64,000 bases of DNA, from contig NZ_CP108882.1 in the NCBI RefSeq assembly GCF_036347055.1, positions 6,994,001-7,058,000 on the forward strand, given 5' to 3'. Position 1 is the stretch's first letter. Every line of letters begins with the position of its first letter. Position numbers and translations under genes: made by a program. The stretch comes from Streptomyces sp. NBC_00820 (GTDB lineage Bacteria > Actinomycetota > Actinomycetes > Streptomycetales > Streptomycetaceae). Positions 1 to 64,000 of the stretch are shown piece after piece. A model generated the notes under the pieces. It was not told the DNA's origin and searched no databases. It saw nothing but the letters and a program-made list of their open reading frames with translations.

Positions 1-193
1 CCGCTGCCTCGTCGCCGAACAGCACCGAACAGGGGCCACAGACGCAGCGCACCTCGTCGTCGCCGCGGTCGTACAGGTGACGGTGCTCCTCGGGCACCGG
101 CGCGGCGCACAGCTCGCACCGCTCCGCCGCGGCCGTCGCCGTACGGTCGGCCGAGGAGCGGATCAGGCGGGCCAGCGCGCCGTCCGTGCTCAC
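1..193 (-). CDS. DUF5947-like hydrogenase-operon protein (partial, cut by window edge)
   Basis: Only the first ~64 residues are present. The reading frame starts at a GTG whose bases overlap the TGA of the NifU-like gene (GTGA overlap), so it is translationally coupled to the hydrogenase operon. The fragment carries two cysteine pairs, CELC near residue 23 and CVCGPC near residue 52, suggesting a metal-binding knuckle. Small proteins of this kind (DUF5947 in current naming) commonly follow the NifU-like gene in actinobacterial group 1h hydrogenase operons; that assignment is from family knowledge and not proved by this short piece. No catalytic function can be inferred. The remainder of the gene and any hyp maturation genes lie to the left of the window. 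Confidence 0.7.
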   Translation of the reverse strand, partial: MSTDGALARLIRSSADRTATAAAERCELCAAPVPEEHRHLYDRGDDEVRCVCGPCSVLFGDEAA

Positions 194-762
194 CGCGCAC
201 CCCGGAGGGTGAGCGTGGCCAGCGGGACGAACGCCGGTGCGGCCTGCCGGGCGGGGGCGGCCGGCAGCGCCTCCACCGCCGTCAGCTCCGGAGCCACGGC
301 GAGCACGGCCTCGCGGACCGCGTCGGTGACCTCGGCCGTACCGCCGCCGGCACCACACCCGGAGCCGCAGCCGGAGGGCGCCGTCACCCGGATTTGGCCC
401 ACCTGCCCCTCCAGGCCGGCCCACTCGACGTCGCCGCCGCGTTCGCGTACGGCGGGCCGCAGCCGTTCGACGGCACGGGCGGCCCGGCGTTCGACGGGCT
501 CGGGGTGGATCGCGTGCAGCACGAACAGGTGCCCCAGCAGCTCGTCGTCGGCCAGGCGTCCCGCCAGCTGCCCGTCCGCGTGGTCCATCACCCGGGCGAG
601 CGCCTCGCCGTAGACCTCGGTGAGCAGCTGTACCGACTCGATCGCGGAGCGCGTGGCTGGGCCGGGCACCGATTCCAGCTCGGCGAGCAGCTGGTCCAGA
701 TGGGCGAGGCGGGCCTCCACCGCGGGGTCGGCCAGGCGGCCGGCGCCCTCGGCCTCAGCCAT
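190..762 (-). CDS. NifU-like protein of the hydrogenase operon
   Basis: A 190-residue protein with an acidic, helical N-terminal half and a C-terminal NifU-like domain. The segment around residues 131-140 is Cys/Gly-rich (SGCGSGCG), placed where NifU-type domains hold their cysteines. NifU-like proteins act as Fe-S scaffolds or carriers; in hydrogenase operons they are thought to help load clusters into the small subunit or partner electron carriers. The ATG overlaps the stop of the large-subunit gene by 8 bases and the 3' end overlaps the next gene by 4 bases, so all are one translationally coupled operon. The role is inferred from position and family. Confidence 0.75.
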   Translation of the reverse strand: MAEAEGAGRLADPAVEARLAHLDQLLAELESVPGPATRSAIESVQLLTEVYGEALARVMDHADGQLAGRLADDELLGHLFVLHAIHPEPVERRAARAVERLRPAVRERGGDVEWAGLEGQVGQIRVTAPSGCGSGCGAGGGTAEVTDAVREAVLAVAPELTAVEALPAAPARQAAPAFVPLATLTLRGAR

Positions 763-2548
763 GGTTCGCCCCGTACGTCGGCGAGTGCAGGGTCGTCAGC
801 GTCTTGCCCTTGCCGACGTACATGTGCACACCACACGGCAGACACGGGTCGAAGCTGCGCACCGTGCGCATGATGTCGACGCCCTTGAAGTCGTCCGGCC
901 CGTTCTCCTCGAAGATCGGCTGCCCCTGGACGGCGTCCTCGTAGGGTCCGGGCGTGCCGAACTTGTCGCGGGGGCTGGCGTTCCACGGGGTCGGCGGGTA
1001 CGGGTGGTAGTTGGCGATCTTCTTGTCCTTGATCACCAGGTGGTGGGAGAGGACACCGCGTACGGCCTCGTGGAAGCCGCAGCCGATCGCCTCGTCGGGC
1101 ACCTCGAAGTCCTCGAACACCTTGGTCTCGCCGGCCTGCACCAGCCCCATGGCCTCCTCCACGAACTGCAGCGCCATGGCGGCCGCGTAGGCCACGAAGT
1201 ACGGCCGTGCGCGGTCCCGCTCCAGGGTGTTGCTCCACTTCGGGATGCTCCACTCCAGGGTCGTCTCCGGCAGCGTCTCGCCCGCCGGCAGGGAGATGCG
1301 CACGCTGTTTCCGGTGGCCTTGATGTACGGGGTGTCGACCAGCCCGCTCAGCGCGGTCGACCACAGCCGGGCGAGCGGGCCGCCGCCGGTGTCGAGGGCG
1401 AGGTGGTCGCCGGTCCTCTTGTCGTACCAGCGCGGGCTCATCACCCACGTGTACTTGTCGTTGAAGTCCCGCTTCTGCGGCATGGGGATGGTGGTCTGGT
1501 TCCACGGGTGCCGCATGTCGACGGGGTTGCCCAGCGGGTCGCGGGTGACGAACGGCTGCTCGTTCACCCAGTCCTCGTAGAACGAGCTGCCCAGCATGAT
1601 GCGGATGCCGAGGTTGATGTCGACCAGGTCGTTGGTGACCAGTTTGCCGTCGACGACGATGCCCGGGGTGACGTACATCGCCTTGCCCCACTCGTTCATC
1701 GTCTCGTAGCGGTAGTCGCAGACGGCGGGGTCCTGCCAGGCGCCCCAGCAGCCCAGCAGGATGCGGCGGCGGCCGACCTCCTCGTAACCGGGCAGTGCCT
1801 CGTAGAAGAAGTCGAAGACGTCGTCGTTCATGGCGACGGCCTTCTTGACGAAGTCGATGACCCGCATCAGCCGGCTGAGGTAGTCGGTGAAGACGGCCGG
1901 GGTCGGCATCGTGCCGACGCCGCCCGGGTACAGCGTGGACGGGTGGACGTGCCGCCCCTCCATCAGACAGAACATCTCGCGGGTGACCCGCGAGACCTTC
2001 AGGGCCTCCTTGTAGACCTCGCCCTCGAAGGGGTTGAAGGCCTTCATGATGTCGGCGATCGTCCGGTAGCCGTGGATGTCACCGCGGGGCGCGTCGGTGC
2101 GTTCGGCGCGGGCCAGCACACTGGGGTTGGTCGCCTTGACCATGGCCTCGCAGAAGTCCACGAACACCAGGTTGTCCTGGAAGATCGTGTGGTCGAACAT
2201 GTACTCGGCCGCCTCGCCGAGGTTGACGATGTGCTCGGCGAGCCGGGGCGGCTTGACGCCGTACGCCATCTGCTGGGCGTAGTCGGAGCACGTGGTGTGG
2301 TTGTCGCCGCAGATGCCGCAGATGCGGGAGGTGATGAAGCCCGCGTCCCGCGGGTCCTTGCCCCGCATGAACACCGAGTAGCCGCGGAACAGCGACGAGG
2401 TGCTGTGACATTCCACGACTTCCTGGTTGGCGAAGTCGATCTTCGTGTAGATGCCCAGGTTGCCGATGATGCGGGTGATCGGGTCCCAGGACATGTCCAC
2501 GAGCTGCGGGGGTTTGCGTCCTGTGCGCCCGGCCTCGGTTGTGGTCAT
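755..2548 (-). CDS. hhyL: [NiFe]-hydrogenase large subunit, group 1h (actinobacterial high-affinity type)
   Basis: The 597-residue catalytic subunit binds the Ni-Fe(CN)2CO centre and splits H2. The N-terminal L1 motif is at residues 75-84 (RICGICGDNH, cysteines 77 and 80) and the C-terminal L2 motif is DPCLPCGVH with cysteines near 569 and 572. After that His there is a ~22-residue tail, consistent with a C-terminal peptide removed by a HyaD-type endopeptidase once nickel is inserted. The RICGICGDNH signature and partner genes match the group 1h (former group 5) enzymes that let soil actinobacteria live on atmospheric H2, mainly in starved or sporulating cells. The ATG at 2548 is chosen because the conserved sequence begins shortly after; the open frame upstream is only the antisense shadow of the small-subunit region. 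It sits 59 bp after the small-subunit stop. Confidence 0.93.
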   Translation of the reverse strand: MTTTEAGRTGRKPPQLVDMSWDPITRIIGNLGIYTKIDFANQEVVECHSTSSLFRGYSVFMRGKDPRDAGFITSRICGICGDNHTTCSDYAQQMAYGVKPPRLAEHIVNLGEAAEYMFDHTIFQDNLVFVDFCEAMVKATNPSVLARAERTDAPRGDIHGYRTIADIMKAFNPFEGEVYKEALKVSRVTREMFCLMEGRHVHPSTLYPGGVGTMPTPAVFTDYLSRLMRVIDFVKKAVAMNDDVFDFFYEALPGYEEVGRRRILLGCWGAWQDPAVCDYRYETMNEWGKAMYVTPGIVVDGKLVTNDLVDINLGIRIMLGSSFYEDWVNEQPFVTRDPLGNPVDMRHPWNQTTIPMPQKRDFNDKYTWVMSPRWYDKRTGDHLALDTGGGPLARLWSTALSGLVDTPYIKATGNSVRISLPAGETLPETTLEWSIPKWSNTLERDRARPYFVAYAAAMALQFVEEAMGLVQAGETKVFEDFEVPDEAIGCGFHEAVRGVLSHHLVIKDKKIANYHPYPPTPWNASPRDKFGTPGPYEDAVQGQPIFEENGPDDFKGVDIMRTVRSFDPCLPCGVHMYVGKGKTLTTLHSPTYGANHG

Positions 2549-2607
2549 CGGTGTTACAGCCCCTCGGTGTCGGTGTCGGTCTCTTGCGGGTGGGGGTCGC
2601 GCGCACG

Positions 2608-3708
2608 TCAGGCGCGCCAGTACGGGTCGTAGCCGGTGGTGAGCTTGCGGCCCTTGTGGCGCCACTTGGTCTCGTGGTTGACCATGTGGTTCGTGAGGCC
2701 GCGCAGGCGGCGGATGACCGCCCCGTACGGCTTGATGGCGAGCGTCGACAGCGTGGATCCGGGCGGCTCGTCCATGAACGGCATGAACGCGTCGGGGAAG
2801 GCGGGCATCGTGCAGCCGATGCAGATGCCGCCGACGTTCGGGCAGCCGCCGATGCCGGCCATCCAGCCGCGCTTGGGCACGTTGCAGTTCACGACCGGAC
2901 CCCAACAGCCCGTCTTCACCAGGCACTTGGGGGAGTTGTAGTCCGTTGCGAAGCTGCCCTGCTCGTAGTACGAGCCGCGGTCGCAGCCCTCGTGGACCGT
3001 CTTGCCGAACAGCCACTGCGGGCGCAGCATGTGGTCCAGCGGGGGCGGGGGAGCGGTGCCGGCCGCGTGCCGCAGGACCCAGATCAGGGTCTCCATGAAG
3101 TTCTCGGGCTGGATCGGGCAGCCGGGCACGTTCACCACGGGCAGGCCGCTCTGAGCCGTGAAGTCCCAGCCCAGGTAGTCGGCGAGGCCCATGCAGCCGG
3201 TCGGGTTGCCGGCCATCGCGTGGATGCCGCCGAAGGTGGCGCAGGTGCCCGCGGCCACCACCGCCCAGGCCTTGGGGGCGAGTTTGTCGATCCACGCGTT
3301 GAGGGTCTCCGGCTGGCCGGTCTCCGGGTCGTTGCCGAAGGAGGTCCAGTAGCCGTCGCCCTCGATGACGTTCTGGTTGGGGACCGAGCCCTCGATGACG
3401 AGGATGAAGGGTGCGCCCAGGTCGCCGCGCGCCGCCGCCCGGTAGGGGGCGAGGAACTCCTCGCCGCCCAGGGTCGGGGAGAGCACCTTGTTGATCAGGT
3501 TGACCTTCGGCAGGCCCGGGATCAGGCCGAGTATGACGTCCTCGATGGAGGGCTGGTCGGCGGCCGTCAGGGAGACGGTGTCGCCGTCGCAGCTCATCCC
3601 CTCGGAGATCCAGAGGATGTAGATCTCGTCGAAGCCCCGCCGCACCTCGGCGCGGCCGGGGTCGCCGCTGACGTCGGTGGTGCCGCTGGTGCCGCTGTGC
3701 CTGGTCAT
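2608..3708 (-). CDS. hhyS: [NiFe]-hydrogenase small subunit, group 1h
   Basis: The 366-residue electron-transfer subunit carries the Fe-S clusters that pass electrons from the Ni-Fe site. Visible ligand motifs are SEGMSCDGD (Cys40 and Asp43), GTCATFGG, GCPIQPENF, HEGCDRG, GCWGP and a C-terminal GGCPNVGGICIGC run. In the common hydrogenases the first motif is CxxC; here the second position is Asp, matching the 3Cys-1Asp proximal cluster known for actinobacterial-type enzymes. No twin-arginine signal is seen at the N-terminus, which also agrees with this group's non-exported small subunit. The ATG at 3708 is preferred over a GTG 15 bp upstream because a GAGG ribosome site precedes it. It is followed by the large-subunit gene. 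Confidence 0.93.
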   Translation of the reverse strand: MTRHSGTSGTTDVSGDPGRAEVRRGFDEIYILWISEGMSCDGDTVSLTAADQPSIEDVILGLIPGLPKVNLINKVLSPTLGGEEFLAPYRAAARGDLGAPFILVIEGSVPNQNVIEGDGYWTSFGNDPETGQPETLNAWIDKLAPKAWAVVAAGTCATFGGIHAMAGNPTGCMGLADYLGWDFTAQSGLPVVNVPGCPIQPENFMETLIWVLRHAAGTAPPPPLDHMLRPQWLFGKTVHEGCDRGSYYEQGSFATDYNSPKCLVKTGCWGPVVNCNVPKRGWMAGIGGCPNVGGICIGCTMPAFPDAFMPFMDEPPGSTLSTLAIKPYGAVIRRLRGLTNHMVNHETKWRHKGRKLTTGYDPYWRA

Positions 3709-3767
3709 GTCCTCGGCCTCCACTGGGGGTGTGGGAGTGGGTCGGGTGCCGCTGGGGGAGCCGGTGT

Positions 3768-5465
3768 CTACGGCTCGTCCGGGGTTCCGGCGGGCTCGAT
3801 GGGCTCGAGTTCGTCGGGCCGGAAGTAGTGGAAGCGGCCGTACCAGGTGTGCAGCTCGGCCGCCGGATCGTCGTCGACGGTGACGGCCACGTGCGTGCTG
3901 CCGTCCACGTCGTGGAAGACGGCGGCCACCTGTGCGCTCCGGCCGGCCAGGAACATGTCCTGCGCGTCGGCGCCCCGGCCCCGCGGGCGCAGCCGCACGC
4001 GGCAGCCCTTGCCGACGCGCCTTCCGTCGACGAGCACGGTGTCGGTGGCCGGGGACAGGCCGTCGTCACCGCCCTCCTGCCACCAGGCCGGCCGGCCGGG
4101 GACAGCGGGACCAGCGAGGTCGGTGCCGACACCGAGGCCGGGGGCGAGGGGGCTCGTGGGGCCGTAGGGGTTGCCGGGGCCGCTGGGGCCGCTGGGCCCG
4201 ACAAGGCCGGTGGGGCTGGTGAGACCAGTGTGGTCAGCGGGGCTGGTGAGACCAGTGTGGTCAGCGGGGCCGGCGAGACCAGTGGGACCAGTGGGGCCGG
4301 CCGGGGTCAGGGAGCGGACGGCGCCGTGCAGTCGCTCGAAGACCTCCGGGGGCATCGTGTCGACCCGGTCGAGGATCGCGGCGGCGCGCGGATCGGTGGC
4401 GCGCGCCTCGCGCTTCTCCTCGTCGGTCAGCAGCATCGTGCGCAGGGTGAGGATCTCGTCGATCTCCGCGGCGTCGTGCAGATCGCCCGGGCTCTCGGGC
4501 GCCACCTGCGGGTGATCGGGGAGGATGATCGGCGCGGAGAGCAGGAGGTCGCCGGTGGCCCCGTCTCCGTCCCCGTCGGCGTCGCCGTCGGCGCCGGCCG
4601 GGCCGGTGGGGGGTGCGCCGCCGAGGACGGGAAAGGTGAACTCGTTCCGGCAGGCCCGGGTGTCCTCGCGCAGCGCGGCGGGCGGATCGATCAGCGACAC
4701 GAAGTCCACGCCCTCGCCGGCGAGGAGGGTGTGCGTCGCGATGAGGGCGCCGCGCAGCGCCTCGTCGCGCGGGGTTCGCGGATCCGGCGCGGGCCCCGCG
4801 TGCACCGTGCGCACCCGGAGCCGGCAGAGATCCTCGGACAGCCGCTCGGCCACGAGCGTGGTGCGGGCCCGCACCTCCTCGCGACGGCGCACCACCCGCC
4901 CGATCCCGTCGGGCAGCGGTTCGCTGTCCGTTCCGGCCGGCGCTTCCACCGCGAGGGTGTGCTCGCGCCGCAGCAGGTCCTCCAGTGGGACGGTGAGCCC
5001 GGCCTCGCGGGGCACCGCCTCGTCGAAGCTCAGATGGGCCGTGCCGTCGTCCGTGTGCAGGGACGCGACCGCCCGGTGGCTGCCGTCGCGGCCGGCCTCC
5101 TCCACCTGCTTGTGCTGCAGCTGGAGGTAGCGCACCCGGATCCGTACGACCGCGTCGGGCCGTCGTACGCGCAGCAGGCACTCGGTCCGCTGGTACCAGG
5201 AGTCCGCCGAACCGGAGACGCCGACGACGACGGGCCCGGACTGTTCCACCCAGTCCCGGGGGAAGAGCACCCCGAACTGCCAGCGCACGCGGTTCTTGGC
5301 CGAAGACCGGCGGTAGGGATACAGCAGGTAGCCCTCGTAGAGGACGGCGTCGGCGACGGCGCTCACCTGCTCGAAGCCGTACCGGGAGCGGCCTGCCGCC
5401 GGCCCCCTGTCGGTCTCGGTGACGGCACAGACCGCACTGCCGTCCTCGACCAGGCCCTCCGACAT
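3768..5465 (-). CDS. Hydrogenase-operon accessory protein with collagen-like Gly/Pro/Thr linker
   Basis: A 565-residue protein of unknown activity, first gene of the visible hydrogenase operon, 59 bp before the small subunit. The start at 5465 has a GGAGG ribosome site. The N-terminal ~250 residues form a globular region rich in beta-like and charged segments. Residues about 395-465 are a low-complexity linker of G-P-x and GLT-type triplets, with a 9-residue unit repeated in tandem (27-bp DNA repeats at 4213-4266). The C-terminal ~100 residues look like a small beta domain (VDGRRVGKGCRVRLRPRGRGAD, then HVAVTVDDD) typical of proteins encoded beside group 1h hydrogenases. Co-location suggests assembly, membrane or redox-partner docking, but no catalytic motif is visible. 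No signal peptide or membrane segment was found. Confidence 0.7.
   Translation of the reverse strand: MSEGLVEDGSAVCAVTETDRGPAAGRSRYGFEQVSAVADAVLYEGYLLYPYRRSSAKNRVRWQFGVLFPRDWVEQSGPVVVGVSGSADSWYQRTECLLRVRRPDAVVRIRVRYLQLQHKQVEEAGRDGSHRAVASLHTDDGTAHLSFDEAVPREAGLTVPLEDLLRREHTLAVEAPAGTDSEPLPDGIGRVVRRREEVRARTTLVAERLSEDLCRLRVRTVHAGPAPDPRTPRDEALRGALIATHTLLAGEGVDFVSLIDPPAALREDTRACRNEFTFPVLGGAPPTGPAGADGDADGDGDGATGDLLLSAPIILPDHPQVAPESPGDLHDAAEIDEILTLRTMLLTDEEKREARATDPRAAAILDRVDTMPPEVFERLHGAVRSLTPAGPTGPTGLAGPADHTGLTSPADHTGLTSPTGLVGPSGPSGPGNPYGPTSPLAPGLGVGTDLAGPAVPGRPAWWQEGGDDGLSPATDTVLVDGRRVGKGCRVRLRPRGRGADAQDMFLAGRSAQVAAVFHDVDGSTHVAVTVDDDPAAELHTWYGRFHYFRPDELEPIEPAGTPDEP
4170..4312 (-). repeat. In-frame tandem repeats (27-bp unit) in the hydrogenase accessory gene
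   Basis: Two exact 27-bp copies lie at 4213-4239 and 4240-4266, flanked by degenerate copies. Read on the minus strand they encode GLTSPADHT-like nonapeptides inside a Gly-x-y collagen-like stretch. The period is a multiple of three, so copy-number change keeps the frame. Confidence 0.85.
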
Positions 5466-5786
5466 CCCGCCTCCTCGGATCCGTACGCGCGTGCGCCCAT
5501 GCCTTCCACCACCGTCACACCGCCGACGCAGACTCGCCTCCTCCAGCCCAGCGGCGTTGAGCCGTTCGAGCGATCGGCGGTGGAATCGGCCGTGAGGTCG
5601 GCCGTAGGCGCGGGGCGGGGCGGGGCGTGGCACGGGTGCGACACGGATGCGACACGGGTACCGGGAACGCGACGAGGGGCCGTGCCGGATCTGGTCCGGC
5701 ACGGCCCCTCGAAGGTCTTCAGTTGTGTTGCGTCGTACTGCTGCGTGCTGTGCCGTGCCGCGGTTTCGGGGCCGGCGGCCGCCGGG
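5466..5786. other. Intergenic region: hydrogenase operon promoter side plus permease 3' end
   Basis: This 321-bp stretch holds no convincing gene. It must contain the promoter and 5' leader of the hydrogenase operon (reading left) and, nearer 5700, the perfect hairpin listed separately that ends the permease transcript. I could not identify a reliable -35/-10 pair or a regulator site by eye. A short direct repeat of gcgacacggatgcgacac type lies near 5638-5660. Confidence 0.6.
5673..5711 (-). terminator. Perfect 17-bp hairpin terminator after the amino-acid permease
   Basis: Arms at 5673-5689 and 5695-5711 are exact reverse complements with a 5-nt loop. The hairpin lies about 75 bp after the permease stop on the minus strand and before the hydrogenase operon, so it should stop permease read-through. 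No T-run follows, as is usual in Streptomyces. Confidence 0.85.
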
Positions 5787-7184
5787 TCACGCCGCCCGCT
5801 GCCGCCGTCCCGCCATCACCGCGAAGATGATGATCCCGACGAACAGGAACAGCACGCCCTGGTACACCGCCGCGTAGCCGGCGCCCGCGACGAGCCAGAC
5901 GGAGAAGCCGGCGGCGACGCCCGCGATCACCAGGTCGCGCACCAGCCGGGCCGGGGCGACCTGGTCGCGGCGGCCGCTGATCAGGTGGAACAGCTGCGCG
6001 GCGGCGGCCAGCAGGTACGGCACGGTGGCGGTGAACGTGGTGATGAGGATCAGGGACTCGAAGACCTTGCCGGAGCCCGACATGTAGTTGTAGACGGTCA
6101 GCAGCGAGGCCAGCACCACGGTGACGACGACGCCGACGGTCGGCACGCCCCGCTTGCGGCGGCCGAAGGCGGCGGGGAACAGGCCGTCCTGCGCGGCGGC
6201 GTACGGGGTCTGGGCGCTCAGCAGGGTCCAGCCGTTGAGGCAGCCCACCATCGACACCAGCGCGGCGAGCGCGACGGCCCAGCCGCCCCAGGTGCCGCCG
6301 AACATGGCGTTCACGGCGTCCGAGAAGGGCGCGGTGGACTTCACCAGGTGGTTGTGCGAGACCGTGCCGAAGACGGACAGGGTGCCCAGCAGGTAGACGA
6401 TCGCCGCACCGGCGGTGCCGATGACCGTGGCGCGCCCCACGTTGCGCCGCGGGTTCTTGACCTCGCCCGCGCTGACCGCGGCGGACTCCACACCGAGGTA
6501 GGAGAAGAGCAGCAGCGCGGCGGAGGCGGACACCGCGCTCAGGGTGCTCCCGCCGCTCGCGTGGAAGGGCCCGAGCTTGTGCGGGTCGAAGAAGAACAGA
6601 CCGCCGATCGCGACGAGGAGCAGCGGAGCGAACTTCAGCACGGTGGAGACGAGCTGCACGGCGCCCACGTACCGGGTGCCGGCGAAGTTGGAGAGGGCGG
6701 GCAGCCACAGGATGACCAGCGCCGCCAGGCACGCGGTCCAGCGGTGGCCACTGACCGGGATCAGCACGTCGAGGTAACCGACGGCCGCGACGGCGAGCGC
6801 CGCGTTGGAGACCCAGGTGGTGATCCAGTACGACCAGGCGGTGAGGAAGCCGGCGAAGTCGCCGAAGGCCTCGCGGGCGTAGACGTACGGGCCGCCGGTC
6901 GCCGGGTTGCGCTCGGCGAGGCGGCCGAACACCAGGGCGAGCGCGATGGCGCCGACGGTCAGGACGCCGAAGGCGACCAGGCTGACCGTGCCGAACGGGG
7001 CGACGGAGGCCGGGAGCAGGAAGATGCCCCCGCCGATGATGTTGCCCATGACCAGGGCGGTGGCGACGGGCAGCCCGAAGCGGCGGGCGTGCTTGCCGGT
7101 GTTGCCGTGCTGGTCCTCACCGGGAATCTCGTGGGCGCCCGGGGGCGCCGGAGCCGTCTGCGGGGCGGTCCCGGTGGCGTGCAT
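5787..7184 (-). CDS. APC-superfamily amino-acid permease/antiporter
   Basis: A 465-residue membrane protein with about 12 hydrophobic segments. The first segment carries the APC substrate-binding signature GNIIGGGIFLLPAS (residues ~48-61). The overall pattern is closest to the basic amino acid/polyamine antiporter branch (AdiC/YjdE-like), giving exchange or proton-coupled uptake of an amino acid across the cytoplasmic membrane; the true substrate cannot be read from sequence. The start at 7184 has AGAGG about 11 bp upstream. It is a monocistronic gene, ended by the hairpin at 5673-5711, and is unrelated in sequence to the neighbouring hydrogenase and sugar-importer operons. Confidence 0.85.
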   Translation of the reverse strand: MHATGTAPQTAPAPPGAHEIPGEDQHGNTGKHARRFGLPVATALVMGNIIGGGIFLLPASVAPFGTVSLVAFGVLTVGAIALALVFGRLAERNPATGGPYVYAREAFGDFAGFLTAWSYWITTWVSNAALAVAAVGYLDVLIPVSGHRWTACLAALVILWLPALSNFAGTRYVGAVQLVSTVLKFAPLLLVAIGGLFFFDPHKLGPFHASGGSTLSAVSASAALLLFSYLGVESAAVSAGEVKNPRRNVGRATVIGTAGAAIVYLLGTLSVFGTVSHNHLVKSTAPFSDAVNAMFGGTWGGWAVALAALVSMVGCLNGWTLLSAQTPYAAAQDGLFPAAFGRRKRGVPTVGVVVTVVLASLLTVYNYMSGSGKVFESLILITTFTATVPYLLAAAAQLFHLISGRRDQVAPARLVRDLVIAGVAAGFSVWLVAGAGYAAVYQGVLFLFVGIIIFAVMAGRRQRAA

Positions 7185-7460
7185 GCGTGGCGTTACCTCT
7201 CAGAGAACTGGTGTTCCCGGGATCGCCGGGACCAGCCCATGGTCCGTGATGCACCGCGCCGGTGCCAAATCACCGTTTCTTGTGCCGTAAAGGACGCCCG
7301 ATCATGCAAAAACCTTTCTTCGTAGGCGCGGGGGCCGGGAGAAATTGCGGTCGGTGTCCAGGGGGTCGCTCAGCGGAACCGGCTGGTCAGGCCCTGTACG
7401 AGCCCGAGGAACGGTCTCAGCGGCGCGGTCTCGGCCCCTGTCCGAGCCCGAGGCGCGGCC

Positions 7461-8354
7461 TCAGCTCTTGTTCGAGCCCAGGGTCAGGCCGCTGACGAAC
7501 TGGCGCTGGAGCGCGAAGTAGACGATCAGGGTCGGAACGGCGGTGAGCAGGGCCCCGGCGGCGACCAGGTTGGGGTCGGTGAAGTACTGACCGGAGAGGT
7601 TGTTCAGGGCCGAGGTGACCGGCATGTTCTCGCCGGTCGAGATCAGCACGAGGGCCCAGAAGAAGTCGTTGTAGATCCAGATCGACAGCAGCGTCGCGAG
7701 GGCCGCCATCGCCGGCTTGCACAGCGGCAGCGTGATCTGCCAGTACAGCCGCCACACCGAGGCGCCGTCGACCAGCGCGGCCTCGGTCAGTTCCTGCGGC
7801 AGCGAGCGCATGTAGTTGCTCAGCACGAAGGTGCAGAACCCGGACTGGAACGCCACGTGGATCAGCACGAGCCCGAGCGCGGAGTCGTACAGCTTCCCGC
7901 TCGCGGTGACGCCGGGCAGGTCCGTGAGCAGGTACAGCCGGTACAGCGGGGTGATGATCACCTGTTGCGGGAGCAGGTTGCCCGCCGTGAAGACCAGCAG
8001 CAGCGCCAGATTGAGGCGGAAGTCGAAGCGGCTGACGCGGAAGGCGACGCAGGAGGACAGGAACAGGGTCAGCAGCACGGCCGGTACGGCGATGATCAGC
8101 GTGTTGCCGAAGTAGTGCAGCATGTCCGACTGCTCGAACGCGTTCGTGAAGTTGTCCAGGTTCAGCGTGTCCGGCCAGGACACGTAGCCCTTGGAGCTGG
8201 TCTCGCCGTACGGCCGCAGCGCGGAGAAGACCGCCCACAGCAGGGGCGCGAGCCACGCCAGGGCCGTACCGGCGAGGAAGACGTGCAGCATGATCCGGGC
8301 CGGACGGACCGGGGGCCGCCGCTTCGGTCCGGCGGTGACGGTGGAGGCGCTCAC
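7461..8354 (-). CDS. Sugar ABC importer permease (MalG-type, CUT1)
   Basis: A 297-residue inner-membrane protein with six predicted helices and the cytoplasmic EAA loop (EAALVDGASVWRLYWQITLPL, near residue 190), the surface that contacts the ATPase. It starts at a GTG that overlaps the stop of the upstream permease (8351-8354, coupled translation). Together with the next two genes it forms a carbohydrate importer of the CUT1 class. No ATPase gene is present in this operon; such Streptomyces importers normally share a multitasking MsiK ATPase encoded elsewhere. The final residues (QFVSGLTLGSNKS) are typical of family C-termini. The substrate is unknown. Confidence 0.9.
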   Translation of the reverse strand: MSASTVTAGPKRRPPVRPARIMLHVFLAGTALAWLAPLLWAVFSALRPYGETSSKGYVSWPDTLNLDNFTNAFEQSDMLHYFGNTLIIAVPAVLLTLFLSSCVAFRVSRFDFRLNLALLLVFTAGNLLPQQVIITPLYRLYLLTDLPGVTASGKLYDSALGLVLIHVAFQSGFCTFVLSNYMRSLPQELTEAALVDGASVWRLYWQITLPLCKPAMAALATLLSIWIYNDFFWALVLISTGENMPVTSALNNLSGQYFTDPNLVAAGALLTAVPTLIVYFALQRQFVSGLTLGSNKS

Positions 8355-9334
8355 GATCGCCGTTCCTTCCGGAAGGCCGCCACCAGGTACGGGATGATCA
8401 CCGCGAGGGAGATCACCAGCAGGACGACGGCGATCGCCGACCCGTAACCGATGCGGCTGGACTCGCCGATGATGTTGTTGGTCACCAGGATCGACAGCAA
8501 CTCGGTGCCCTGCGCGCCCTTGTTGAAGACGAAGACCAGGTCGAAGGCGCGCAACGACTCGATGACGGTGACGACCAGGACGACCGTGTTGGTCGGGCGC
8601 AGGGTCGGGAAGACGACGTGCCTGAACGTCTGCCACTCGCCCGCGCCGTCCAGCGCGGCGGCCTCCCGCAGCGACGGGTCGACGCTCTTCAGGCCTGCCA
8701 GGTAGAGGATCATCATGTACCCGGTGTGCCGCCAGGACGCGGCGACCAGGACGGCCCACAGGTTGAGGTCGGGGTCGCCGATCCAGTCGATGTAGTGGCC
8801 GGGCTCGTTGGCTCCGGTCAGGCTGTTGATCAGGCCCGTGTCCGGGTTGTAGACGAGTTGCCAGACGAAGCCGATGCACGCCATCGAGATGACGACCGGC
8901 AGGAAGTACGCGGTCTGGTAGACCCGGCTGAACCGGATCCGCTTGTCCAGCTGCACGGCCAGGAACAGGCCGAACGGCGTCGGGACGAGGATCAGCGCCA
9001 CGAACCAGACGGCGTTGTGCTGAAGGGCCGGCCAGAACTGGGGGTTGTCCTCGAAGAGCTGCCGGAAGTTGTCCAGGCCGACCCACTTGATCGAGTCGAA
9101 CCCGATGCCGTCCCAGGTGGTGAAGGCCAGCGCGACGGAGGCGAGGGCGGTGACCCAGACCAGGATCAGGTGCAGGACCGTGGGCACGCCGACCATCGCG
9201 GCGAGCGTGAACCGGTCACGGCGGGTCAGCAGGCGCCGGCGGCTCCGCGCGGCCCGCCGCTTCGCGAGCGCGGGGCCCGCGGGCGGCCGCGCGGCCGCCT
9301 CCGGGGACTGGGTGGTGGTCGTGTCGGTGGTCAT
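8351..9334 (-). CDS. Sugar ABC importer permease (MalF-type, CUT1)
   Basis: A 327-residue permease with a basic, disordered N-terminus (Arg-rich to residue ~42) and six membrane helices. The EAA motif reads EAAALDGAGEWQTFRHVVFP near residue 230. It forms the heterodimeric channel with the downstream MalG-type partner. It starts 8 bp after the binding-protein stop, so the three genes are one operon in the order binding protein, MalF-like, MalG-like. The ATG at 9334 is preferred because the protein before it has no family similarity. Confidence 0.9.
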   Translation of the reverse strand: MTTDTTTTQSPEAAARPPAGPALAKRRAARSRRRLLTRRDRFTLAAMVGVPTVLHLILVWVTALASVALAFTTWDGIGFDSIKWVGLDNFRQLFEDNPQFWPALQHNAVWFVALILVPTPFGLFLAVQLDKRIRFSRVYQTAYFLPVVISMACIGFVWQLVYNPDTGLINSLTGANEPGHYIDWIGDPDLNLWAVLVAASWRHTGYMMILYLAGLKSVDPSLREAAALDGAGEWQTFRHVVFPTLRPTNTVVLVVTVIESLRAFDLVFVFNKGAQGTELLSILVTNNIIGESSRIGYGSAIAVVLLVISLAVIIPYLVAAFRKERRS

Positions 9335-9342
9335 CGGGCCGC

Positions 9343-10656
9343 TCACGAGGACGCGAAGATGGTCTTCTTCTGGCGCTCGATCGACGACAGCAGTCCGTCC
9401 ACGCCCTTGGGGTTCTGGATGAACTTCTGGAGCGCGGGCTGCATCACCGTGGAGGTGAAGTCCGGCCGGCTGTCGCGGTCCATGAACTGGGTGAGGGTCT
9501 TGGCGTTGCCGATCATCGTGAACGCCTTCTTCTGCAGCGCCGAGTACGCGGAGGTGTCGGCCTTGTCGGAGGCGGCCACCACGCTGGAGTCGGTCTTGAG
9601 GTAGACCTCCTCGGCCCCCGGAGTGCCCAGGTACTCCAGCAGCTTCGCGGCGCCCGCGTGGTTCTTCGGTGCCTTGCTGAGCATGAAGCCGTCGGTCGGC
9701 GCCTCGACCGTGTCCTGGCCGTAGGCCGGGTCGATCTCGGGGAAGGCGAAGAAGTCGAGGTCGTCCAGGTCCGCCTTGTCCGTGAACTGCTGGGCCACGA
9801 AGGAGCCGAGGAGGTACATGCCGGCCTTCTTCGCCACCAGCGTCTGCGCGGCGTCCTGCCAGGTACGGCCCATGGCGCCGTCCTGGTGGTAGGGCAGGAT
9901 CTCGGTCCAGTGGTCGAAGACCGCCCTGACCCTGGCGTCGGTCCAGGAGGCCTTGCCGGCCATCAACTGCACGTGGAAGTCGTAGCCGTTGAGGCGGAAG
10001 TCGATCTGGTCGAAGGTGCCCATCGCCGGCCACGCGTCCTTGTCGGCGAAGGCGAGCGGCACGAGTCCGTCCCCCTTCATCCGCCGGCACAGGGCGACGA
10101 ACTGGTCCCAGGTGGTGGGGACTTCGTAACCGTGCTGCCGGAAGACGCTGCGGCGGTAGAAGACGGCCCACGGGTACGACGTCATCGGCACGAAGTAGTA
10201 CTTGCCGTCCTCGCCCTTGCTGAGCTTCCTCATCGCCTCCGGGAAGTTGCCGCCGATCTTCTGCCACACGTCGTCCAGCGGCGTGGCGAGCTTCTTCGCC
10301 GCGAAGAACTGCATGCGGTACCCGGCGAACCAGTTGAACACGTCGTCCGGAGTGCCCTGGAGGTAGGAGTTGATCTGCTCCTGGAAGGTGTTGTGGTCCT
10401 TGGTGTTCACGTGGACCGTGAGTCCGGACTGCTTCCTGAAGGCTTCGTAGACGGTCTCGAACGCCTTCTTCGGCACCGCGTCCGAGGCGTTGGAGCCTAC
10501 GGAGACGGTCTTCGGGTCGGAGCCGGACCCGCTGCCGCCGCAGGCGGACAGCAGGGGTACGCCCGCGCCGGCGAGGACGGCGGCGCCGCCGGCTCCGCGC
10601 AGCAGCGAGCGACGGCTGGGACCCGGGACGCGGGGGTCGGAAGGGGAAAGGCGCAT
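9343..10656 (-). CDS. Extracellular sugar-binding lipoprotein of ABC importer (CUT1)
   Basis: A 437-residue solute-binding protein. The N-terminus has a twin-arginine-like RRSLLRG followed by a hydrophobic stretch and a lipobox ending LLSAC, so it should be exported and lipid-anchored on the outer face of the membrane. The mature part shows the MalE-type pattern, with the closing HINGE-region motifs and a conserved C-terminal DFTSTVMQPALQKF. AGGAG lies 6 bp before the ATG. It is the first gene of the importer operon and its promoter must lie in the 10657-11264 region shared with the divergent importer. Confidence 0.9.
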   Translation of the reverse strand: MRLSPSDPRVPGPSRRSLLRGAGGAAVLAGAGVPLLSACGGSGSGSDPKTVSVGSNASDAVPKKAFETVYEAFRKQSGLTVHVNTKDHNTFQEQINSYLQGTPDDVFNWFAGYRMQFFAAKKLATPLDDVWQKIGGNFPEAMRKLSKGEDGKYYFVPMTSYPWAVFYRRSVFRQHGYEVPTTWDQFVALCRRMKGDGLVPLAFADKDAWPAMGTFDQIDFRLNGYDFHVQLMAGKASWTDARVRAVFDHWTEILPYHQDGAMGRTWQDAAQTLVAKKAGMYLLGSFVAQQFTDKADLDDLDFFAFPEIDPAYGQDTVEAPTDGFMLSKAPKNHAGAAKLLEYLGTPGAEEVYLKTDSSVVAASDKADTSAYSALQKKAFTMIGNAKTLTQFMDRDSRPDFTSTVMQPALQKFIQNPKGVDGLLSSIERQKKTIFASS

Positions 10657-11264
10657 GGCGGCTCCTGAGGCGTGCGGGATTCGACCGAGGGGATGAGCCA
10701 GTCACCGAGAGGTGTTCAAAACCAGTCAGAAACCAACTAGGGCCTTTCTTCCGGATCAGGCCGGCTCCGGTCTGCGGTGCCTTCTGGCCGACCCGAGCGG
10801 GGTCTGGTGCGTGCAGCTGCAAGGCGGAGGAGGGAGTCGACGCGGCGCGTCGGCGAGTGACGACAACGCAGCAGATGTGCGTGCCAGACCCCGCGACCCC
10901 GGCAAGATCCGGAAGAGAGGCCCTAGGCCGAACACCGTGGCGTAATCACAGCCTCAGGTCCGCTCACGCGTCAATAGGTGTGCCGGTACGGGGGTGCGGC
11001 TTGCCTGAAACGTGATCGGCGCCTCCGCTCCGTCCGGGCCGGGCGTCAGGTCAAATTGCTTGCTGCTCAGGCCTGTTGGTGGGGCATGATGGCGCCGGAA
11101 GTGATCAGTGTTCCGTCGCTTTCCGCCGCCTGTGTGCCGCTCTGTCTGGACCTGATTTGAAATAATGTCTTGACAAAGTATTGACACTGGGTTCGGCAGG
11201 GACTTGGATCGCGTGCCAACGCAACAGCGTTCCTTCCCCCGTAGCGCAGTGAGGTGCACCAAAG
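10657..11264. other. 608-bp divergent control region between two sugar importers
   Basis: No gene is supported here. It contains the long imperfect inverted repeat described at 10737-10926. Closer to the right-hand operon is an A/T-richer stretch with two TTGACA hexamers (at about 11170 and 11183) that could serve as a -35 element for the 11265 gene; no clear -10 or regulator box was identified. On the left side, GGTTT-like direct repeats at about 10715-10736 may belong to the control of the binding-protein gene, but this is tentative. Confidence 0.5.
10737..10926. mobile_element. 190-bp imperfect palindrome, MITE-like
   Basis: The outer 21 bases (10737-10757 and 10906-10926) are reverse complements with one mismatch and begin with CTAG. 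Pairing continues inward with gaps: GCCGG/CCGGC follows, and a GGGGTCTGG block near 10800 pairs with CCAGACCCC near 10889. The whole element could fold into one long hairpin. It has no coding capacity. Terminal inverted repeats plus small size suggest a non-autonomous transposable element, though a large regulatory hairpin is an alternative. Confidence 0.5.
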
Positions 11265-12284
11265 ATGGACCGCTCTTCTCGCTCCCGGTCCCGCAGGCCG
11301 GCCCTCGTCGTGGCCATGGCCACCGCGGTGGCCCTCACCCTCGCCGGCTGCTCCAGTGGCTCCGGAGGGAAGAAGGCCGAGGAGGGAGGGCCGGGTGCCT
11401 CGGCGGGCAAGGCCGACACCCCCCGGATGACGGTCGCGCTGGTGACCCATCAGTCGCCGGGCGACACCTTCTGGGACATCGTGCGCAAGGGCGCCGAGGC
11501 CGCCGCCGCCAAGGACAACGTCAAGCTGATCTACTCCGCGGACCCGAACGCCGGCAACCAGGCCAACCTGGTGCAGAACGCGATCGACCAGAAGGTCGAC
11601 GGCATCGCCGTCACCCTGGCCAAGCCGGACGCCATGAAGGACGCCATCGGCAAGGCGAACGCGGCGAAGATACCCGTGGTCGGCCTCAACTCCGGGCTCA
11701 GCGACTGGAAGAAGCTCGGCCTGCTGGAGTTCTTCGGTCAGGACGAGACCGTGGCCGGCGAGGCCTTCGGCAAGAAGCTCGACGCGGTCGGCGCCAAGAA
11801 GGCCGTCTGCGTCATCCAGGAGCAGGGCAACGTCGGCCTCGACCAGCGCTGTGACGGGTTGAAGAAGACCTTCTCCGGTACGACGGAGACGCTGTACGTC
11901 AACGGCACCGACATGCCCTCCGTGAAGTCGACGATCACGGCCAAGCTCAAGCAGGACAGCGCCATCGACCACGTCGTCACGCTCGGCGCCCCCTTCGCGC
12001 TGACCGCGGTGCAGTCGGTGGGCGACGCGGGCAGCAAGGCCAAGGTCGCCACCTTCGACCTGAACAAGGACCTGACCGGCGCCATCAAGAAGGGCACCAT
12101 CCAGTTCGCGGTGGACCAACAGCCGTACCTCCAGGGCTACCTGGCGGTCGACTCCCTGTGGCTGTACAAGAACAACGGCAACTACAGCGGGGGCGGCGAG
12201 CAGCCGGTGCTGACCGGTCCGGCCTTCGTCGACAGCTCCAACGTCGACCGGGTCGCCGAGTTCGCCACGAAGGGCACCCGGTGA
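11265..12284 (+). CDS. Sugar-binding lipoprotein of ribose/inositol-type ABC importer (CUT2)
   Basis: A 339-residue periplasmic-binding-protein-4 type protein. The signal peptide ends in a lipobox (LTLAGCSS, Cys near residue 28). The mature protein begins a LacI/RbsB-like fold with VALVTHQSPGDTFWDIVRKGAE and has the NAIDQKVDGIAVT motif that is typical of pentose/hexose/cyclitol binders. Its stop overlaps the ATG of the permease gene (TGATG), so it is the first gene of a three-gene CUT2 operon. Nearby Gfo/Idh/MocA dehydrogenases make inositol or a related cyclitol a possible substrate, but this is only inference. Confidence 0.88.
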   Translation: MDRSSRSRSRRPALVVAMATAVALTLAGCSSGSGGKKAEEGGPGASAGKADTPRMTVALVTHQSPGDTFWDIVRKGAEAAAAKDNVKLIYSADPNAGNQANLVQNAIDQKVDGIAVTLAKPDAMKDAIGKANAAKIPVVGLNSGLSDWKKLGLLEFFGQDETVAGEAFGKKLDAVGAKKAVCVIQEQGNVGLDQRCDGLKKTFSGTTETLYVNGTDMPSVKSTITAKLKQDSAIDHVVTLGAPFALTAVQSVGDAGSKAKVATFDLNKDLTGAIKKGTIQFAVDQQPYLQGYLAVDSLWLYKNNGNYSGGGEQPVLTGPAFVDSSNVDRVAEFATKGTR

Positions 12285-13360
12285 TGAGTGCGGCCCCACA
12301 GGCCGGGCCGGCGGTCGACGGGCCGCCGGCGTCCGGCCCGAAGGACACCGACGGCCGCACCGCCCACCGCCCGCCGGTCCTGCGCCTGCTGGCCCGGCCC
12401 GAAGTGGGCGTCTTCCTGGGCGCCATGGCCGTCCTGGTGTTCTTCCTGATCGCCGCGCCCTCGCTCCGTCAGGGCGGCTCGATGGCCACGGTCCTCTACC
12501 AGTCCTCGACCATCGGCATCATGGCCCTGCCCGTCGCCCTGCTGATGATCGGCGGGGAGTTCGACCTGTCCTCCGGCGTCGCCGTGATCACCTCCGCGCT
12601 CACCGCGAGCATGCTCAGCTACCAGCTGACCGTGAACGTGTGGACCGGTGTGGCCGTAGCCCTCGTCCTCTCCCTCGCGGTCGGCGCGCTCAACGGCTGG
12701 ATGGTCGTACGGACCAGGCTGCCCAGCTTCCTGGTCACCCTCGGCACGTTCCTCATCCTCCAGGGCGTCAACCTCGCCGTCACCAAGCTCGTCACCCGCA
12801 ACGTCGCCAGCGACGACATCAGCGACATGGACGGATTCGGCCAGGCCAAGAAGGTCTTCGCCTCGTCGGTCGACATCGGCGGCGTCCAGGTGAAGGTCAC
12901 GGTCTTCTACTGGCTGGCCTTCGCGGCCCTCGCCACCTGGGTCCTGCTGCGCACCAAGTACGGCAACTGGATCTTCGCCGTCGGCGGCAGCAAGGAGAGC
13001 GCGCGTGCCGTCGGCGTCCCGGTGGACTTCACCAAGATCACGCTGTTCATGCTGGTCGGCTTCGGCGGCTGGTTCACCGGCATGCACAACCTGTTCTCCT
13101 TCAACACCGTGCAGTCCGGCGAGGGCGTGGGCCAGGAGCTGATCTACATCGCCGCGGCCGTCATCGGCGGCTGCCTGCTCACCGGCGGGTACGGCTCCGC
13201 GATCGGCCCGGTCTTCGGCGCGTTCATGTTCGGCATGGTGAACCAGGGCATCGTCTTCGCGGGCTGGAACCCCGACTGGTTCAAGACCTTCCTCGGCGCG
13301 ATGCTGCTCGGCGCCGTCCTGATCAATCTGTGGGTCCAGCGCACGGCCACCCGGAGGTGA
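12284..13360 (+). CDS. CUT2 ABC sugar permease (RbsC/FrcC-like)
   Basis: A 358-residue membrane protein with a ~40-residue polar N-terminus and eight to ten hydrophobic segments. The GGEFDLSSGVAV motif in the second segment and the GGVLLTGGYGS-like motif near residue 300 (here GGCLLTGGYGSAIG) are characteristic of the BPD_transp_2 family of monosaccharide permeases. It overlaps the binding-protein gene by one base and is followed after 4 bp by the ATPase gene. It functions as a homodimer in the family. Confidence 0.9.
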   Translation: MSAAPQAGPAVDGPPASGPKDTDGRTAHRPPVLRLLARPEVGVFLGAMAVLVFFLIAAPSLRQGGSMATVLYQSSTIGIMALPVALLMIGGEFDLSSGVAVITSALTASMLSYQLTVNVWTGVAVALVLSLAVGALNGWMVVRTRLPSFLVTLGTFLILQGVNLAVTKLVTRNVASDDISDMDGFGQAKKVFASSVDIGGVQVKVTVFYWLAFAALATWVLLRTKYGNWIFAVGGSKESARAVGVPVDFTKITLFMLVGFGGWFTGMHNLFSFNTVQSGEGVGQELIYIAAAVIGGCLLTGGYGSAIGPVFGAFMFGMVNQGIVFAGWNPDWFKTFLGAMLLGAVLINLWVQRTATRR

Positions 13361-13364
13361 AGCG

Positions 13365-14279
13365 ATGACCGACAACGGAACCGGAACCCACGGCGCCGTC
13401 CTCCCGGAGGCCGCGGCGTCGTCCACGGACGCACCCCTCGTCGAACTGCGCGGCGCGGGCAAGTCCTACGGCAACATCCGCGCCCTGCACGGCGTCGACC
13501 TCAAGGTCCACGCGCGGCAGGTGACCTGCGTCCTCGGCGACAACGGCGCGGGCAAGTCCACCCTCATCAAGATCATCTCAGGGCTGCACCGGCACACCGA
13601 GGGCGAGTTCCTCGTGGACGGCGTCCCGGTGCGCTTCGGCACACCGCGGGAGGCCCTCGGCAGGGGCATCGCCGCCGTCTACCAGGACCTCGCCACGGTG
13701 CCCCTGATGCCGGTGTGGCGGAACTTCTTCCTCGGCTCCGAGCTGACCAAGGGGCCCTGGCCGGTCCGCCGCCTGGACATCGCCCGCATGAAGGAGACCG
13801 CCGACCGGGAACTGCGCGACATGGGCATCGTCCTGGACGACCTGGAGCAGCCCATCGGCACGCTCTCCGGCGGCCAGCGCCAGTGCGTGGCGATCGCGCG
13901 CGCGGTGCACTTCGGCGCCCGCGTGCTGATCCTGGACGAGCCGACCGCCGCGCTGGGCGTCAGACAGTCCGGTGTCGTGCTCAAGTACATCGCCGCCGCC
14001 CGCGAGCGCGGCCTCGGCGTCATCTTCATCACCCACAACCCGCACCACGCTTACATGGTCGGCGACCACTTCAGCGTCCTGCGCCTCGGCACCCTCGAAC
14101 TCAGCGCCGCGCGCGACCGCATCACCCTGGAGGAGCTGACCAACCACATGGCGGGCGGCGCCGACCTCGCCGCGCTCAGGCACGAGCTGGCGCAGGTGCG
14201 CGGGGTGGACGTGGCGGAACTGCCGGAGGCGGAGGACCTCGCCGCACCCGCGGCGGACCCTGCCGGGAACGAGGCCTGA
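13365..14279 (+). CDS. CUT2 sugar ABC transporter ATPase, single-domain (FrcA-like)
   Basis: A 304-residue cytosolic ATPase with Walker A GDNGAGKST, Q-loop, signature LSGGQRQ and Walker B VLILDEPTAALG, all in one copy. RbsA/MglA enzymes have two ATPase halves (~500 residues); this single-domain type corresponds to FrcA-like subunits acting as homodimers. AGGTGA precedes the ATG. The C-terminal ~40 residues are acidic and probably disordered. It completes the three-gene operon. Confidence 0.9.
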   Translation: MTDNGTGTHGAVLPEAAASSTDAPLVELRGAGKSYGNIRALHGVDLKVHARQVTCVLGDNGAGKSTLIKIISGLHRHTEGEFLVDGVPVRFGTPREALGRGIAAVYQDLATVPLMPVWRNFFLGSELTKGPWPVRRLDIARMKETADRELRDMGIVLDDLEQPIGTLSGGQRQCVAIARAVHFGARVLILDEPTAALGVRQSGVVLKYIAAARERGLGVIFITHNPHHAYMVGDHFSVLRLGTLELSAARDRITLEELTNHMAGGADLAALRHELAQVRGVDVAELPEAEDLAAPAADPAGNEA

Positions 14280-14353
14280 AGGGCGGGAACCGGCGGACGG
14301 GCGCGGGCGTTGTCATGGATGACGGGGGCACCCGCCGGTGACGGGAGGGCGAG

Positions 14354-14629
14354 ATGACAGACCGCACGCAGGCCCGGCAGACATCCGCGCGAGCCGCGGA
14401 CGCGGAGGAAGCCGCGGAGGCCACGGAAATGGTGGTCGCCATGGTCGCGGCGGACGCCGTGGACGTGACGGGGACGACGGACGCGGCGGGTCTGCGCCGG
14501 GCCCGCTTCGGCGTTCTGCCCGAGCGGATACGCCCGCAGGACACGGTGGAGACCAGCCCCGCGACGCTGCCCGACCCGGCGCGCGACCGCTACCACGCGG
14601 ACGAGTGGCTGGTGCGCTACTGCGGCTGA
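14354..14629 (+). CDS. Small conserved hypothetical protein
   Basis: A 91-residue protein with a strong GGAGG ribosome site 8 bp upstream. The first 50 residues are Ala-rich and low in complexity; the last ~40 residues (from FGVLPERIRPQDTVE to DEWLVRYCG) are compact and look conserved. No membrane segment, signal or catalytic motif is seen. Its 3' end overlaps the convergent SDR gene by 13 bp. It may be cotranscribed with the sugar importer, from which it is separated by 74 bp. Function unknown. Confidence 0.7.
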   Translation: MTDRTQARQTSARAADAEEAAEATEMVVAMVAADAVDVTGTTDAAGLRRARFGVLPERIRPQDTVETSPATLPDPARDRYHADEWLVRYCG

Positions 14630-15654
14630 GGCGCGAGGGCGGGGACGGCGCCACGCGAGATCAGGCTCTCGGCGCAGTCCAGTACCGTCCGGGCGGCGGG
14701 CCGGGGCTGCCAGCCGAGCAGGCGGTGTGCCTTCTCGGTGATGTGCCGGCTGCGCCGGCCCAGTGCCGGGGTGATCTCGCGCAGCGTCCGGTCCCCGAAC
14801 CGGGCCGCGAGACGTACGGCGAAGTCCGGGAGCCGGCGCGTGGAGACGAGCCGGCCCTGGTCCCCGAGTCCGTCCCGCAGCACCTGCGCCATGTCCGCCA
14901 TCCACATGAACTCACCGGTGGCGAGGAAGCGTTCGCCCGCCGCGGCCGGCGCGGTCATGGCCCGCAGGTGGACGTCCACCAGATCCCGTACGTCCACGAT
15001 CTCCAGACCGATCCGCGGGATGCCGCGCATCGCCCCGGAGAGCATGCGCGCGACGATGCCGACCGAGCCCAGGCTGTCCGTGGCGAGGACGGGGCCGAAC
15101 ACGGCGCCGGGCAGCACCGTGGTCAGCTCGGTCGGACCGTCGTGGCGGGCCATGAAGTCCCAGGCGGCCCGCTCCGCGAGGGTCTTGGCGCGGCGGTAGG
15201 GGATCAGCGTGGGATCGTCGGGATCGGTCCACAGCGACTCGTCGGTGACGCCGTCGGTGGCGTACGACGAGGGGCTCGCCGCGTTCGCCGCGGACGTCAT
15301 CACCACGCGGGACACCCCGGCCGCCGTCGCGGCGCGCAGCACGCGCAGGGTGCCGTCCCGGGCCGGGGTGAGAAGGTCGCCCGAGGCCGTCGTACCCAGC
15401 GGTGAGGCCACGTGCTGGACGCGGTCCACGCCGTCGAGCGCGGCCTCCCAGCCAGCGTCGTCGGTGAGGTCGGCGACGGCGAAGCTCAGCCGCCCGGCCG
15501 GGTCGACCACCGTGGACACGGCCTCGGTGACGGCCCGCTCGCGGCCGGGGGAGCGCACGGTCGCGCGCACGGAGTGACCGCGCCGCAGCAGCTCGGCGAC
15601 GCACCAGCCGGCGATGTATCCGGTACCACCGGTGACCAGGACGAGTTCGGACAT
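14617..15654 (-). CDS. NAD(P)-dependent extended SDR (dihydroflavonol-reductase/epimerase type)
   Basis: A 345-residue Rossmann oxidoreductase with the extended-SDR glycine motif GGTGYIAG (residues 8-15) and an active-site YRRAK (Tyr-x-x-x-Lys, about residue 153) after a catalytic Ser/Thr in VVMTSAANA. It resembles dihydroflavonol-4-reductase-like aldehyde/ketone reductases; the substrate is unknown. It is divergent from a TetR gene with two matching palindromes between them, strongly suggesting that this gene is the regulator's target. Confidence 0.88.
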   Translation of the reverse strand: MSELVLVTGGTGYIAGWCVAELLRRGHSVRATVRSPGRERAVTEAVSTVVDPAGRLSFAVADLTDDAGWEAALDGVDRVQHVASPLGTTASGDLLTPARDGTLRVLRAATAAGVSRVVMTSAANAASPSSYATDGVTDESLWTDPDDPTLIPYRRAKTLAERAAWDFMARHDGPTELTTVLPGAVFGPVLATDSLGSVGIVARMLSGAMRGIPRIGLEIVDVRDLVDVHLRAMTAPAAAGERFLATGEFMWMADMAQVLRDGLGDQGRLVSTRRLPDFAVRLAARFGDRTLREITPALGRRSRHITEKAHRLLGWQPRPAARTVLDCAESLISRGAVPALAPQPQ

Positions 15655-15712
15655 GACCGTCCTCCACGGAAGAAGGGTGAGACAGGGTGGGGTATGCCAG
15701 AATGGCAGGAAA

Positions 15713-15757
15713 CGGAGGGCCCTCCGCTATGACTCCAACGTACCGGAGGGGCCTCCG
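15713..15757. promoter_or_regulatory. Twin TetR operator candidates CGGAGG-N2-CCTCCG
   Basis: Two identical-form palindromes lie at 15713-15726 and 15744-15757, both matching CGGAGGNNCCTCCG. Their centres are 31 bp apart, about three helical turns, so dimers would sit on one DNA face. The second extends to a 20-bp dyad (15741-15760). They occupy the divergent SDR-TetR control region. Confidence 0.8.
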
Positions 15758-15791
15758 GTAAGCAATCGGAGACTGGACGGAAACCGCACCC

Positions 15792-16349
15792 GTGAACCCG
15801 CAGCCCGCGAAGCCGACCCGGAAAGACGCCCGCGACAACCGCGCCCGCATCCTCGCCGTCGCGCGCGAGGAGATCGCCGCGTCGAGCACCGCCTCCCTCA
15901 CCGCGATCGCCAAGAAGGCGGGCGTCGGCATCGGCACGCTCTACCGGCACTTCCCGACCCGCGAGGCGCTGATCCTGGAGCTCTACCGCCGCGACCTCCA
16001 GTACCTCATCGACCTCGCGCCGCGCCTGCGCGACGAGCACCCCCCGCTGACGGCCCTGCGCCGGTGGTTCGACGAGGTCGCCCGGTACGGCCGGCTCAAG
16101 TTCGGCGTGGCCGAGGTCATCCACGCGGCGACGGACAACGGCCGCGAGGACGAGTTCTACGGACCCTTCGTCCAGGCGATCGCCGTCCTGCTGGAGGCCG
16201 GCGCCGCCGACGGCTCCCTCAAGGCCGGCATCGACCCGGAGGACGTGCTGCTCCAGCTCAGCGTGTTGTGGCGGATCGACCCGGCGCGTGACGGGGAGGC
16301 GCGGGCCGCCCGGATCATGGGGCTGATCGTGGACGGACTCCGCGCCTGA
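15792..16349 (+). CDS. TetR-family transcriptional repressor
   Basis: A 185-residue regulator. The N-terminal helix-turn-helix is classic for TetR (SLTAIAKKAGVGIGTLYRHFPTREALI, residues ~36-62); the C-terminal ligand domain is of the AcrR-like type. The GTG start at 15792 is chosen because it places the HTH at the usual distance. It probably represses itself and the divergent SDR gene through the twin palindromes at 15713-15757. The effector is unknown. Confidence 0.9.
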   Translation: MNPQPAKPTRKDARDNRARILAVAREEIAASSTASLTAIAKKAGVGIGTLYRHFPTREALILELYRRDLQYLIDLAPRLRDEHPPLTALRRWFDEVARYGRLKFGVAEVIHAATDNGREDEFYGPFVQAIAVLLEAGAADGSLKAGIDPEDVLLQLSVLWRIDPARDGEARAARIMGLIVDGLRA

Positions 16350-16376
16350 CGTCCCCTCCCGAGGGCGCCGCCCGGG

Positions 16377-17381
16377 TCAGGCCGTGCGGACCTCCGCGAG
16401 GGTCACCGGCCGGTGCTCGCGCAGCGACAGGGCGCACGCCTCGGCGATCCAGCCCGCCTCCAGCGCGTCCTCGACGGTGCAGGGGGAGGGGCGCGTGCCG
16501 GCGACGACCTCGGTGAACGCCCCGAGTTCAGCGCGGTAGGCGGCGGCGAAGCGGTCCATGAAGAAGTCGTGCGGGGTACCCGACGGGAAGGTCACGCCGG
16601 GCTCGACCGAGCGCAGCGGCAGCCGGTCGTCCAGGCCGACGGCGATGGAGTCCGCGAAACCGTGCAGCTCCATCCTCACGTCGTAACCACGGGCGTTGTG
16701 GCGGGAGTTGGAGACCACCGCAAGCGTGCCGTCGTCCAGGGTGAGGAGCGCGGAGGTCGTGTCGGCGTCGCCCGCGTCCGCGATGTACTTGGCGCCCCGG
16801 TTGCCGCCGGCCGCGTACACCTCGCGGACCTCGCGCCCGGTCACCCAGCGGATGATGTCGAAGTCGTGCACGGAGCAGTCGCGGAAGATGCCCCCGGAGG
16901 CGGCGACGTACGCGGCGGGCGGCGGCGCGGGATCGAGAGTCGTCGAGCGGACCGTGTGCAGCGCGCCCAGTTCACCGGCCCGGACGGCGGCCCGCGCGGC
17001 GGCGAAGCCGGTGTCGAAACGGCGGTTGTAGCCGATCTGGACCGGCACCCCGCTGTCCCGCACCGCCTTCAGCACCTCGGTGCCCTCCGCCATCGTGCGG
17101 GCGACGGGCTTCTCGCAGAACACCGGGACACCCGCCTCGACGCAGGCCAGGACCAGTGCCGGGTGGGCGTCCGTGGCCGCCGCGACGACCACGCCGTCCA
17201 CCCCGGCCGCCAGCAGCGCCTCCGGCGAGTCCGCGACCTCGGCCCCGAACCGCTCCGCGGCCGCCTTGGCCGCGTCCGCCGACGGGTCGGCCACGACAAG
17301 TGACTCGACGACGTCCAGCCCGGAGAGGGTCTCGGCGTGGAAGGCGCCGATGCGGCCGAGGCCGAGGATTCCGATACGCAT
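16377..17381 (-). CDS. Gfo/Idh/MocA dehydrogenase, inositol 2-dehydrogenase-like
   Basis: A 334-residue NAD-dependent oxidoreductase. The Rossmann motif GLGRIGAFHA (residues 6-15), the conserved EKP (residue ~90) and the C-terminal alpha/beta domain with GIFRDCSVHDFDIIRW (catalytic Asp/His region, ~residue 175) agree with myo-inositol 2-dehydrogenases (IolG group) that oxidise inositol to scyllo-inosose. Other polyol or sugar substrates remain possible. A second member of the family lies immediately upstream on the same strand, about 180 bp away, suggesting a shared sugar/cyclitol pathway. Confidence 0.85.
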   Translation of the reverse strand: MRIGILGLGRIGAFHAETLSGLDVVESLVVADPSADAAKAAAERFGAEVADSPEALLAAGVDGVVVAAATDAHPALVLACVEAGVPVFCEKPVARTMAEGTEVLKAVRDSGVPVQIGYNRRFDTGFAAARAAVRAGELGALHTVRSTTLDPAPPPAAYVAASGGIFRDCSVHDFDIIRWVTGREVREVYAAGGNRGAKYIADAGDADTTSALLTLDDGTLAVVSNSRHNARGYDVRMELHGFADSIAVGLDDRLPLRSVEPGVTFPSGTPHDFFMDRFAAAYRAELGAFTEVVAGTRPSPCTVEDALEAGWIAEACALSLREHRPVTLAEVRTA

Positions 17382-17563
17382 GTGATCCGCTGCTCCCTGT
17401 GTGTGATTGCCGTGCGCGGCCGGGGCTCCGCCCCCGGCCGCCGACCGGCACGCGTGCCCGCGCGCCGATCCAGGTCGTCACGCCCCGTCCCGCGCCCAGG
17501 GCACCGCCATGTCGGCCCGGTCCCGGTCCCAGTTCCAGTCCCCGTCCCGCGCGCAGGGCGCCG
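17382..17563. repeat. Degenerate direct repeats between two dehydrogenase genes
   Basis: The 182-bp gap holds repeated G/C-rich blocks of the type GCCGTCACGTCGGCCCAGGTCCC, also present as variants inside the 3' end of the upstream dehydrogenase gene (17575-17630). They have no evident secondary function and look like slippage-driven expansion at the gene's end. Confidence 0.5.
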
Positions 17564-18751
17564 TCACGTCGGCCCAGGTCCCGTACCGTGCCGGGGTGCC
17601 GTCACGTCGACCCACGTCCCGCTCGAGGCCGACTCCGCCATCGCGTCCAGCACGGCGGCGCTGTGCACCGCGTCCGCGAGCGTGGCGCCGTACGGCTCGC
17701 CCTCGGCGATCGAGCGCAGGAACCGGTAGGCCTCGATGACCTTCAGGTCGTCGTAGCCCATCGCGTTGGCCGCGCCCGGCTGGAACGCGCCGAACTCGCC
17801 GTCGCCCGGGCCGACGTACACCGTGCTCACCGGCTGGTCCTGGTACGCCGTACCGCGGCTGACACCCAGTTCGTTCATCCGGCGGAAGTCCCAGAACACC
17901 GCGCCCCTGGTGCCGTGCACCTCGAAGCCGTAGGCGTTCTGTTCGCCGACCGAGACCCGGCAGGCCTCCAGCACGCCTCGGGCGCCGGAGGCGAAGCGCA
18001 GCAGGCAGCCTGCGTAGTCCTCGTTCTCGACCGGGCCCGGCTCGCCGCCGGAGGCGAGGGCGTGACCGGCGGTGGCGCCCGTCGGACGGGGCCGCTCCGG
18101 GACGAAGACGGCCGTGTCGGCGGTGAGGGAGACGATGTCGCCGAGCAGGAAGCGGGCCAGGTCGGCACCGTGCGAGGCGAGGTCGCCGAGCACCCCGCTG
18201 CCCCCGCGCTCCCGCTCGTAGCGCCAGGTCAGGGCGGCGTCGGGGTGGGCCGCGTAGTCGCTGAACAGGCGGACGCGCGCATGGGTGACCCTGCCGATCT
18301 CGCCGGAGGCGATCAGCGCTCGGGCGGTCTCCACGGCGGGCGCGGAACGGTAGTTGAAGCCGACCGTGCCCTGTACGCCGGCCTTGGCGACCGCGTCGGC
18401 CACCGCTCGGGCGTCCGCGCCGGTCAGCCCGACCGGCTTCTCGATCCAGAGGTGCTTGCCCGCCTCGGCCATGGCCACGCCGATCTCCCGGTGCAGGAAG
18501 TTCGGGGACGTGACGCTGACGGCCCCGACACGCGGATCGGCGGCCACCTCACGCCAGTCGCGGGTGGCCGACACGAACCCGTACCGCTCCGCGGCCTCCT
18601 CGGCCCGGCCCGGTACCGGCTCGGCGACCGTCACCAGCTCGGGACGCAGGGGCAGACGCGGATAGTGGTGCCGGACGCGGGCGTACGCCTGGGTGTGCAC
18701 CCGGCCCATCCAGCCGAACCCGACGACAGCGACACCGAGCGCTTCCACCAT
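17564..18751 (-). CDS. Gfo/Idh/MocA-family oxidoreductase
   Basis: A 395-residue NAD(P)-dependent dehydrogenase with Rossmann motif GFGWMGRVHTQAY (residues ~11-23), EKP (residues ~104-106) and a C-terminal substrate domain with GSGVLGDLASHGADLARFLLGD, where the Asp and His are the usual catalytic pair. It is longer than its downstream neighbour and belongs to the glucose-fructose oxidoreductase-like branch. The ATG at 18751 is preceded by GAGGGG. The last ~15 residues are encoded by the degenerate repeat zone and may be variable. Role in sugar or cyclitol catabolism is inferred from the adjacent IolG-like gene. Confidence 0.85.
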   Translation of the reverse strand: MVEALGVAVVGFGWMGRVHTQAYARVRHHYPRLPLRPELVTVAEPVPGRAEEAAERYGFVSATRDWREVAADPRVGAVSVTSPNFLHREIGVAMAEAGKHLWIEKPVGLTGADARAVADAVAKAGVQGTVGFNYRSAPAVETARALIASGEIGRVTHARVRLFSDYAAHPDAALTWRYERERGGSGVLGDLASHGADLARFLLGDIVSLTADTAVFVPERPRPTGATAGHALASGGEPGPVENEDYAGCLLRFASGARGVLEACRVSVGEQNAYGFEVHGTRGAVFWDFRRMNELGVSRGTAYQDQPVSTVYVGPGDGEFGAFQPGAANAMGYDDLKVIEAYRFLRSIAEGEPYGATLADAVHSAAVLDAMAESASSGTWVDVTAPRHGTGPGPT

Positions 18752-18895
18752 GACAGCCCCTCGTCCGACCGGTCCCTCTCCTGCCCGGGCCACCTTTGTG
18801 CGGACATGGCCGGGTGTCAACATCCCCACCGGCGGCGGACGCGTCGGGCCCGGGACGGGTGGCGGGCGTGCCGGGCGCGGGTGATCGTGGGGAGC

Positions 18896-19411
18896 ATGGC
18901 TGACTCCACGGCGGCCGCCGGCGAGCCCCGCCGGGGGCACGACACGCGCGAGGCCATCCTGTTCGGCGGGGTGTACGGCGCCGTCCTCGCCAGCGCGATG
19001 GTCGCCGCGCTCAGCCAGCACGGCCACAACTCCGCCGGCAGCCGCCGCTACGACGCCGCGTGGCTGCTGGTCACCGCGCTCGCCTCGGCCCTCGCCCACG
19101 GCTACGCCCACTACATCGCCGAGCGCGCCCCGAACCATCGCGGGGCCGTCCTGCGCAGCCTCGCCGCCGAATGGCCCCTGGTCGTGACCGTCCTGCCGAC
19201 CGTCCTGCTGCTGGCGGGCGGCGGCTGGGGCTGGTGGCCGTCGGACCAGGTGGAGTACCCGGCGTTCGCTCTCAACATCGCGATCCTCTTCGCCCTCGGG
19301 GTGATCACCGCCCGTCGGGCCGAGCGGAGTTGGCCGGGCGCGGTGCTCACCGGCCTGGTGGACGCGCTGCTGGGCGTCATCGTGGTGGTGGCGAACGCGT
19401 TCATCCATTGA
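18896..19411 (+). CDS. Small integral membrane protein
   Basis: A 171-residue protein with a short polar N-terminus and four hydrophobic segments (about residues 22-42, 55-72, 93-115 and 125-165 in two helices). No catalytic motif or named domain is recognised. The ATG at 18896 follows GGGGAG; an in-frame GTG 15 bp upstream is an alternative. It is divergent from the Gfo/Idh/MocA gene. Function unknown. Confidence 0.7.
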   Translation: MADSTAAAGEPRRGHDTREAILFGGVYGAVLASAMVAALSQHGHNSAGSRRYDAAWLLVTALASALAHGYAHYIAERAPNHRGAVLRSLAAEWPLVVTVLPTVLLLAGGGWGWWPSDQVEYPAFALNIAILFALGVITARRAERSWPGAVLTGLVDALLGVIVVVANAFIH

Positions 19412-19474
19412 CCCGTACGGCCCTTTCACCTCCCTTCGCCAGGTACTCGGCGCGGGGTTGGGCATGCAGTCGGT

Positions 19475-20572
19475 ATGACCACCGAAGACACCACAGCCGC
19501 GCCGGGTGCGCGTGTGCGCGCCGCGACCCGAGCCGTCGTTTCCGAGGACACCGCCGGCGCGATGGGCCGGGCTGCCGTACCCGGGGATGTCGCGGGCGCG
19601 ATGGGCCGGGCTGCCGTACCCGGGGATGTCGCGGGCGCGATGGGCCGGGCCGTCGTACCCGAGGACGGTGCGGGCGCGGGGGACCGAGGTGCCGTACCCG
19701 AGGACGCCGTCGGCGCGGTGACCCGGCAGGTTCTCGACGGCCTGCGCGCCACCGGGGACGACCGCCTGCGCGAGCTGCTCACCGCGCTCGTCCGCCATCT
19801 GCACGGCTTCGCGCGCGAGACGCGGCTGACCCAGGGGGAGTGGGAGCGGGCGATCGGGTTCCTCACGGCCACCGGACAGGCCTGCACGGACACCCGGCAG
19901 GAGTTCGTGATGCTCTCCGACGTCCTCGGCCTGTCGATGCTGGTCGAGACGTTGCACGAGCACGGTGCGCCCGGCGCCACCGAGTCCACGGTGCTCGGCC
20001 CCTTCCACATGACGGCGTCCCCGCCGCGAGCCCTCGGCGCCACCATCGACCTGGTGGGCGGCGGCGAGCCCTGCGTGGTCAGCGGCCGGATCCGCTCCGC
20101 CGACGGCACCCCGCTGCCCGGCGCCGTCCTCGACGTCTGGCAGGCGGACGGCCACGGCTTCTACGACGTCCAGCGCCCGGACGTCCAGCCGCCCGGCAAC
20201 GGGCGCGGCCTGTTCACCGCCGACGGCGAGGGACGCTTCCGCTTCCGCACCTGCGTGCCGAGCGCGTACCCCGTCCCCACCGACGGCCCCGTGGGCGCGC
20301 TGCTGCACGCCACCGGCAGGCACCCCTACCGCCCCCCGCACATCCACTTCATCGCCACCGCCGAAGGGCACGCCCCGCTCACCACCCACATCTTCGTGGC
20401 GGGTGGTGCGTACCTGGACTCGGACGTGGTGTACGCGGTGAAGGACAGCCTGGTGCGGGACTTCACCCCGACCGACGACCCCTCCCTGGCGCGGGAGTAC
20501 GGCGTGGCGAACCCCTTCCGGCACGCCCGCTTCGACCTGGTGCTGGAGCGCGAGGCGGGCGAGGGGACGTAG
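19475..20572 (+). CDS. Intradiol ring-cleavage dioxygenase with repeat-expanded N-terminus
   Basis: A 365-residue protein whose last ~285 residues are an intradiol dioxygenase, closest in layout to hydroxyquinol/catechol 1,2-dioxygenases: an N-terminal helical dimerisation part, then the beta core. The Fe(III) ligands are visible as Tyr in HGFYDVQ, Tyr in SAYPVPTDGPVG and two His in RPPHIHF. It would open a dihydroxy- or trihydroxybenzene ring between the hydroxyls. The first ~80 residues are unusual: four tandem copies of a 13-residue unit (GAMGRAAVPGDVA) encoded by 39-bp DNA repeats. The start at 19475 could be a true start, or translation may begin further in, near VTRQVLDGL. Confidence 0.88.
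   Translation: MTTEDTTAAPGARVRAATRAVVSEDTAGAMGRAAVPGDVAGAMGRAAVPGDVAGAMGRAVVPEDGAGAGDRGAVPEDAVGAVTRQVLDGLRATGDDRLRELLTALVRHLHGFARETRLTQGEWERAIGFLTATGQACTDTRQEFVMLSDVLGLSMLVETLHEHGAPGATESTVLGPFHMTASPPRALGATIDLVGGGEPCVVSGRIRSADGTPLPGAVLDVWQADGHGFYDVQRPDVQPPGNGRGLFTADGEGRFRFRTCVPSAYPVPTDGPVGALLHATGRHPYRPPHIHFIATAEGHAPLTTHIFVAGGAYLDSDVVYAVKDSLVRDFTPTDDPSLAREYGVANPFRHARFDLVLEREAGEGT
19557..19714 (+). repeat. 39-bp tandem repeats at the 5' end of the dioxygenase gene
   Basis: Four consecutive 39-bp copies encode GAMGRAAVPGDVA and its variants. The first two copies are nearly exact at DNA level; later ones diverge. The period keeps the reading frame. Confidence 0.85.
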
Positions 20573-20600
20573 GGGCGCGCGGAGGAAGGGGGAGCCGGCC

Positions 20601-21179
20601 TCAGCGGCCGGCGCGTACCCCGTCCAGCGCGATCGACAGGACACGGTCGCGCTGGGCGTCGTCCTCGAACGCGGTGGCCGTGATGCCGGCGACCATGCGC
20701 AGCAGGTCGCCGAAGTCCATGTCCTTGCGGGCCACGCCCTCCCGCTGGGCGCGCTCCAGGAGGGGACCGCCGGCCGAGTACATCGAGTCGCGGCAGGCGG
20801 TGAAGATGTCGGACTCGCCGTCGAGGGCCTCGCGGACCGCGCGCTTGGTGACCATGTAGCCGGCGAACCGCCTCAGCCACGCGGTCAGCGCCTCCCACGG
20901 CTCCCGGTCGGCGACCTCCACGGAGGCCTGGCAAAGGGCGTTGACCTCGTCCGCGTAGACGCTCTCGAAGAGGTCGCGGCGGTTGGGGAAGTTCCGGTAC
21001 AGGGTGCCGATGCCGACGCCGGCCCTGCGGGCGATGTCCTCCAGGGAGGCGTCGGCGCCGTGCTCGGCGAAGGCCTCGCGGGCGGCCGCGAGGAGGGCGT
21101 CGTAGTTGCGGGCCGCGTCCTTACGGTGCGGCCGGCGGGACGCGACGATCTCGCTGACGGGGAACGGCGTGGCCGTCAC
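20601..21179 (-). CDS. TetR-family transcriptional repressor
   Basis: A 192-residue regulator with the N-terminal HTH ASLEDIARRAGVGIGTLYRNF (residues ~43-63), followed by an AcrR/SACE_7040-like ligand domain. It is divergent from the MFS exporter gene at 21440, with dyads in between, the usual arrangement for a drug-responsive efflux repressor. It converges with the dioxygenase gene (28-bp gap), so it is not part of that unit. Confidence 0.9.
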   Translation of the reverse strand: MTATPFPVSEIVASRRPHRKDAARNYDALLAAAREAFAEHGADASLEDIARRAGVGIGTLYRNFPNRRDLFESVYADEVNALCQASVEVADREPWEALTAWLRRFAGYMVTKRAVREALDGESDIFTACRDSMYSAGGPLLERAQREGVARKDMDFGDLLRMVAGITATAFEDDAQRDRVLSIALDGVRAGR

Positions 21180-21207
21180 TGATGCCTCCCGGGGGAACAG
21201 GTTGAAA

Positions 21208-21246
21208 CGGAGGTGCGCCTCCGCTACAGTGGAGGGGTACCTCCAC
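21208..21246. promoter_or_regulatory. Twin dyads GGAGG-N4-CCTCC, probable TetR operators for the MFS gene
   Basis: Two perfect dyads share the GGAGG-N4-CCTCC core: CGGAGG-N4-CCTCCG at 21208-21223 and GTGGAGG-N4-CCTCCAC at 21229-21246, centred 22 bp apart. They lie just upstream of the TetR start and in the long leader of the MFS gene. Confidence 0.75.
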
Positions 21247-21439
21247 TTTACCAGTGGGGGGCTGTGTGGCCACGGGCGGTCATGCCCGGACCCCGACCTC
21301 CCCCTCGCCTTCTTGGCTTCCTCGTCTTCCTCGTCTTTCTTCTCTCACCCGTGTGGCACGGGACCGCGCCGGAAGCGCGGCCCGTCCCCGGTCCCGTACA
21401 CGCAAACCCTCCGCGTCCTGACTCCGGAGAGGCTCCTCC

Positions 21440-22870
21440 ATGCCCCGCAAGTCCTCCCGCCTCACCTTCGCGGTCCTCGCGACAGGTGCGGGCGTCTTCT
21501 CCATGCTGCAGTCGCTGGTCGCACCGGCCCTGCCGACCGTCCAGCACGCCCTGCACACCTCGCAGTCCACCGCGACCTGGGTGATGACGGCCTACCTGCT
21601 GTCCGCCTCGGTCTTCACCCCCATCCTCGGCCGCGTCGGCGATCTCGTCGGCAAGAAGCGCACCCTCGTGGCGGTCCTGGTGGCCGTCCTCGCGGGCTGC
21701 CTCATCGCCGCGCTCGCCCCGACCATCGGCGTGCTGATCGTCGCCCGGGTGGTCCAGGGCGTCGGCGGCGCCCTCTTCCCGCTCGCCTTCGGCATCATCC
21801 GGGACGAGTTCGCGCCGTCCGAGGTGAGCGGCAGCATCAGCAACCTGTCCGCGGTGATCGCCGCGGGCGGCGGCGTCGGCATGGTTGCCGCAGGCCCCAT
21901 CGTCTCCGCCCTCGACTACCGGTGGCTGTTCTGGATCCCCGTGGCCGTCGTCGCCGCGACGATCCTGATAGCCCTGCGCTATGTCCCCGAGTCCCCCAAG
22001 CGTGCGCAGGGGACGGTCAGTTGGCTCGGCGCCGCCCTGCTGTCGGCGTGGCTGGTGGCGCTCCTGCTCCCGCTCAGCCAGGCCACACGATGGGGCTGGG
22101 GCTCCGCGAAGACCCTCGGCCTGTTCGCCGCCGCCGTGGCGCTGTTCGCGCTGTGGCTCACGACCGAGTCGCGCTCCCGCAGTCCGCTGATCGACTTGCG
22201 CGTGATGCGACTGCCCACGGTGTGGACGACCAACGCGGCCGCCCTGCTCTTCGGTGCGGGCATGTACGCGATCTGGTCCTTCCTGCCGGGCTTCGTCCAG
22301 ATGCCGTCCGCGGCCGGCTACGGCTTCGGCGCGAGCGTCACCGAGTCCGGGCTGCTCATGCTGCCGATGCTGATCGCGATGTTCGCCTCCGGCATCCTCT
22401 CGGGGCGCCTGGAACCCCGCCTCGGCGCCAAGGTGCTGCTCACCACCGGCGCCGCGCTCGGCGCGCTCGCCTGCGGCTTCCTGACCTTCTGGCATGACGA
22501 GCAGTGGCAGATAGCCGTCGTCGCGGGCCTGTTCGGCCTCGGCATCGGACTGGCCTTCTCCTCCATGGCCAACCTCATCGTCGGCAGCGTCCCGCCCGAG
22601 CAGACCGGCGCCGCGACCGGCATGAACGCCAACATCCGCACCATCGGCGGCTCCATCGGCGCCGCGCTCACCAGCGTCCTGGTCACCGGCCGGCTCCAGC
22701 CCTCCGGACTGCCGTACGCCTCCGGCTACACCCACGGCTGGGCCCTCCTCGCCCTGCTCTGCCTCGCCGCGGCCGGCGCCGCCCTCCTGGTCCCGGTGCG
22801 CCGCACCGCCGGCCGCGTGGTCGACCCCGTTCCCGCGGAGGCGGCATCGGCACCCGTGCGCGTGCGGTAG
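21440..22870 (+). CDS. MFS drug-efflux transporter (DHA2/EmrB-QacA type)
   Basis: A 476-residue membrane protein with about 14 predicted helices, motif A-like GRVGDLVGKKR between helices 2 and 3 (residues ~64-74) and the antiporter motif C region GGGVGMVAAGPIV in helix 5. It should export hydrophobic compounds using the proton gradient. Regulation is probably by the divergent TetR protein through the dyads at 21208-21246, leaving a ~190-nt untranslated leader. Confidence 0.88.
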   Translation: MPRKSSRLTFAVLATGAGVFSMLQSLVAPALPTVQHALHTSQSTATWVMTAYLLSASVFTPILGRVGDLVGKKRTLVAVLVAVLAGCLIAALAPTIGVLIVARVVQGVGGALFPLAFGIIRDEFAPSEVSGSISNLSAVIAAGGGVGMVAAGPIVSALDYRWLFWIPVAVVAATILIALRYVPESPKRAQGTVSWLGAALLSAWLVALLLPLSQATRWGWGSAKTLGLFAAAVALFALWLTTESRSRSPLIDLRVMRLPTVWTTNAAALLFGAGMYAIWSFLPGFVQMPSAAGYGFGASVTESGLLMLPMLIAMFASGILSGRLEPRLGAKVLLTTGAALGALACGFLTFWHDEQWQIAVVAGLFGLGIGLAFSSMANLIVGSVPPEQTGAATGMNANIRTIGGSIGAALTSVLVTGRLQPSGLPYASGYTHGWALLALLCLAAAGAALLVPVRRTAGRVVDPVPAEAASAPVRVR

Positions 22871-22915
22871 TGTTGACCTGCGTGATCACGCGGAACGCTC
22901 CGTGTGAGACCGCAA

Positions 22916-22977
<62 letters not shown>

Positions 22978-22989
<12 letters not shown>

Positions 22990-23068
22990 CTCGTGAGAGT
23001 CGCAGTTCAGGGGCCGTTTCGGAGAAATCCGAGGCGGCCCCTGAATCGTTTTCGGGGACCGGTTGGGG
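22978..23068 (+). repeat. Left copy of 91-bp direct repeat (putative attL) at tRNA-Pro
   Basis: It starts 11 bases before the discriminator end of tRNA-Pro and runs through the tRNA terminator. It matches 37335-37425 at 88 of 91 positions (mismatches at 23032, 23034 and 23064). Together the two copies bracket the RiPP operon. Confidence 0.85.
23006..23045 (+). terminator. tRNA-Pro terminator hairpin
   Basis: Perfect 11-bp arms (23006-23016 and 23035-23045) followed by TCGTTTT, just after the tRNA. An equivalent hairpin is in the second repeat copy at 37363-37402. Confidence 0.85.
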
Positions 23069-23174
23069 ACAGCCTGCCTTGACCGAGTCAGCGGGCGGAC
23101 GAGGCGCCGGGTCGCGAACCTGACAGCCGATGTCGGTGGGGCAAGCCCCGCCCAGGGTGCGCAGCGCGGGGTGC

Positions 23175-23480
23175 GGGTCGGGCCTGTACGTGCCGTCCGA
23201 CCCGGGCGGCCCCGACGAGCACGCCAAGCACGGCCAGCTTCTGGTCTCGATCGGCAAGATGTTCGAGAAGGGGCAGAAGATGGGCACCGGTCAGTGCAAC
23301 GTCAAGCGGTACAACCGCCAGCTGCGTGACCTGATCATCTCCGGGCGCGCCAAGCCCAGCTTCGTGGTGTCCCACGAGTTGCCGCTGGAGCAGGCCCCGC
23401 AGGCGTACGAGAAGTTCGACAAGCGGATCGAGGGCTACACCAAGGTGGTGCTGCACCCCGGTCACGACCTCGCCGCCTGA
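23175..23480 (+). pseudogene. C-terminal remnant of a zinc-dependent (formaldehyde-type) dehydrogenase
   Basis: About 100 codons encode the end of a medium-chain Zn-alcohol dehydrogenase: GKMFEKGQKMGTGQCNVKRY, then RAKPSFVVSHELPLEQAPQAYEKFDKRI and GYTKVVLHP. These are hallmark C-terminal blocks of glutathione-independent formaldehyde dehydrogenases. The upstream catalytic domain (Cys/His zinc ligands, Rossmann fold) is absent: similarity stops abruptly near 23175 and no start with a ribosome site is apparent. It lies just inside the left island border, so it is probably a leftover from an earlier recombination or insertion. Confidence 0.8.
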
Positions 23481-23954
23481 GGCACGGGTCCGGGCACGCG
23501 CGGGTGCGCAGGGGGTCAGTGCAGCGGCACTGACCCCCTGCGCACCCGCGCGTGCCTCGTGCGGTGGTGGAGTGGCTTGTTTGCGATCGGGATCGATTTC
23601 GAGAGTGGAGTGCGCGCGAGCCGCTGGGGCTACCGCCGGTTACATGATGAAACCGCTCAAGTAGATTGCGTTTCACTGATCGCGGGGCGCCGGCGGATTT
23701 CGGCCGGGCGCTAACTGTTGTCCAGCAAACGGGAAGCGATAATGATCCGGGAGGCCGGCCCTATATCGCCCCGCGCCGTCATGGTTCGTCAAGCGGATCA
23801 CCAAGGATTCCAAAAGCGGTCCAATCGGGCACCGCTCGTTGAAGTCGGTACAGACTGTTGACGCGGCCATTACACGGCAGACACAATCCTCCCCGGTGGA
23901 CGCGGGTAGCGATGCCCCACCATCGAGAGGCGTACGATCCTGCGAAGGGGCGAT
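23481..23954 (+). other. Upstream region of the RiPP operon
   Basis: The first part holds the 29-bp hairpin at 23494-23555. The remaining ~400 bp are noticeably richer in A/T than the surroundings (for example near 23640-23740) and should contain the operon's promoter. I found no gene and no regulator-box repeat that I would defend. AAGGGG before 23955 is the ribosome site of the first biosynthetic gene. Confidence 0.6.
23494..23555 (+). terminator. Perfect 29-bp stem hairpin
   Basis: Arms at 23494-23522 and 23527-23555 are exact reverse complements with a 4-nt loop, starting 14 bp after the dehydrogenase remnant's stop. Its length and perfection suggest a strong bidirectional terminator shielding the RiPP operon from read-through. 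Confidence 0.88.
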
Positions 23955-26135
23955 ATGCAAACGATCGACCGTGCACCTCTGATGGAGATAAGACCCCGGC
24001 TGCGTAATGACGTGGTATTCCTTCGCGTCGACACCGGAATCTATCTCAGAAGTTCAGAGACTTCCTGCGTCCTCAAAGGCGCCGGCGCGTATGAGTGGAT
24101 GTCCGTCCTCGGCCCGCGAATGACCGGCGAATCCAGCATCGCCGAATTATGTGATGGGCTGGACGACAGCCGTCGTATAACCGCCGTCGGACTGATACGC
24201 ACCCTGCTCGACCGGGGCTTCGCCCGCGCCGTTCCGCGTCCTGACGTGCAGGTGCTGCCGGCCGCCGTATCGGATCTGTTCGCGCCGCAGATCAACTTCG
24301 TGGAACATTTCATGCACGCGGACCAGCGGACGCCGCAGGAACTCTTCGCGCGGTTCCGCTCCTCCCGGATCCTGGTCAGCGGACCGCCCGGGAGCGTCGC
24401 GGCGGCAGCGGTGCGCGGCCTGTTGCGCAACGGACTGGCCGAGACCACGCTGGACGACGCCGCGTGGGGATCGGAATTCGACACCGAGACGGCTCGGCTC
24501 GCGGAAGCGGGCGCACCGGCACACGTCGTCGTGCTGCCGTCGACCCCCGAGGATCTGACGCCGTACGACGTCGTGGTGGCCGTGGCCGACGGCTCGCGCG
24601 GCGGTGCGCTGCTCGAACTGACCGAACGGCTGCACGGCGCCCTGCGGGGCCCGCGCCTGGTCCCGGTGGTGGCCGACCGGGACCACGTGGTGCTCGGGCC
24701 GGTCTCCGGACCCGCGGAGCAGCCCTGCTGGGTGTGCGCGCGGCTTCGGCTGTCCGCCAACTCCGATCCCCGGCTCATGGCCGACTTCTGGCGCGCGATG
24801 GCGATCGGCCCGACCGGCGGTGAGGCCCCGAACGCCGGTGACACCCCCGGCGGCAGCACGGTGGCGCAGTCCATGGCCGGCAACGCCGTCGCGTTCGAGG
24901 TCTTCCGGCTGCGCACCGGCCAGTTGCGGCCGGACGACGAGCGGCACGCCGTGATCCAGGACCTGACCACACTCGAGTCCGGCCGCGAACGGGTGCTGCC
25001 GCACCCCGGATGCCCGATGCGGCACCAGCGGGTGGAGCCCGACGACGCCGTACGCCCGCCCGCCGACGACAGTGACGCCTATGGGCGAGCGGCTGTTCTG
25101 GTCTCCCCGGAATTCGGTCTGCTGTCCGGCTGGACGGACGACTCGATCCGGCAGATCCCGCTCAAGACCGGCCGGGTGCGGCTCGGGCCGGCCGGATCGC
25201 CGGCCGACGAAGCGCGCGAGATCGCCGCGTTCGACGCCGACACCGTCCTGGTCGCCCGCACACGCGCGGTGCAGGCGGCGGTCGTCTGCTACCTGGGCAG
25301 GCTCGGGCCCTCCGGGCTGCCGGACCAGGCCGGCCCGGCCGCCCCCCTGGACGGGGACGTGGTGCCGGCCGAGCGGCTCGCCCTGTTCAGCGGCCTGCCC
25401 GTAGCCGAGGAGGACCCGGCAACGCGGGCCCGGCTGTCCGCCGTGTCCCTGCACGACGGCAGCCATTGGCAGGTGCCGGCCGCGGCCGTCCACCCGCTCT
25501 CCCCGGCCAACTCCCGGCTGCTGTTCGAGCCGAGCCCCGCGGGCGCGGCGGCCGGCTGGACTGTGGCGGACGTACAGGAACGCGGGCTGTGCTCGGCGCT
25601 GGCGCAGCGCGGGCTCGTCCGCGCGATCCGCGGCGAGGAACCGGCCCTGCCGCTCACCGAGGAGTGGCTGGCCGGCGACGACGAGACGGCCTTCGCGCTC
25701 GGCAGTCTGCGGCACATCGGCCGAACCGCCCGCCTCTACGCGCTGCCCGGCGCCGCACCGGCCTTCGCGGTGCTCGCGGTGGTCGAGGGCGCCGATGGCG
25801 GCGCGGTCGACTGGGCGACGGGCTCGGCGCTGTCGGTACGGGCCGCCGTACGCGAGGCGGTGCGGGACGCCGTCGGACTCGCCGTCGGCCGGCACTACGA
25901 GGGCGCGCCCCTGGACCCGGGCGACCCGCTCGTGGCCGACTTCGACCCCAGGACCCTCGCCGAGGGCGACGCGAAGGCCGAGTGGTCCTTCGACCAGCCC
26001 GGGATGCCGATGCCCGAAGCGCTCGGCCGACTGGACGCCGACGGCACGCGTGTCCTGTTCGCCGACACGACCCCCATCGACCTGAGCGCGGTCCGCGCCA
26101 TGGTCACCGGAACGATCCTGCTCGCCGAGAAGTAG
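23955..26135 (+). CDS. RiPP leader-binding / cyclodehydratase partner protein (ocin-ThiF-like)
   Basis: A 726-residue protein that opens the RiPP operon. Residues ~10-90 resemble a PqqD-like winged-helix (RRE) that would bind the precursor leader. Residues ~120-330 form an E1/ThiF-like part with ILVSGPPGSV in place of the usual nucleotide loop and CWVC (about residue 258), a likely zinc pair. The C-terminal ~350 residues have degenerate YcaO-like patterns (VADVQERGLCSALAQRGL; ATGSALSVRAAVREAV). In thiopeptide and goadsporin-type pathways such proteins deliver the precursor to the YcaO cyclodehydratase. Codon 65 (24147-24149) is TTA, the rare leucine codon read by bldA tRNA in Streptomyces, so translation may be developmentally gated. 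The first ~80 codons are also A/T-rich for this genome. Confidence 0.82.
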   Translation: MQTIDRAPLMEIRPRLRNDVVFLRVDTGIYLRSSETSCVLKGAGAYEWMSVLGPRMTGESSIAELCDGLDDSRRITAVGLIRTLLDRGFARAVPRPDVQVLPAAVSDLFAPQINFVEHFMHADQRTPQELFARFRSSRILVSGPPGSVAAAAVRGLLRNGLAETTLDDAAWGSEFDTETARLAEAGAPAHVVVLPSTPEDLTPYDVVVAVADGSRGGALLELTERLHGALRGPRLVPVVADRDHVVLGPVSGPAEQPCWVCARLRLSANSDPRLMADFWRAMAIGPTGGEAPNAGDTPGGSTVAQSMAGNAVAFEVFRLRTGQLRPDDERHAVIQDLTTLESGRERVLPHPGCPMRHQRVEPDDAVRPPADDSDAYGRAAVLVSPEFGLLSGWTDDSIRQIPLKTGRVRLGPAGSPADEAREIAAFDADTVLVARTRAVQAAVVCYLGRLGPSGLPDQAGPAAPLDGDVVPAERLALFSGLPVAEEDPATRARLSAVSLHDGSHWQVPAAAVHPLSPANSRLLFEPSPAGAAAGWTVADVQERGLCSALAQRGLVRAIRGEEPALPLTEEWLAGDDETAFALGSLRHIGRTARLYALPGAAPAFAVLAVVEGADGGAVDWATGSALSVRAAVREAVRDAVGLAVGRHYEGAPLDPGDPLVADFDPRTLAEGDAKAEWSFDQPGMPMPEALGRLDADGTRVLFADTTPIDLSAVRAMVTGTILLAEK

Positions 26136-26230
26136 CGCGGCGGCGAGCCGGCCCGCGCCCCCGAGGCGCGCCACGGTTCTCGGAACACAGGTTCCGGGTG
26201 CACATCCCACATCACGAAGGGAGGATCGCC

Positions 26231-26404
26231 ATGTCCGCTGAGCTCAAGGACGAACTGAGCGCTCTGGAGAGCGCGACGTTCGAGATCGAGGAGATGACCG
26301 ACGAGTCCGTCGAGCTGGCATGGTCCAGCTCGTCCTGCTCGTGCTCCAGCTGCTGCTCCTGCTCCACCAGCAGCTGCTGCTCCTGCAGCAGCAGCACCAG
26401 CTGA
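26231..26404 (+). CDS. RiPP precursor peptide with Ser/Thr/Cys-only core
   Basis: A 57-residue peptide with a strong AAGGGAGGA ribosome site. Residues 1-30 form an acidic, helical leader (ending MTDESVELA), typical of thiazole/oxazole-modified and thiopeptide precursors. From Trp31 to the C-terminus the core is 27 residues: one Trp followed by 26 residues that are all Ser (16), Cys (8) or Thr (2). An internal unit SSCCSCS occurs twice with an 8-residue period (residues 39-45 and 47-53). Every core side chain after the Trp is therefore a potential target for azoline/azole formation or dehydration by the enzymes encoded around it. Cleavage after Ala30 is a guess. No known natural product core of this exact composition comes to mind. 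Confidence 0.9.
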   Translation: MSAELKDELSALESATFEIEEMTDESVELAWSSSSCSCSSCCSCSTSSCCSCSSSTS

Positions 26405-26415
26405 CGCAGGCAGCT

Positions 26416-26450
26416 GACCGGGCCGGTGCGCACCTGTCGCCGGCCCGGTC
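26416..26450 (+). terminator. Intercistronic hairpin after the precursor gene
   Basis: Perfect 11-bp arms (26416-26426, 26440-26450) with a 13-nt loop, 12 bp after the precursor stop. Such attenuators commonly let precursor mRNA accumulate above that of the modifying enzymes. Confidence 0.75.
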
Positions 26451-26543
26451 GTCCGGCTGACACGTGCGGCCGCCCGACGCGACGGACCCCGTCGCCGAGG
26501 CCGGCGGCCGCACCCCCCATCTTCGAAGTGACTGGGTGGACGG

Positions 26544-28505
26544 ATGAATGTGGTGTCGAACGCGGTGACCACCGCGACGGTCCCGGACGACGGCCCCCGG
26601 GTGACCGACGTCGTCCGCGACTATCTGGCCGGCCGCGCCGGCGCGGGCGTCACGGTCGACGTCGGGGTACTCGGCCTGCCGGCACGGTCCGCGCCGGCAG
26701 CGTCGAACAGGGACCGCCCGGTCGGCGAACTCGTCTACCCGGTGCGCCTGTACGGCGGGACCATGCTGATGGGGCCGCTGCACCGGGCCGACGGCACGAG
26801 TCGGCCGTGCGGCCGCTGCCTGGACCGCCGCTGGCTGGCGCTGCGCCCGGTCGAGGAGCGCGGGCCGATCGAGGACGGCGCGGACGCGTGGGCCGCGGGC
26901 GACGGATCCTCACTCACCGCCTTCGCCCTGGAACAGATCGCGCAGATCGTGCACGCGGAGACCGCCGACGGTGAACTCGCCCCCGGCGACCGGCGGATCG
27001 GCCGGATCGTGGAGCTGCGGACCCGCGACCTGACGACCGTCCGCCACGACCTGATCCCCGACTCCGAGTGCGAGAACTGCGCCACCCCGGCACCCGACAC
27101 CGCCGACGGCGCGCGACTGCCGCTTCACCCGCGGCCGAAGCCGGGACCGACCACCTACCGGGGCGCGTCGGCGGCGGATCTGACCCTGCCGACCGGCGGC
27201 CTGGTCAACGAGGTGTGCGGAGCGCTGGCGAGCGCGGCCCGCCGCGTCTACCAGTGCAGCGCCACCCTGCCCGTCAGCGGGTACTTCCGGGTGCGCAGCA
27301 AGTACGACTTCCACGAGATGTGGTGGAGCGGGCAGTCGCAGAGCTCGGCGAGCAGCGAGCGGTACGGCATCCTTGAGGGCCTGGAGCGGTACGCGGGTCA
27401 GTTCCCGCGGGCCAAGGACCCGAAGACGTACGGCAGTTACCGCGAACTGGCGCCGGACGCCCTCGACCCCGCGTCGATGGGCTCGTACCGCCCGGAGTTC
27501 TACGTCGGACACCACGACTACTACCAGCCCTACCGTCCGGACACCCCGACCCACTGGGTGTGGGGCTACTCCTTCGGCGATCAGCGGCCGCTGCTGGTGC
27601 CCGAGCAGTTCGTCTTCTACCTGGACCGCCGCCCGGACCGGAAGTTCGTCCAGGAGTGCTCCAACGGCTGCGCCAGCGGCAGCAGCGTCGAGGAGGCTCT
27701 CCTGCACGGCATGCTCGAACTCATCGAGCGCGACGCGTTCCTGCTGTGCTGGTACGGCGCCGCCAGGCTGCCGGAGATCGACCAGGCGACCGTCGTCGAC
27801 GAGGAGGTCCAGTTCGTACTGGACCGGGTCGCGCGGCTCGGCTACCGGATGCGCCTGTTCGACATGCGGGTGGACGTCCCCGTACCCGCCGTGATGGCGG
27901 TGGCCGAACGGCTGGACGGCGGCCTCGGCCGGCTGTGCTTCGCCGCCGGAGCGAGCCTCGACCCGGTGGAGGCGGTGCGCGCGGCCATCGCGGAGACCGC
28001 CTCCTACATCCCGGGCATGGACGAGCGGGTGGAGGCGAGACTGCCCGACCTGCGCGCGATGGTCACCGACTACGACCGGGTGCACGAACTCACCCACCAC
28101 GCGTTGCTGTACGGTCTGCCGGAGATGGCACCGGCCGTCGACTTCCTGCTCGACGCGGCGCCGCCCCGGTCGATGGACGAGCTGTACGGCGCCTGGCTCG
28201 CCCAGCGGCCCGAGAGCCTGGACCTGGCCGAGGACGCGCGGTTCGTGATGGAGCGGCTGCGCGAGGTCGGCAGTGACGTCGTCGCGGTCGACCAGACCTG
28301 CCCGGAGCAGGACGGCACCGGCATCCGCACGCTGAGCGTGCTGGCGCCGGGGCTGGTGCCGATCGACTTCGGCTGGGAGCGGCAGCGCGTACTCCAGCAC
28401 CCGCGGCTGCAGGCCTACCTCGACGGCGAGCTGACGGAGATCCACGCCCGTGCCGAGGGGTTCGGCCCCACGGGGCTGAACCGCAGGCCGCACCCGTTCC
28501 CGTGA
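26544..28505 (+). CDS. YcaO cyclodehydratase (azoline-forming)
   Basis: A 653-residue protein. Residues ~80-190 carry two cysteine pairs, CGRC and CENC, fitting a structural zinc. The YcaO domain follows, with ATP/Mg-binding signatures SSERYGILEGLERYAGQF (Glu-rich first motif) and SSVEEALLHGMLELIERDA, and the protein ends in the Pro-rich tail RRPHPFP typical of azoline-forming YcaO enzymes. It uses ATP to convert Cys, and often Ser/Thr, of the precursor into thiazolines/oxazolines, in partnership with the ThiF-like protein. It starts 139 bp after the precursor and overlaps the following open frame at its stop. Confidence 0.92.
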   Translation: MNVVSNAVTTATVPDDGPRVTDVVRDYLAGRAGAGVTVDVGVLGLPARSAPAASNRDRPVGELVYPVRLYGGTMLMGPLHRADGTSRPCGRCLDRRWLALRPVEERGPIEDGADAWAAGDGSSLTAFALEQIAQIVHAETADGELAPGDRRIGRIVELRTRDLTTVRHDLIPDSECENCATPAPDTADGARLPLHPRPKPGPTTYRGASAADLTLPTGGLVNEVCGALASAARRVYQCSATLPVSGYFRVRSKYDFHEMWWSGQSQSSASSERYGILEGLERYAGQFPRAKDPKTYGSYRELAPDALDPASMGSYRPEFYVGHHDYYQPYRPDTPTHWVWGYSFGDQRPLLVPEQFVFYLDRRPDRKFVQECSNGCASGSSVEEALLHGMLELIERDAFLLCWYGAARLPEIDQATVVDEEVQFVLDRVARLGYRMRLFDMRVDVPVPAVMAVAERLDGGLGRLCFAAGASLDPVEAVRAAIAETASYIPGMDERVEARLPDLRAMVTDYDRVHELTHHALLYGLPEMAPAVDFLLDAAPPRSMDELYGAWLAQRPESLDLAEDARFVMERLREVGSDVVAVDQTCPEQDGTGIRTLSVLAPGLVPIDFGWERQRVLQHPRLQAYLDGELTEIHARAEGFGPTGLNRRPHPFP

Positions 28506-28552
28506 GCCGTCCGTCCCCGTCAGCGCGAGAGCCGGCCGAAGGAGGAGACCCC

Positions 28553-30172
28553 GTGTCCGAGGACCGCACGCAGGTCGTGAGCGACTATGTGGAGTCGGTG
28601 TTCCGGCGCGGCCGGGAGCCGATGGAGCCGGTCGGATTCACCCCCGACTGGGAGGACCAGCCCTCCCGGCACAAGACCTACCTGGGGGTACGGCGCTTTC
28701 CCCTGCCGGCGGGCACCGATCTGCCGCTGGCCGGCGCCGCGGACGTACTCCTCGGCGAACCGCCCGCCGGACAGGGCCCGCCCTGGACGCTCGACTCGCT
28801 CGCCGCGCTGCTGCGGCTGTCCTACGGCGTTCTCGACCGCAGGCTACGGGTGAGCTGGAACCAGGACAGCGATGTGCGGGTGCTCTACCCGGAGGCGCTG
28901 TGGGGGAGAGGCACCGCCTCCGGGGGAGGGATGTACCCGCTGGAGGTGTACTGGGTGGCCGGGCCGGGCGGACCGCTGACTCCCGGCGTCTACCACTACT
29001 CGACGGCGCACCACGGCTTCGAACGCCTGCTGGCCGGTGACCTCACCGACGAGGTGCGCGCGGCGTGCGAGTCCGGGGCCGGTTCCGGATCGGCCGACGG
29101 CTTCCTCATCGTGACCGTGCGGTTCTGGAAGAACTCCTTCAAGTACAACAGCTTCTGCTACCACGTGGTGACGCAGGACGCCGGTGCCCTGCTGGGCAGT
29201 TGGGAGCTGATCGCGCGGGGCACGGGCCGGCGCCTCACCAGGGTGCTGTGGTTCGACGACGAGCGGCTGAACCGGCTGCTGGGGCTCGACACCGACGAGG
29301 AGTGCGCGCTGGCCGTGGTCCCGGTGTCGTTCGGCACACCCGCCGCTCCTGCGGCCGATCCAGTCCACCGCGACGGCCCGGTCGGCCTGATCGACCGGCC
29401 CAGCTTCGAGAGATCGGCGCGCCTGCTCACCTTCGAGCAGATCGAGCAGGTGCACCACGCGGTCCTCGCGGACCGCCGTGAGCGCCCGGAGCCCGACGTG
29501 GCGCGCGGACTCGTACCGGTCCCGCCCGCCGGGGGCCAGGAGGTCGTACTGCCGGAGCCGCTGACGGACCGGCTGGGCCAGGACATCGGCGAGACACTGC
29601 GCTCCCGCCGCACCAGCTTCGGCTCCTTCACCCGCTCCCGCCCGCTCGGCCTCGACGAACTGGGCACCGTGCTCGCGGGCACCGCGTCGGGGCAGCGGTA
29701 CGTCGCGGACGTGGTGCCCGACGACGTGGGGCTGACGGGGCTGTACGTCCTGGCGAACCGGGTCGCCGGACTGCCGAGCGGCACCTACCGCTACGACGGC
29801 GGCGGGCACCGGCTGCGCGTGATGCGCGAGATGCCGCTCGCCCAGAAGCTGCAACACGCCTACTACCTGAGCAACTACAACCTGGAACAGGTCGGCGCCG
29901 TGCTGGCGATCTCGGGGCGGTGGCGCAGCACGCTCGACGCCTACGGCAGCCGCGGCTACCGGGTGCTCAACTCCGAGGTGGGCGCGGTGGCGCAGACGGC
30001 CTACACTGCCGCCGCCGCGCTGGGCGTCGGCTGCGGAGCCGTGCTCGGCTTCGACAACATCGCCATCGACGAGTGGGCCGGCCTCGACGACGGGGACGAA
30101 CGAACCTTCCTCTTCGTGCTGCTCGGCCACGAACGCGCGGACAGCGCGGACTTCGACTACCGGCTGGTCTGA
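28553..30172 (+). CDS. SagB-type FMN azoline dehydrogenase (tandem nitroreductase folds)
   Basis: A 539-residue protein containing two nitroreductase-like halves: the first with GGGMYPLEVYWV (about residue 122) and the second ending GVGCGAVLGFDN and FVLLGHE. SagB/McbC-type enzymes bind FMN and oxidise azolines to aromatic azoles. Long, two-domain forms are usual in actinobacterial thiazole-peptide clusters. The GTG at 28553 is chosen because GGAGGAG lies 6 bp upstream; an upstream GTG at 28502 overlapping the YcaO stop is possible. Confidence 0.9.
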   Translation: MSEDRTQVVSDYVESVFRRGREPMEPVGFTPDWEDQPSRHKTYLGVRRFPLPAGTDLPLAGAADVLLGEPPAGQGPPWTLDSLAALLRLSYGVLDRRLRVSWNQDSDVRVLYPEALWGRGTASGGGMYPLEVYWVAGPGGPLTPGVYHYSTAHHGFERLLAGDLTDEVRAACESGAGSGSADGFLIVTVRFWKNSFKYNSFCYHVVTQDAGALLGSWELIARGTGRRLTRVLWFDDERLNRLLGLDTDEECALAVVPVSFGTPAAPAADPVHRDGPVGLIDRPSFERSARLLTFEQIEQVHHAVLADRRERPEPDVARGLVPVPPAGGQEVVLPEPLTDRLGQDIGETLRSRRTSFGSFTRSRPLGLDELGTVLAGTASGQRYVADVVPDDVGLTGLYVLANRVAGLPSGTYRYDGGGHRLRVMREMPLAQKLQHAYYLSNYNLEQVGAVLAISGRWRSTLDAYGSRGYRVLNSEVGAVAQTAYTAAAALGVGCGAVLGFDNIAIDEWAGLDDGDERTFLFVLLGHERADSADFDYRLV

Positions 30173-30184
30173 GAGGGCTGATCC

Positions 30185-32923
30185 GTGAAATCCAGCGCGC
30201 TGCCGGCGCCGACGTCACATGTGGCGTCGGCCGCGACCCTGCCCGACCACGAGAGCGCGGAGCGCGTGCGCTGGCACCTGGTGCCGAGGTTCATGCTGCG
30301 CGTCGGCGGTCTCCCCTTCGAAACCGCCGCCGCGCTGGCCACTCCCGCGAGCGCGGCATGGGCGGACGACGTGCTCGACGCGCGGCGGCGGCTGCGCGAG
30401 CGCGGAGCCCGGCTCGCCGACCGCCTGCAGGAGCGGGTGGCACAGAGCCTCGACGACCCGGCGGCCCGCCGGACCCTGATCAACCTGCGCCGCGACGTCT
30501 TCAACTCCCGTGCGCCACGCGGCTTGGAGCGGGCCGAGCCGCTGCTGGCGGGCACCGAACTCGCGGAACTGCGCGCGTGGTTGACCGACCGGCAGCGGCA
30601 CGAGGCGCTGCTGCGCACCGGCTCCGGCGTCCTGGCCGAGGAGACCGAAGCGGCCCGACGCGAGCTGCGCCGCACCGCGACGGAGACGGACCTGCGGCAC
30701 GGCATCCAGCTGTCGTCCCCGTCGCTCGACGAGTACCTCGACGCATACCTGAACCGCGCCGACGCCGACGGCCCGCTGAGCAAGCGGGAGAGGCGCATCG
30801 AACGCTCGCTGCTGGAGTACCTGCTGCGCACCGCGTGCAAGACCAGCCCGTTCAGCACCCTGACGGCGGTGTCCGCGGGCCACTTCGCCGAGGCCGGCGG
30901 CCGGCCGCTCGTCGCGTCCGTCGACGGGTGGGAGAAGCGGGGCAGCACCCGGCTGAACATCGCGGTACTCGCCCGGCTCTCGGAACTGCTCACCACCAAC
31001 CCCCGGATCCGCCACGAACTGCCGGTCCGCGCCACCAGCGGAACCGAGGTGCACCAGGACCGGGTCCGCTACCTGCGCAAGCTGCGCGGCGCCGACGGCA
31101 ATGCCGACGCGGCGGTCACCCTGGACGCGGTCCACGAGAGCCTGTTCTACCTGCCCGGCGGAGACGCCCTCGCCGACGTGCTCAAGCTGTTCGGCGACGG
31201 CACGACGCTGCGGTTCGAGGACGCCGTACGGCAGCTGTGCGCGCTGGACGTCAAGCGCCCGCAGCCCGAAGTGGAGCGGTATCTGGCCCAGTTGCTCAGG
31301 CTGGGCCTGCTCGTCGTGCCGGATCTGCACCTCGACATCCACGACCCGGACCCGGTCTCCACCTACCGCGGCGGGCTGCGGGGACTGGGCACGAGCTGGG
31401 CCGACGACATCGCGGCGCTCGTCGAGCGGATGGGCGCGGACGTCGAACGGTTCGCCGGTGCCGGACTGGCCCGCAGGCGTGAACTGCTCGCCCACGTCAA
31501 GGAGTCGGTGGCCGAGACACATCGCCTCCTGGGCCGCGACGACACACCGGTCCTGCGCACCCTGGTCTACGAGGACACCACCCTGCCCGGACTGACGGTG
31601 ACCGGTGACACCTCGACGTGGACCCGGAAGCTCACCCCCGGCCTGCGACAACTCGCCCGCATCCTGCCGGCGTTCGACGGCAACGCCGTACGCAGGATCG
31701 TCACCAGGGGGTTCTTCCGCGCACGCTACGGCGAAGGCGGCCGCTGCGAGGACTTCCTGTCCTTCGCCCACCAGTTCAACCAGGACTTCTACGACAACTA
31801 CAACCAACGCCTGATGCGCCACCAGCGCTTCGACGGCACCACACCGCTTCCGTACGACAACTGGTTCCGGCAGGAGGAGATCACCGGCATCGACCGCGCC
31901 CGCGCCGCCGTGGCCGAGGAGATGGGACTCCGGTACGGGAAAGCCCGCGCGAGCGGAGCCGACGTCGAACTCGACGAGGACTTCCTCGCCACCGTGGAGG
32001 GACTGCTGCCGCGCACCGAGGACCTGCGGTCGCTGTCGTTCTTCCTCCAGCTCGCCGAGAACGGCACCGAGGACCCCCTCGTGGTCGTCAACCGCGTCTA
32101 CTCCGGACTCACCCTCCTCTTCTCCCGGTTCGCGCACTGCTTCGACGACGCCCTCACCGCGTCACTGCGCCGCTCGCTGGACGACGCCGTACCGGAGGGC
32201 GCCGTGTTCGCCGAGCTCAAGGGCGGCTACGACGCGACCAACCTGAACCTCCACCCCGTCGTCACCCCCTACGAGATCGTCTGCCCCGGCGAGACCAGCT
32301 TCCGCCCGCCGCACGAGCGGATCCCGGTGGAGGACCTGGTCGTCGAGCACGACGCGGAAACCGACCGGCTGCGCCTGCGCTCCCGCCGGCTCGGCGTCGA
32401 GGTGATCCCCGTCTACCTCGGCTTCCTGCTGCCCATGGCGCTCCCCGAGGTGCAGCAGGTGCTGCTGAACTTCTCCTGTACGACCATGGTCCAGCTCGAC
32501 CTGTGGGAGGGCACCGGCGTCCAGGAGGGCGACAGCGGTGTCCTCCCGCGCGTACGGCTGGGCAACGTGGTGCTCCAGCGCAAGTCCTGGCGGTTCGCCG
32601 CCGGCCAACTGCCGCCGGCGGTGGCCGGACAGTCGGACGACGAGTGGTTCCTGGCCTGGCGGGAATGGCAGCGGAGCGCGGGACTCCCGCGCCATGTGTT
32701 CGCCTCGCTCGGCGGCGAACACAAGCCGCAGTACGTGGACTTCGACTCCTACGCGTGCGTGCGGCTGCTGGAGACCGCCGTCCGCAAGAGCGCCTCGGCG
32801 GTGGTGCTCACCGAGATGCTGCCCGGCCCCGACCAGCTGTGGCTGCGCGACGACCGGCACCGGTACGTCACCGAACTCACGGTCCAGCTCGACGGCGTCA
32901 ACGGAACGGAGACGGAGCGGTGA
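30185..32923 (+). CDS. LanB-type dehydratase, glutamylation domain protein
   Basis: A 912-residue protein of the lantibiotic dehydratase N-terminal family. In split LanB systems this subunit uses glutamyl-tRNA to esterify Ser/Thr side chains of the precursor. The family features are a long N-terminal helical region, ERSLLEYLLRTACKTSPFSTLTAVSAG (about residue 208) and a DxxN/NLNLHPVVTPYEIVCPGE region towards the C-terminus. GAGAGGG precedes the GTG start. Its stop overlaps the ATG of the elimination subunit, ensuring equal expression. Known relatives serve thiopeptide and goadsporin biosynthesis. Confidence 0.92.
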   Translation: MKSSALPAPTSHVASAATLPDHESAERVRWHLVPRFMLRVGGLPFETAAALATPASAAWADDVLDARRRLRERGARLADRLQERVAQSLDDPAARRTLINLRRDVFNSRAPRGLERAEPLLAGTELAELRAWLTDRQRHEALLRTGSGVLAEETEAARRELRRTATETDLRHGIQLSSPSLDEYLDAYLNRADADGPLSKRERRIERSLLEYLLRTACKTSPFSTLTAVSAGHFAEAGGRPLVASVDGWEKRGSTRLNIAVLARLSELLTTNPRIRHELPVRATSGTEVHQDRVRYLRKLRGADGNADAAVTLDAVHESLFYLPGGDALADVLKLFGDGTTLRFEDAVRQLCALDVKRPQPEVERYLAQLLRLGLLVVPDLHLDIHDPDPVSTYRGGLRGLGTSWADDIAALVERMGADVERFAGAGLARRRELLAHVKESVAETHRLLGRDDTPVLRTLVYEDTTLPGLTVTGDTSTWTRKLTPGLRQLARILPAFDGNAVRRIVTRGFFRARYGEGGRCEDFLSFAHQFNQDFYDNYNQRLMRHQRFDGTTPLPYDNWFRQEEITGIDRARAAVAEEMGLRYGKARASGADVELDEDFLATVEGLLPRTEDLRSLSFFLQLAENGTEDPLVVVNRVYSGLTLLFSRFAHCFDDALTASLRRSLDDAVPEGAVFAELKGGYDATNLNLHPVVTPYEIVCPGETSFRPPHERIPVEDLVVEHDAETDRLRLRSRRLGVEVIPVYLGFLLPMALPEVQQVLLNFSCTTMVQLDLWEGTGVQEGDSGVLPRVRLGNVVLQRKSWRFAAGQLPPAVAGQSDDEWFLAWREWQRSAGLPRHVFASLGGEHKPQYVDFDSYACVRLLETAVRKSASAVVLTEMLPGPDQLWLRDDRHRYVTELTVQLDGVNGTETER

Positions 32924-34038
32924 TGGACGTGATGGACGGCAAGCGAGGACCGGACGACGGCGACACCGGCGGCATGAAGCACGGCGTCTCCGTCGAGACG
33001 GAGCAGGACATCGAAACGGAGCAGGACGGCGACGGCTGGATCAGCCTGCACGTCTTCTACGCCGCGAACGCCAACCCCGTACTGGTGCACTGCGTACGGC
33101 CGTTGGTGTCACGCCTGCGGGATCTGGGCATGCTGCGCTCGTGGTTCTTCATCCGCTACTGGCTGGAGGGCCCGCACATCAGGCTGCGCCTGCTGCCGGC
33201 CGACGCGTCGGCGGCCGGCGAGGTCGCGCGCACGGCACGGGAGACACTGGAGGCGTACCTGCGCGAGCGCCCCGCCCTCTACGAGGAGGACCGCAACGCC
33301 AGCGGCGACCTCTACAAGAACATGTTCCTCGCCGAGTACAGCGAGGAACGCTGGGACGAACTCTACGGCGCCGACGGCGAGATGCCGTTCCAGGGGAACA
33401 ACAGCGTCGCCCCCGTCCCCTACGAACGCGAACTGGACCGCTACGGCGGCCCGGCCGGCATGGAGCTGGCCGAGTGGCACTTCCAGGAGTCCAGCGAGAC
33501 GGTGATGACGCTGCTGGACACCACCAATGTGCACGTACGCACCGTACTGCTGGGCCAGGCCGCCCAGTTGACGGCAGGACTGTGCTTCGCCCTGCTGCGC
33601 GACGAGGACGCGGTGGCCCGGTTCCTCGGCCGCTACCGCACCATGTGGGAGACCTCGTACCAGGAGCCGAGCGACAGCCAGCACGAGCGCTTCGACCGCT
33701 CCTACGAACGGATGAAGGACCGGCTGGTACCCCGGCTGCAGCATGTGCGCGACAGCGCCCGGGGCGACTCCTCGGCCTCGCCCACCCCGCTGGAGCGGGC
33801 CTGGCTGGCACACTGCACCGAACTCCGCGACCGCGTACTGAAACTGGCCGACGCCGGACACCTGACGTTCCGCGACGGAGCCGTACCGGACCCCGAGGAC
33901 GCCTTGGCCATCGTGCTCAGCTCCTACGTCCACATGACCAACAACCGGCTCGGGGTGAGCATCCTGGACGAGATCTACCTCTCCTACGTCATCTGCAAGG
34001 CGCTGTCCGACATGGCACCCCTGGAGGCGCTGCGGTGA
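32923..34038 (+). CDS. LanB elimination-domain (SpaB_C) protein
   Basis: A 371-residue thiopeptide-type bacteriocin biosynthesis (SpaB_C) protein. After a ~45-residue polar N-terminus it shows the family opening WISLHVFYAANANPVLVHCVRPLV and RSWFFIRYWLEGPHIRLRL. It would eliminate glutamate from esterified Ser/Thr to give Dha/Dhb. Thiopeptide clusters hold a second SpaB_C-like protein as pyridine synthase; only this one is present, directly after its dehydratase partner, so elimination is the best assignment and no macrocyclising enzyme remains. Confidence 0.9.
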   Translation: MDVMDGKRGPDDGDTGGMKHGVSVETEQDIETEQDGDGWISLHVFYAANANPVLVHCVRPLVSRLRDLGMLRSWFFIRYWLEGPHIRLRLLPADASAAGEVARTARETLEAYLRERPALYEEDRNASGDLYKNMFLAEYSEERWDELYGADGEMPFQGNNSVAPVPYERELDRYGGPAGMELAEWHFQESSETVMTLLDTTNVHVRTVLLGQAAQLTAGLCFALLRDEDAVARFLGRYRTMWETSYQEPSDSQHERFDRSYERMKDRLVPRLQHVRDSARGDSSASPTPLERAWLAHCTELRDRVLKLADAGHLTFRDGAVPDPEDALAIVLSSYVHMTNNRLGVSILDEIYLSYVICKALSDMAPLEALR

Positions 34039-35279
34039 CCGAGACGGCCTACGACCGGCCGCGGCTCCGGCCCGAGGTGGTGCTCGGCCCCGCCCTGCGC
34101 TCCGGCCCGAAGACCGTGCACCACGTCAAGGACGCACGCACCGGCTGCTACTACCGGGTGGGGCCCCGCGAGCACTTCATCATGGGCCTGATGGACGGCG
34201 GCCACACCATCGAGGACATCGGGCGCAGCTACACCGACACCTACGACCGCCGGCTCGGACCTGCCCACTGGCAGCAGATGTTCACCATGCTCGGCCGCTA
34301 CCAGCTGCTCGACGGACACGCCGACGACGCGGCCCTGGACAAGCTCAGACAGGCCCACGAGGCCAAGGAGTCGGCGCGTCAGAGCCTGCTGCGCCGACGC
34401 TGGGTGATGCTGCGCCCCGACCGGTTGTGCGCCACGCTCGCCACCCGGCTGGCGTTCGCCTTCCGCGCGGCGTTCCTGATCCCCGCGTCCGTCCTGGTGG
34501 TCGCTCTGCAGGTGTTCGTCTGGACGCACCTGTCCACCCTGACCCACGAGGCGACCCACCAGAAGTCCTGGATGATCACCGTGCCGCTGTCGATGCTGCT
34601 GTTCTGGGGCATCACCGTGCTGCACGAGTTCGCCCACGGCGTGACCTGCCGTCACTTCGGCGGCACGGTAACCGAGATCGGGCTCAGCTGGCGGTTTCCG
34701 ATGCTGACCCCTTACTGCCGCACGGACGACATCGTGCTCTTCCCCCGGCGCGGGGCCCGGGTGGGTACCGCGTTCGCCGGCGTCTTCGTCAGCCTGCTCG
34801 CGCTGGTACCGGTGCTGGCCTGGTGGCTGCTGGCCCGGGACGGGGTGCCCGGACGCCCGCTCGCCGCCGCGCTGCTGCTGTTCGGCAGCTCAGGTGCCCT
34901 GATGAGTCTGCTGCCGGTTCTGCGATCGGACGGTTACGTCATGCTCACCCACGCGCTGGACCTCGTGGACCTGCGCCGCGAGTCCTACCGGTTCTGGCGG
35001 CTGCGCCTGCGCCGGCGCGACCCCGCCGCCCGGGAACAGCTCGACGCCTACCCGCCCCGCGACGCACGCGCCTACGCGGTCTACGGCATCACCTCGCTCC
35101 TGCTCCTCGCGTCGGCCTACTGCGGCCTGATGTGGGTCTGGTTCGGCACCCTCCAGCGCTGGACGGGCCCGCTGTGGGCGGCGGTGATCCTCGCCGTTGA
35201 GTCCGTGGTGGCGGCCGGCATCCTGGCGCTGGCCGCGCGGGGCCGCCGTACCGGCGAACGGCAGGCCGCCGATGCCTGA
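34035..35279 (+). CDS. PqqD-like/M50 membrane metalloprotease, likely leader peptidase
   Basis: A 414-residue protein with a ~120-residue soluble N-terminus of PqqD-like type (GCYYRVGPREHFIMGLMDGG) and then about eight membrane segments. Segment two bears HEFAHGVTCRHFGG (residues 197-210), the zinc-binding HExxH of the M50 site-2 protease family, and LRSDGY near residue 308 resembles the partner Asp motif of YydH-like enzymes. A second HExxH-like string (HEATH, 171-175) lies in the preceding loop. In RiPP operons such proteins probably remove the leader or process during export. It overlaps the SpaB_C gene by 4 bases and the ABC ATPase by 8 bases. Confidence 0.82.
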   Translation: MTETAYDRPRLRPEVVLGPALRSGPKTVHHVKDARTGCYYRVGPREHFIMGLMDGGHTIEDIGRSYTDTYDRRLGPAHWQQMFTMLGRYQLLDGHADDAALDKLRQAHEAKESARQSLLRRRWVMLRPDRLCATLATRLAFAFRAAFLIPASVLVVALQVFVWTHLSTLTHEATHQKSWMITVPLSMLLFWGITVLHEFAHGVTCRHFGGTVTEIGLSWRFPMLTPYCRTDDIVLFPRRGARVGTAFAGVFVSLLALVPVLAWWLLARDGVPGRPLAAALLLFGSSGALMSLLPVLRSDGYVMLTHALDLVDLRRESYRFWRLRLRRRDPAAREQLDAYPPRDARAYAVYGITSLLLLASAYCGLMWVWFGTLQRWTGPLWAAVILAVESVVAAGILALAARGRRTGERQAADA

Positions 35280-36228
35280 CAGCGGCGACGCGATCGCGAT
35301 CCGCACCAGCGGGCTGACCAAGCGGTACGGCCCGGAAACCGGTGTGTTCGACCTCGACATGACGGTCCGGCGCGGCGAGGTCTACGGATTCCTCGGACCC
35401 AACGGAGCCGGCAAGAGCACCACCATGCGCATGCTGGTGGGGCTGACCCGGCCCACCTCGGGCACCGCGACGGTGCTGGGCCACCGCGCCGGGACCCGGC
35501 GCAGTCTGCGTGGGACGGGAGCACTGATCGAGGCACCTCCGGCCCTGTATCCGCACCTGTCCGGCCGGGACAACCTGCGCGTCATCGCCGGCTACGCGTC
35601 CGTACCCGCGACCCGCATCGAGCAGGTCCTCGAAGAGGTCGGGATGACGGCCAAAGCGGACGTCGCCTTCCGCGCGTACTCGCTCGGCATGAAACAGCGC
35701 GTCGCGGTGGCCGCCGCGCTGCTGAAGGACCCCGCCCTGCTCATCCTCGACGAGCCGACCAACGGCCTTGACCCGGAGGGCATGGCGAGCATGCGCGAGC
35801 TGATCACCGGTCTGCGCCGGGACCACCGCACGGTGCTGCTGTCCAGCCATCTGCTGGCCGAGGTGGAGCACCTGTGCGACCGGGTCGGGGTGATCCGCCG
35901 AGGCCGGCTGATCGCCGAGGGCACGGTCGCCGAACTGCGCCGCAGCGCGGGCGAGGGCGGTCTGACGGTGACCGTGGACGCGCCCGAGCGCGCAGCCGAA
36001 CTCGTACGGAAGATGCCGGCCGTCCGCTCGGCGACGGCCGTCGACGGGGAGCTGCGCGTGGTCGTCGACCCGCGCGAGGCGGCCGCCGTCAACCGGCTGC
36101 TCGTGGAGAACGGCCTGGAGGTCAGCGAACTGCGCAAGCAGGTCCTCTCGTTGGAGGACGTGTTCATGGACCTGGTGGAGGACCACCGGCCCGCCGGGCC
36201 GGAATCCATGAAGGTGGTGGGTCGTTGA
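35272..36228 (+). CDS. ABC exporter ATPase (BcrA/CcmA type)
   Basis: A 318-residue ATPase with Walker A GPNGAGKS, signature YSLGMKQR and Walker B LLILDEPTNGLDPEG, followed by the ~90-residue C-terminal extension found in bacitracin-type and self-immunity ATPases. It pairs with the adjacent ABC-2 permease for export of, or immunity to, the RiPP product. Its ATG overlaps the protease stop and its own stop overlaps the permease start. Confidence 0.9.
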   Translation: MPDSGDAIAIRTSGLTKRYGPETGVFDLDMTVRRGEVYGFLGPNGAGKSTTMRMLVGLTRPTSGTATVLGHRAGTRRSLRGTGALIEAPPALYPHLSGRDNLRVIAGYASVPATRIEQVLEEVGMTAKADVAFRAYSLGMKQRVAVAAALLKDPALLILDEPTNGLDPEGMASMRELITGLRRDHRTVLLSSHLLAEVEHLCDRVGVIRRGRLIAEGTVAELRRSAGEGGLTVTVDAPERAAELVRKMPAVRSATAVDGELRVVVDPREAAAVNRLLVENGLEVSELRKQVLSLEDVFMDLVEDHRPAGPESMKVVGR

Positions 36229-37070
36229 ACGGCGTGCTTCGGGCCGAACTGCTGGCGACACGCAGGCGTCCCGGTGTCTGGATCGTCGGCGGGGCATGGG
36301 CCGGCCTGGCGGTGGTCTTCGGCATGGTGGTGCCGTACATCGTCTGGCTGGCCATCAGGAACCGGCCGGTCGGCTCGGCGGGTGATCCGGAGCAACTGAT
36401 CGGCGGCGTACTGCCGGACAAGTTCCTGTCCGGCACGGTCGACCTGTACCCGATGTTCGGCAGCGCGCTGATGCTGATCCTCGGCGCCGTCCTCGTCGGC
36501 GGCGAGTACCGGTGGGGAACCTGGAGCACCCTCCTGGTCCAAGGACCCGGCCGCAGCTCGGCGGTGCTCGGCAAGGCCATCGCGGCAGCGGTGGCGATCC
36601 TCTGCATCACGGTGCTGGTGCTGGCGGCGAGCGCGGGGGCGAGCGGGCTCGTCGCGGCACTCACCGGCCGCCCCGCCCACTGGCCGGACGCGGCCACGCT
36701 GCTGGGCGGGATCGGCGCCGTCTGGCTGATCAGCGTGGCCGCGGCGAGCCTGGGCATCTTCCTGTCGATCCTGCTGCGCGGCACCGGGGCGGCCATCGGA
36801 GTGGGCCTGCTCTGGCTGCTGGCGCTGGAGAACCTCGTCTCCGGACTGGCCGGCACGCTGCCCGCTCTGAAGTGGGTGCAGCGGCTGCTGATCGGACCGA
36901 GCGCCGGGTCGCTCGCCACGGCCCTCGATCCGTCCGGCAAGCCCAACACCTCGATCCCCGGCGTCGTCTCGGTCTCGGGCCCCCTGTCCGCGAGCCTGGT
37001 ACTCACGGCGTACGTGGTGGTGTGCCTCGGCCTCTCCTGCCTGTTCGTCAACAGGCGGGACGTGAGCTGA
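36225..37070 (+). CDS. ABC-2 type permease of the RiPP exporter
   Basis: A 281-residue membrane protein with six hydrophobic segments and a large loop after the first, as in ABC-2 permeases. The likely start is TTG at 36225, overlapping the ATPase stop (TTGA); a GTG three codons downstream (36234) is an alternative. The protein ends with RRDVS. It is the last gene of the operon; a hairpin follows within 30 bp. Confidence 0.85.
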   Translation: MNGVLRAELLATRRRPGVWIVGGAWAGLAVVFGMVVPYIVWLAIRNRPVGSAGDPEQLIGGVLPDKFLSGTVDLYPMFGSALMLILGAVLVGGEYRWGTWSTLLVQGPGRSSAVLGKAIAAAVAILCITVLVLAASAGASGLVAALTGRPAHWPDAATLLGGIGAVWLISVAAASLGIFLSILLRGTGAAIGVGLLWLLALENLVSGLAGTLPALKWVQRLLIGPSAGSLATALDPSGKPNTSIPGVVSVSGPLSASLVLTAYVVVCLGLSCLFVNRRDVS

Positions 37071-37099
37071 GCGCCCTTGAACGCGGTCGGCGGAAAGGG

Positions 37100-37122
37100 A
37101 GTTGCGGAAAGTTGCCGCAACT
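37100..37122 (+). terminator. RiPP operon terminator
   Basis: Perfect 8-bp arms AGTTGCGG/CCGCAACT with a 7-nt loop, 30 bp after the permease stop and followed by TGTTG. Confidence 0.7.
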
Positions 37123-37334
37123 TGTTGCCATGTGCGCGGCGGGCTGTTTCACTCGCCCGGCTCCCCGAGCCGACGACAGGAAGCACCACACCTCATGAGC
37201 ACCGAGACCGACGTCCTCGATCCCTGCGGCGATGGCACGCAGGTCACGCATGTACTCCCTGACCTTCTCGATCATGTGGGGTCAGCGAAGCAAGTTCCTC
37301 ACGCCAGACGGTTCTGACAGCCCTGGTTTGCAGG

Positions 37335-37425
37335 CTGTCGTCCCGACTCGTGAGAGTCGCAGTTCAGGGGCCGTTTCGGAGAAATCCGGGACGGCCCCTG
37401 AATCGTTTTCGGGGACCGGTCGGGG
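37335..37425 (+). repeat. Right copy of 91-bp direct repeat (putative attR)
   Basis: It repeats the last 11 bases of tRNA-Pro plus its downstream hairpin, 14,357 bp from the left copy, 88/91 identical. The rest of the tRNA is absent, as expected for a displaced 3' end. The hairpin arms are at 37363-37374 and 37391-37402. Confidence 0.85.
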
Positions 37426-37427
37426 GA

Positions 37428-37574
37428 CGCGACTACGAACGCCGCACCATCAGTGCCGAGGCGATGATCTACTGGTCGACGACCCTGCTCATGACCCGCT
37501 GCCTTGCCCGCCCACGCCCTCGCCCATGCCCACGCCGGTCAGCCTGCGTGAATCGGCCCGGCGCGGGCTCGTGA
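37428..37574 (+). pseudogene. IS5-family transposase C-terminal remnant
   Basis: The reading frame beginning RDYERRTISAEAMIYWSTTLLMTRCLAR matches the usual end of IS5-family DDE transposases (a RDYER block followed by EAMI-x-W). Nothing of the catalytic domain precedes it: it begins right at the end of the direct repeat. The tail beyond residue ~28 is frame-drifted. It marks past IS activity at the island border. Confidence 0.65.
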
Positions 37575-37703
37575 ATCTCACCCGAGGCGCGATCCGGACT
37601 TTCGGAATTCGGTGGTCCGCGGATGTCGAGAACGTCCCACCGGCTCCGTCCCAGGGACAACGGCGGACACCACCGGCCGCACGAGGAAGAAGGAGAGACC
37701 AGC

Positions 37704-38144
37704 ATGGCGATTCAGCGGATCGACAACGTCGGCATCGTCGTCGAGGACTTGGATGCCGCCATCGCGTTCTTCGTGGAACTCGGTATGGAGCTGGAGGGCA
37801 GGGGGGAGGTCGAGGGCCTCTTCGCCGACCAGTGCACCGGACTCGACGGCGTCCGCTGTGACATCGCGATGGTACGGACCCCGGACGGGCACAGTCGGCT
37901 CGAGCTGGCGAAGTACCGCACCCCCGCGGTGATCAGCGCCGGGCCGCGCGACCGGCCGCACAACATTCTGGGCACGCACCGCGTCATGTTCGCCGTCGAC
38001 GACATCGAGGACACTGTTGCCCGCCTGCGTCCTCTCGGCGCCGAACTCGTCGGCGAGATCGCCCGGTTCGAGGACAGCTATCTGCTCTGCTACCTCCGCG
38101 GCCCGGAGGGCATCATCGTCGGACTGGCCGAGCAACTGCGCTGA
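37704..38144 (+). CDS. VOC-family (glyoxalase/bleomycin-resistance-like) protein
   Basis: A 146-residue protein with two beta-alpha-beta-beta-beta modules; it opens RIDNVGIVVEDLDAAIAFFVELGM and ends YLRGPEGIIVGLAEQL, standard for VOC metalloenzymes. Candidate metal ligands are His/Glu positions in these strands (for example Glu in RLELAKY). AAGGAG precedes the ATG. It may act in lactoylglutathione-like chemistry or drug binding; neither can be chosen from sequence. Confidence 0.85.
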   Translation: MAIQRIDNVGIVVEDLDAAIAFFVELGMELEGRGEVEGLFADQCTGLDGVRCDIAMVRTPDGHSRLELAKYRTPAVISAGPRDRPHNILGTHRVMFAVDDIEDTVARLRPLGAELVGEIARFEDSYLLCYLRGPEGIIVGLAEQLR

Positions 38145-38378
38145 GAAAGGGCGCGAGGGCCTGCGCGCTGACCGGCGTCGGAAGGCCGGCCGTGGTCAAC
38201 TGGCAGTTGAATGGCCCAGGTGCTGGAGCGGCTCGACGAGTTTCCCTGCGCTTGCTCTTCGCCTCATTTGCTCGCTCACCGCGCAACTGCTGGACTTGCC
38301 CGAAGGGCCCGTGCGTTCGCCGGCCGCGCGAGACCGCGATCCGGATCGCGGTCGACCGGGGGGCACTCGGTACACGGG

Positions 38379-38819
38379 TCAAGCGGGAGCCTGGGCTCCG
38401 GTCACGCTGAACCATCCGGGCCGCGCCTCGGTCAGCAGGGGCTTCAGTGACTCCACCGCCGATCGCAGCTCATGCTCCGTGAGGTCGAGGGGATCGGGCA
38501 GGCTCCGCCCGTAACGGCGCAGCCGCCACAGGTCGAAGATCTCGGTGCCGTCGCTCGCGAAGTCGACATCGATCTCTGTGCCGTTCCGGCTGACGAAGCG
38601 ACAGCCTGCGCCATGGACCCGGTAGAAGTAGGAGCCGATCTCGCCGTCACGGCTGATCTGGCGCGAACGGGCCAGGCCGAGCAAGTCCGCCAGTCGCCCG
38701 AGCGAGGGGATCGCCGTCCGTATCGCCTCGCCGGCCGCATGGAGAGCGCCGACGTAACCGATGGCAAGGTCGCGCGCTGTCGTCACGTGCGGGCCTCTCG
38801 CACCCGAAGCCTGGTCCAT
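38379..38819 (-). CDS. Hypothetical protein (DUF6896-like)
   Basis: A 146-residue soluble protein with a strong AGGGGGG ribosome site before ATG 38819. The central part (RVHGAGCRFVSRNGTEIDVDFASDGTEIFDLWRLRRYG) is distinctive and resembles small actinobacterial DUF6896-type proteins, but I am not certain. No signal or membrane segment. It is isolated, transcribed toward the VOC gene. Function unknown. Confidence 0.65.
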   Translation of the reverse strand: MDQASGARGPHVTTARDLAIGYVGALHAAGEAIRTAIPSLGRLADLLGLARSRQISRDGEIGSYFYRVHGAGCRFVSRNGTEIDVDFASDGTEIFDLWRLRRYGRSLPDPLDLTEHELRSAVESLKPLLTEARPGWFSVTGAQAPA

Positions 38820-38977
38820 ACTGTGCCCCCCTGTCGCGTTGTCGGGTCTCATCGTTCTACCCGGGCCTCTACCCGGGCCTCCACTCGTGCCTCAGCTCGG
38901 GCCTCCGCCTTCGCCGTCAGACCGCAGTCTCCAGAACCAGTTGGCCGTCGCCGCCGAACGGCCGGACCTGGGCGCGG

Positions 38978-39355
38978 TCATGAGAGGAAGGCTTCGGCGA
39001 CGGTGAGGCCGGCGAAGGCGGCGCCGAGTCCCGCGGTGACGGAGGCGGCCACGTTGGCCGCGGCGAAGAACCTCGCGCCGGACTCGGCCAGGCGCAGCGT
39101 CTCGTAGGAGAAGGCCGAGTACGTCGTCAGCGCACCGCACAGGCCCGTTCCCAGGAGCAGTTGCACGGCGTGGGAGGCCGTACCGGACAGGGCGGCGCCG
39201 GTGAGGAAGCCGAGAATCAGGGAGCCCCCGACGTTGACGGTGAAGGTGCCCCAGGGGAAGACGGTGTCGTGGCGGGCCTGGACGGCGCGGTCGGTCAGGT
39301 AGCGCAGGAGCGCGCCGACGGCACCTCCCACGGCCACGAGGAGGAAGTCCTTCAC
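38978..39355 (-). CDS. crcB: Fluoride exporter CrcB (Fluc), distal copy
   Basis: A 125-residue four-helix channel subunit. Visible Fluc signatures are [11 protein letters not shown] (residues 9-19), the [19 protein letters not shown] strand with the conserved Asn, and [15 protein letters not shown], whose Thr/Ser-Phe box lines the pore and Na-binding site. Fluc channels expel F- as dual-topology dimers; having two genes suggests a heterodimer. It overlaps the DUF190 gene by 4 bases. Confidence 0.95.
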
Positions 39356-39702
39356 CGCTGCTCTGTCCAGGCGTCTTCGTAGTGGACGGTCTGGACGGCC
39401 TCCAGGGTGATCAGCCCTTCGATGCCGAGTTCCTCCAGTTGGGGGAGGAACTCCTGGATGCGTTCGTCGGTGTCCACGATCACCACGGTGACCGGGAGGT
39501 CGTCCGCCAGGGACAGCAGGCGGGTGGTGTGGACGATCTGCCGGCTGCCGAAGCCCTCCACGCCGTGGAAGATCGAGGCGCCGCTCAGTCCGGCGCGGTG
39601 AGCCCGGTGGACGATCTCGCTGCAGACCGGCTTGTGGTGCCAGGTGTCGGTGTCGTCGACCAGGACGGTCAGGCGTACTGCCGGGGAGATGCGGAAGGTC
39701 AT
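39352..39702 (-). CDS. DUF190 family protein between two crcB genes
   Basis: A 116-residue PII-like fold protein ([43 protein letters not shown]), the signature of DUF190. Such proteins are regularly encoded with CrcB and are suspected of regulating fluoride or ion export, without a proven mechanism. It overlaps both neighbours by 4 bases (ATGA type), so the three genes are translationally coupled. Confidence 0.92.
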
Positions 39703-40247
39703 GACTCGCTCCGATTCGCCAGGAGGCGGCGTGTGCTGAACGCGCCGACGCCCACCGCGGCCATCGCCATGACGACGGTGGCCGCCATATAGGCGAGCGC
39801 TGTGGTGGCGTGGCGGCCGTCGAGGAGGTGTTCGACGTCGACGCAGTAGGTGGAGAAGGTGGTGAACCCGCCGAGCACGCCGGTTTTGAAGAACGGGCGC
39901 AGCAGACGGTGGGCCGTGAAGACCTCGGTGACCGTGACGAGGAAGACGCCGATCAGCAGGCAGCCGCCGGCGTTCACCGTCAGCGTCGTCCAGAAGGCGC
40001 CGGCGGGGGTGGGCCACAGCCGTACGGCCTCGAAGCAGGCCGCCGCACCGATGGCGCCGCCGGTCGCGATGGCGGCGAGGACCGTGCCGGTGCTGTCGCG
40101 CGAACGGGGCGGTTGCCGGTGTCGGCCGGTATGCGTCCGAGCGGCAGTGCCGCTGGCACCGCCCCCGCTGCCGCTGCCGCTGCCGGTGCCTTCGGGGGTG
40201 ACGGCCGGGGCGACCGGCTCGGCCTGCCGCGAATCGTGGGAACGCAT
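39699..40247 (-). CDS. crcB: Fluoride exporter CrcB (Fluc), proximal copy with extended N-terminus
   Basis: A 182-residue Fluc protein with a ~60-residue disordered, Ser/Gly/Arg-rich N-terminus before the four helices. Family blocks are [17 protein letters not shown] and [15 protein letters not shown] with the Phe/Ser pore box. The ATG at 40247 follows GGGAGAG and lies ~54 nt below the fluoride riboswitch. Confidence 0.93.
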
Positions 40248-40300
40248 AGCTCTCCCTACACGTGGTCGCCGCCCGCGGGTGCGGACAGGACGGGTCACGA

Positions 40301-40355
40301 GTAGGGACCGTTGGCGGTCGGTGCCGCGGTTCGGGTACGGCGGGCCTCACCGCCG
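40301..40355 (-). promoter_or_regulatory. Fluoride riboswitch (crcB motif)
   Basis: On the minus strand the RNA reads GCGGTGAGGCCCGCC, then GAACCGC, and finally ACGGTCCCTAC. This matches the fluoride riboswitch core (GCGAUGAGGCCCGCC-type hairpin, an AACnGC strand, and UGAUGGC-CUCUAC) in order and spacing. It lies directly upstream of the crcB operon and should switch it on in fluoride. Confidence 0.85.
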
Positions 40356-40439
40356 CGCAGCGGCCCGAAGGATGCTGCTTCTCCCAGCCTACCGGCGGCA
40401 GCCCGTACGCACGCTCCGCACGGCCCGACGGGCATGCCC

Positions 40440-43433
40440 TCACTGCTGCCCGTCGTGCACCTCGCGCGGACACGCGTCGTCCACCGGACGCCCGGCCCTC
40501 GTGACGGCGCGGAGCCGGTCGTCCCCGGTCCAGCCGTTCGCCAGGTGCGACTGCAGCCGCAGGTGCCGGAACTCGAAGCACGCCCCGGACCGCCGCAGCA
40601 CCCCGCGCCGGTGCGCGTCCTCCAGGAACGTCATCAGCCGCCACGGCAGCCGCCCGGTCACCGCCAGCCAGATCCGTGCCACCGTGAAGCGTCCCCAGGC
40701 GCTCAGCGCGAGCGCCGCCGCGCCGAGCGGCAGCCACAGCTGGGTGCCCACGTGCGACAGCCCGCCCCAGTCGCCCGGCAGCGTCATCACCGGCACGCAG
40801 ACGAGCGCGACGAGCAGCGCGACGACACCTCCGCGGGTGAAGGACGCCGTCCGGTCGGTGCGCAGCGAGGAGCCGGGCCCGGTCGCCCGCATGAGGTCCG
40901 ACGGCACGCTGAGCGCCCGGTACACGCCGCACACGCACCCGCCCACCAGACCGATCAGTACCCCGCCGGCCGCGAACGGCGGCAGACAGCGCGTCAGCAG
41001 ACCCACCGCCGGCCCCTGGGTGAGCCAGCCGCGGGCCTGCTTCGGCAACTCGGAGCGCAGGTTCGCCGCGTACGCCACCGTCCCCGGGGCCCGTTCCGCC
41101 GCCGGGCCACCGGCCAGGGCGAGACGGACGACCACCACCCCCTCCCGCGCCTCGAACACCGTGCGCCGGGACGTGAAGGGGCGGCACTTACGGCCGTGCA
41201 GCAGCGGGATCGTGCAGTCCGGGGGCTCGCCCCGGCCGGGGTAGGCGATCGGCCGCGCCCCGTCACCGGGGATCAGCAGCATGCCCCGCAGCGGTCGCGT
41301 GGTGGCCGCCGTCCGCACCCCGTGCCGTACCGCGAACCGCCAGTCGTCGATCCGCCGCCCGTCGAGTTCGGCGGGGGACCCGGACTTGAGCTCGGTCACC
41401 GCGACCGCGGTGACGCCCGCGGCCGTGCAGGCCGTCACCCCGATCAGCAGCGCGGCGGCGGTGCCCCGCACCACGCCCGCGGCGAACCGGCGGACCACAC
41501 GCCCGACCCGCGGCGGATGCGCCCCGTCCTGCCCGGCCTGGTGGGTACCGCTCACCAGTAACGCCGTACCCACCCCCATGCACGTGGTGCCGATCAGCGC
41601 CGTCCAGGGATCGCGCGACCGGCCGAACAGCACCGTGCCCGCCGCGCACGCCCCGCCCAGCAGCAGCACCCCGCCGAGGACCCGGGCCACCGCCCGGCCC
41701 GCCGCACCGTTCCAGGGCAGGCTGAGCGGCACCGGTCGGCGGGGCAGTCCGGCGATGCCGAAGAACAGGGTGAACAGCAAGGAGAACAGGCAGCCGCCGA
41801 GCAGGTCGGGCACCCAGCCGTCGGTCACCGTGCCGTAGCGGAAACCGAACCGCAGATCGTCGGTGTAGGCGAAGGCCGCCCACAGCAACGCGCTCACCGC
41901 CGCGGTGAGCAGCGTCTGGCGCAGGACGAACCGCCGGCCCGGCAGGTCCCCGTCCGTCGGCAGCAGGCACGACGCTCCGAACGCGAAGCCCAGGGTCTGT
42001 CCGAACAGCGTCGCGCACACCGACATGACGTCCTCCGCCCCCGCCGTACCGCCCGCCACACGCGCCGCCATGACGGGCAGTACGAGCGCGGACAGTACGA
42101 CGAGCGCGAGCAGCCCCGGGGCGTACACCCGCAGGACGCGCGGCAGCAGTGACTCCAGTTCCCACCAGGCCAGCCGCCCCGTGTCGCGCCGCTGCAGCGC
42201 CCGCGCCAGCACGGTCAGGCGCCGTACCGCGTCGCCGGTCGCCCGCGGCCCCGAGTCGGCGAACGCGGCGGGCACGAACGCCCCGAGCAGATGCTCCTCG
42301 ACGGCGGCCACCGTGGGGAAGCGCTTCGTGTCCAGCAGCTCCGAGGGGTTGCCGGAGGTGTCGCCGTAGACCGCGCGGGCCAGCGCCACCATCAGGGGAG
42401 TCGTCAGGGCCCGCGCCGGCGCGGACTGCGGGCGCCGGTCCAGTTCCCGCAGCACCGGCGTCCACACGGTCACCCGCTGTCCGTCCGCCGTGTGCAGGGG
42501 GCGGGACGTGCGCTCCAGGTGCGCCGCGGCCTGCGCGAGGTCCAGGGGTCTGAGCTCGACCACCTCGGCGGCGGTGAGTACGTCGCCCTCGGTGACCGCC
42601 GCCGCCCACGCCTCGGCACGGCTGGTGAGCAGCAGCGGCAGGTCGTCGTCGAGTTCGGCGTTGACGCGTCGTACGGCCTCCCCGTAGGCGGGGCGCGGCA
42701 GTTCGTCGAAGCCGTCGAGGACGGGCAGGACGAGGCCCGCGTCCAGCAGGGCGCGGGCGAGGGTGCGCCGCCCGTCGGCCGCCGCGGCGAGCGGCGGGTA
42801 GTCGTCGGCGAGCCGGACCGCTAGCCAGTCGCGCAGCCCGGTGCGCCGCGGATCCCAGCCGGCGAGCGGGACGATCACCGGGACCGGCCCGCCGGGAGGC
42901 CGCGCGGCCAGTCTGCCGAGGACGAACCGCATGGCCAGCACGCTCTTCCCGGACCCCGGCCCGCCGAGCACCACCAGACGCCGGCCGGGCAGCGTCGCGA
43001 ACGATCCGGTGAAGTCCTCCGCCTCGGCGTCCCGCGGCGCGGGCAGCGGCTGGGCCCGCCGGATGTTCTCCGGGTGATCCGCCAGCCGCCGGTCCGCCGG
43101 AGCCCAGCGCACCTCGATCGGCATCGGGTCCTGCAACCGCCGCAGCCGGGCCTCCGCCGCCCACTGGTCGCGCACGGCCTCGGCCAGGGCGTCGGCGGCC
43201 CGCCTCCGGTCCTCGGCCGCCGACCGGGGCGGCGGGTCGCCGTCGCCGCGCAGGATGTCGGCCACCAGCGCGACGATGGACACGAACGCGCCGATCGCCG
43301 AGATCAGGACGCCCGCGACCGCCGCGTTCCACCAGTAGAACTGAAGGACACCCGCGAGCGCCGCGAGCGCGACCCCGCACGCGGCGAACCCCAGCCGCCG
43401 CCGCGCCCGCGCCCTGTGCCATCCGCCTCGCAT
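40440..43433 (-). CDS. NACHT-domain STAND NTPase with membrane segments
   Basis: A 997-residue protein. Two hydrophobic helices at residues ~16-60 anchor the N-terminus. A NACHT-type NTPase follows: Walker A GGPGSGKS at 157-164, Walker [14 protein letters not shown] at 234-246, and LLTSRAEAW sensor. The C-terminal ~500 residues contain about eight more hydrophobic segments around a ~130-residue beta-rich extracytoplasmic region, and the tail has a compact Cys/Arg domain. This is typical of the large membrane-bound NACHT proteins expanded in Streptomyces; some NACHT proteins act in phage defence, others have unknown roles. The ATG at 43433 has GGAG upstream. It is monocistronic. Confidence 0.85.
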
Positions 43434-44053
43434 ATGACCGCTCCCCGCGCCGGACTCCGGTGCCCTGCCAACTGTGTCGGAATCATCCGTTTTAGCCGTC
43501 GAACAGCCGAACAACGGGCTTTTCGAAACACGTGTGAGGGAGCGCGCGGAGTTGTTCGGGGGGCGGGTAAGAGTGCGAAGCGCGCGCCGGGCACACGCCG
43601 ACAGCATCAGCGGTCGGCATATGTGACAAGCGCGCGGAGCCGGGTGCGGGTCCTTGCGGACGTGTTCGGGGGCGGGCGGCCCTGTGGCGGGCGCCAACGT
43701 GCTCGCACGCGCCCCCCATTGCGCGCCTCGCGCGCTCCTGCGGACGCTCGACAGGCCTGCCACGATCGACGCGGGCGGGTTCGGCCTCCGCCGTGACGGC
43801 CGGCTGCGGGCGGGCCTTGCGGCGAGGGGCGCGACGACGGCTGTGGGCGGGTCTTGTGCGGCGCGAGGGGTGCGAGCACAGCGGTCACGGCTGCCACGGC
43901 GGCTGCGACAAGGGCTGCGACAAGGGCTGTGGCGACGACTGCGGCAGGGGCTGTGACGGTGGCCGTGACGGCGGCTGCGACACGGGCTGCGACAAGGACT
44001 GTGACGGTGGCCGTGACGGCGGCTGCGACACGGGCTGTGACGAGGGGGGACGC
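43434..44053. other. 620-bp gap with Cys-coding tandem repeats upstream of the SDR gene
   Basis: The left part is the promoter zone of the NACHT gene (with an A/T-richer patch near 43480-43520). The right part (43898-44047) is a repeat tract, in frame with the SDR start, encoding GCDKGCD-type Cys/Asp/Gly repeats; the frame is open from an ATG at 43793. I do not call it as coding because the SDR fold begins exactly at 44054, but N-terminally extended translation is possible. Confidence 0.5.
43952..44047 (+). repeat. 48-bp tandem repeat
   Basis: Two copies, 43952-43999 and 44000-44047, nearly identical except at the end of the second. The unit encodes CDGGRDGGCDTGCDKD if read with the SDR frame; shorter related units precede it. 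Confidence 0.85.
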
Positions 44054-44983
44054 ATGGCGCGACGATGGCTCGTGACGGGGTGTTCTACGGGATTGGGGCG
44101 GGCGCTGGCGGCTGCCGCCGCCGAGGCCGGTGACCTGGTGGTCGCGACGGCCCGGCGGCCCGCCGTCCTGGAGGATCTGGCGGCGCGGTTCCCGGACCGG
44201 GTGACGACGACGGCCCTCGACGTGTGCGATCCCGGGCAGTGCGAAGCCGCCGTGGCTCATGCGGTCGACCGGTTCGGCGGGGTGGACGTGCTGGTGAACA
44301 ACGCCGGAGCAGGCCTGTTCGGAGCCGTGGAGGAGGTGACCGACGACGAACTGCGCGCCCAGTTGGAGATCCTCACGGTGGCTCCGTGGCGCCTTGTCCG
44401 GCTGGTGCTCCCGCTGATGCGCCGTCAGGGCCACGGCCACATCGTCAACGTGTCCTCCCTCGCCGGACGTACGGGGTTCCCGGGCCTCGGCGCGTACGTG
44501 GCGGGCAAGTACGCGCTGGAGGGCATGAGTCAGGTGCTTGCGGTGGAGGCCGAGCCGTTCGGGATCCGCGTGAGCGTGGTCGAGCCCGGCGGCTTCGCCA
44601 CCCGCTACGGCGCCGCCCTGGCCGAGGCCGCCACGCGCGTTGCCGCCTACGCGGAGATCACGCAGGACATGCGGGCGGGGCTGCGGGACATGGAGGACAA
44701 CCCCGCGCTCGGCCGGCCCGAGACGTTCGCCACCCACGTCCTGCGGCTGGTCGCGGCCGACTCGGTACCGGTGCGGGTGCCGATCGGCGCCGACGCCTTC
44801 GCCTTCCTGGAGGTGGTCGAGGAGGCCGCCCGCGACGAACTGGCGAACGCCCGCACCTTCGTCATGGGCCCCGCCGCGGCGGCGGCCGGCACGGCGGAGG
44901 CCGCCGCCATGACGGAGGCGGCCACCGTGACGGTGGCGCCCACCACGACGGAGGCGGCCACCGTGACCGCGCCGGTCATCTAG
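44054..44983 (+). CDS. Classical short-chain dehydrogenase/reductase
   Basis: A 309-residue SDR: cofactor motif TGCSTGLGRALA (residues 8-19), NNAG (about 85-88), catalytic Ser in VNVSSLAG and Tyr/Lys in YVAGKYALEG (YxxxK variant Y-V-A-G-K, about residue 152). Substrate unknown. The last ~35 residues are an Ala/Thr-rich low-complexity tail, and the stop codon TAG comes from the first bases of the adjacent MITE, so the original C-terminus was probably different. GGGGGA precedes the ATG. Confidence 0.85.
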   Translation: MARRWLVTGCSTGLGRALAAAAAEAGDLVVATARRPAVLEDLAARFPDRVTTTALDVCDPGQCEAAVAHAVDRFGGVDVLVNNAGAGLFGAVEEVTDDELRAQLEILTVAPWRLVRLVLPLMRRQGHGHIVNVSSLAGRTGFPGLGAYVAGKYALEGMSQVLAVEAEPFGIRVSVVEPGGFATRYGAALAEAATRVAAYAEITQDMRAGLRDMEDNPALGRPETFATHVLRLVAADSVPVRVPIGADAFAFLEVVEEAARDELANARTFVMGPAAAAAGTAEAAAMTEAATVTVAPTTTEAATVTAPVI

Positions 44984-45142
44984 GGGGTGTCGTTTGGGTC
45001 AGGTCGGATCAGGCCGCGGTGTCCGGTGCGGTGCCTCGCAAGGCGGAGGATCTGCCGCGTACTGGACGTACTCGGCTGATCCGACAACGCGGCGAGGTGC
45101 CGGGCGTCGCGGACCCGAGCTGATCCAAACGACACCCCCTAG
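44980..45142. mobile_element. 163-bp MITE with 18-bp perfect terminal inverted repeats
   Basis: The ends at 44980-44997 and 45125-45142 are exact reverse complements starting CTAGGGGGTGTCGTTTGG; weaker pairing continues inward (TCAG, TCGG, GGATC-type blocks), so the element folds as one hairpin. No coding capacity. The GGGGTGTCGTTTGG end is a recurring type in Streptomyces intergenic sequence. CTAG at both ends may be the target site. Confidence 0.85.
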
Positions 45143-45170
45143 GGGGCGGCGGCCGCCGCGCACGCCGTGT

Positions 45171-46679
45171 TCAGCGCAGCAAGTGCCGCAGGACCGCGCT
45201 GTGGGCGGCCCGTACGGCGCGGCGGGAGTCGTCGGTGTGGTCGGCGACGTCGAAGCCGTGGTGGCCGTCCGGGACGTCGATGGTCTCGATCCGGATGCCG
45301 GCGGTGCCGGCGGCGGCCAGGAACTCCGCCACGGTGGCCGCGATCGGCGCGTGTTCCAGGCCCGCCCGGGTGAGGACGACCGGCAGCTCGCCGGCGGTCC
45401 GGACCGCGTCGACGGGACGGAACCGCGCGTCCACGGTGTTCCAGCCGGGAAGCGGCGCCAGGACCGGATAGCTCGCGGCGACACAGCGAAGCCACGGCGG
45501 TGGCGCGGCGAGCCAGTCGGCGGCGAGCAGCCCGCCGCCGGAGAAGAACCACAGGGCGACACGGTCGGCGTCCACCCGGGGGTCGGCGCGGACGAGTGCG
45601 ACGGCGGCGGCGACGTCCTCGGCGGCCCGCGCGTAGGCGGTGAGGTCGTGCAGGCCGTGGTCGACGGTCACTCCCACCGCCCCCCGGCTCGCCGCGTACC
45701 TGGCGTGGCCCGTGTAGTGCGGCCAGTCCCGGGGAGTGGGGCGCGTCCCGGCGGGGACCGGACCGCCGTGGACGAACACGACGGCGGGCCTCGGCCCGTC
45801 CGCGTCCGGCAGGAACAGGTCGACCGCGCCCGTCCGTTCACGCGGACACTCCGGGGGCGCCAGCACGAACGGCTTCGCGGAGAAGGGCTGTTCGTCGCCG
45901 CTCACGGTGATCCGGTGTCCCTCGCCCGCTGCCGCGGCGAGCAGAACGGCCGCCAGTCGGTCCGGTACGGAGAGCATCGGCCAGTGTCCGGTGGGGAGTT
46001 CGAAGAAGGTGACCCGGGGGTCGGCCAGCGCCCGGAAACGCGGCGGACCGGACCGTACGAGGGCCTCGGCCATGGCGATGGTCATCCCGGACGCGGTGCA
46101 GAACACCCCGGTGGTCGCCGCCGCGCCCGCCGCCCCGGTCAGCCGCAGCGGCTGGACGAGGGTGCCGGACGGCTGCGGCGCGGCGTTCCGGTCCAGCAGA
46201 TCCAGAGCCCGCGCCGACAGCCCGGCGGTGCTGCCCCAGCGCTCCCACTCGCCGGACTTCGGCGCGGGAACCCGCCCGCCGTATTCGGCCGGGCCGTCCG
46301 GACGCAGCATCCGTTCACGGACCTCCTGGTCCGGGACGAGCGCCAGGGCGGCGTCACCGTCCTGCGGCACACCGGCGTCGAGATGGACGATCCGGCCGAT
46401 CCGCTCCGGGCGGCGGTCGGCCGCGCCCAGCACGGGGTGGATGGCGTAGTCGTGGCCGACCAGCACCAGATCCGGTGCGTCGAGGTGGTCGATCAGCTGC
46501 ACCACGTCCTCGATGTGCGTCTCCAGATCGGTGTCCGGCCCCGCCAGATGGCGCCGCTCCCCGAGCCCCGTGAGGGTCAGCGGACAGGCCTGGGCCCCTG
46601 CCTCGCGCAGCCGTCCGGCGGTCTCCCGCCAGACCCAGCCACCAGTGAAGGGGCCAGAAACCAGTACGAACGTCGTCAT
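45171..46679 (-). CDS. Fused double alpha/beta-hydrolase protein
   Basis: A 502-residue protein built from two alpha/beta-hydrolase folds. The first (residues 1-~255) resembles HNL/esterase-like hydrolases (FVLVSGPFTGGWVW; TGLGERRHL) but has VGHDYAIHP where a GxSxG nucleophile elbow is expected, so Asp replaces Ser, as in dehalogenase/epoxide hydrolase-type enzymes, or the domain is altered. The second (residues ~270-502) resembles dienelactone-hydrolase/peptidase-like enzymes with HGGPVPAG and the elbow FFSGGG; the acid/His (DGHHGFD) is near the end. It could hydrolyse two linked esters or be bifunctional; substrates unknown. It is divergent from the MerR gene. Confidence 0.78.
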   Translation of the reverse strand: MTTFVLVSGPFTGGWVWRETAGRLREAGAQACPLTLTGLGERRHLAGPDTDLETHIEDVVQLIDHLDAPDLVLVGHDYAIHPVLGAADRRPERIGRIVHLDAGVPQDGDAALALVPDQEVRERMLRPDGPAEYGGRVPAPKSGEWERWGSTAGLSARALDLLDRNAAPQPSGTLVQPLRLTGAAGAAATTGVFCTASGMTIAMAEALVRSGPPRFRALADPRVTFFELPTGHWPMLSVPDRLAAVLLAAAAGEGHRITVSGDEQPFSAKPFVLAPPECPRERTGAVDLFLPDADGPRPAVVFVHGGPVPAGTRPTPRDWPHYTGHARYAASRGAVGVTVDHGLHDLTAYARAAEDVAAAVALVRADPRVDADRVALWFFSGGGLLAADWLAAPPPWLRCVAASYPVLAPLPGWNTVDARFRPVDAVRTAGELPVVLTRAGLEHAPIAATVAEFLAAAGTAGIRIETIDVPDGHHGFDVADHTDDSRRAVRAAHSAVLRHLLR

Positions 46680-46751
46680 GTTCGCCTCCTCGCGTGGATC
46701 GGGTCCGCGCGGCCGGTCCTAATGGTGGTCCGCGCTCGCGGGTACGGTAGG

Positions 46752-46771
46752 AACTCCCCCTGAGGGAGGTT
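46752..46771. promoter_or_regulatory. Imperfect dyad, probable MerR operator
   Basis: AACTCCCC-CTGA-GGGAGGTT is an imperfect 8-bp dyad (6 of 8 pairs) in the divergent hydrolase-MerR gap, 7 bp before the MerR ATG. It sits where MerR regulators bind between -35 and -10. Confidence 0.55.
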
Positions 46772-46777
46772 CAAGTC

Positions 46778-47713
46778 ATGTCCCCTGAGGGGCTGTTGAC
46801 CATCGGCGAGCTGGCCGAACGCGCGGGCGTCACCGTGAAGACCGTCCGCTTCTACTCCGACCGCGGACTGCTGCCCGCGACCACCCGCAGTTCCGGCGGC
46901 CACCGGCGGTACGGGCCCGAGGCGTTGGACAGGCTGCGGCTGATTCGTTCGCTCCGCGCCCTCGACCTGCCCGTGCCGGAGGTGGGCCGGGTACTCGACC
47001 AGGGCGACGGGCTGACGGGGGCCCTGGAGGACGCCGTCGACGGCCAGTTGCGCGCGCTTGGCTCCCAACTGACCGCTCTGCGCTGGCGTGAGGCCGCCCT
47101 GCGGCTGATCCGGGACTGCCCCGCCGAGGACCGCGCCGACCGGCTCCGGCTGGTCGGCGCGGTGTCCACCCCGCCCAGTACGGCGGCACTGGCGCGCTTC
47201 TGGCGCGGGGCGCTCCCCGTCCGGCTGTCGCCCCGGCTCGTCTCCTCGATTCTGGACTACGCGGTCCCGCGGCCGCCGGCCGATCCGACGCCGGCCCAGG
47301 TGCTGACCTTCGCCCGGCTGCACGCCATCGCCACCGCGCCCTGCCCGGCCGGCGACCCCCGCCGGGCGGCGGGCAACCGGACCGACGTCGTCCGCCACCC
47401 CGACGTGCTGTACGACGGCCTCTTCGACGCGTACACCCTGGCCGCCGCCGGCCTGAAGGCCGACCGGACACCGGAGCGGGGACAGGCGCTCGACTGCTTC
47501 GTCGCGGCCCACGCGGACGCGCGCGGCCTGCCGGACAGTCCCGGCTTCCGCCGCAGGCTCAGCGGCATGCTGGCACGGGGTACCGATCCGCTGATCGACC
47601 GCTACTGGGAGCTGACCGGTGAGCTGACCTCCTCACCGGAACCTACCCTCGGAGCCGTGCACGCGTGGCTGCGGTCCGCACTGCACACCGATGTCACCAC
47701 GAGGGCGGGCTGA
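46778..47713 (+). CDS. MerR-family transcriptional regulator
   Basis: A 311-residue regulator. The N-terminal winged helix LLTIGELAERAGVTVKTVRFYSDRGLLP (residues 6-33) and the HRRYGPEALDRLRLIRSLRALDLP arm are typical. The C-terminal ~200 residues are a helical effector domain of unknown ligand, longer than in metal-sensing MerRs. The GAGGGAGG dyad also acts near its ribosome site. It probably controls the divergent double hydrolase gene. Confidence 0.88.
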   Translation: MSPEGLLTIGELAERAGVTVKTVRFYSDRGLLPATTRSSGGHRRYGPEALDRLRLIRSLRALDLPVPEVGRVLDQGDGLTGALEDAVDGQLRALGSQLTALRWREAALRLIRDCPAEDRADRLRLVGAVSTPPSTAALARFWRGALPVRLSPRLVSSILDYAVPRPPADPTPAQVLTFARLHAIATAPCPAGDPRRAAGNRTDVVRHPDVLYDGLFDAYTLAAAGLKADRTPERGQALDCFVAAHADARGLPDSPGFRRRLSGMLARGTDPLIDRYWELTGELTSSPEPTLGAVHAWLRSALHTDVTTRAG

Positions 47714-47876
47714 CGAGGGCGGGCCGACGGGGGTACGGCGGTCGACCGAGGCGGCGGTCGCGGCGGTCGGCCGGGTGCGGCGGCGGACCGGCCTCGGCGC
47801 CCGCCCGGGCGCGGTGACGGGCTCCGGGGCGATGCCCGGCCACCAGCCCCACGGTTGCCGCTCGCCGCTCGCCGCT

Positions 47877-47895
47877 CGTCGGCCTTCGGCCGACG
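47877..47895. terminator. Hairpin between convergent MerR and VOC genes
   Basis: Perfect 8-bp arms CGTCGGCC/GGCCGACG with a TTC loop, in the 262-bp gap between convergent genes; it can stop transcription from both sides. Confidence 0.7.
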
Positions 47896-47975
47896 GCCCA
47901 AGCAGGGCGCCCACGGTCCAAGCGGACGCCCAAGGCCCGCGCGGGTCACCCCACGGACCGGTCAGGTCACCCGTG

Positions 47976-48752
47976 TCAGGACTGGTGCGGATTCGGCTTC
48001 AGCACCGCGAAGATCGCACCGCCCGGGTCCGCCAGCCACGCCACGCGGCCGCCGTCGGGCACGTCGGTGGCCGGGAGCAGTACCGTGCCCCCCTCGCTCC
48101 GTGCCGTCGTCACGGCGGCGTTCACGTCCATGACGGCGAAATAGGGGACCCAGCGCGCCTCGTGGCGGGGGTCCTGGAGCGCGGCCACGCCTCCGAAGGA
48201 GGTGTCCTGTTTCTCGTCCTCGGTCCGGGAGCTGAGCACCTCGTAGGTCATGTCGGTGTCCTTCATCTCCTCGGAGCGCCAGCCGAACAGCCCCTCGTAG
48301 AAGCGGATCGCCGCGACCGGGTCGGCGACGTACAGCTCGATCCAGACCAGCGCGTCGTTGTCGGAGACCCTCTCCAGGCCCGCCGCGGACTGCAGGACGG
48401 CGAAGTGGGCGCCCTGCGGATCGGTGCACTGGGCCATCCGGCCCTCACCCACGTTCTGCGGCCCGCAGCGCACACGGCCGCCGCCGGCGGTCACCTCACG
48501 GACGGTGGCCTCGATGTCGTCGGTACGGAAATACGTCATCCACGCCGGCCGGGCCCCTTCCTCGGTGAGCGGTCCGAGGCCGGCTGCCGTCCTGCCGTCC
48601 TTGCGGAAGAAGCCGTAACCGCCCGCCTCCGGGCCCGCGGACACGAACTCCCAGCCGAAGACGGCGCCGTAGAAGGCGACGGCCGCCGCGGTGTCCGGAC
48701 TGCCGAGATCGATCCAGAAGGGTGATCCGGTGGGGAAGTCGGTGCCGAGCAT
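47976..48752 (-). CDS. Double VOC-domain protein (27 kDa antigen/hydroxylase-like)
   Basis: A 258-residue protein with two VOC repeats: FWIDLGSPDTAAAVAFYGAVFGW and VWIELYVADPVAAIRFYEGLFGW mark their starts (residues ~12 and ~137). This is the layout of the mycobacterial CFP30B-type proteins and related putative hydroxylases. No reaction is known. It reads away from the MBL gene and ends at the shared hairpin. Confidence 0.85.
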   Translation of the reverse strand: MLGTDFPTGSPFWIDLGSPDTAAAVAFYGAVFGWEFVSAGPEAGGYGFFRKDGRTAAGLGPLTEEGARPAWMTYFRTDDIEATVREVTAGGGRVRCGPQNVGEGRMAQCTDPQGAHFAVLQSAAGLERVSDNDALVWIELYVADPVAAIRFYEGLFGWRSEEMKDTDMTYEVLSSRTEDEKQDTSFGGVAALQDPRHEARWVPYFAVMDVNAAVTTARSEGGTVLLPATDVPDGGRVAWLADPGGAIFAVLKPNPHQS

Positions 48753-48919
48753 GGGGGGTGCCTCCTGCGAGTCCGGTACACGGACCCGTCACTATGCCGA
48801 CCACCGGGGCCGCCGCTCGGCACACCGCCCCGCCCGGCCCGCCCCTTTCACCCTGGGTGGGTACGGCATCCGCGCCTCAGGGGGATGTACGTCGCCTCAG
48901 GAGGATGTGCGTTCGCCCG

Positions 48920-49804
48920 TCAGGATTGCGGGCACAGGACGAAGTCGTCGTACGCCCGCCGGGTGAGGTCGTCGCCCAGCTCGGTGAGTGCCGCGCGGAT
49001 ACGGCGCAGATGGTCCGGGGTGAGCTGGAGCGGGGGCTCGTCGGGCTGGTAGGTGGTGCGGACCGGGTAGTCGACGCCCGGCTCCGTCGTCATCTCGATG
49101 TGGCAGCCGAGCACATGGGTGACCGGGCGCCGGCCGGCGAACTCGATCAGGCGGTCGATGCTGCGGGTGAAGGCCGGGACGTCCTGGATGTAGAGGCGGC
49201 CCGGATAGACGCTGTCGCCGGTGAGCAGGAAGCCCGTGGCGGGGTCGTAGTAGGTGACGGCCGCCTCGTGGTGGCCCGGGGTCGCCAGACACTCCAGCAC
49301 CCGGCCGCCCAGGTCGACGCGGGCGACGGCGTCCGGGTCCGTGTCGAAGCCGAAGTACGGCCACGCCGTGCCGAGGTCGGCCCCCACCACCGTGGTGTCC
49401 GGCCGCCCCGTGAACTGGCCGTCGCCCGCCACATGGTCGCCGTGCCCGTGTGTGTGCAGCACGAGCAGCTCGTAGCCGTCCCGGGGGTGCCGGGCGAGCC
49501 GGGCGGCGATCAGCTCGTCGACCACGCGGCGCAGCGGGAAGAACTCGGCGGACTCCGTGGCGCCGGTGTCGATCAGCACCGCACGGTCCTCGCCGCACAG
49601 CAGGAACAGGAACGGCGCCTCGTAGTGCACCGCCATGTTCTGCCGCAGGACGTACGTGTCCTCGTCGTGGGCGTGGACCTGGATGTCCGGATCGGTGTTG
49701 TGCTTGGCCGACGGTGAGCCGTGGATCCAGGAGACGTCCAGCGGGCGCCCGCGGGGAGTCCCGTCCGCGCCAGGGGAGTCGGTCAGGTCGGCGCCGGCGT
49801 CCAC
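48920..49804 (-). CDS. Metallo-beta-lactamase fold hydrolase
   Basis: A 294-residue MBL-fold protein. The metal site motif HTHGHGDH (about residue 117) supplies the HxHxDH ligands, with further His at TPGHHEAAVTYY and Asp in LLTGDSVYPGRLY. Lack of an export signal makes a cytosolic esterase/thioesterase or glyoxalase II-like role more likely than beta-lactam resistance. The GTG start gives an acidic lead-in; CATHS neighbours show no operon partner. Confidence 0.85.
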   Translation of the reverse strand: MDAGADLTDSPGADGTPRGRPLDVSWIHGSPSAKHNTDPDIQVHAHDEDTYVLRQNMAVHYEAPFLFLLCGEDRAVLIDTGATESAEFFPLRRVVDELIAARLARHPRDGYELLVLHTHGHGDHVAGDGQFTGRPDTTVVGADLGTAWPYFGFDTDPDAVARVDLGGRVLECLATPGHHEAAVTYYDPATGFLLTGDSVYPGRLYIQDVPAFTRSIDRLIEFAGRRPVTHVLGCHIEMTTEPGVDYPVRTTYQPDEPPLQLTPDHLRRIRAALTELGDDLTRRAYDDFVLCPQS

Positions 49805-49900
49805 GGCAACTCCTCGTCTCGCGGCCGGGGAAGCCGTACCCCAGCCCCCCGCCGGGACGCTACCACGCTGGTCAGCGGCCCTGCCCGGCAGCCGGGACGG

Positions 49901-50707
49901 TCAGTCGAACATGCCCGGGTCCGCGGGCGGAGTCTTGCCGGCGAGGACGTCCTTCAGCCGCTTCGCGCCCTGCTGGACCGCCGTCTTCGTACTGTCGTGG
50001 TCGACCTCGGAGGGCCCGCCGTTGGTGACGGTGATGCCCGAACCGCCGACCCGGACGACCGCCATGTCCAGGGCGAGCGTGACGGGCTCGCCGCCGGCGT
50101 TGCCCTGCACGGTCATGGTCAGACCCTGCCGGGCATCTCCCGCCTTCGGCAGCGACATGCTCACGACGTCCACCGTCCGCTGTTCACCGTCGGCGCCGTC
50201 GACGGTGAACCGGTCGCACTTCGCCGTGGCGTTCTCGACCCAGTCCAGGGACTTGTCCAGCGCCTTCTCGCCGTACTCGCCCACCTGGTACAGCAGCCTG
50301 GAGTCGCCCTCCGTGAAGCCGGTGAGCGCCGACGCGCCGGACGGGCGGCCCAGCACGGTCTCGTCGTACACGCTGTCGAGCAGCTTCTGGCAGTCCGCCG
50401 CGTCGGCCTTGCCGGTCAGGAACGCGGCGACGTCGACCTTGCCGGTCAGCAGCTTGTCGCGCCAGCTCGCCGCGTCGTCCACCTGCGTCCAGGCGTCCTC
50501 GATGTCCGCCTCGGTGATCAGCGCGGCCTTGGCGCCGTCCTTGGTCAGGCTGGGCGACGGCGACGGCGACGAGGCCGCCGCGGGCCGCTCCACCGCGGGC
50601 GTGGCCCGCGTGGACTCGTCGTCGCCCGCGCAGGCCGCGGTGACCAGCAGAGCCCCCGTCGCGAGGGCCGAGGCGAGAACACGTGCGGTTCGGGGCGGGC
50701 GGTTCAT
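49901..50707 (-). CDS. Secreted lipoprotein of unknown function
   Basis: A 268-residue protein with a basic N-terminus, hydrophobic stretch and lipobox LLVTAACAG (Cys near residue 26), followed by a Ser/Pro-rich linker and a globular domain (EADIEDAWTQVDDAASWRDKL; CQKLLD; AKCDRF). It resembles the lipoprotein families common in Streptomyces without assigned role. Possible disulfide pairs exist. It is divergent from the leader-peptide region. Confidence 0.75.
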   Translation of the reverse strand: MNRPPRTARVLASALATGALLVTAACAGDDESTRATPAVERPAAASSPSPSPSLTKDGAKAALITEADIEDAWTQVDDAASWRDKLLTGKVDVAAFLTGKADAADCQKLLDSVYDETVLGRPSGASALTGFTEGDSRLLYQVGEYGEKALDKSLDWVENATAKCDRFTVDGADGEQRTVDVVSMSLPKAGDARQGLTMTVQGNAGGEPVTLALDMAVVRVGGSGITVTNGGPSEVDHDSTKTAVQQGAKRLKDVLAGKTPPADPGMFD

Positions 50708-50942
50708 CGCGGCGGCCTCCTCGGAGCGCGGTACGTGCCTCCACGTCACCATCCGCCCCGACGCGCGACCAGCCACGCCGGTCCGTTCGGGTGAACACCC
50801 GTGTGGCACGCACCTGATGGCACGCACCTGGTGGCGGCCGGGGCGCCCGCGGGCGGGTTCCAGGCGTGGACACCCTCTTGACGCGGTACGGCGCCGGATC
50901 GACACTCCAGGGAGGGAACCCTAGTGAACAGGTAGGGAAACG

Positions 50943-51068
50943 ATGCCGCGCCTGAAGACGGTCACCGGTCCAGCGGGCCGCACGCCGTTGCGCGCCCCCC
51001 TGCTCACCTCCCGCCTGCACATCGACCTGCTGCGCGTCTGCAGCGCCATCGGCGTCTCCGCCGGCTGA
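50943..51068 (+). CDS. Putative leader peptide (HIDL-RV type), attenuation
   Basis: A 41-residue open frame, too short for most gene callers, upstream of the reductase gene. Its C-terminal half reads TSRLHIDLLRVCSAIGVSAG, the R-x-HID-x-x-RV-x-x-A pattern of Streptomyces leader peptides placed before sulfur-assimilation genes. GGTAGGG precedes the ATG. Cys/Ser-dependent ribosome stalling is the suggested mechanism in such leaders. The GCGCGCACGTCCG/CACGTCCGCGCGC-rich stretch downstream (51157-51199) could form the alternative hairpin. Confidence 0.7.
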   Translation: MPRLKTVTGPAGRTPLRAPLLTSRLHIDLLRVCSAIGVSAG

Positions 51069-51216
51069 ACCGGGCCCCTGCGGCCCCGCCCCCGGCGGCA
51101 CCGCTCTCCACCCGCCGACGCCGCCTTCCGCTCGCCGACACCGCATTCCACCCGCCACCCGCCGCGCGCACGTCCGCATGCCGGCACGTCCGCGCGCTCT
51201 CGCCCCGGGGAGACGC

Positions 51217-52140
51217 ATGTCTGTCGCACCGCCCGCCGCCGTCCCGTCCGTCCCCAGCGCCGCCGCCTTCCGGGGCCGGATCGGCCGGGATCCGCGCGGC
51301 GGCCACTACGCCGTCCCGCACCGCTACCGGCTCCATCTGTCGACCGCGTGTCCCGACGGCCTGCGCCTCGCCATCGGCCACAGCCTCCTGCGCCTCGACG
51401 ACAGCTGTCCGGTCACCTTCCTGCCCGCCGTCCCGGACCGTCCCGACAGCGGCTACGCCGCACTGCGCCCGCTGTACGAGGCCGGAGCTCACCACTACAC
51501 CGGACCCGCCTCGGCGCCCGTGCTCAGCGACGACTGGTCCGGACGCATCGTCAGCACCCACACCCCCGACATCCTGCGCGACCTCGACCGCTTCGCCCCG
51601 GACGGCCGCGCCCACCTTTACCCCCGTGGCTGGGAGTCCACCATCGATGCCGTCGAACGGCTCTGCGCCGAGGGCATCGAGGAGGCCGCCCAGCGCGCGG
51701 GACGCGCCGGAGCGCATCCTGGCGAACGGGCCGCCGCGCTCGACGTGCTGCTCGACACCCTCGGCCGGCTGGAGCGGTCGCTGGCGGGGGAGGAGTACCT
51801 GGTCGACGGCCGGCCCACCGCCGCCGACGTCGAACTGTGGGTCTCCCTGGTGCAGCTCGACACCGTGCACCGCTACCACCTCGACGCCTCCGCCGTCCAT
51901 CGCGTCGCCGGCCATCCCGCGCTGTGGTCGTACGCCCGGCGCCTGGCCGCCCACCCCGCCTTCGGTACGCATCTCGACCTGGACGGCATCGCCCGGCGTC
52001 ACCACGGCCACTGCCAGGGCCTCGAAGCTGCCGGAGCCGCCGTGCAGATCCTGGACTGGGCCGGACACGCGGCGGAGATCCCCGGCCCCGCGCGCAGGCG
52101 GGAGCCGTCCTCGCGCGTCCGTTTCCCGCACGGCAGCTGA
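51217..52140 (+). CDS. Glutathionyl-hydroquinone reductase-like protein
   Basis: A 307-residue protein with a thioredoxin-like N-terminal domain (RYRLHLSTACPDGLRLAI), where the Cys position matches the catalytic Cys of GS-HQR/ECM4-type enzymes, then a helical C-terminal domain (YLVDGRPTAADVELWVSLVQLD). Actinomycetes lack glutathione, so the cofactor is probably mycothiol or another thiol. The ATG at 51217 follows GGGGAGA; a longer frame from 51178 lacks a ribosome site. It is preceded by a leader peptide, suggesting control by sulfur supply. Confidence 0.78.
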   Translation: MSVAPPAAVPSVPSAAAFRGRIGRDPRGGHYAVPHRYRLHLSTACPDGLRLAIGHSLLRLDDSCPVTFLPAVPDRPDSGYAALRPLYEAGAHHYTGPASAPVLSDDWSGRIVSTHTPDILRDLDRFAPDGRAHLYPRGWESTIDAVERLCAEGIEEAAQRAGRAGAHPGERAAALDVLLDTLGRLERSLAGEEYLVDGRPTAADVELWVSLVQLDTVHRYHLDASAVHRVAGHPALWSYARRLAAHPAFGTHLDLDGIARRHHGHCQGLEAAGAAVQILDWAGHAAEIPGPARRREPSSRVRFPHGS

Positions 52141-52507
52141 CGCTCCGGCGCGGCCGCCGGCCTTCCGGCGGCCCGCCTTCCGGCGGCCGGCCGCCGCACA
52201 GGAATCCGGTCACCGCACGGAATCGGGTCACCCGCACCGGAATCCGGTCACCCGGCCCGGGAGCACGCTGCGGGACCGGGACCGGGACCGGGAACGGGAA
52301 CGGGAACGGACCACGGGCCCGGGAAGAGACGAACTGCGGGCCCGGGAAGAGACGAACGGACCGCGGGGCAGGGAGCATTCGCCTCAGCCGGGAATACCCG
52401 CCGCGACCGGGAACACCCGGCGGGGCCCGGACGTTGGGACAGACGACGAGACGCGCGAGGCGCCGCTCACGCGGCCCGCATCGCGCCGGCGGAAGGGGGT
52501 GACGGAC
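52141..52507. other. Repeat-rich gap between reductase and LLM genes
   Basis: It begins with a hairpin-capable GGCCGCCGG/CCGGCGGCC stretch (52153-52175) that can end the reductase transcript. It continues with short direct repeats: GGAATCCGGTCACC-type (52200-52255), GGGACC/GGGAAC hexamers (52273-52308) and a GGGCCCGGGAAGAGACGAAC unit twice (52317-52355). The promoter of the leader peptide/LLM operon must lie after these. No gene. Confidence 0.55.
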
Positions 52508-52630
52508 ATGACGCAGGACCTCGCGCACGCGCCGTGCCCCCGCCTGCTGAAGACCGCCCGCTCCGTCGTGCTGCACTCCCGGCCCCACATAGATCTCCAG
52601 CGCGTGGCCGGCGCGCTCTGTCGCCTCTGA
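52508..52630 (+). CDS. Second putative leader peptide (HIDL-RV type)
   Basis: A 40-residue frame ending LHSRPHIDLQRVAGALCRL. It shares SR-x-HIDL-x-RV-x-x-A with the leader at 50943, but the two are otherwise different. GAAGGGGGTGACGGAC lies before the ATG. It precedes two LLM monooxygenase genes by 184 bp, in which GC-rich self-complementary segments (for example CCCCGCCG...CGCGGGG near 52770) could form the attenuator. Confidence 0.72.
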   Translation: MTQDLAHAPCPRLLKTARSVVLHSRPHIDLQRVAGALCRL

Positions 52631-52814
52631 CCGGTCATCCCGGCCCGCCCCGGGCCGCGGATCCACTCGCCCCGCAGCGCCCGTTCCGCCCAGCGGCAGC
52701 CCCGCCGTGCCCGGACACCGTCCGCGCCCGGCGCCGCTGTGCCCGCCACCGCCGTGCCCCGCCGTCCGCGCGGGGCGACGCGCCCTCGTCCGGACATCCA
52801 GGAAGGCGTCACCC

Positions 52815-54194
52815 GTGCCCCCTGCTTCCCCTACCCCCTCCACTTCCCCTACCCCCTCCACTTCCCCCGCCCCCTCCACTTCCCCCGCCCCCTCCGCATC
52901 CCCCGCCCCCTCCGTATCCCCCGCCACCCCCGGTTCCTCCGCCTCCGCCCCTTCCTCCGCCCCTTCCTCCGCGCTCCTCCACCTCGCCGTCGCCCTGGAA
53001 GGCACCGGCTGGCACCCCGCCTCCTGGCGTGAGCCGGTCGCCCGGCCCCGGGAGCTGTTCACCGCCGGGTACTGGGCCGCACTGGTCGCCGAGGCCGAGG
53101 CCGGTCTGCTCGACTTCGTCACCATCGAGGACGAACTGGCCCCGCAGTCCACGCGTTTCCTGGAGCCCGACGCACGCACCGACCAGGTGCGCGGCCGGCT
53201 CGACGCGGTCCTCGTCGCCGCCCGCGTCGCACCGCTCACCCGGCACATAGGCCTGGTCCCGACCGTGGTGGCCACCCACACCGAGCCGTTCCACATCTCC
53301 AAGGCCATCGCGACCCTCGACTACGTCAGCTCCGGCCGCGCGGGCCTGCGAGTGCGGATCAGCGCCCGGCCGGACGAGGCAGCGCACTTCGGCCGCCGCA
53401 CCATCCCCCGCATCGACGCCTACGACAGTCCGGCCGCCCAGGAGGTGGTGACCGATCTGTTCGACGAGGCCGCCGACCACGTGGAGGTGGTCCGCAGGCT
53501 CTGGGACAGCTGGGAGGACGACGCCGAGATCAGGGACGCGGCCACCGGCCGCTTCGTCGACCGGGACAAGCTGCACTACATCGACTTCGAGGGCCGCTTC
53601 TTCAGCGTCAAGGGACCCTCGATCACACCGCGCCCGCCGCAGGGCCAGCCGGTGGTGACCGCGCTCGCCCACCAGACGGTGCCGTACCGGCTGGTGGCCC
53701 GCCAGGCCGACGTCGGCTACGTCACCCCGCACGACACCGCGCAGGCCCGCGCGATCGTCTCCGAGATCCGTGCCGAGCAGGACGCGGCGGGCCGCGCCGA
53801 AGAACCCCTGCACGTCTTCGGCGACCTCGTCGTCTTCCTCGACGACACGGCCGCGGCGGCGGAGGCCCGCAGGGGGCGCCTCGACGCCCTCGCGGGCGAG
53901 CCATACGCCGGTGACGCCCGCGTCTTCACCGGCACCGCCACCCAACTCGCCGACCTGTTGGAGGAGTTCGCGGAGGCGGGGCTCACCGGTTTCCGGCTGC
54001 GACCCGCCGTCGCCGGCCACGACCTGCCCCGCGTCAGCCGGGACCTGGTACCCGAACTGCAGCGCCGGGGCCGCTTCCGTACCGCCTACGAAGCGGGCAC
54101 CCTGCGTGGCCTCCTCGGGCTCGCCCGCCCCGCCAACCGTCACGCCCCCGGGCGCTCGGCTTCGCCCGTGCCCGCGGCGACCCCCGTCGCCTGA
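52815..54194 (+). CDS. LLM-class flavin-dependent monooxygenase (bacterial luciferase-like)
   Basis: A 459-residue protein. Residues ~1-57 are low-complexity Ser/Thr/Pro repeats (STSPAP-type units, from C-rich DNA repeats at 52815-52975), an unusual N-terminus. The TIM-barrel LLM domain follows (LLHLAVALEGTGWHPASW; FVTIEDELAPQ; IGLVPTVVATHTEPFHISKAIATLDYVSSGRAGLRV). Such enzymes use FMNH2 and O2, often for sulfonate desulfonation or related substrates. The GTG at 52815 has AGGAAGG upstream. It forms an operon with the next LLM gene and a putative leader peptide, pointing to sulfur scavenging. Confidence 0.82.
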   Translation: MPPASPTPSTSPTPSTSPAPSTSPAPSASPAPSVSPATPGSSASAPSSAPSSALLHLAVALEGTGWHPASWREPVARPRELFTAGYWAALVAEAEAGLLDFVTIEDELAPQSTRFLEPDARTDQVRGRLDAVLVAARVAPLTRHIGLVPTVVATHTEPFHISKAIATLDYVSSGRAGLRVRISARPDEAAHFGRRTIPRIDAYDSPAAQEVVTDLFDEAADHVEVVRRLWDSWEDDAEIRDAATGRFVDRDKLHYIDFEGRFFSVKGPSITPRPPQGQPVVTALAHQTVPYRLVARQADVGYVTPHDTAQARAIVSEIRAEQDAAGRAEEPLHVFGDLVVFLDDTAAAAEARRGRLDALAGEPYAGDARVFTGTATQLADLLEEFAEAGLTGFRLRPAVAGHDLPRVSRDLVPELQRRGRFRTAYEAGTLRGLLGLARPANRHAPGRSASPVPAATPVA

Positions 54195-54217
54195 GCAGCC
54201 GGAGAGGAACGTACGTC

Positions 54218-55621
54218 ATGAGCAAGCCCAAGAAGCAGATCCATCTCGCCGCGCATTTCCCCGGGGTCAACAACACCACCGTGTGGAGCGACCCGGCGGC
54301 CGGCAGCCATATCGAGTTCAGCTCCTTCGCGCACTTCGCCCGGACCGCCGAACGCGCCAAGTTCGACTTCCTGTTCCTCGCCGAGGGCCTGCGGCTGCGC
54401 GAACAGGGCGGCGAGATATACGACCTGGACGTCGTCGGCCGCCCCGACACCTTCACCGTCCTCACCGCGCTGGCCGCCGTCACCGAACACCTCGGCCTGA
54501 CCGGCACCATCAACTCCACCTTCAACGAGCCGTACGAGGTGGCCCGCCAGTTCGCCTCCCTGGACCACCTCTCCGGCGGCCGCGCCGCCTGGAACGTGGT
54601 CACCTCCTGGGACGCCTTCACCGGCGAGAACTTCCGCCGCGGCGGCTTCCTGCCGCAGGAGGAGCGCTACTCCCGCGCCCGGGAGTTCCTGGCCACCGCG
54701 AACGAACTCTTCGACTCCTGGCGCGGCGACGAGATCCTCGCCGACCAGGCGACCGGCACCTTCCTCGCGGACGCCGAGGCGGGCGCCTTCGCGCACCGAG
54801 GACAGCACTTCGACATCCACGGCCGCTTCAACGTCCCCCGCTCCCCCCAGGGCCGCCCGGTCGTCTTCCAGGCCGGCGACTCCGACGAGGGCCGCGAGTT
54901 CGCCGCCGCCGACGCCGACGCGATCTTCAGCCGGTACGCCACCCTCGACGAGGGCAAGGCCTTCTACGCGGACGTCAAGGGCCGGCTCGCCCGGTACGGC
55001 CGCCGGCCCGACCAGCTCCTCATCCTGCCCGCCGCCACCTTCGTCCTCGGCGACACCGACGACGAGGCCGCCGAGCTGGCCGGCGAGGTGCGGCGGCAGC
55101 AGGTCAGCGGAGCCACCGCCCTCAAGCACCTGGAGTTCGTCTGGAACCGCGACCTGTCGGCGTACGATCCGGAGGGCCCGCTGCCCGACGTCGACCCGGT
55201 GGTCGCCGAGGAGCACATCTCACGCGGGCGCGCCCAGGTGCGGATGTACCGCGACCCCGTCGCCATCGCCCGCGAATGGCGCGAGCTGGCCGAGGCCAAC
55301 AAGTGGTCCATCCGCGACCTGGTCATCAACACCGGCAACCGGCAGACCTTCGTGGGCTCCCCGGCCACCGTCGCCCGCACCATCGACGCGTTCGTGCAGG
55401 CGGACGCCGCCGACGGCTTCATCCTCGTCCCGCACATCACGCCCGGCGGCCTCGACGTCTTCGCCGACCAGGTCGTCCCGATCCTCCAGGAGCAGGGCGT
55501 CTTCCGCGCCGACTACGAGGGCACCACCCTGCGCGATCATCTCGGTCTCGCCCACCCCGACGCGGACGCCGGCGCCGGGCGGCGGGGGCGGGGGCGGCTC
55601 GCCGAGGCCGCGGCCACGTGA
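54218..55621 (+). CDS. NtaA/SnaA/DszA-family flavin monooxygenase
   Basis: A 467-residue LLM oxygenase (KQIHLAAHFPGVNNTTVW; DFLFLAEGLRLREQGGEI; SGGRAAWNVVTSWDAFTGENF), of the two-component FMNH2-dependent group that includes nitrilotriacetate, pristinamycin and dibenzothiophene monooxygenases. A separate flavin reductase is needed and is not in the window. GGAGAGG lies 8 bp before the ATG and it follows the first LLM gene after 23 bp. Probable role: oxygenation of a sulfur- or nitrogen-containing nutrient. Confidence 0.9.
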   Translation: MSKPKKQIHLAAHFPGVNNTTVWSDPAAGSHIEFSSFAHFARTAERAKFDFLFLAEGLRLREQGGEIYDLDVVGRPDTFTVLTALAAVTEHLGLTGTINSTFNEPYEVARQFASLDHLSGGRAAWNVVTSWDAFTGENFRRGGFLPQEERYSRAREFLATANELFDSWRGDEILADQATGTFLADAEAGAFAHRGQHFDIHGRFNVPRSPQGRPVVFQAGDSDEGREFAAADADAIFSRYATLDEGKAFYADVKGRLARYGRRPDQLLILPAATFVLGDTDDEAAELAGEVRRQQVSGATALKHLEFVWNRDLSAYDPEGPLPDVDPVVAEEHISRGRAQVRMYRDPVAIAREWRELAEANKWSIRDLVINTGNRQTFVGSPATVARTIDAFVQADAADGFILVPHITPGGLDVFADQVVPILQEQGVFRADYEGTTLRDHLGLAHPDADAGAGRRGRGRLAEAAAT

Positions 55622-55908
55622 ATCCGCCGGGTCCCCTTCCGGTGACCGCGGGGCCGGTCCCGGCGCGCAGTGCGGTCGGGAGGGCCGCCACGTCCGCCCG
55701 GTTCTGAGGCCGGGGCACAAGGTACCCGCGGCACACCGGTGTGGCGGCGAAACGTCTCCCTCCCCCGAAGGAGGCGTTCCGCCGCCGTCCCCCGGTGCCG
55801 GACTGCGGTTCCGAGAGCAAGAATGCCGTCCAAGGGGAGGGCGGCACCTGAGTCGGGGGCTACTCAAGTCGCCCTGTATCAGAACTGAGTAGGCGCACTC
55901 CTGTTGAT
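55622..55908. other. Gap between LLM operon and LuxR gene
   Basis: It contains an imperfect hairpin at 55746-55774 (AACGTCTCC...GGAGGCGTT, one mismatch) that likely terminates the LLM operon. Right of it is a G/C-poor control zone with the dyad listed at 55860-55892. No gene. Confidence 0.55.
55860..55892. promoter_or_regulatory. Dyad CTACTCA/TGAGTAG upstream of LuxR gene
   Basis: Two 7-bp arms (55860-55866, 55886-55892) spaced by 19 nt lie just before the start codon. Such spacing suits a dimeric regulator, perhaps autoregulation. A TATCAG-like -10 falls in the spacer. No ribosome site precedes the GTG, so leaderless translation is possible. Confidence 0.5.
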
Positions 55909-57774
55909 GTGACGACTTACGAACAGGACGCCAAGACGCTGGAACTGCCCTGGCCGTTCACCGGCCGGGAGGACGAACTGGAGCTGGTCCGCCGCTCGCT
56001 CACCGCTGGACGGCACGGCATCGTGGTGACCGGACCGGCGGGCTGCGGCAAGACCCGGCTGATCACCGAGGCGCTCCGGGGCACCGACCGCGCCCGGGTG
56101 ACCGGCACCCCCGAGACCCGCGGACTGCCCTTCGCGGCCTTCGCCCACCTGCTGCCCGAAGCGGTCTCGCTGCACCGCGCGGTCCAGCTCCTGCGCGGCG
56201 TACGGCTTCTCGTCGTCGACGACGCCCATCTGCTCGACGAGGCCTCGGCCGCGCTCGTCCACCAGCTCGCCGCGCACGGCAGCACCCGGCTGGTCGTGGT
56301 GGCCGCGGACGGAGCTCCGGCGCCGGAGGCGGTGTCCCGGCTGTGGACCGGGGAGCTGCTGCCCCGCCTGCCGCTGGAGCCGCTGCCCCGCGAGGACACC
56401 GCCCAGCTCCTCGCCACCGCCGGCCTGGAACCCCTCACCGTGGCCCGCCTGCACCGGCTGTGCCGGGGCGATCTGCGGCTGCTGCGCGAACTGCTGGGCG
56501 CCCTGCGGGAGTCCGGGCGACTGCGCCGCGGCGCCGGCGGGGAGGAGTGGGCCTGGCGCGGTCCGGTCCCCGTCACCGCGACCGTACGGGGCCGTCTGTC
56601 CGCCGTGCTGGACCGGTCCGGACCCGGTGAACGCGAGACGCTCGACCGCCTCGCCTTCGCCGAGCCCCTGCCGGTCCCCCTGGACGATCTGGACCTGCGC
56701 GTGCTGGAGGAGCTGGAGACGGACGGGCTGATCCACGTCGACGACCGCGGCGGTGTCACCCTGGCCCACCCGCTGCACGGCCCCGTCCTGCGCGCCACCG
56801 CCGGACGGCTGCGGGCACACCGGCTGACGATGGCGCCGGACCGGTGCGGCCCCGCGCTGGAGGCCGAACGGACGGAGATCGTACGGCGCTGGGAGCTGGA
56901 CCTGGTGACGGCCGTGCCGACCCCGGTGGGGGACTGGCTGCTGTCCGAGGAACTCCCGGTGCCCGCCCCCTACGCCGCCGTACGCGCGCGGTACGCCCGG
57001 CTGCGGGGCGAACTGCGGGAGGCGGCGGCCTGGGCGTGGGAGGGACTGCGGGGGGCACCGGGGGACACGGCCTGCGCGGCCGAATTCCGGCTCACATACG
57101 GGCAGTTGGGGGAGGGCGCCGGGGATGGCGGGGACGGCGGGGGCGGGGGCGGGGACGGGGTGTGGGCCGCGGCCGCCCGCGGCGACCTCGACGGCGCGGT
57201 TGCCGGCATCGCCGGGATCAGTGGGGACGCCGGGGGCACCAGCGGTGCCGGGGGCGCCGGGGACGACGTCTTCGCGCTCTACGACGCCGTGCGCCTCGGG
57301 TCGCCCGAGCGGGTCGCCGGACGGCTGCCGGCCCACGGGGTGTTCGCCCGGCACGCGCAGGCGCTCGTCCGGGCCGACGGACACGAGCTGGACCGGGTGG
57401 CCGAGGAGCTGGCGGAGCGCGGCTTCGTGCTCTTCGCGGCGGAGGCGTGCGCCCAGGCCGTGCGCGCCCACCGTGACCCGCGCGCCGCCCGGCTCTCCCG
57501 CACGCGCGCGGTCGCGCTGGCCCGGCGCTGCCAGGGAGCCCGTACCCCGGCCCTGTCCGGCCTCGTCCTCGGCGAACTGACCGCCCGCCAACGGCAGATC
57601 GTCACCCTCGCGGCTGCGGGCCTCAGCAACCGGCAGATCGCCGAACGCCTGACCCTGTCCGTCCGCACCGTCGGCAACCACCTGTACAGCGCCTACACCC
57701 GGCTCGGCGCCAGCGACCGGGGCGCGCTGCCCTGGCTGACGGATCCGGCGGAGGTGGAGGCGAGGTCGGCGTAG
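55909..57774 (+). CDS. LuxR-family regulator with N-terminal ATPase domain
   Basis: A 621-residue protein. Walker A GPAGCGKT (residues 42-49) and LLVVDDAHLLDE (Walker B) define an AAA-like/STAND ATPase, and a C-terminal LuxR HTH (ELTARQRQIVTLAAAGLSNRQIAERL, about 555-580) binds DNA. It is shorter than typical LAL regulators (~900), lacking part of the TPR arm. A Gly-rich insert lies near residue 405. It is a pathway-type activator; the neighbouring LLM genes or itself may be targets. Confidence 0.87.
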   Translation: MTTYEQDAKTLELPWPFTGREDELELVRRSLTAGRHGIVVTGPAGCGKTRLITEALRGTDRARVTGTPETRGLPFAAFAHLLPEAVSLHRAVQLLRGVRLLVVDDAHLLDEASAALVHQLAAHGSTRLVVVAADGAPAPEAVSRLWTGELLPRLPLEPLPREDTAQLLATAGLEPLTVARLHRLCRGDLRLLRELLGALRESGRLRRGAGGEEWAWRGPVPVTATVRGRLSAVLDRSGPGERETLDRLAFAEPLPVPLDDLDLRVLEELETDGLIHVDDRGGVTLAHPLHGPVLRATAGRLRAHRLTMAPDRCGPALEAERTEIVRRWELDLVTAVPTPVGDWLLSEELPVPAPYAAVRARYARLRGELREAAAWAWEGLRGAPGDTACAAEFRLTYGQLGEGAGDGGDGGGGGGDGVWAAAARGDLDGAVAGIAGISGDAGGTSGAGGAGDDVFALYDAVRLGSPERVAGRLPAHGVFARHAQALVRADGHELDRVAEELAERGFVLFAAEACAQAVRAHRDPRAARLSRTRAVALARRCQGARTPALSGLVLGELTARQRQIVTLAAAGLSNRQIAERLTLSVRTVGNHLYSAYTRLGASDRGALPWLTDPAEVEARSA

Positions 57775-57786
57775 CGGACGCGCGGA

Positions 57787-58380
57787 CTATCGGCCGAGTC
57801 GGCGCGAGCACGCCTCCCACGCCGTCGGCGACATCAGATCGCGCGCGCTGCGGAACAAGCGGTGCAGCGCGGGGCCGTAGCGGTCCGCCAGCTCGGCGTT
57901 GTGGGCGAACACGTCGAGTTCGTTAGCGGCCGTGATGTCGAGGAAGGCGCGCACGTCCGCGTCCGCGGGGACGTGCTCCCGGCCGGTGAAACGGTCACGG
58001 AAGACGACCGGCCGGGCGCCGTCGAAACGCGGGTACACGACCTCACGGTCACAGCTCGCGTAGAGGTGGACCAGCGCCTCCGCCCGCTCACCGATCAGCT
58101 CGGCCAGCGTGCCGCGCTCGGCGACGTCCAGGAGGGTCCGGTCGAACCCGTCCGTGCCGTATGCCGCGTGGCACAGCCCGGCGACCTGGACGGCAGGGTC
58201 GGCGCCCCACTCGTCCAGGACCCGTGCGACGCGGTTCAGGTGCTCCAGCAGTGTTCCCCCCGGGTGGGGCATCCCGGCCGCGCCTCGGACGCGCAGGAAG
58301 TACTGGATCCCGGGCGTCGACGCCGGACAACCGGGCCCGTCGTCCGCGGAGTTGTTCTCTGATGGGGCGAACGGTCGCAT
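57787..58380 (-). CDS. DUF6817-like HD-superfamily protein
   Basis: A 197-residue protein with LLEHLNRVARVLDEWGADPAVQVAGLCHAAYG, which resembles the metal-binding HD-type motif of DUF6817 proteins. AGGAGG precedes ATG 58380; the frame upstream is unsupported. It might be a metal-dependent phosphohydrolase, but key residues are not proved. It converges with the LuxR gene with only 12 bp between stops. Confidence 0.75.
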   Translation of the reverse strand: MRPFAPSENNSADDGPGCPASTPGIQYFLRVRGAAGMPHPGGTLLEHLNRVARVLDEWGADPAVQVAGLCHAAYGTDGFDRTLLDVAERGTLAELIGERAEALVHLYASCDREVVYPRFDGARPVVFRDRFTGREHVPADADVRAFLDITAANELDVFAHNAELADRYGPALHRLFRSARDLMSPTAWEACSRRLGR

Positions 58381-58604
58381 CAGACCTCCTCGTCGGCGCG
58401 GTGGCCGGCCGTGCCGGGTCGTATCAGGGTCGGGCCGGGCGGGGCTGTGCCGTGCCATGCCGTGCCGGGGCGGCGGCGTCGGTGTCGCGTCGCCGTTCAG
58501 GACGGCGGCCCAAGGCTAGCCGGTCATCGTTTCGCGCAGAGGGCTGATGACCGACAGCGGCAGGCGGGACTTCGCGGACACAGCCTTCCGATCCGCCGGA
58601 CAGG

Positions 58605-59039
58605 TCACTTGCCTCGTGTCAGGGCCTTGACCTCCGGAGGCAGGCTGCCAGCGGGCTGGACGGCGAGGAGCATGACCTCGTCCGAGGTGTACCGCATCGC
58701 GATGGCGATACGTGGATCCAAGCCGTCGACGGTATAGGCCGTGGTCGGTTCGTGCCCTGCGGCATTGTCGTCGTGGCCCGGTGTGTCGTCGCAGGGCGGG
58801 AACTCGGCGGGGCCGAGTGCTTTGCCCACGGTGAAGTCGACGTTGGCCACCTGCGTATAGGTGCGTCCCCCGTACACGGCGGCGATCGCGCATGACCCTT
58901 CGGCCTCCCCGCCACCGCCCTGTGCTGAACAGGCGGTGGTCAGCGCGGCCACGACCATGACCATGCCCGAGTACAACGGCAGCCGCCGCGACCGCGTCGA
59001 CATGTCGGCGTCGCGTCGGCGTGACATTCTGATTCGCAT
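58605..59039 (-). CDS. Small secreted lipoprotein (DUF6281-like)
   Basis: A 144-residue protein. After a basic N-terminus with several possible starts (AAGGAG supports ATG 59039), a hydrophobic helix ends in the lipobox ALTTACSA. The mature part (SCAIAAVYGGRTYTQV; FPPCDDTPG; YTVDGLDPRIAIAMR) matches the layout of DUF6281-type exported proteins, with a likely disulfide. Function unknown. Confidence 0.7.
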   Translation of the reverse strand: MRIRMSRRRDADMSTRSRRLPLYSGMVMVVAALTTACSAQGGGGEAEGSCAIAAVYGGRTYTQVANVDFTVGKALGPAEFPPCDDTPGHDDNAAGHEPTTAYTVDGLDPRIAIAMRYTSDEVMLLAVQPAGSLPPEVKALTRGK

Positions 59040-59216
59040 CAGTGGGCTCCTTCTGGAGCGTGCGCGCTCCGTCTCACCGGGTGCCGCGTAACCCATGGGG
59101 CGTGCGGGCCCCGGGCGCGTCTCCCGATCAGTTCATGACCATGACGGAGCTCGGGGCGAACCGGTTCGTTCCGCTTTCGGTGACTCGCCCTTCTCACATG
59201 ATCCGAACGAGAGGCC

Positions 59217-61880
59217 CTATGCCGCGCCGAACGCCGCGAACGCCCAGCCCGTCGCCTGGTGGACCGCGTCCCCGGGCTGGGCCGCCCGGGCGTCGCGCAG
59301 CGCCTCGGCCAGGGAGAGGCCCGCGTCCAGGCCCTTGTGCAGGGCGAGCATGAGCGGGACCACGGCCGCGTCGTTCACCGGCGCGCTGCTGGCCACCACC
59401 CCGGCCGTGCCCAGGGGGAGCAACGCGGTGACGAGGCCGAGGAGTTCGTCGGCGCCCACCGAGGCCAGGCGGGCGGTGTCGCAGCTGGAGAGGATGATGC
59501 GGTAGGGGCTTCGGGTGAGACGCTCGAAGTCGTGGACGATGAGGGGGCCGTCGGCCATCCGCAGGGCGGAGAACAGGGGGCTGTCGGCGCGGAAGGTGCC
59601 GTGCGCGGCGAGGTGGGCGAGGGCCGCGCCGTCCAGTTCCGCCAGGACGCGCGGGACCTGCGCGGCCTCGCCCTCCAGCACGGTCGCGCCGGCGTCCCGG
59701 GCGGCGAGACCGGGTACCTCCGCGCCGCCCGTCGCGAGACCGGGGCCGCGTACCAGGACGTGCCGGCCGCCCGGCGGGGGCTCGGTCTCGCGGGCGCGCA
59801 GCCAGCTGCCCGCCGACGGGGAGACGCTGAGCACCCGGTCGCGCAGCGCGGGCAGCAGGGCCCACGGCACCCGGTGCAGCGCGCCCGGCGGCACGATCAC
59901 CACCGGCCCGGAGCCGAGGTGGGCGGCCGCCCCGGCCAGCAGCAGCTCCTCCAGGCGCCGCCCGGCCGCGGCGACCAGCGGCAGCCGGGCCTCGCCGCCC
60001 GGGTGCGCCAGCCGCCGCAGCCCGGCCTGGACGTGCTCCGCCTCGGCCACCGCCTCGTCGAGCGCCCCGCCCGCGAACCGCCGTACCCGGCCGTGGGCAC
60101 AGAGCAGGACGTGCACCCGCCCGTTCACCACGGCGAGTTCGACCAGCCGCGTCCCGCCGAGCCGGTCGAGCAGGCGGCCGGTGTCGAAGCGGTCGCCGCC
60201 GCCCGGGACGTCGCCGCGTATGTGGTGGGTGCGGGAGCGGATCTCCCGCTCCAGCCGCCGCTGTTCGCGTTCCAGCGCCGGCATCGGGCGGCCCTCGCCG
60301 CGTGCCGCCTCCGCGCGCGCGGCGATCTCCCGGTAGGCGGTGAGGCTGCCGAGGAGGACCGGGTCGGCGGGCGGCCGGGCGGGCGGTGCGGACAGTACGG
60401 TCGCCCGCCAGCGCTCGCTCCACTCCAGCAGCCGCCGGGGGCTGCCCTGGGCGAGGCTCGCCTCCTGCGCCAGCGCGGCGAGTTCGGCGCCCTGCGCGGT
60501 GGCGCGGGCCCGCAGTTCGGAGGCGCCGAGGGTCATCCGGTGGTCGTCGAGGACGTCCAGGCCCCGCCGGCACGCCTGCAGCACCCCGCGCGCGGAACCC
60601 GCCGACCGGGCCCGCAAGGCCTGTGCCGCCCAGCCCGTCATACGGGCCTGCGGAGGTCCGCCGCGGCGGCTGCGCGCGGCCGCAGCCAGGTGCCGTTCCG
60701 CGTCCTGCGGACGGCCCAGTGCGAGCGCGACACGCCCGGCGAGCAGCGAGGCCTCGGAGGCGGCGGGTGAGCCGAAGGAGGCCAGCCGCTCCGCCACCGC
60801 CGCCGCGTCGGCGACCAGACGGCCCGAGCCGCGCCCGGCCGCCCCGCGCGCCTCGGTCAGCACGAGCCGGGCGTGCGCCTCCCACCACGTCCGCCGCTGC
60901 CCCGCGAACAGTCGTACGGCGTCGGCCGCGCGGGCGATTGCGGTGTGCGGGTCGCCGGCCGAACGGGCGGCCAGTGCCGCGGCGAGCAGCAGTTCGGCCT
61001 TGCGTGTCGACTGGCCGCCGATCCGGTCCAGTTGCGCGATGGCCGTGTCCGCCTCGGTCAGTGCCTCCGGGGCGAGTCCGGCCGCCATCAGCACCTCGCA
61101 CCGCCGGATGGACAGCATGAACGTCGGCGTGGCCAGCTTGGCGTACCGCTCCTCCGCCTCGTCCAGCAGGCGCAGCGCCGCCGGGATGTCCCCGGAGCGG
61201 AACGCGGCCAGGCCCCGGCTCTCCACCGCGTCCGCCTTGTCGTGCTCCTGGCCCGTGGTCTCCCACAGCCGTTCGGCCGCCGTGAAGTCCGCGTCGGCGC
61301 GGTCCACGGCGCCCACCGCCAGATGCACCGTGGCCCGCAGGGTCAGCGCCCGCGCGGTCCAGATGTCGTCCCCTGCCTGGCGCAGCACGGGCAGCGCCCG
61401 GCGTACGTCCTCCAGCGACTCCCGGTGCCGGCCCAGCACCCACCACACATAGGCCCGCCGGTACAGCACCCGCGCCCGGGTGTGTCCCGTGCCCCGTGCC
61501 ACCCCGCGCTCGAAGGACACCAGTCCCTGCCGGGTGCGCCCGGCGTGCACCAGCGCGACCCCCAGCGTCGCCAGCACATCGGCCTCCCGCTCGGCCGACT
61601 CGGCGCGCGCGGAGAGGTCCCGGGCCCGGCGCAGATGGTTCAGCGCGGTCCGCATGTCGCCGAAGTCGCGCTCCCAGATACCGAGTACCTGATGGGCGAC
61701 CCCGGCGTGCAGTGGTGACGCGCCGGCGCGCAGGATCTGCTCGGCGCGTGCCCGGGCCTCGGCCGGATCGGCGAAGACCATCGGCAGCAGCTCGAGTACC
61801 GGCTCGCTTCCCGCTGTCACTCCTCGCATGGTAGCGGCCTGCGCAGACCCGTCACACGGGTTCTCCGCCGTCCCGTTCAT
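59217..61880 (-). CDS. TPR-CHAT caspase-like protein
   Basis: An 887-residue protein. Residues ~30-520 are TPR-like helical repeats (e.g. ALNHLRRARDLSARAE, RGLVSFERG-type units). The C-terminal ~300 residues are a CHAT domain, a caspase-fold peptidase: catalytic His near residue 760 (HLAAHGTF) and Cys near 800 (IILSSCDTA). CHAT proteases with TPR partners are activated by ligand or protein binding and cut a specific partner; some trigger cell death or immunity. The start is uncertain: ATG 61880 has a weak ribosome site, and a downstream ATG at 61826 or the GTG 15 bp after it are alternatives. It is divergent from a subtilase and next to an ECF sigma factor gene. Confidence 0.85.
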   Translation of the reverse strand: MNGTAENPCDGSAQAATMRGVTAGSEPVLELLPMVFADPAEARARAEQILRAGASPLHAGVAHQVLGIWERDFGDMRTALNHLRRARDLSARAESAEREADVLATLGVALVHAGRTRQGLVSFERGVARGTGHTRARVLYRRAYVWWVLGRHRESLEDVRRALPVLRQAGDDIWTARALTLRATVHLAVGAVDRADADFTAAERLWETTGQEHDKADAVESRGLAAFRSGDIPAALRLLDEAEERYAKLATPTFMLSIRRCEVLMAAGLAPEALTEADTAIAQLDRIGGQSTRKAELLLAAALAARSAGDPHTAIARAADAVRLFAGQRRTWWEAHARLVLTEARGAAGRGSGRLVADAAAVAERLASFGSPAASEASLLAGRVALALGRPQDAERHLAAAARSRRGGPPQARMTGWAAQALRARSAGSARGVLQACRRGLDVLDDHRMTLGASELRARATAQGAELAALAQEASLAQGSPRRLLEWSERWRATVLSAPPARPPADPVLLGSLTAYREIAARAEAARGEGRPMPALEREQRRLEREIRSRTHHIRGDVPGGGDRFDTGRLLDRLGGTRLVELAVVNGRVHVLLCAHGRVRRFAGGALDEAVAEAEHVQAGLRRLAHPGGEARLPLVAAAGRRLEELLLAGAAAHLGSGPVVIVPPGALHRVPWALLPALRDRVLSVSPSAGSWLRARETEPPPGGRHVLVRGPGLATGGAEVPGLAARDAGATVLEGEAAQVPRVLAELDGAALAHLAAHGTFRADSPLFSALRMADGPLIVHDFERLTRSPYRIILSSCDTARLASVGADELLGLVTALLPLGTAGVVASSAPVNDAAVVPLMLALHKGLDAGLSLAEALRDARAAQPGDAVHQATGWAFAAFGAA

Positions 61881-62016
61881 CCACGTCCGCCGTACCCGTC
61901 ATCCGTGTCCGCCGTGTCCGTTGTGCGCACCCGCCGTACCTGTCATCCGTGTCCGCCGTGTCCGTTGTGCGCACCCGCCGTACCTGTCATCCGCGTCCGC
62001 CGTACCGGTCGTGCGG
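61881..62016. repeat. 44-bp tandem repeats in the CHAT-subtilase gap
   Basis: Two full copies (61903-61946, 61947-61990) and partial copies on both sides. The unit is not a multiple of three and the tract is non-coding. It may affect promoter spacing between the divergent genes. Confidence 0.85.
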
Positions 62017-62091
62017 GTGTGTCCGACGTGCCGGCCACGCCGCCGTACCCGTCCTTTCGCTGTACGCGTCCCGCCCGCGGGATGTATCAAT

Positions 62092-62126
62092 CGGTCGTCC
62101 GGCGACTCTGAACTGTCGGACGACCG
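62092..62126. promoter_or_regulatory. 10-bp inverted repeat before the subtilase gene
   Basis: Perfect arms CGGTCGTCCG (62092-62101) and CGGACGACCG (62117-62126) separated by 15 nt, 20 bp before the subtilase ATG. A candidate operator or 5' hairpin. Confidence 0.65.
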
Positions 62127-62146
62127 GTTCCGGGGGAGGACACAGC

Positions 62147-63571
62147 ATGGCACCACAACGATTCCACGAGCAGTTCGACCACATCCAGCGCCAGATGCCC
62201 GGCATCCCCCTCGCCATGGGCCCCGAGGACGCGGGGGAGTTCCTCTACGAGAGGGGTGTCGTCCTCGCGCGCGACGGCGAGGAGGCCCGGCTGGTCGAGG
62301 ACACTGTGCGCACCCACTTCACCGAGACCCAGGGCCTGGTCCCCGACCACGTGCGCCGCACGGGGCCGCAGGCCAACCGCACCGGCGTCACCCGCATCCG
62401 GGTCGGCGACCCGGCCCAGGGCGACGACGTCGTCCCGCACGCACTGCGCGCGCTGCGGGAGGCCGAGGGCCGGCAGGGCCGCTCACTGCTCAGCCGCAAC
62501 CACGTCGTGCACATCGCGGTCAACGCCTGTCCCGGCGACGAGCCGGTGCCCGTGCCGCGCGGCGAGTCCCCCAATCCCGCCGCCGCCGAGGGCACTTACG
62601 ACCCCGACACCGCCGTCGGCGTCCTCGTCATCGACACCGGCCTCGTCCGCGACCACGCCTCCTACCCCCTCCTCGCCCGCGCCACAGGCGATCTCCAGGC
62701 CGTCGAGACCGACGCCGACGGGGTGCTGCGGCAGTACGTCGGCCACGGCACGTTCATCGCCGGGATCGTCGCCGCCGTCGCACCCAACACCGACATCACC
62801 GTGCGCGGCACGCTCAACGACGCGGGCGCCGTCCTGGAGTCCGAGTTCGGCGCCAAGCTGTTCGAGGCGGTCGACCGGGGCGGCTGGCCCGACATCATCA
62901 GCCTCTCCGCGGGCACCTCCACCGGCGGCACCGGCGGACTCCTCGGGCTCGACGCGTTCATGCGCGAACTGCGCGCGCAGCGAACCCTCTTGGTGGCCGC
63001 CGCGGGCAACAACGCCGCCGAAAGCCCGTTCTGGCCCGCCGCCTACGGGTCACTGCCCGGATACGAGGACAGCGTGCTCTCGGTCGGCGCGCTGCGCGGC
63101 GACGGAGAGTCCGCCGCCTGCTTCAGCAACCACGGTCCATGGGTGGCGGTCCACGCCCCGGGCGAGCGCCTCACCAGCGCCCTCACCGGCTTCGGCGCAC
63201 CCGTGCCGTACATCTACCAGCACTCCACCTACGACGCCTGCCGGTTCGGCTTCGACTACGCCTGTACGTGTCAGTACCCGCGCCACACCGGGGTGTTGAG
63301 CGAGGCACGGGAGAGCACCGCGGCCAAGCCGGACCAGGTGATGTTCGACGGCCTCGCCCAGTGGAGCGGCACCTCCTTCGCCACCCCGGTCGTCGCCGCG
63401 ATGGTCGCCGCCCACATGACGGCGCACCAGGAGCGCGACCCGCGGGCGGCGCGCTCCCAACTGCTGCGGTCCGTCACGGAGTCCGCCGAGGTGCGCGGGG
63501 AGCGCGTACCGGCGCTCAGGCCGCCGACCTGGCGCGCTGTTCCCGTCGCGATCACGGCGCAGCCCGCATGA
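62147..63571 (+). CDS. Intracellular subtilisin-like serine protease (S8)
   Basis: A 474-residue protease. The catalytic triad is clear: Asp163 (VLVIDTGL), His200 (GHGTFIAG), Ser410 (SGTSFATP), with the oxyanion Asn in AAAGNNA (about 288). There is no signal peptide or lipobox, unlike most Streptomyces subtilases, so it acts in the cytosol. The first ~150 residues are an N-terminal domain, perhaps an inhibitory or docking part rather than a classic secreted prodomain. GGGGGAGGA precedes the ATG. It lies between the CHAT protein (divergent) and an ECF sigma factor (same strand), a pattern suggesting one proteolytic signalling unit. Confidence 0.9.
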   Translation: MAPQRFHEQFDHIQRQMPGIPLAMGPEDAGEFLYERGVVLARDGEEARLVEDTVRTHFTETQGLVPDHVRRTGPQANRTGVTRIRVGDPAQGDDVVPHALRALREAEGRQGRSLLSRNHVVHIAVNACPGDEPVPVPRGESPNPAAAEGTYDPDTAVGVLVIDTGLVRDHASYPLLARATGDLQAVETDADGVLRQYVGHGTFIAGIVAAVAPNTDITVRGTLNDAGAVLESEFGAKLFEAVDRGGWPDIISLSAGTSTGGTGGLLGLDAFMRELRAQRTLLVAAAGNNAAESPFWPAAYGSLPGYEDSVLSVGALRGDGESAACFSNHGPWVAVHAPGERLTSALTGFGAPVPYIYQHSTYDACRFGFDYACTCQYPRHTGVLSEARESTAAKPDQVMFDGLAQWSGTSFATPVVAAMVAAHMTAHQERDPRAARSQLLRSVTESAEVRGERVPALRPPTWRAVPVAITAQPA

Positions 63572-63630
63572 GGGCCGGAACCCTCCCCTCCACGGCGTAC
63601 GATGACGTGCCGTACACGAGGGGTGGAGCC

Positions 63631-64000
63631 GTGGACCGAGCAGAGGTCGGCGCGCTGGTCAGGTCGGCCGTCGACGGTGACGGGGCGGCCTGGAAGGCGC
63701 TGGTGGAGGGACTGAGTCCGCTGGTGTGGTCGGTCGTGCGCGCGCACCGGCTCTCGGACGCCGACGGCCACGAGGTATACCAGACCGTGTGGTTCCGCTT
63801 CGCCCAGCATCTCGGCCGGCTCCGGGAACCCGACAAGGCGGGCGCCTGGCTGGCCAGCACCGCCCGGCACGAGTGTCTGAAGGTGCTCAAGGGGCTGACC
63901 CGGCTGACGCTGACGGACGATCCGCAGATCCTCGACCGGGCCAGCGAGGAACGGACACCGGAGCAGTCGCTGCTCGACTCCGAGGAGGCGGCGGACCGCG
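63631..64000 (+). CDS. ECF RNA polymerase sigma factor (partial, cut by window edge)
   Basis: The first ~123 residues of a sigma-70-like protein. Region 2 is recognisable: WKALVEGLSPLVWSVVRAHRLSDADGHEVYQTVWFRF (sigma-2 DEV/QTVW pattern), then LAST-ARHECLKVL at the end of region 2.4. Region 4 lies outside the window. GGGGTGGAGCC precedes the GTG. It follows the subtilase after 59 bp and is likely cotranscribed; it may be released or activated by the protease/CHAT partners. Confidence 0.85.
   Translation, partial: MDRAEVGALVRSAVDGDGAAWKALVEGLSPLVWSVVRAHRLSDADGHEVYQTVWFRFAQHLGRLREPDKAGAWLASTARHECLKVLKGLTRLTLTDDPQILDRASEERTPEQSLLDSEEAADR

Follow-up and report, generated by a model that had tools for sequence, protein, structure and literature searches.

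A conserved Streptomyces precursor peptide with a core of only serine, cysteine and threonine, predicted to yield a linear azole- and dehydroalanine-containing product

A conserved gene of Streptomyces sp. NBC_00820 encodes a 57-residue peptide that ends in 26 consecutive residues of serine, cysteine or threonine, and this peptide is probably the precursor of a linear RiPP containing azoles and dehydroalanine (Dha). The gene is located in a stretch of 64,000 nucleotides of contig NZ_CP108882.1 (positions 6,994,001 to 7,058,000, forward strand), here called the window, to which coordinates refer unless a comparison locus (L number) is named. The neighbouring genes and the variation among relatives suggest that the product, built from alternating rings and double bonds, may be an extreme variant of an established natural-product type.

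The precursor gene and its core

The precursor gene (26231..26404, + strand) has a good ribosome-binding site, GGGAGG at 26219-26224, located 5' of its ATG. Residues 1-31 (26231..26323) form a putative leader with the motif TFEIEE, common in the family; the cleavage that would set it off is predicted. The core (26324..26401) follows Trp31. The sequence-only reading had counted 16 Ser, eight Cys and two Thr in it, as the translation bears out, and had called this density extreme. The next-longest S/T/C run in the six frames of the window has nine residues, and only ~1e-15 runs of 26 or more are expected, assuming independent residues and the window's six-frame S/T/C frequency of 0.169. Position arithmetic places the unit SSCCSCS at core positions 8-14 (26345..26365) and again at 16-22 (26369..26389), which agrees with the period of eight reported in that reading. 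In aligned relatives, this repeat is part of an eight-residue register spanning the whole core.

A search for homologous precursors, which that reading had proposed, was productive, with 116 proteins at E<=10 and 85 at E<=1e-3. The best match, P0002 (2.2e-20), may come from a genome of the same kind as NBC_00820. The sources include Streptomyces, Jatrophihabitans, Actinomadura, Micromonospora, Saccharothrix, Nocardiopsis, Kribbella and Ktedonobacteraceae. Five of 394 genomes of the class, NBC_00820 included, have a match at E<=1e-6. Within the genus, 67 of 392 genomes, again with NBC_00820, reach E<=0.01, the next best at only 7.4e-6, and all 29 of the weaker matches that were read belong to a sister family. 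This sister family, with the core STSCSSTSTCSSTTSTTSC (nearly all S/T/C) and FEISDYSD in the leader, is found in many Streptomyces (L003-L031 and many of L053-L070), and it adjoins a second YcaO in many of the L053-L070 loci.

The closest relatives show how the core is conserved. The length of 57 residues is shared by L032-L034, L036 and L096. The core residues of L032, L033 and L036 are those of the window, and L034 differs at one; the same core residues are also encoded on a 682-kb linear plasmid of Streptomyces sp. NBC_00316. Between the window and L033, seven of the 78 core bases differ, including AGC/TCC switches, and across L032, L033, L034 and L036 the Ser codons vary within TCN and at several sites switch between AGC and TCN. 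Ser itself thus seems to be under selection, since the core is identical under switched Ser codons. It is hardly credible, therefore, that the open reading frame is no real gene but a low-complexity repeat in GC-rich DNA. The frame is short, and the incomplete gene table of the NBC_00316 plasmid has an antisense frame in its place; against this stand the ribosome-binding site with a conserved start, the residues that persist under different Ser codons and the conserved place of the precursor in the cluster. The antisense entry of the plasmid table (L096 4241-4492), for which the original record may differ, is a hypothetical protein lying across the precursor. A similar antisense frame can be read in the window (26212-26520, - strand).

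The gene cluster

The precursor lies in a cluster (23955-37070) in which all genes run in one direction (+ strand) and several reading frames overlap, in the fashion of a coupled operon. Blastn similarity between the window and L032 extends from 23833 to 37065 and then ends, and the cluster limits were taken from this stop.

Upstream of the precursor, an ocin-ThiF-like F-protein (23955..26135) carries an N-terminal leader-binding domain (RRE). It reaches the cut-off of TIGR03882 (51 bits against 36.9) and misses that of TIGR03693 (66 against 562), and its residues 14-93 match PbtF (PDB 8t19, E 1.9e-5). Downstream follows a fused cyclodehydratase with a C domain and YcaO (26544..28505; PF02624, 270 bits; TIGR03604, 300; TIGR03882, 83); at E<=1e-5, PF02624 matches no other protein in the genome. 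Next to it are a SagB-type FMN azoline dehydrogenase (28553..30172; TIGR03605, 162 bits; PF00881), the start of which is likely the GTG at 28553, and the two halves of a split LanB. The first half, LanB-N, is a tRNA-dependent glutamylation protein (30185..32923; PF04738, 168 bits), with its best structural match in PDB 6ec7 (E 1.6e-33), which we take to be TbtB, and a further match in the goadsporin protein 9jhq (E 2.8e-13). The second half, the glutamate elimination protein LanB-C (32923..34038; PF14028, 171 bits), was assigned also by its aligned elimination residues and likely starts at the ATG at 32923. An M50-like intramembrane protease with an HEFAH motif (34035..35279) gives 119 bits with NF041824, below the cut-off of 300; its role is likely leader removal. 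The cluster ends with the ATP-binding subunit of a DrrA-type ABC transporter (35272..36228; PF00005) and an ABC-2 permease (36225..37070; PF12679).

For comparison, 58 loci were gathered with LanB-C. In 20 of them (L032-L038, L040-L045, L047-L052 and L083), the six genes that begin with the F-protein and end with the protease have the same order and are accompanied by this type of precursor, the precursors being divergent in some (L051, L052). Both ABC genes are found downstream in seven of these 20 (L032-L037 and L050), a count that leaves out the upstream permease-like matches of L047-L049. L038, L040-L045 and L047-L049 have three precursors per cluster, or four in the case of L048; the cores are alike in the middle and differ at their ends. 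The presence of several precursors in related clusters suggests multi-peptide products.

A tRNA-Pro(GGG) gene (22916-22990) ends 964 bases before the cluster. Its last 43 bases are found in three exact copies in the NBC_00820 genome (6.92-7.02 Mb), all of them to the same side of the cluster. In Streptomyces sp. NBC_00154 (L032), two exact copies of these 43 bases, one of them at L032 14893-14935, bracket a 16.7-kb stretch that contains the cluster. From these repeats, the sequences suggest that the cluster may travel as an integrated island, with tRNA-Pro as a putative integration hotspot.

Alternating variation in the core

Variation in the core was determined from 163 precursors aligned without anchoring: that of the window, 116 from the protein search and 46 recognized in the clusters by composition alone. 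Seventeen were dropped for insertions or gaps, and the remaining 146 comprise 55 distinct cores. Among the precursors found by composition, 43 of 46 were kept (17 distinct). Over the 55 distinct cores, the exchanges among Cys, Thr and Ser at positions 1-26 number 31, 0, 5, 0, 3, 1, 19, 2, 0, 2, 10, 0, 2, 0, 2, 1, 1, 3, 3, 1, 27, 2, 10, 1, 16 and 9. Odd positions thus account for 129 exchanges and even positions for 13 when position 26 is left out (22 with it). A bias of this size was reached by 57 of 100,000 shuffles of positions 1-25, a statistic that ignores kinship. This alternation of exchangeable and fixed positions is a new observation.

The alternation is shifted at two places. Position 9 and, nearly so, position 17 follow the pattern of the even class, and Cys is almost always found at positions 10 and 18; the register therefore slips twice, at S-C-C triplets spaced by eight residues. 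Taken over the same 55 cores, the 12 fixed-Ser sites (2, 4, 6, 8, 9, 12, 14, 16, 17, 20, 22 and 24) show nine changes to Cys or Thr and ten to other residues. Two further precursors, P0088 and P0103, have longer cores with extra units of the type CSSSCSCSST, as if the repeat had expanded.

Proposed biosynthesis

Cys, Thr and Ser can all form azoles, Cys cannot be dehydrated, and Thr dehydrates to a different product. An azole site would tolerate swaps between Cys, Thr and Ser because all three form azoles, and a Dha site should stay Ser. The odd and even classes can be read in these terms, and the following route is proposed. The F-protein would bind the leader, as judged from its RRE match. 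YcaO and the SagB dehydrogenase would then form azoles at odd core positions 1, 3, 5, 7, 11, 13, 15, 19, 21, 23 and 25, as well as at the leading Cys of each S-C-C triplet (10 and 18). The split LanB pair would afterwards glutamylate the even Ser 2, 4, 6, 8, 12, 14, 16, 20, 22 and 24 and eliminate to Dha. Each presumed Dha-site Ser directly precedes an azole site or S9/S17. The window core would thus have 13 azole sites and ten Dha sites, with S9, S17 and S26 assigned to neither. For a core modified in this way, the calculated monoisotopic neutral mass is 2182.325 Da with Trp and 1996.246 Da without it; eight azoles and ten Dha would give 2282.456 and 2096.377 Da, and every further azole or Dha would lower the mass by 20.026 or 18.011 Da. 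Without formation of a pyridine ring the product would stay linear; the M50-like protease would probably free it and the ABC transporter would export it. By analogy with goadsporin, the ABC export and the design as a small secreted peptide suggest an antibacterial or signalling role. We infer each of these chemical steps, together with the role of the protease, the export and the use of the product.

The near-continuous azole/dehydro chain envisaged in the sequence-only reading fits the cyclodehydratase, the dehydrogenase, the split LanB and the single LanB-C, and stands as a prediction. The single Trp cap that went with it does not hold for the family. In the 108 of 117 proteins that match a pattern requiring Ser at positions 6, 8, 9, 12 and 14 and Thr at 15, the residue before the core is Ala in 49, Trp in 40, Phe in seven and another residue in 12. 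An azole at position 1 would take the carbonyl of W31 into its ring; in that case the Trp would be retained in the product, and the leader would be cut off ahead of it.

In its strongest form, which is tentative but quite possible, the core would be a two-letter code of azole then Dha, read out as an (azole-Dha)n ribbon in which all or nearly all residues are modified. The only ordinary residue would be an N-terminal Trp, Ala or Phe, a tri- or bis-azole would arise from S-C-C every eight residues, and related clusters would simultaneously export sets of two to four ribbons.

A simpler modification, in which only Cys is turned into thiazoles, most Ser and Thr stay unmodified or are irregularly dehydrated, and the all-S/T/C core results from duplication, is considered unlikely. 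In its favour, even sites carry Ser more often than any other residue, for whatever reason, and in carnazolamide, according to the part of its description available, only eight of 20 Ser/Thr/Cys are azoles, with eight more as Dha. The 12 nearly fixed Ser sites next to odd sites that swap freely among Cys, Thr and Ser nevertheless favour chemistry at both classes. Much less probable still is the addition of Cys to Dha to form thioether bridges of the lanthionine type. The split LanB and the eight Cys would allow it, and the genome has two LANC_like matches, but these are ~4.5 and 0.45 Mb distant and no cyclase is present among the cluster genes. Moreover, the exchanges between Cys and Thr at Cys sites (7 and 21) would destroy a thioether and keep an azole.

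With the azole and Dha assignment, the precursor would be a natural substrate with every core residue open to either of two enzymes, YcaO and LanB. The natural variants seem to preserve the outcome of the competition between them at each core position, making the sharing of Ser residues between the two a directly testable question. The predicted product would be an unusually rigid, conjugated peptide.

Linear or macrocyclic product

Whether a thiopeptide is made depends on a pyridine synthase, which is a diverged form of LanB-C. The genome of NBC_00820 is a single contig of 8.1 Mb, 99.99% complete, in which no second LanB-C was found with PF14028 or with a profile of 50 relatives; only one protein was recovered, and the profile also returned one protein within the window. 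A search of the whole genome with the pyridine synthase model gave one sub-threshold match, which is this same LanB-C. The profile gives TbtD 64 bits and also detects an additional, synthase-like protein in L059, and it would thus probably have shown a second LanB-C here. Each of the 20 loci with the same gene order has one LanB-C.

The protein itself has the features of an elimination protein. It keeps the motifs H-x-R-x-R, RYGG and HMTNNR, and R70, R72, R156 and H320 (numbered from the ATG at 32974) align with the elimination residues of NisB, MibB and MadB, in NisB presumably numbered R784, R786, R826 and H961. All four positions are present in these three dehydratases, for which structures are solved. 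The pyridine synthase TbtD has no equivalents of R786 and R826, and its alignment stops before the His; the TsrE/TsrL chain has none of R826 and H961. The equivalents of R784, R786 and H961 are invariant in all 50 aligned relatives, and that of R826 is Arg in 35 and Lys in 15. The predicted model of the window LanB-C (pLDDT 89.8) resembles TbtD more than NisB in its fold, in a comparison that may be lopsided, as its rows hold no solved stand-alone elimination protein from a thiopeptide cluster. On the sequences, the elimination residues and the absence of a second LanB-C appear to outweigh this likeness of fold. Given a single LanB-C with elimination residues, and with no pyridine synthase found, the product should be linear, following goadsporin-like logic.

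A macrocyclic thiopeptide, for which LanB-C or an unrecognised enzyme would join two Dha to a pyridine and expel the leader, is accordingly an improbable outcome, if about as plausible as modification of Cys only. Some relatives are named thiazolylpeptide-type bacteriocin by NCBI, the F-protein with a fused cyclodehydratase is one of two thiopeptide layouts in the part of the literature available, and LanB-C resembles TbtD in fold and obtains 110 bits with the pyridine synthase model. This score is far under the cut-off of 325, however, the four elimination positions are kept where TbtD lacks two of the three covered, the genome search gave no second LanB-C, and a leader protease is likely encoded, for which a leader-expelling cyclase would have no need. 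The thiopeptide was rejected as the best explanation for want of a second LanB-C protein in these searches, despite a fold search that favours pyridine synthases.

A different situation is seen in L059, from a Nakamurella MAG, which alone among the loci has a second LanB-C-like protein beside an elimination-type LanB-C. This protein (L059 1203-2378) is pyridine-synthase-like, scores 36 bits and has no second Arg, and L059 looks like a true thiopeptide cluster. In L088, two LanB-C pieces in neighbouring frames were taken for one broken reading.

Comparison with known systems

The kind of precursor is not new, as NCBIfam models exist for it. Five of nine tested relatives reach the cut-off of one of the models for thiazolylpeptide-type bacteriocin precursors (NF033400 and TIGR03892), whereas the window precursor has no match to them at E<=1; PF19409 is listed for six of the 116 relatives. 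Full-text searches with core fragments and searches with the NCBI model names, with supplements and most subscription papers outside their reach, returned no published core or product.

From class I lanthipeptides the cluster differs by having no LanC cyclase, the genome matches being distant. With the thiopeptides thiomuracin, GE2270 and lactazole it shares a PbtF-like RRE, a LanB-N nearest to 6ec7 and a LanB-C related to TbtD, but the pyridine synthase that makes their six-membered ring was not found in the one-contig genome. The dehydrazole carnazolamide, in the available portion of its description, has every Dha directly before an azole and a hypermodified S/T/C-rich core, both resembling the arrangement predicted here; it is made with a DUF4135 LanM-like dehydratase and an NHLP leader, in place of the split LanB and short leader of NBC_00820.

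The closest likeness is to goadsporin and the spongiicolazolicins, as far as their partial descriptions go: a leader and an S/T/C-bearing core, YcaO, a dehydrogenase, a split LanB and no [4+2] enzyme. In NBC_00820, the YcaO cyclodehydratase and dehydrogenase likewise lie beside an S/T/C-rich precursor, the split LanB consists of glutamylation and elimination proteins, and related-sequence searches gave one LanB-C-type protein in the genome and no [4+2] enzyme. In goadsporin, an azole is required right after each of two Dha sites, according to the same partial account. Its core of 19 residues contains two Dha and six azoles, and a review gives a length of 28-29 residues for spongiicolazolicins, whereas here all 26 of 26 core residues are Ser, Thr or Cys. 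Compared with goadsporin, an F-protein is present, the M50-like protease takes the place of the peptidase-bearing ABC transporter, and an acetyltransferase was not found among the scanned cluster genes. In the available part of Cox et al. 2015 (PMC4603692), F-proteins outside heterocycloanthracin and thiopeptide clusters amount to two cases, both orphans, so a linear, F-protein-bearing split-LanB family is an unusual combination by that account. The cluster of NBC_00820 would thus represent goadsporin-like biosynthesis with thiopeptide-type front-end parts.
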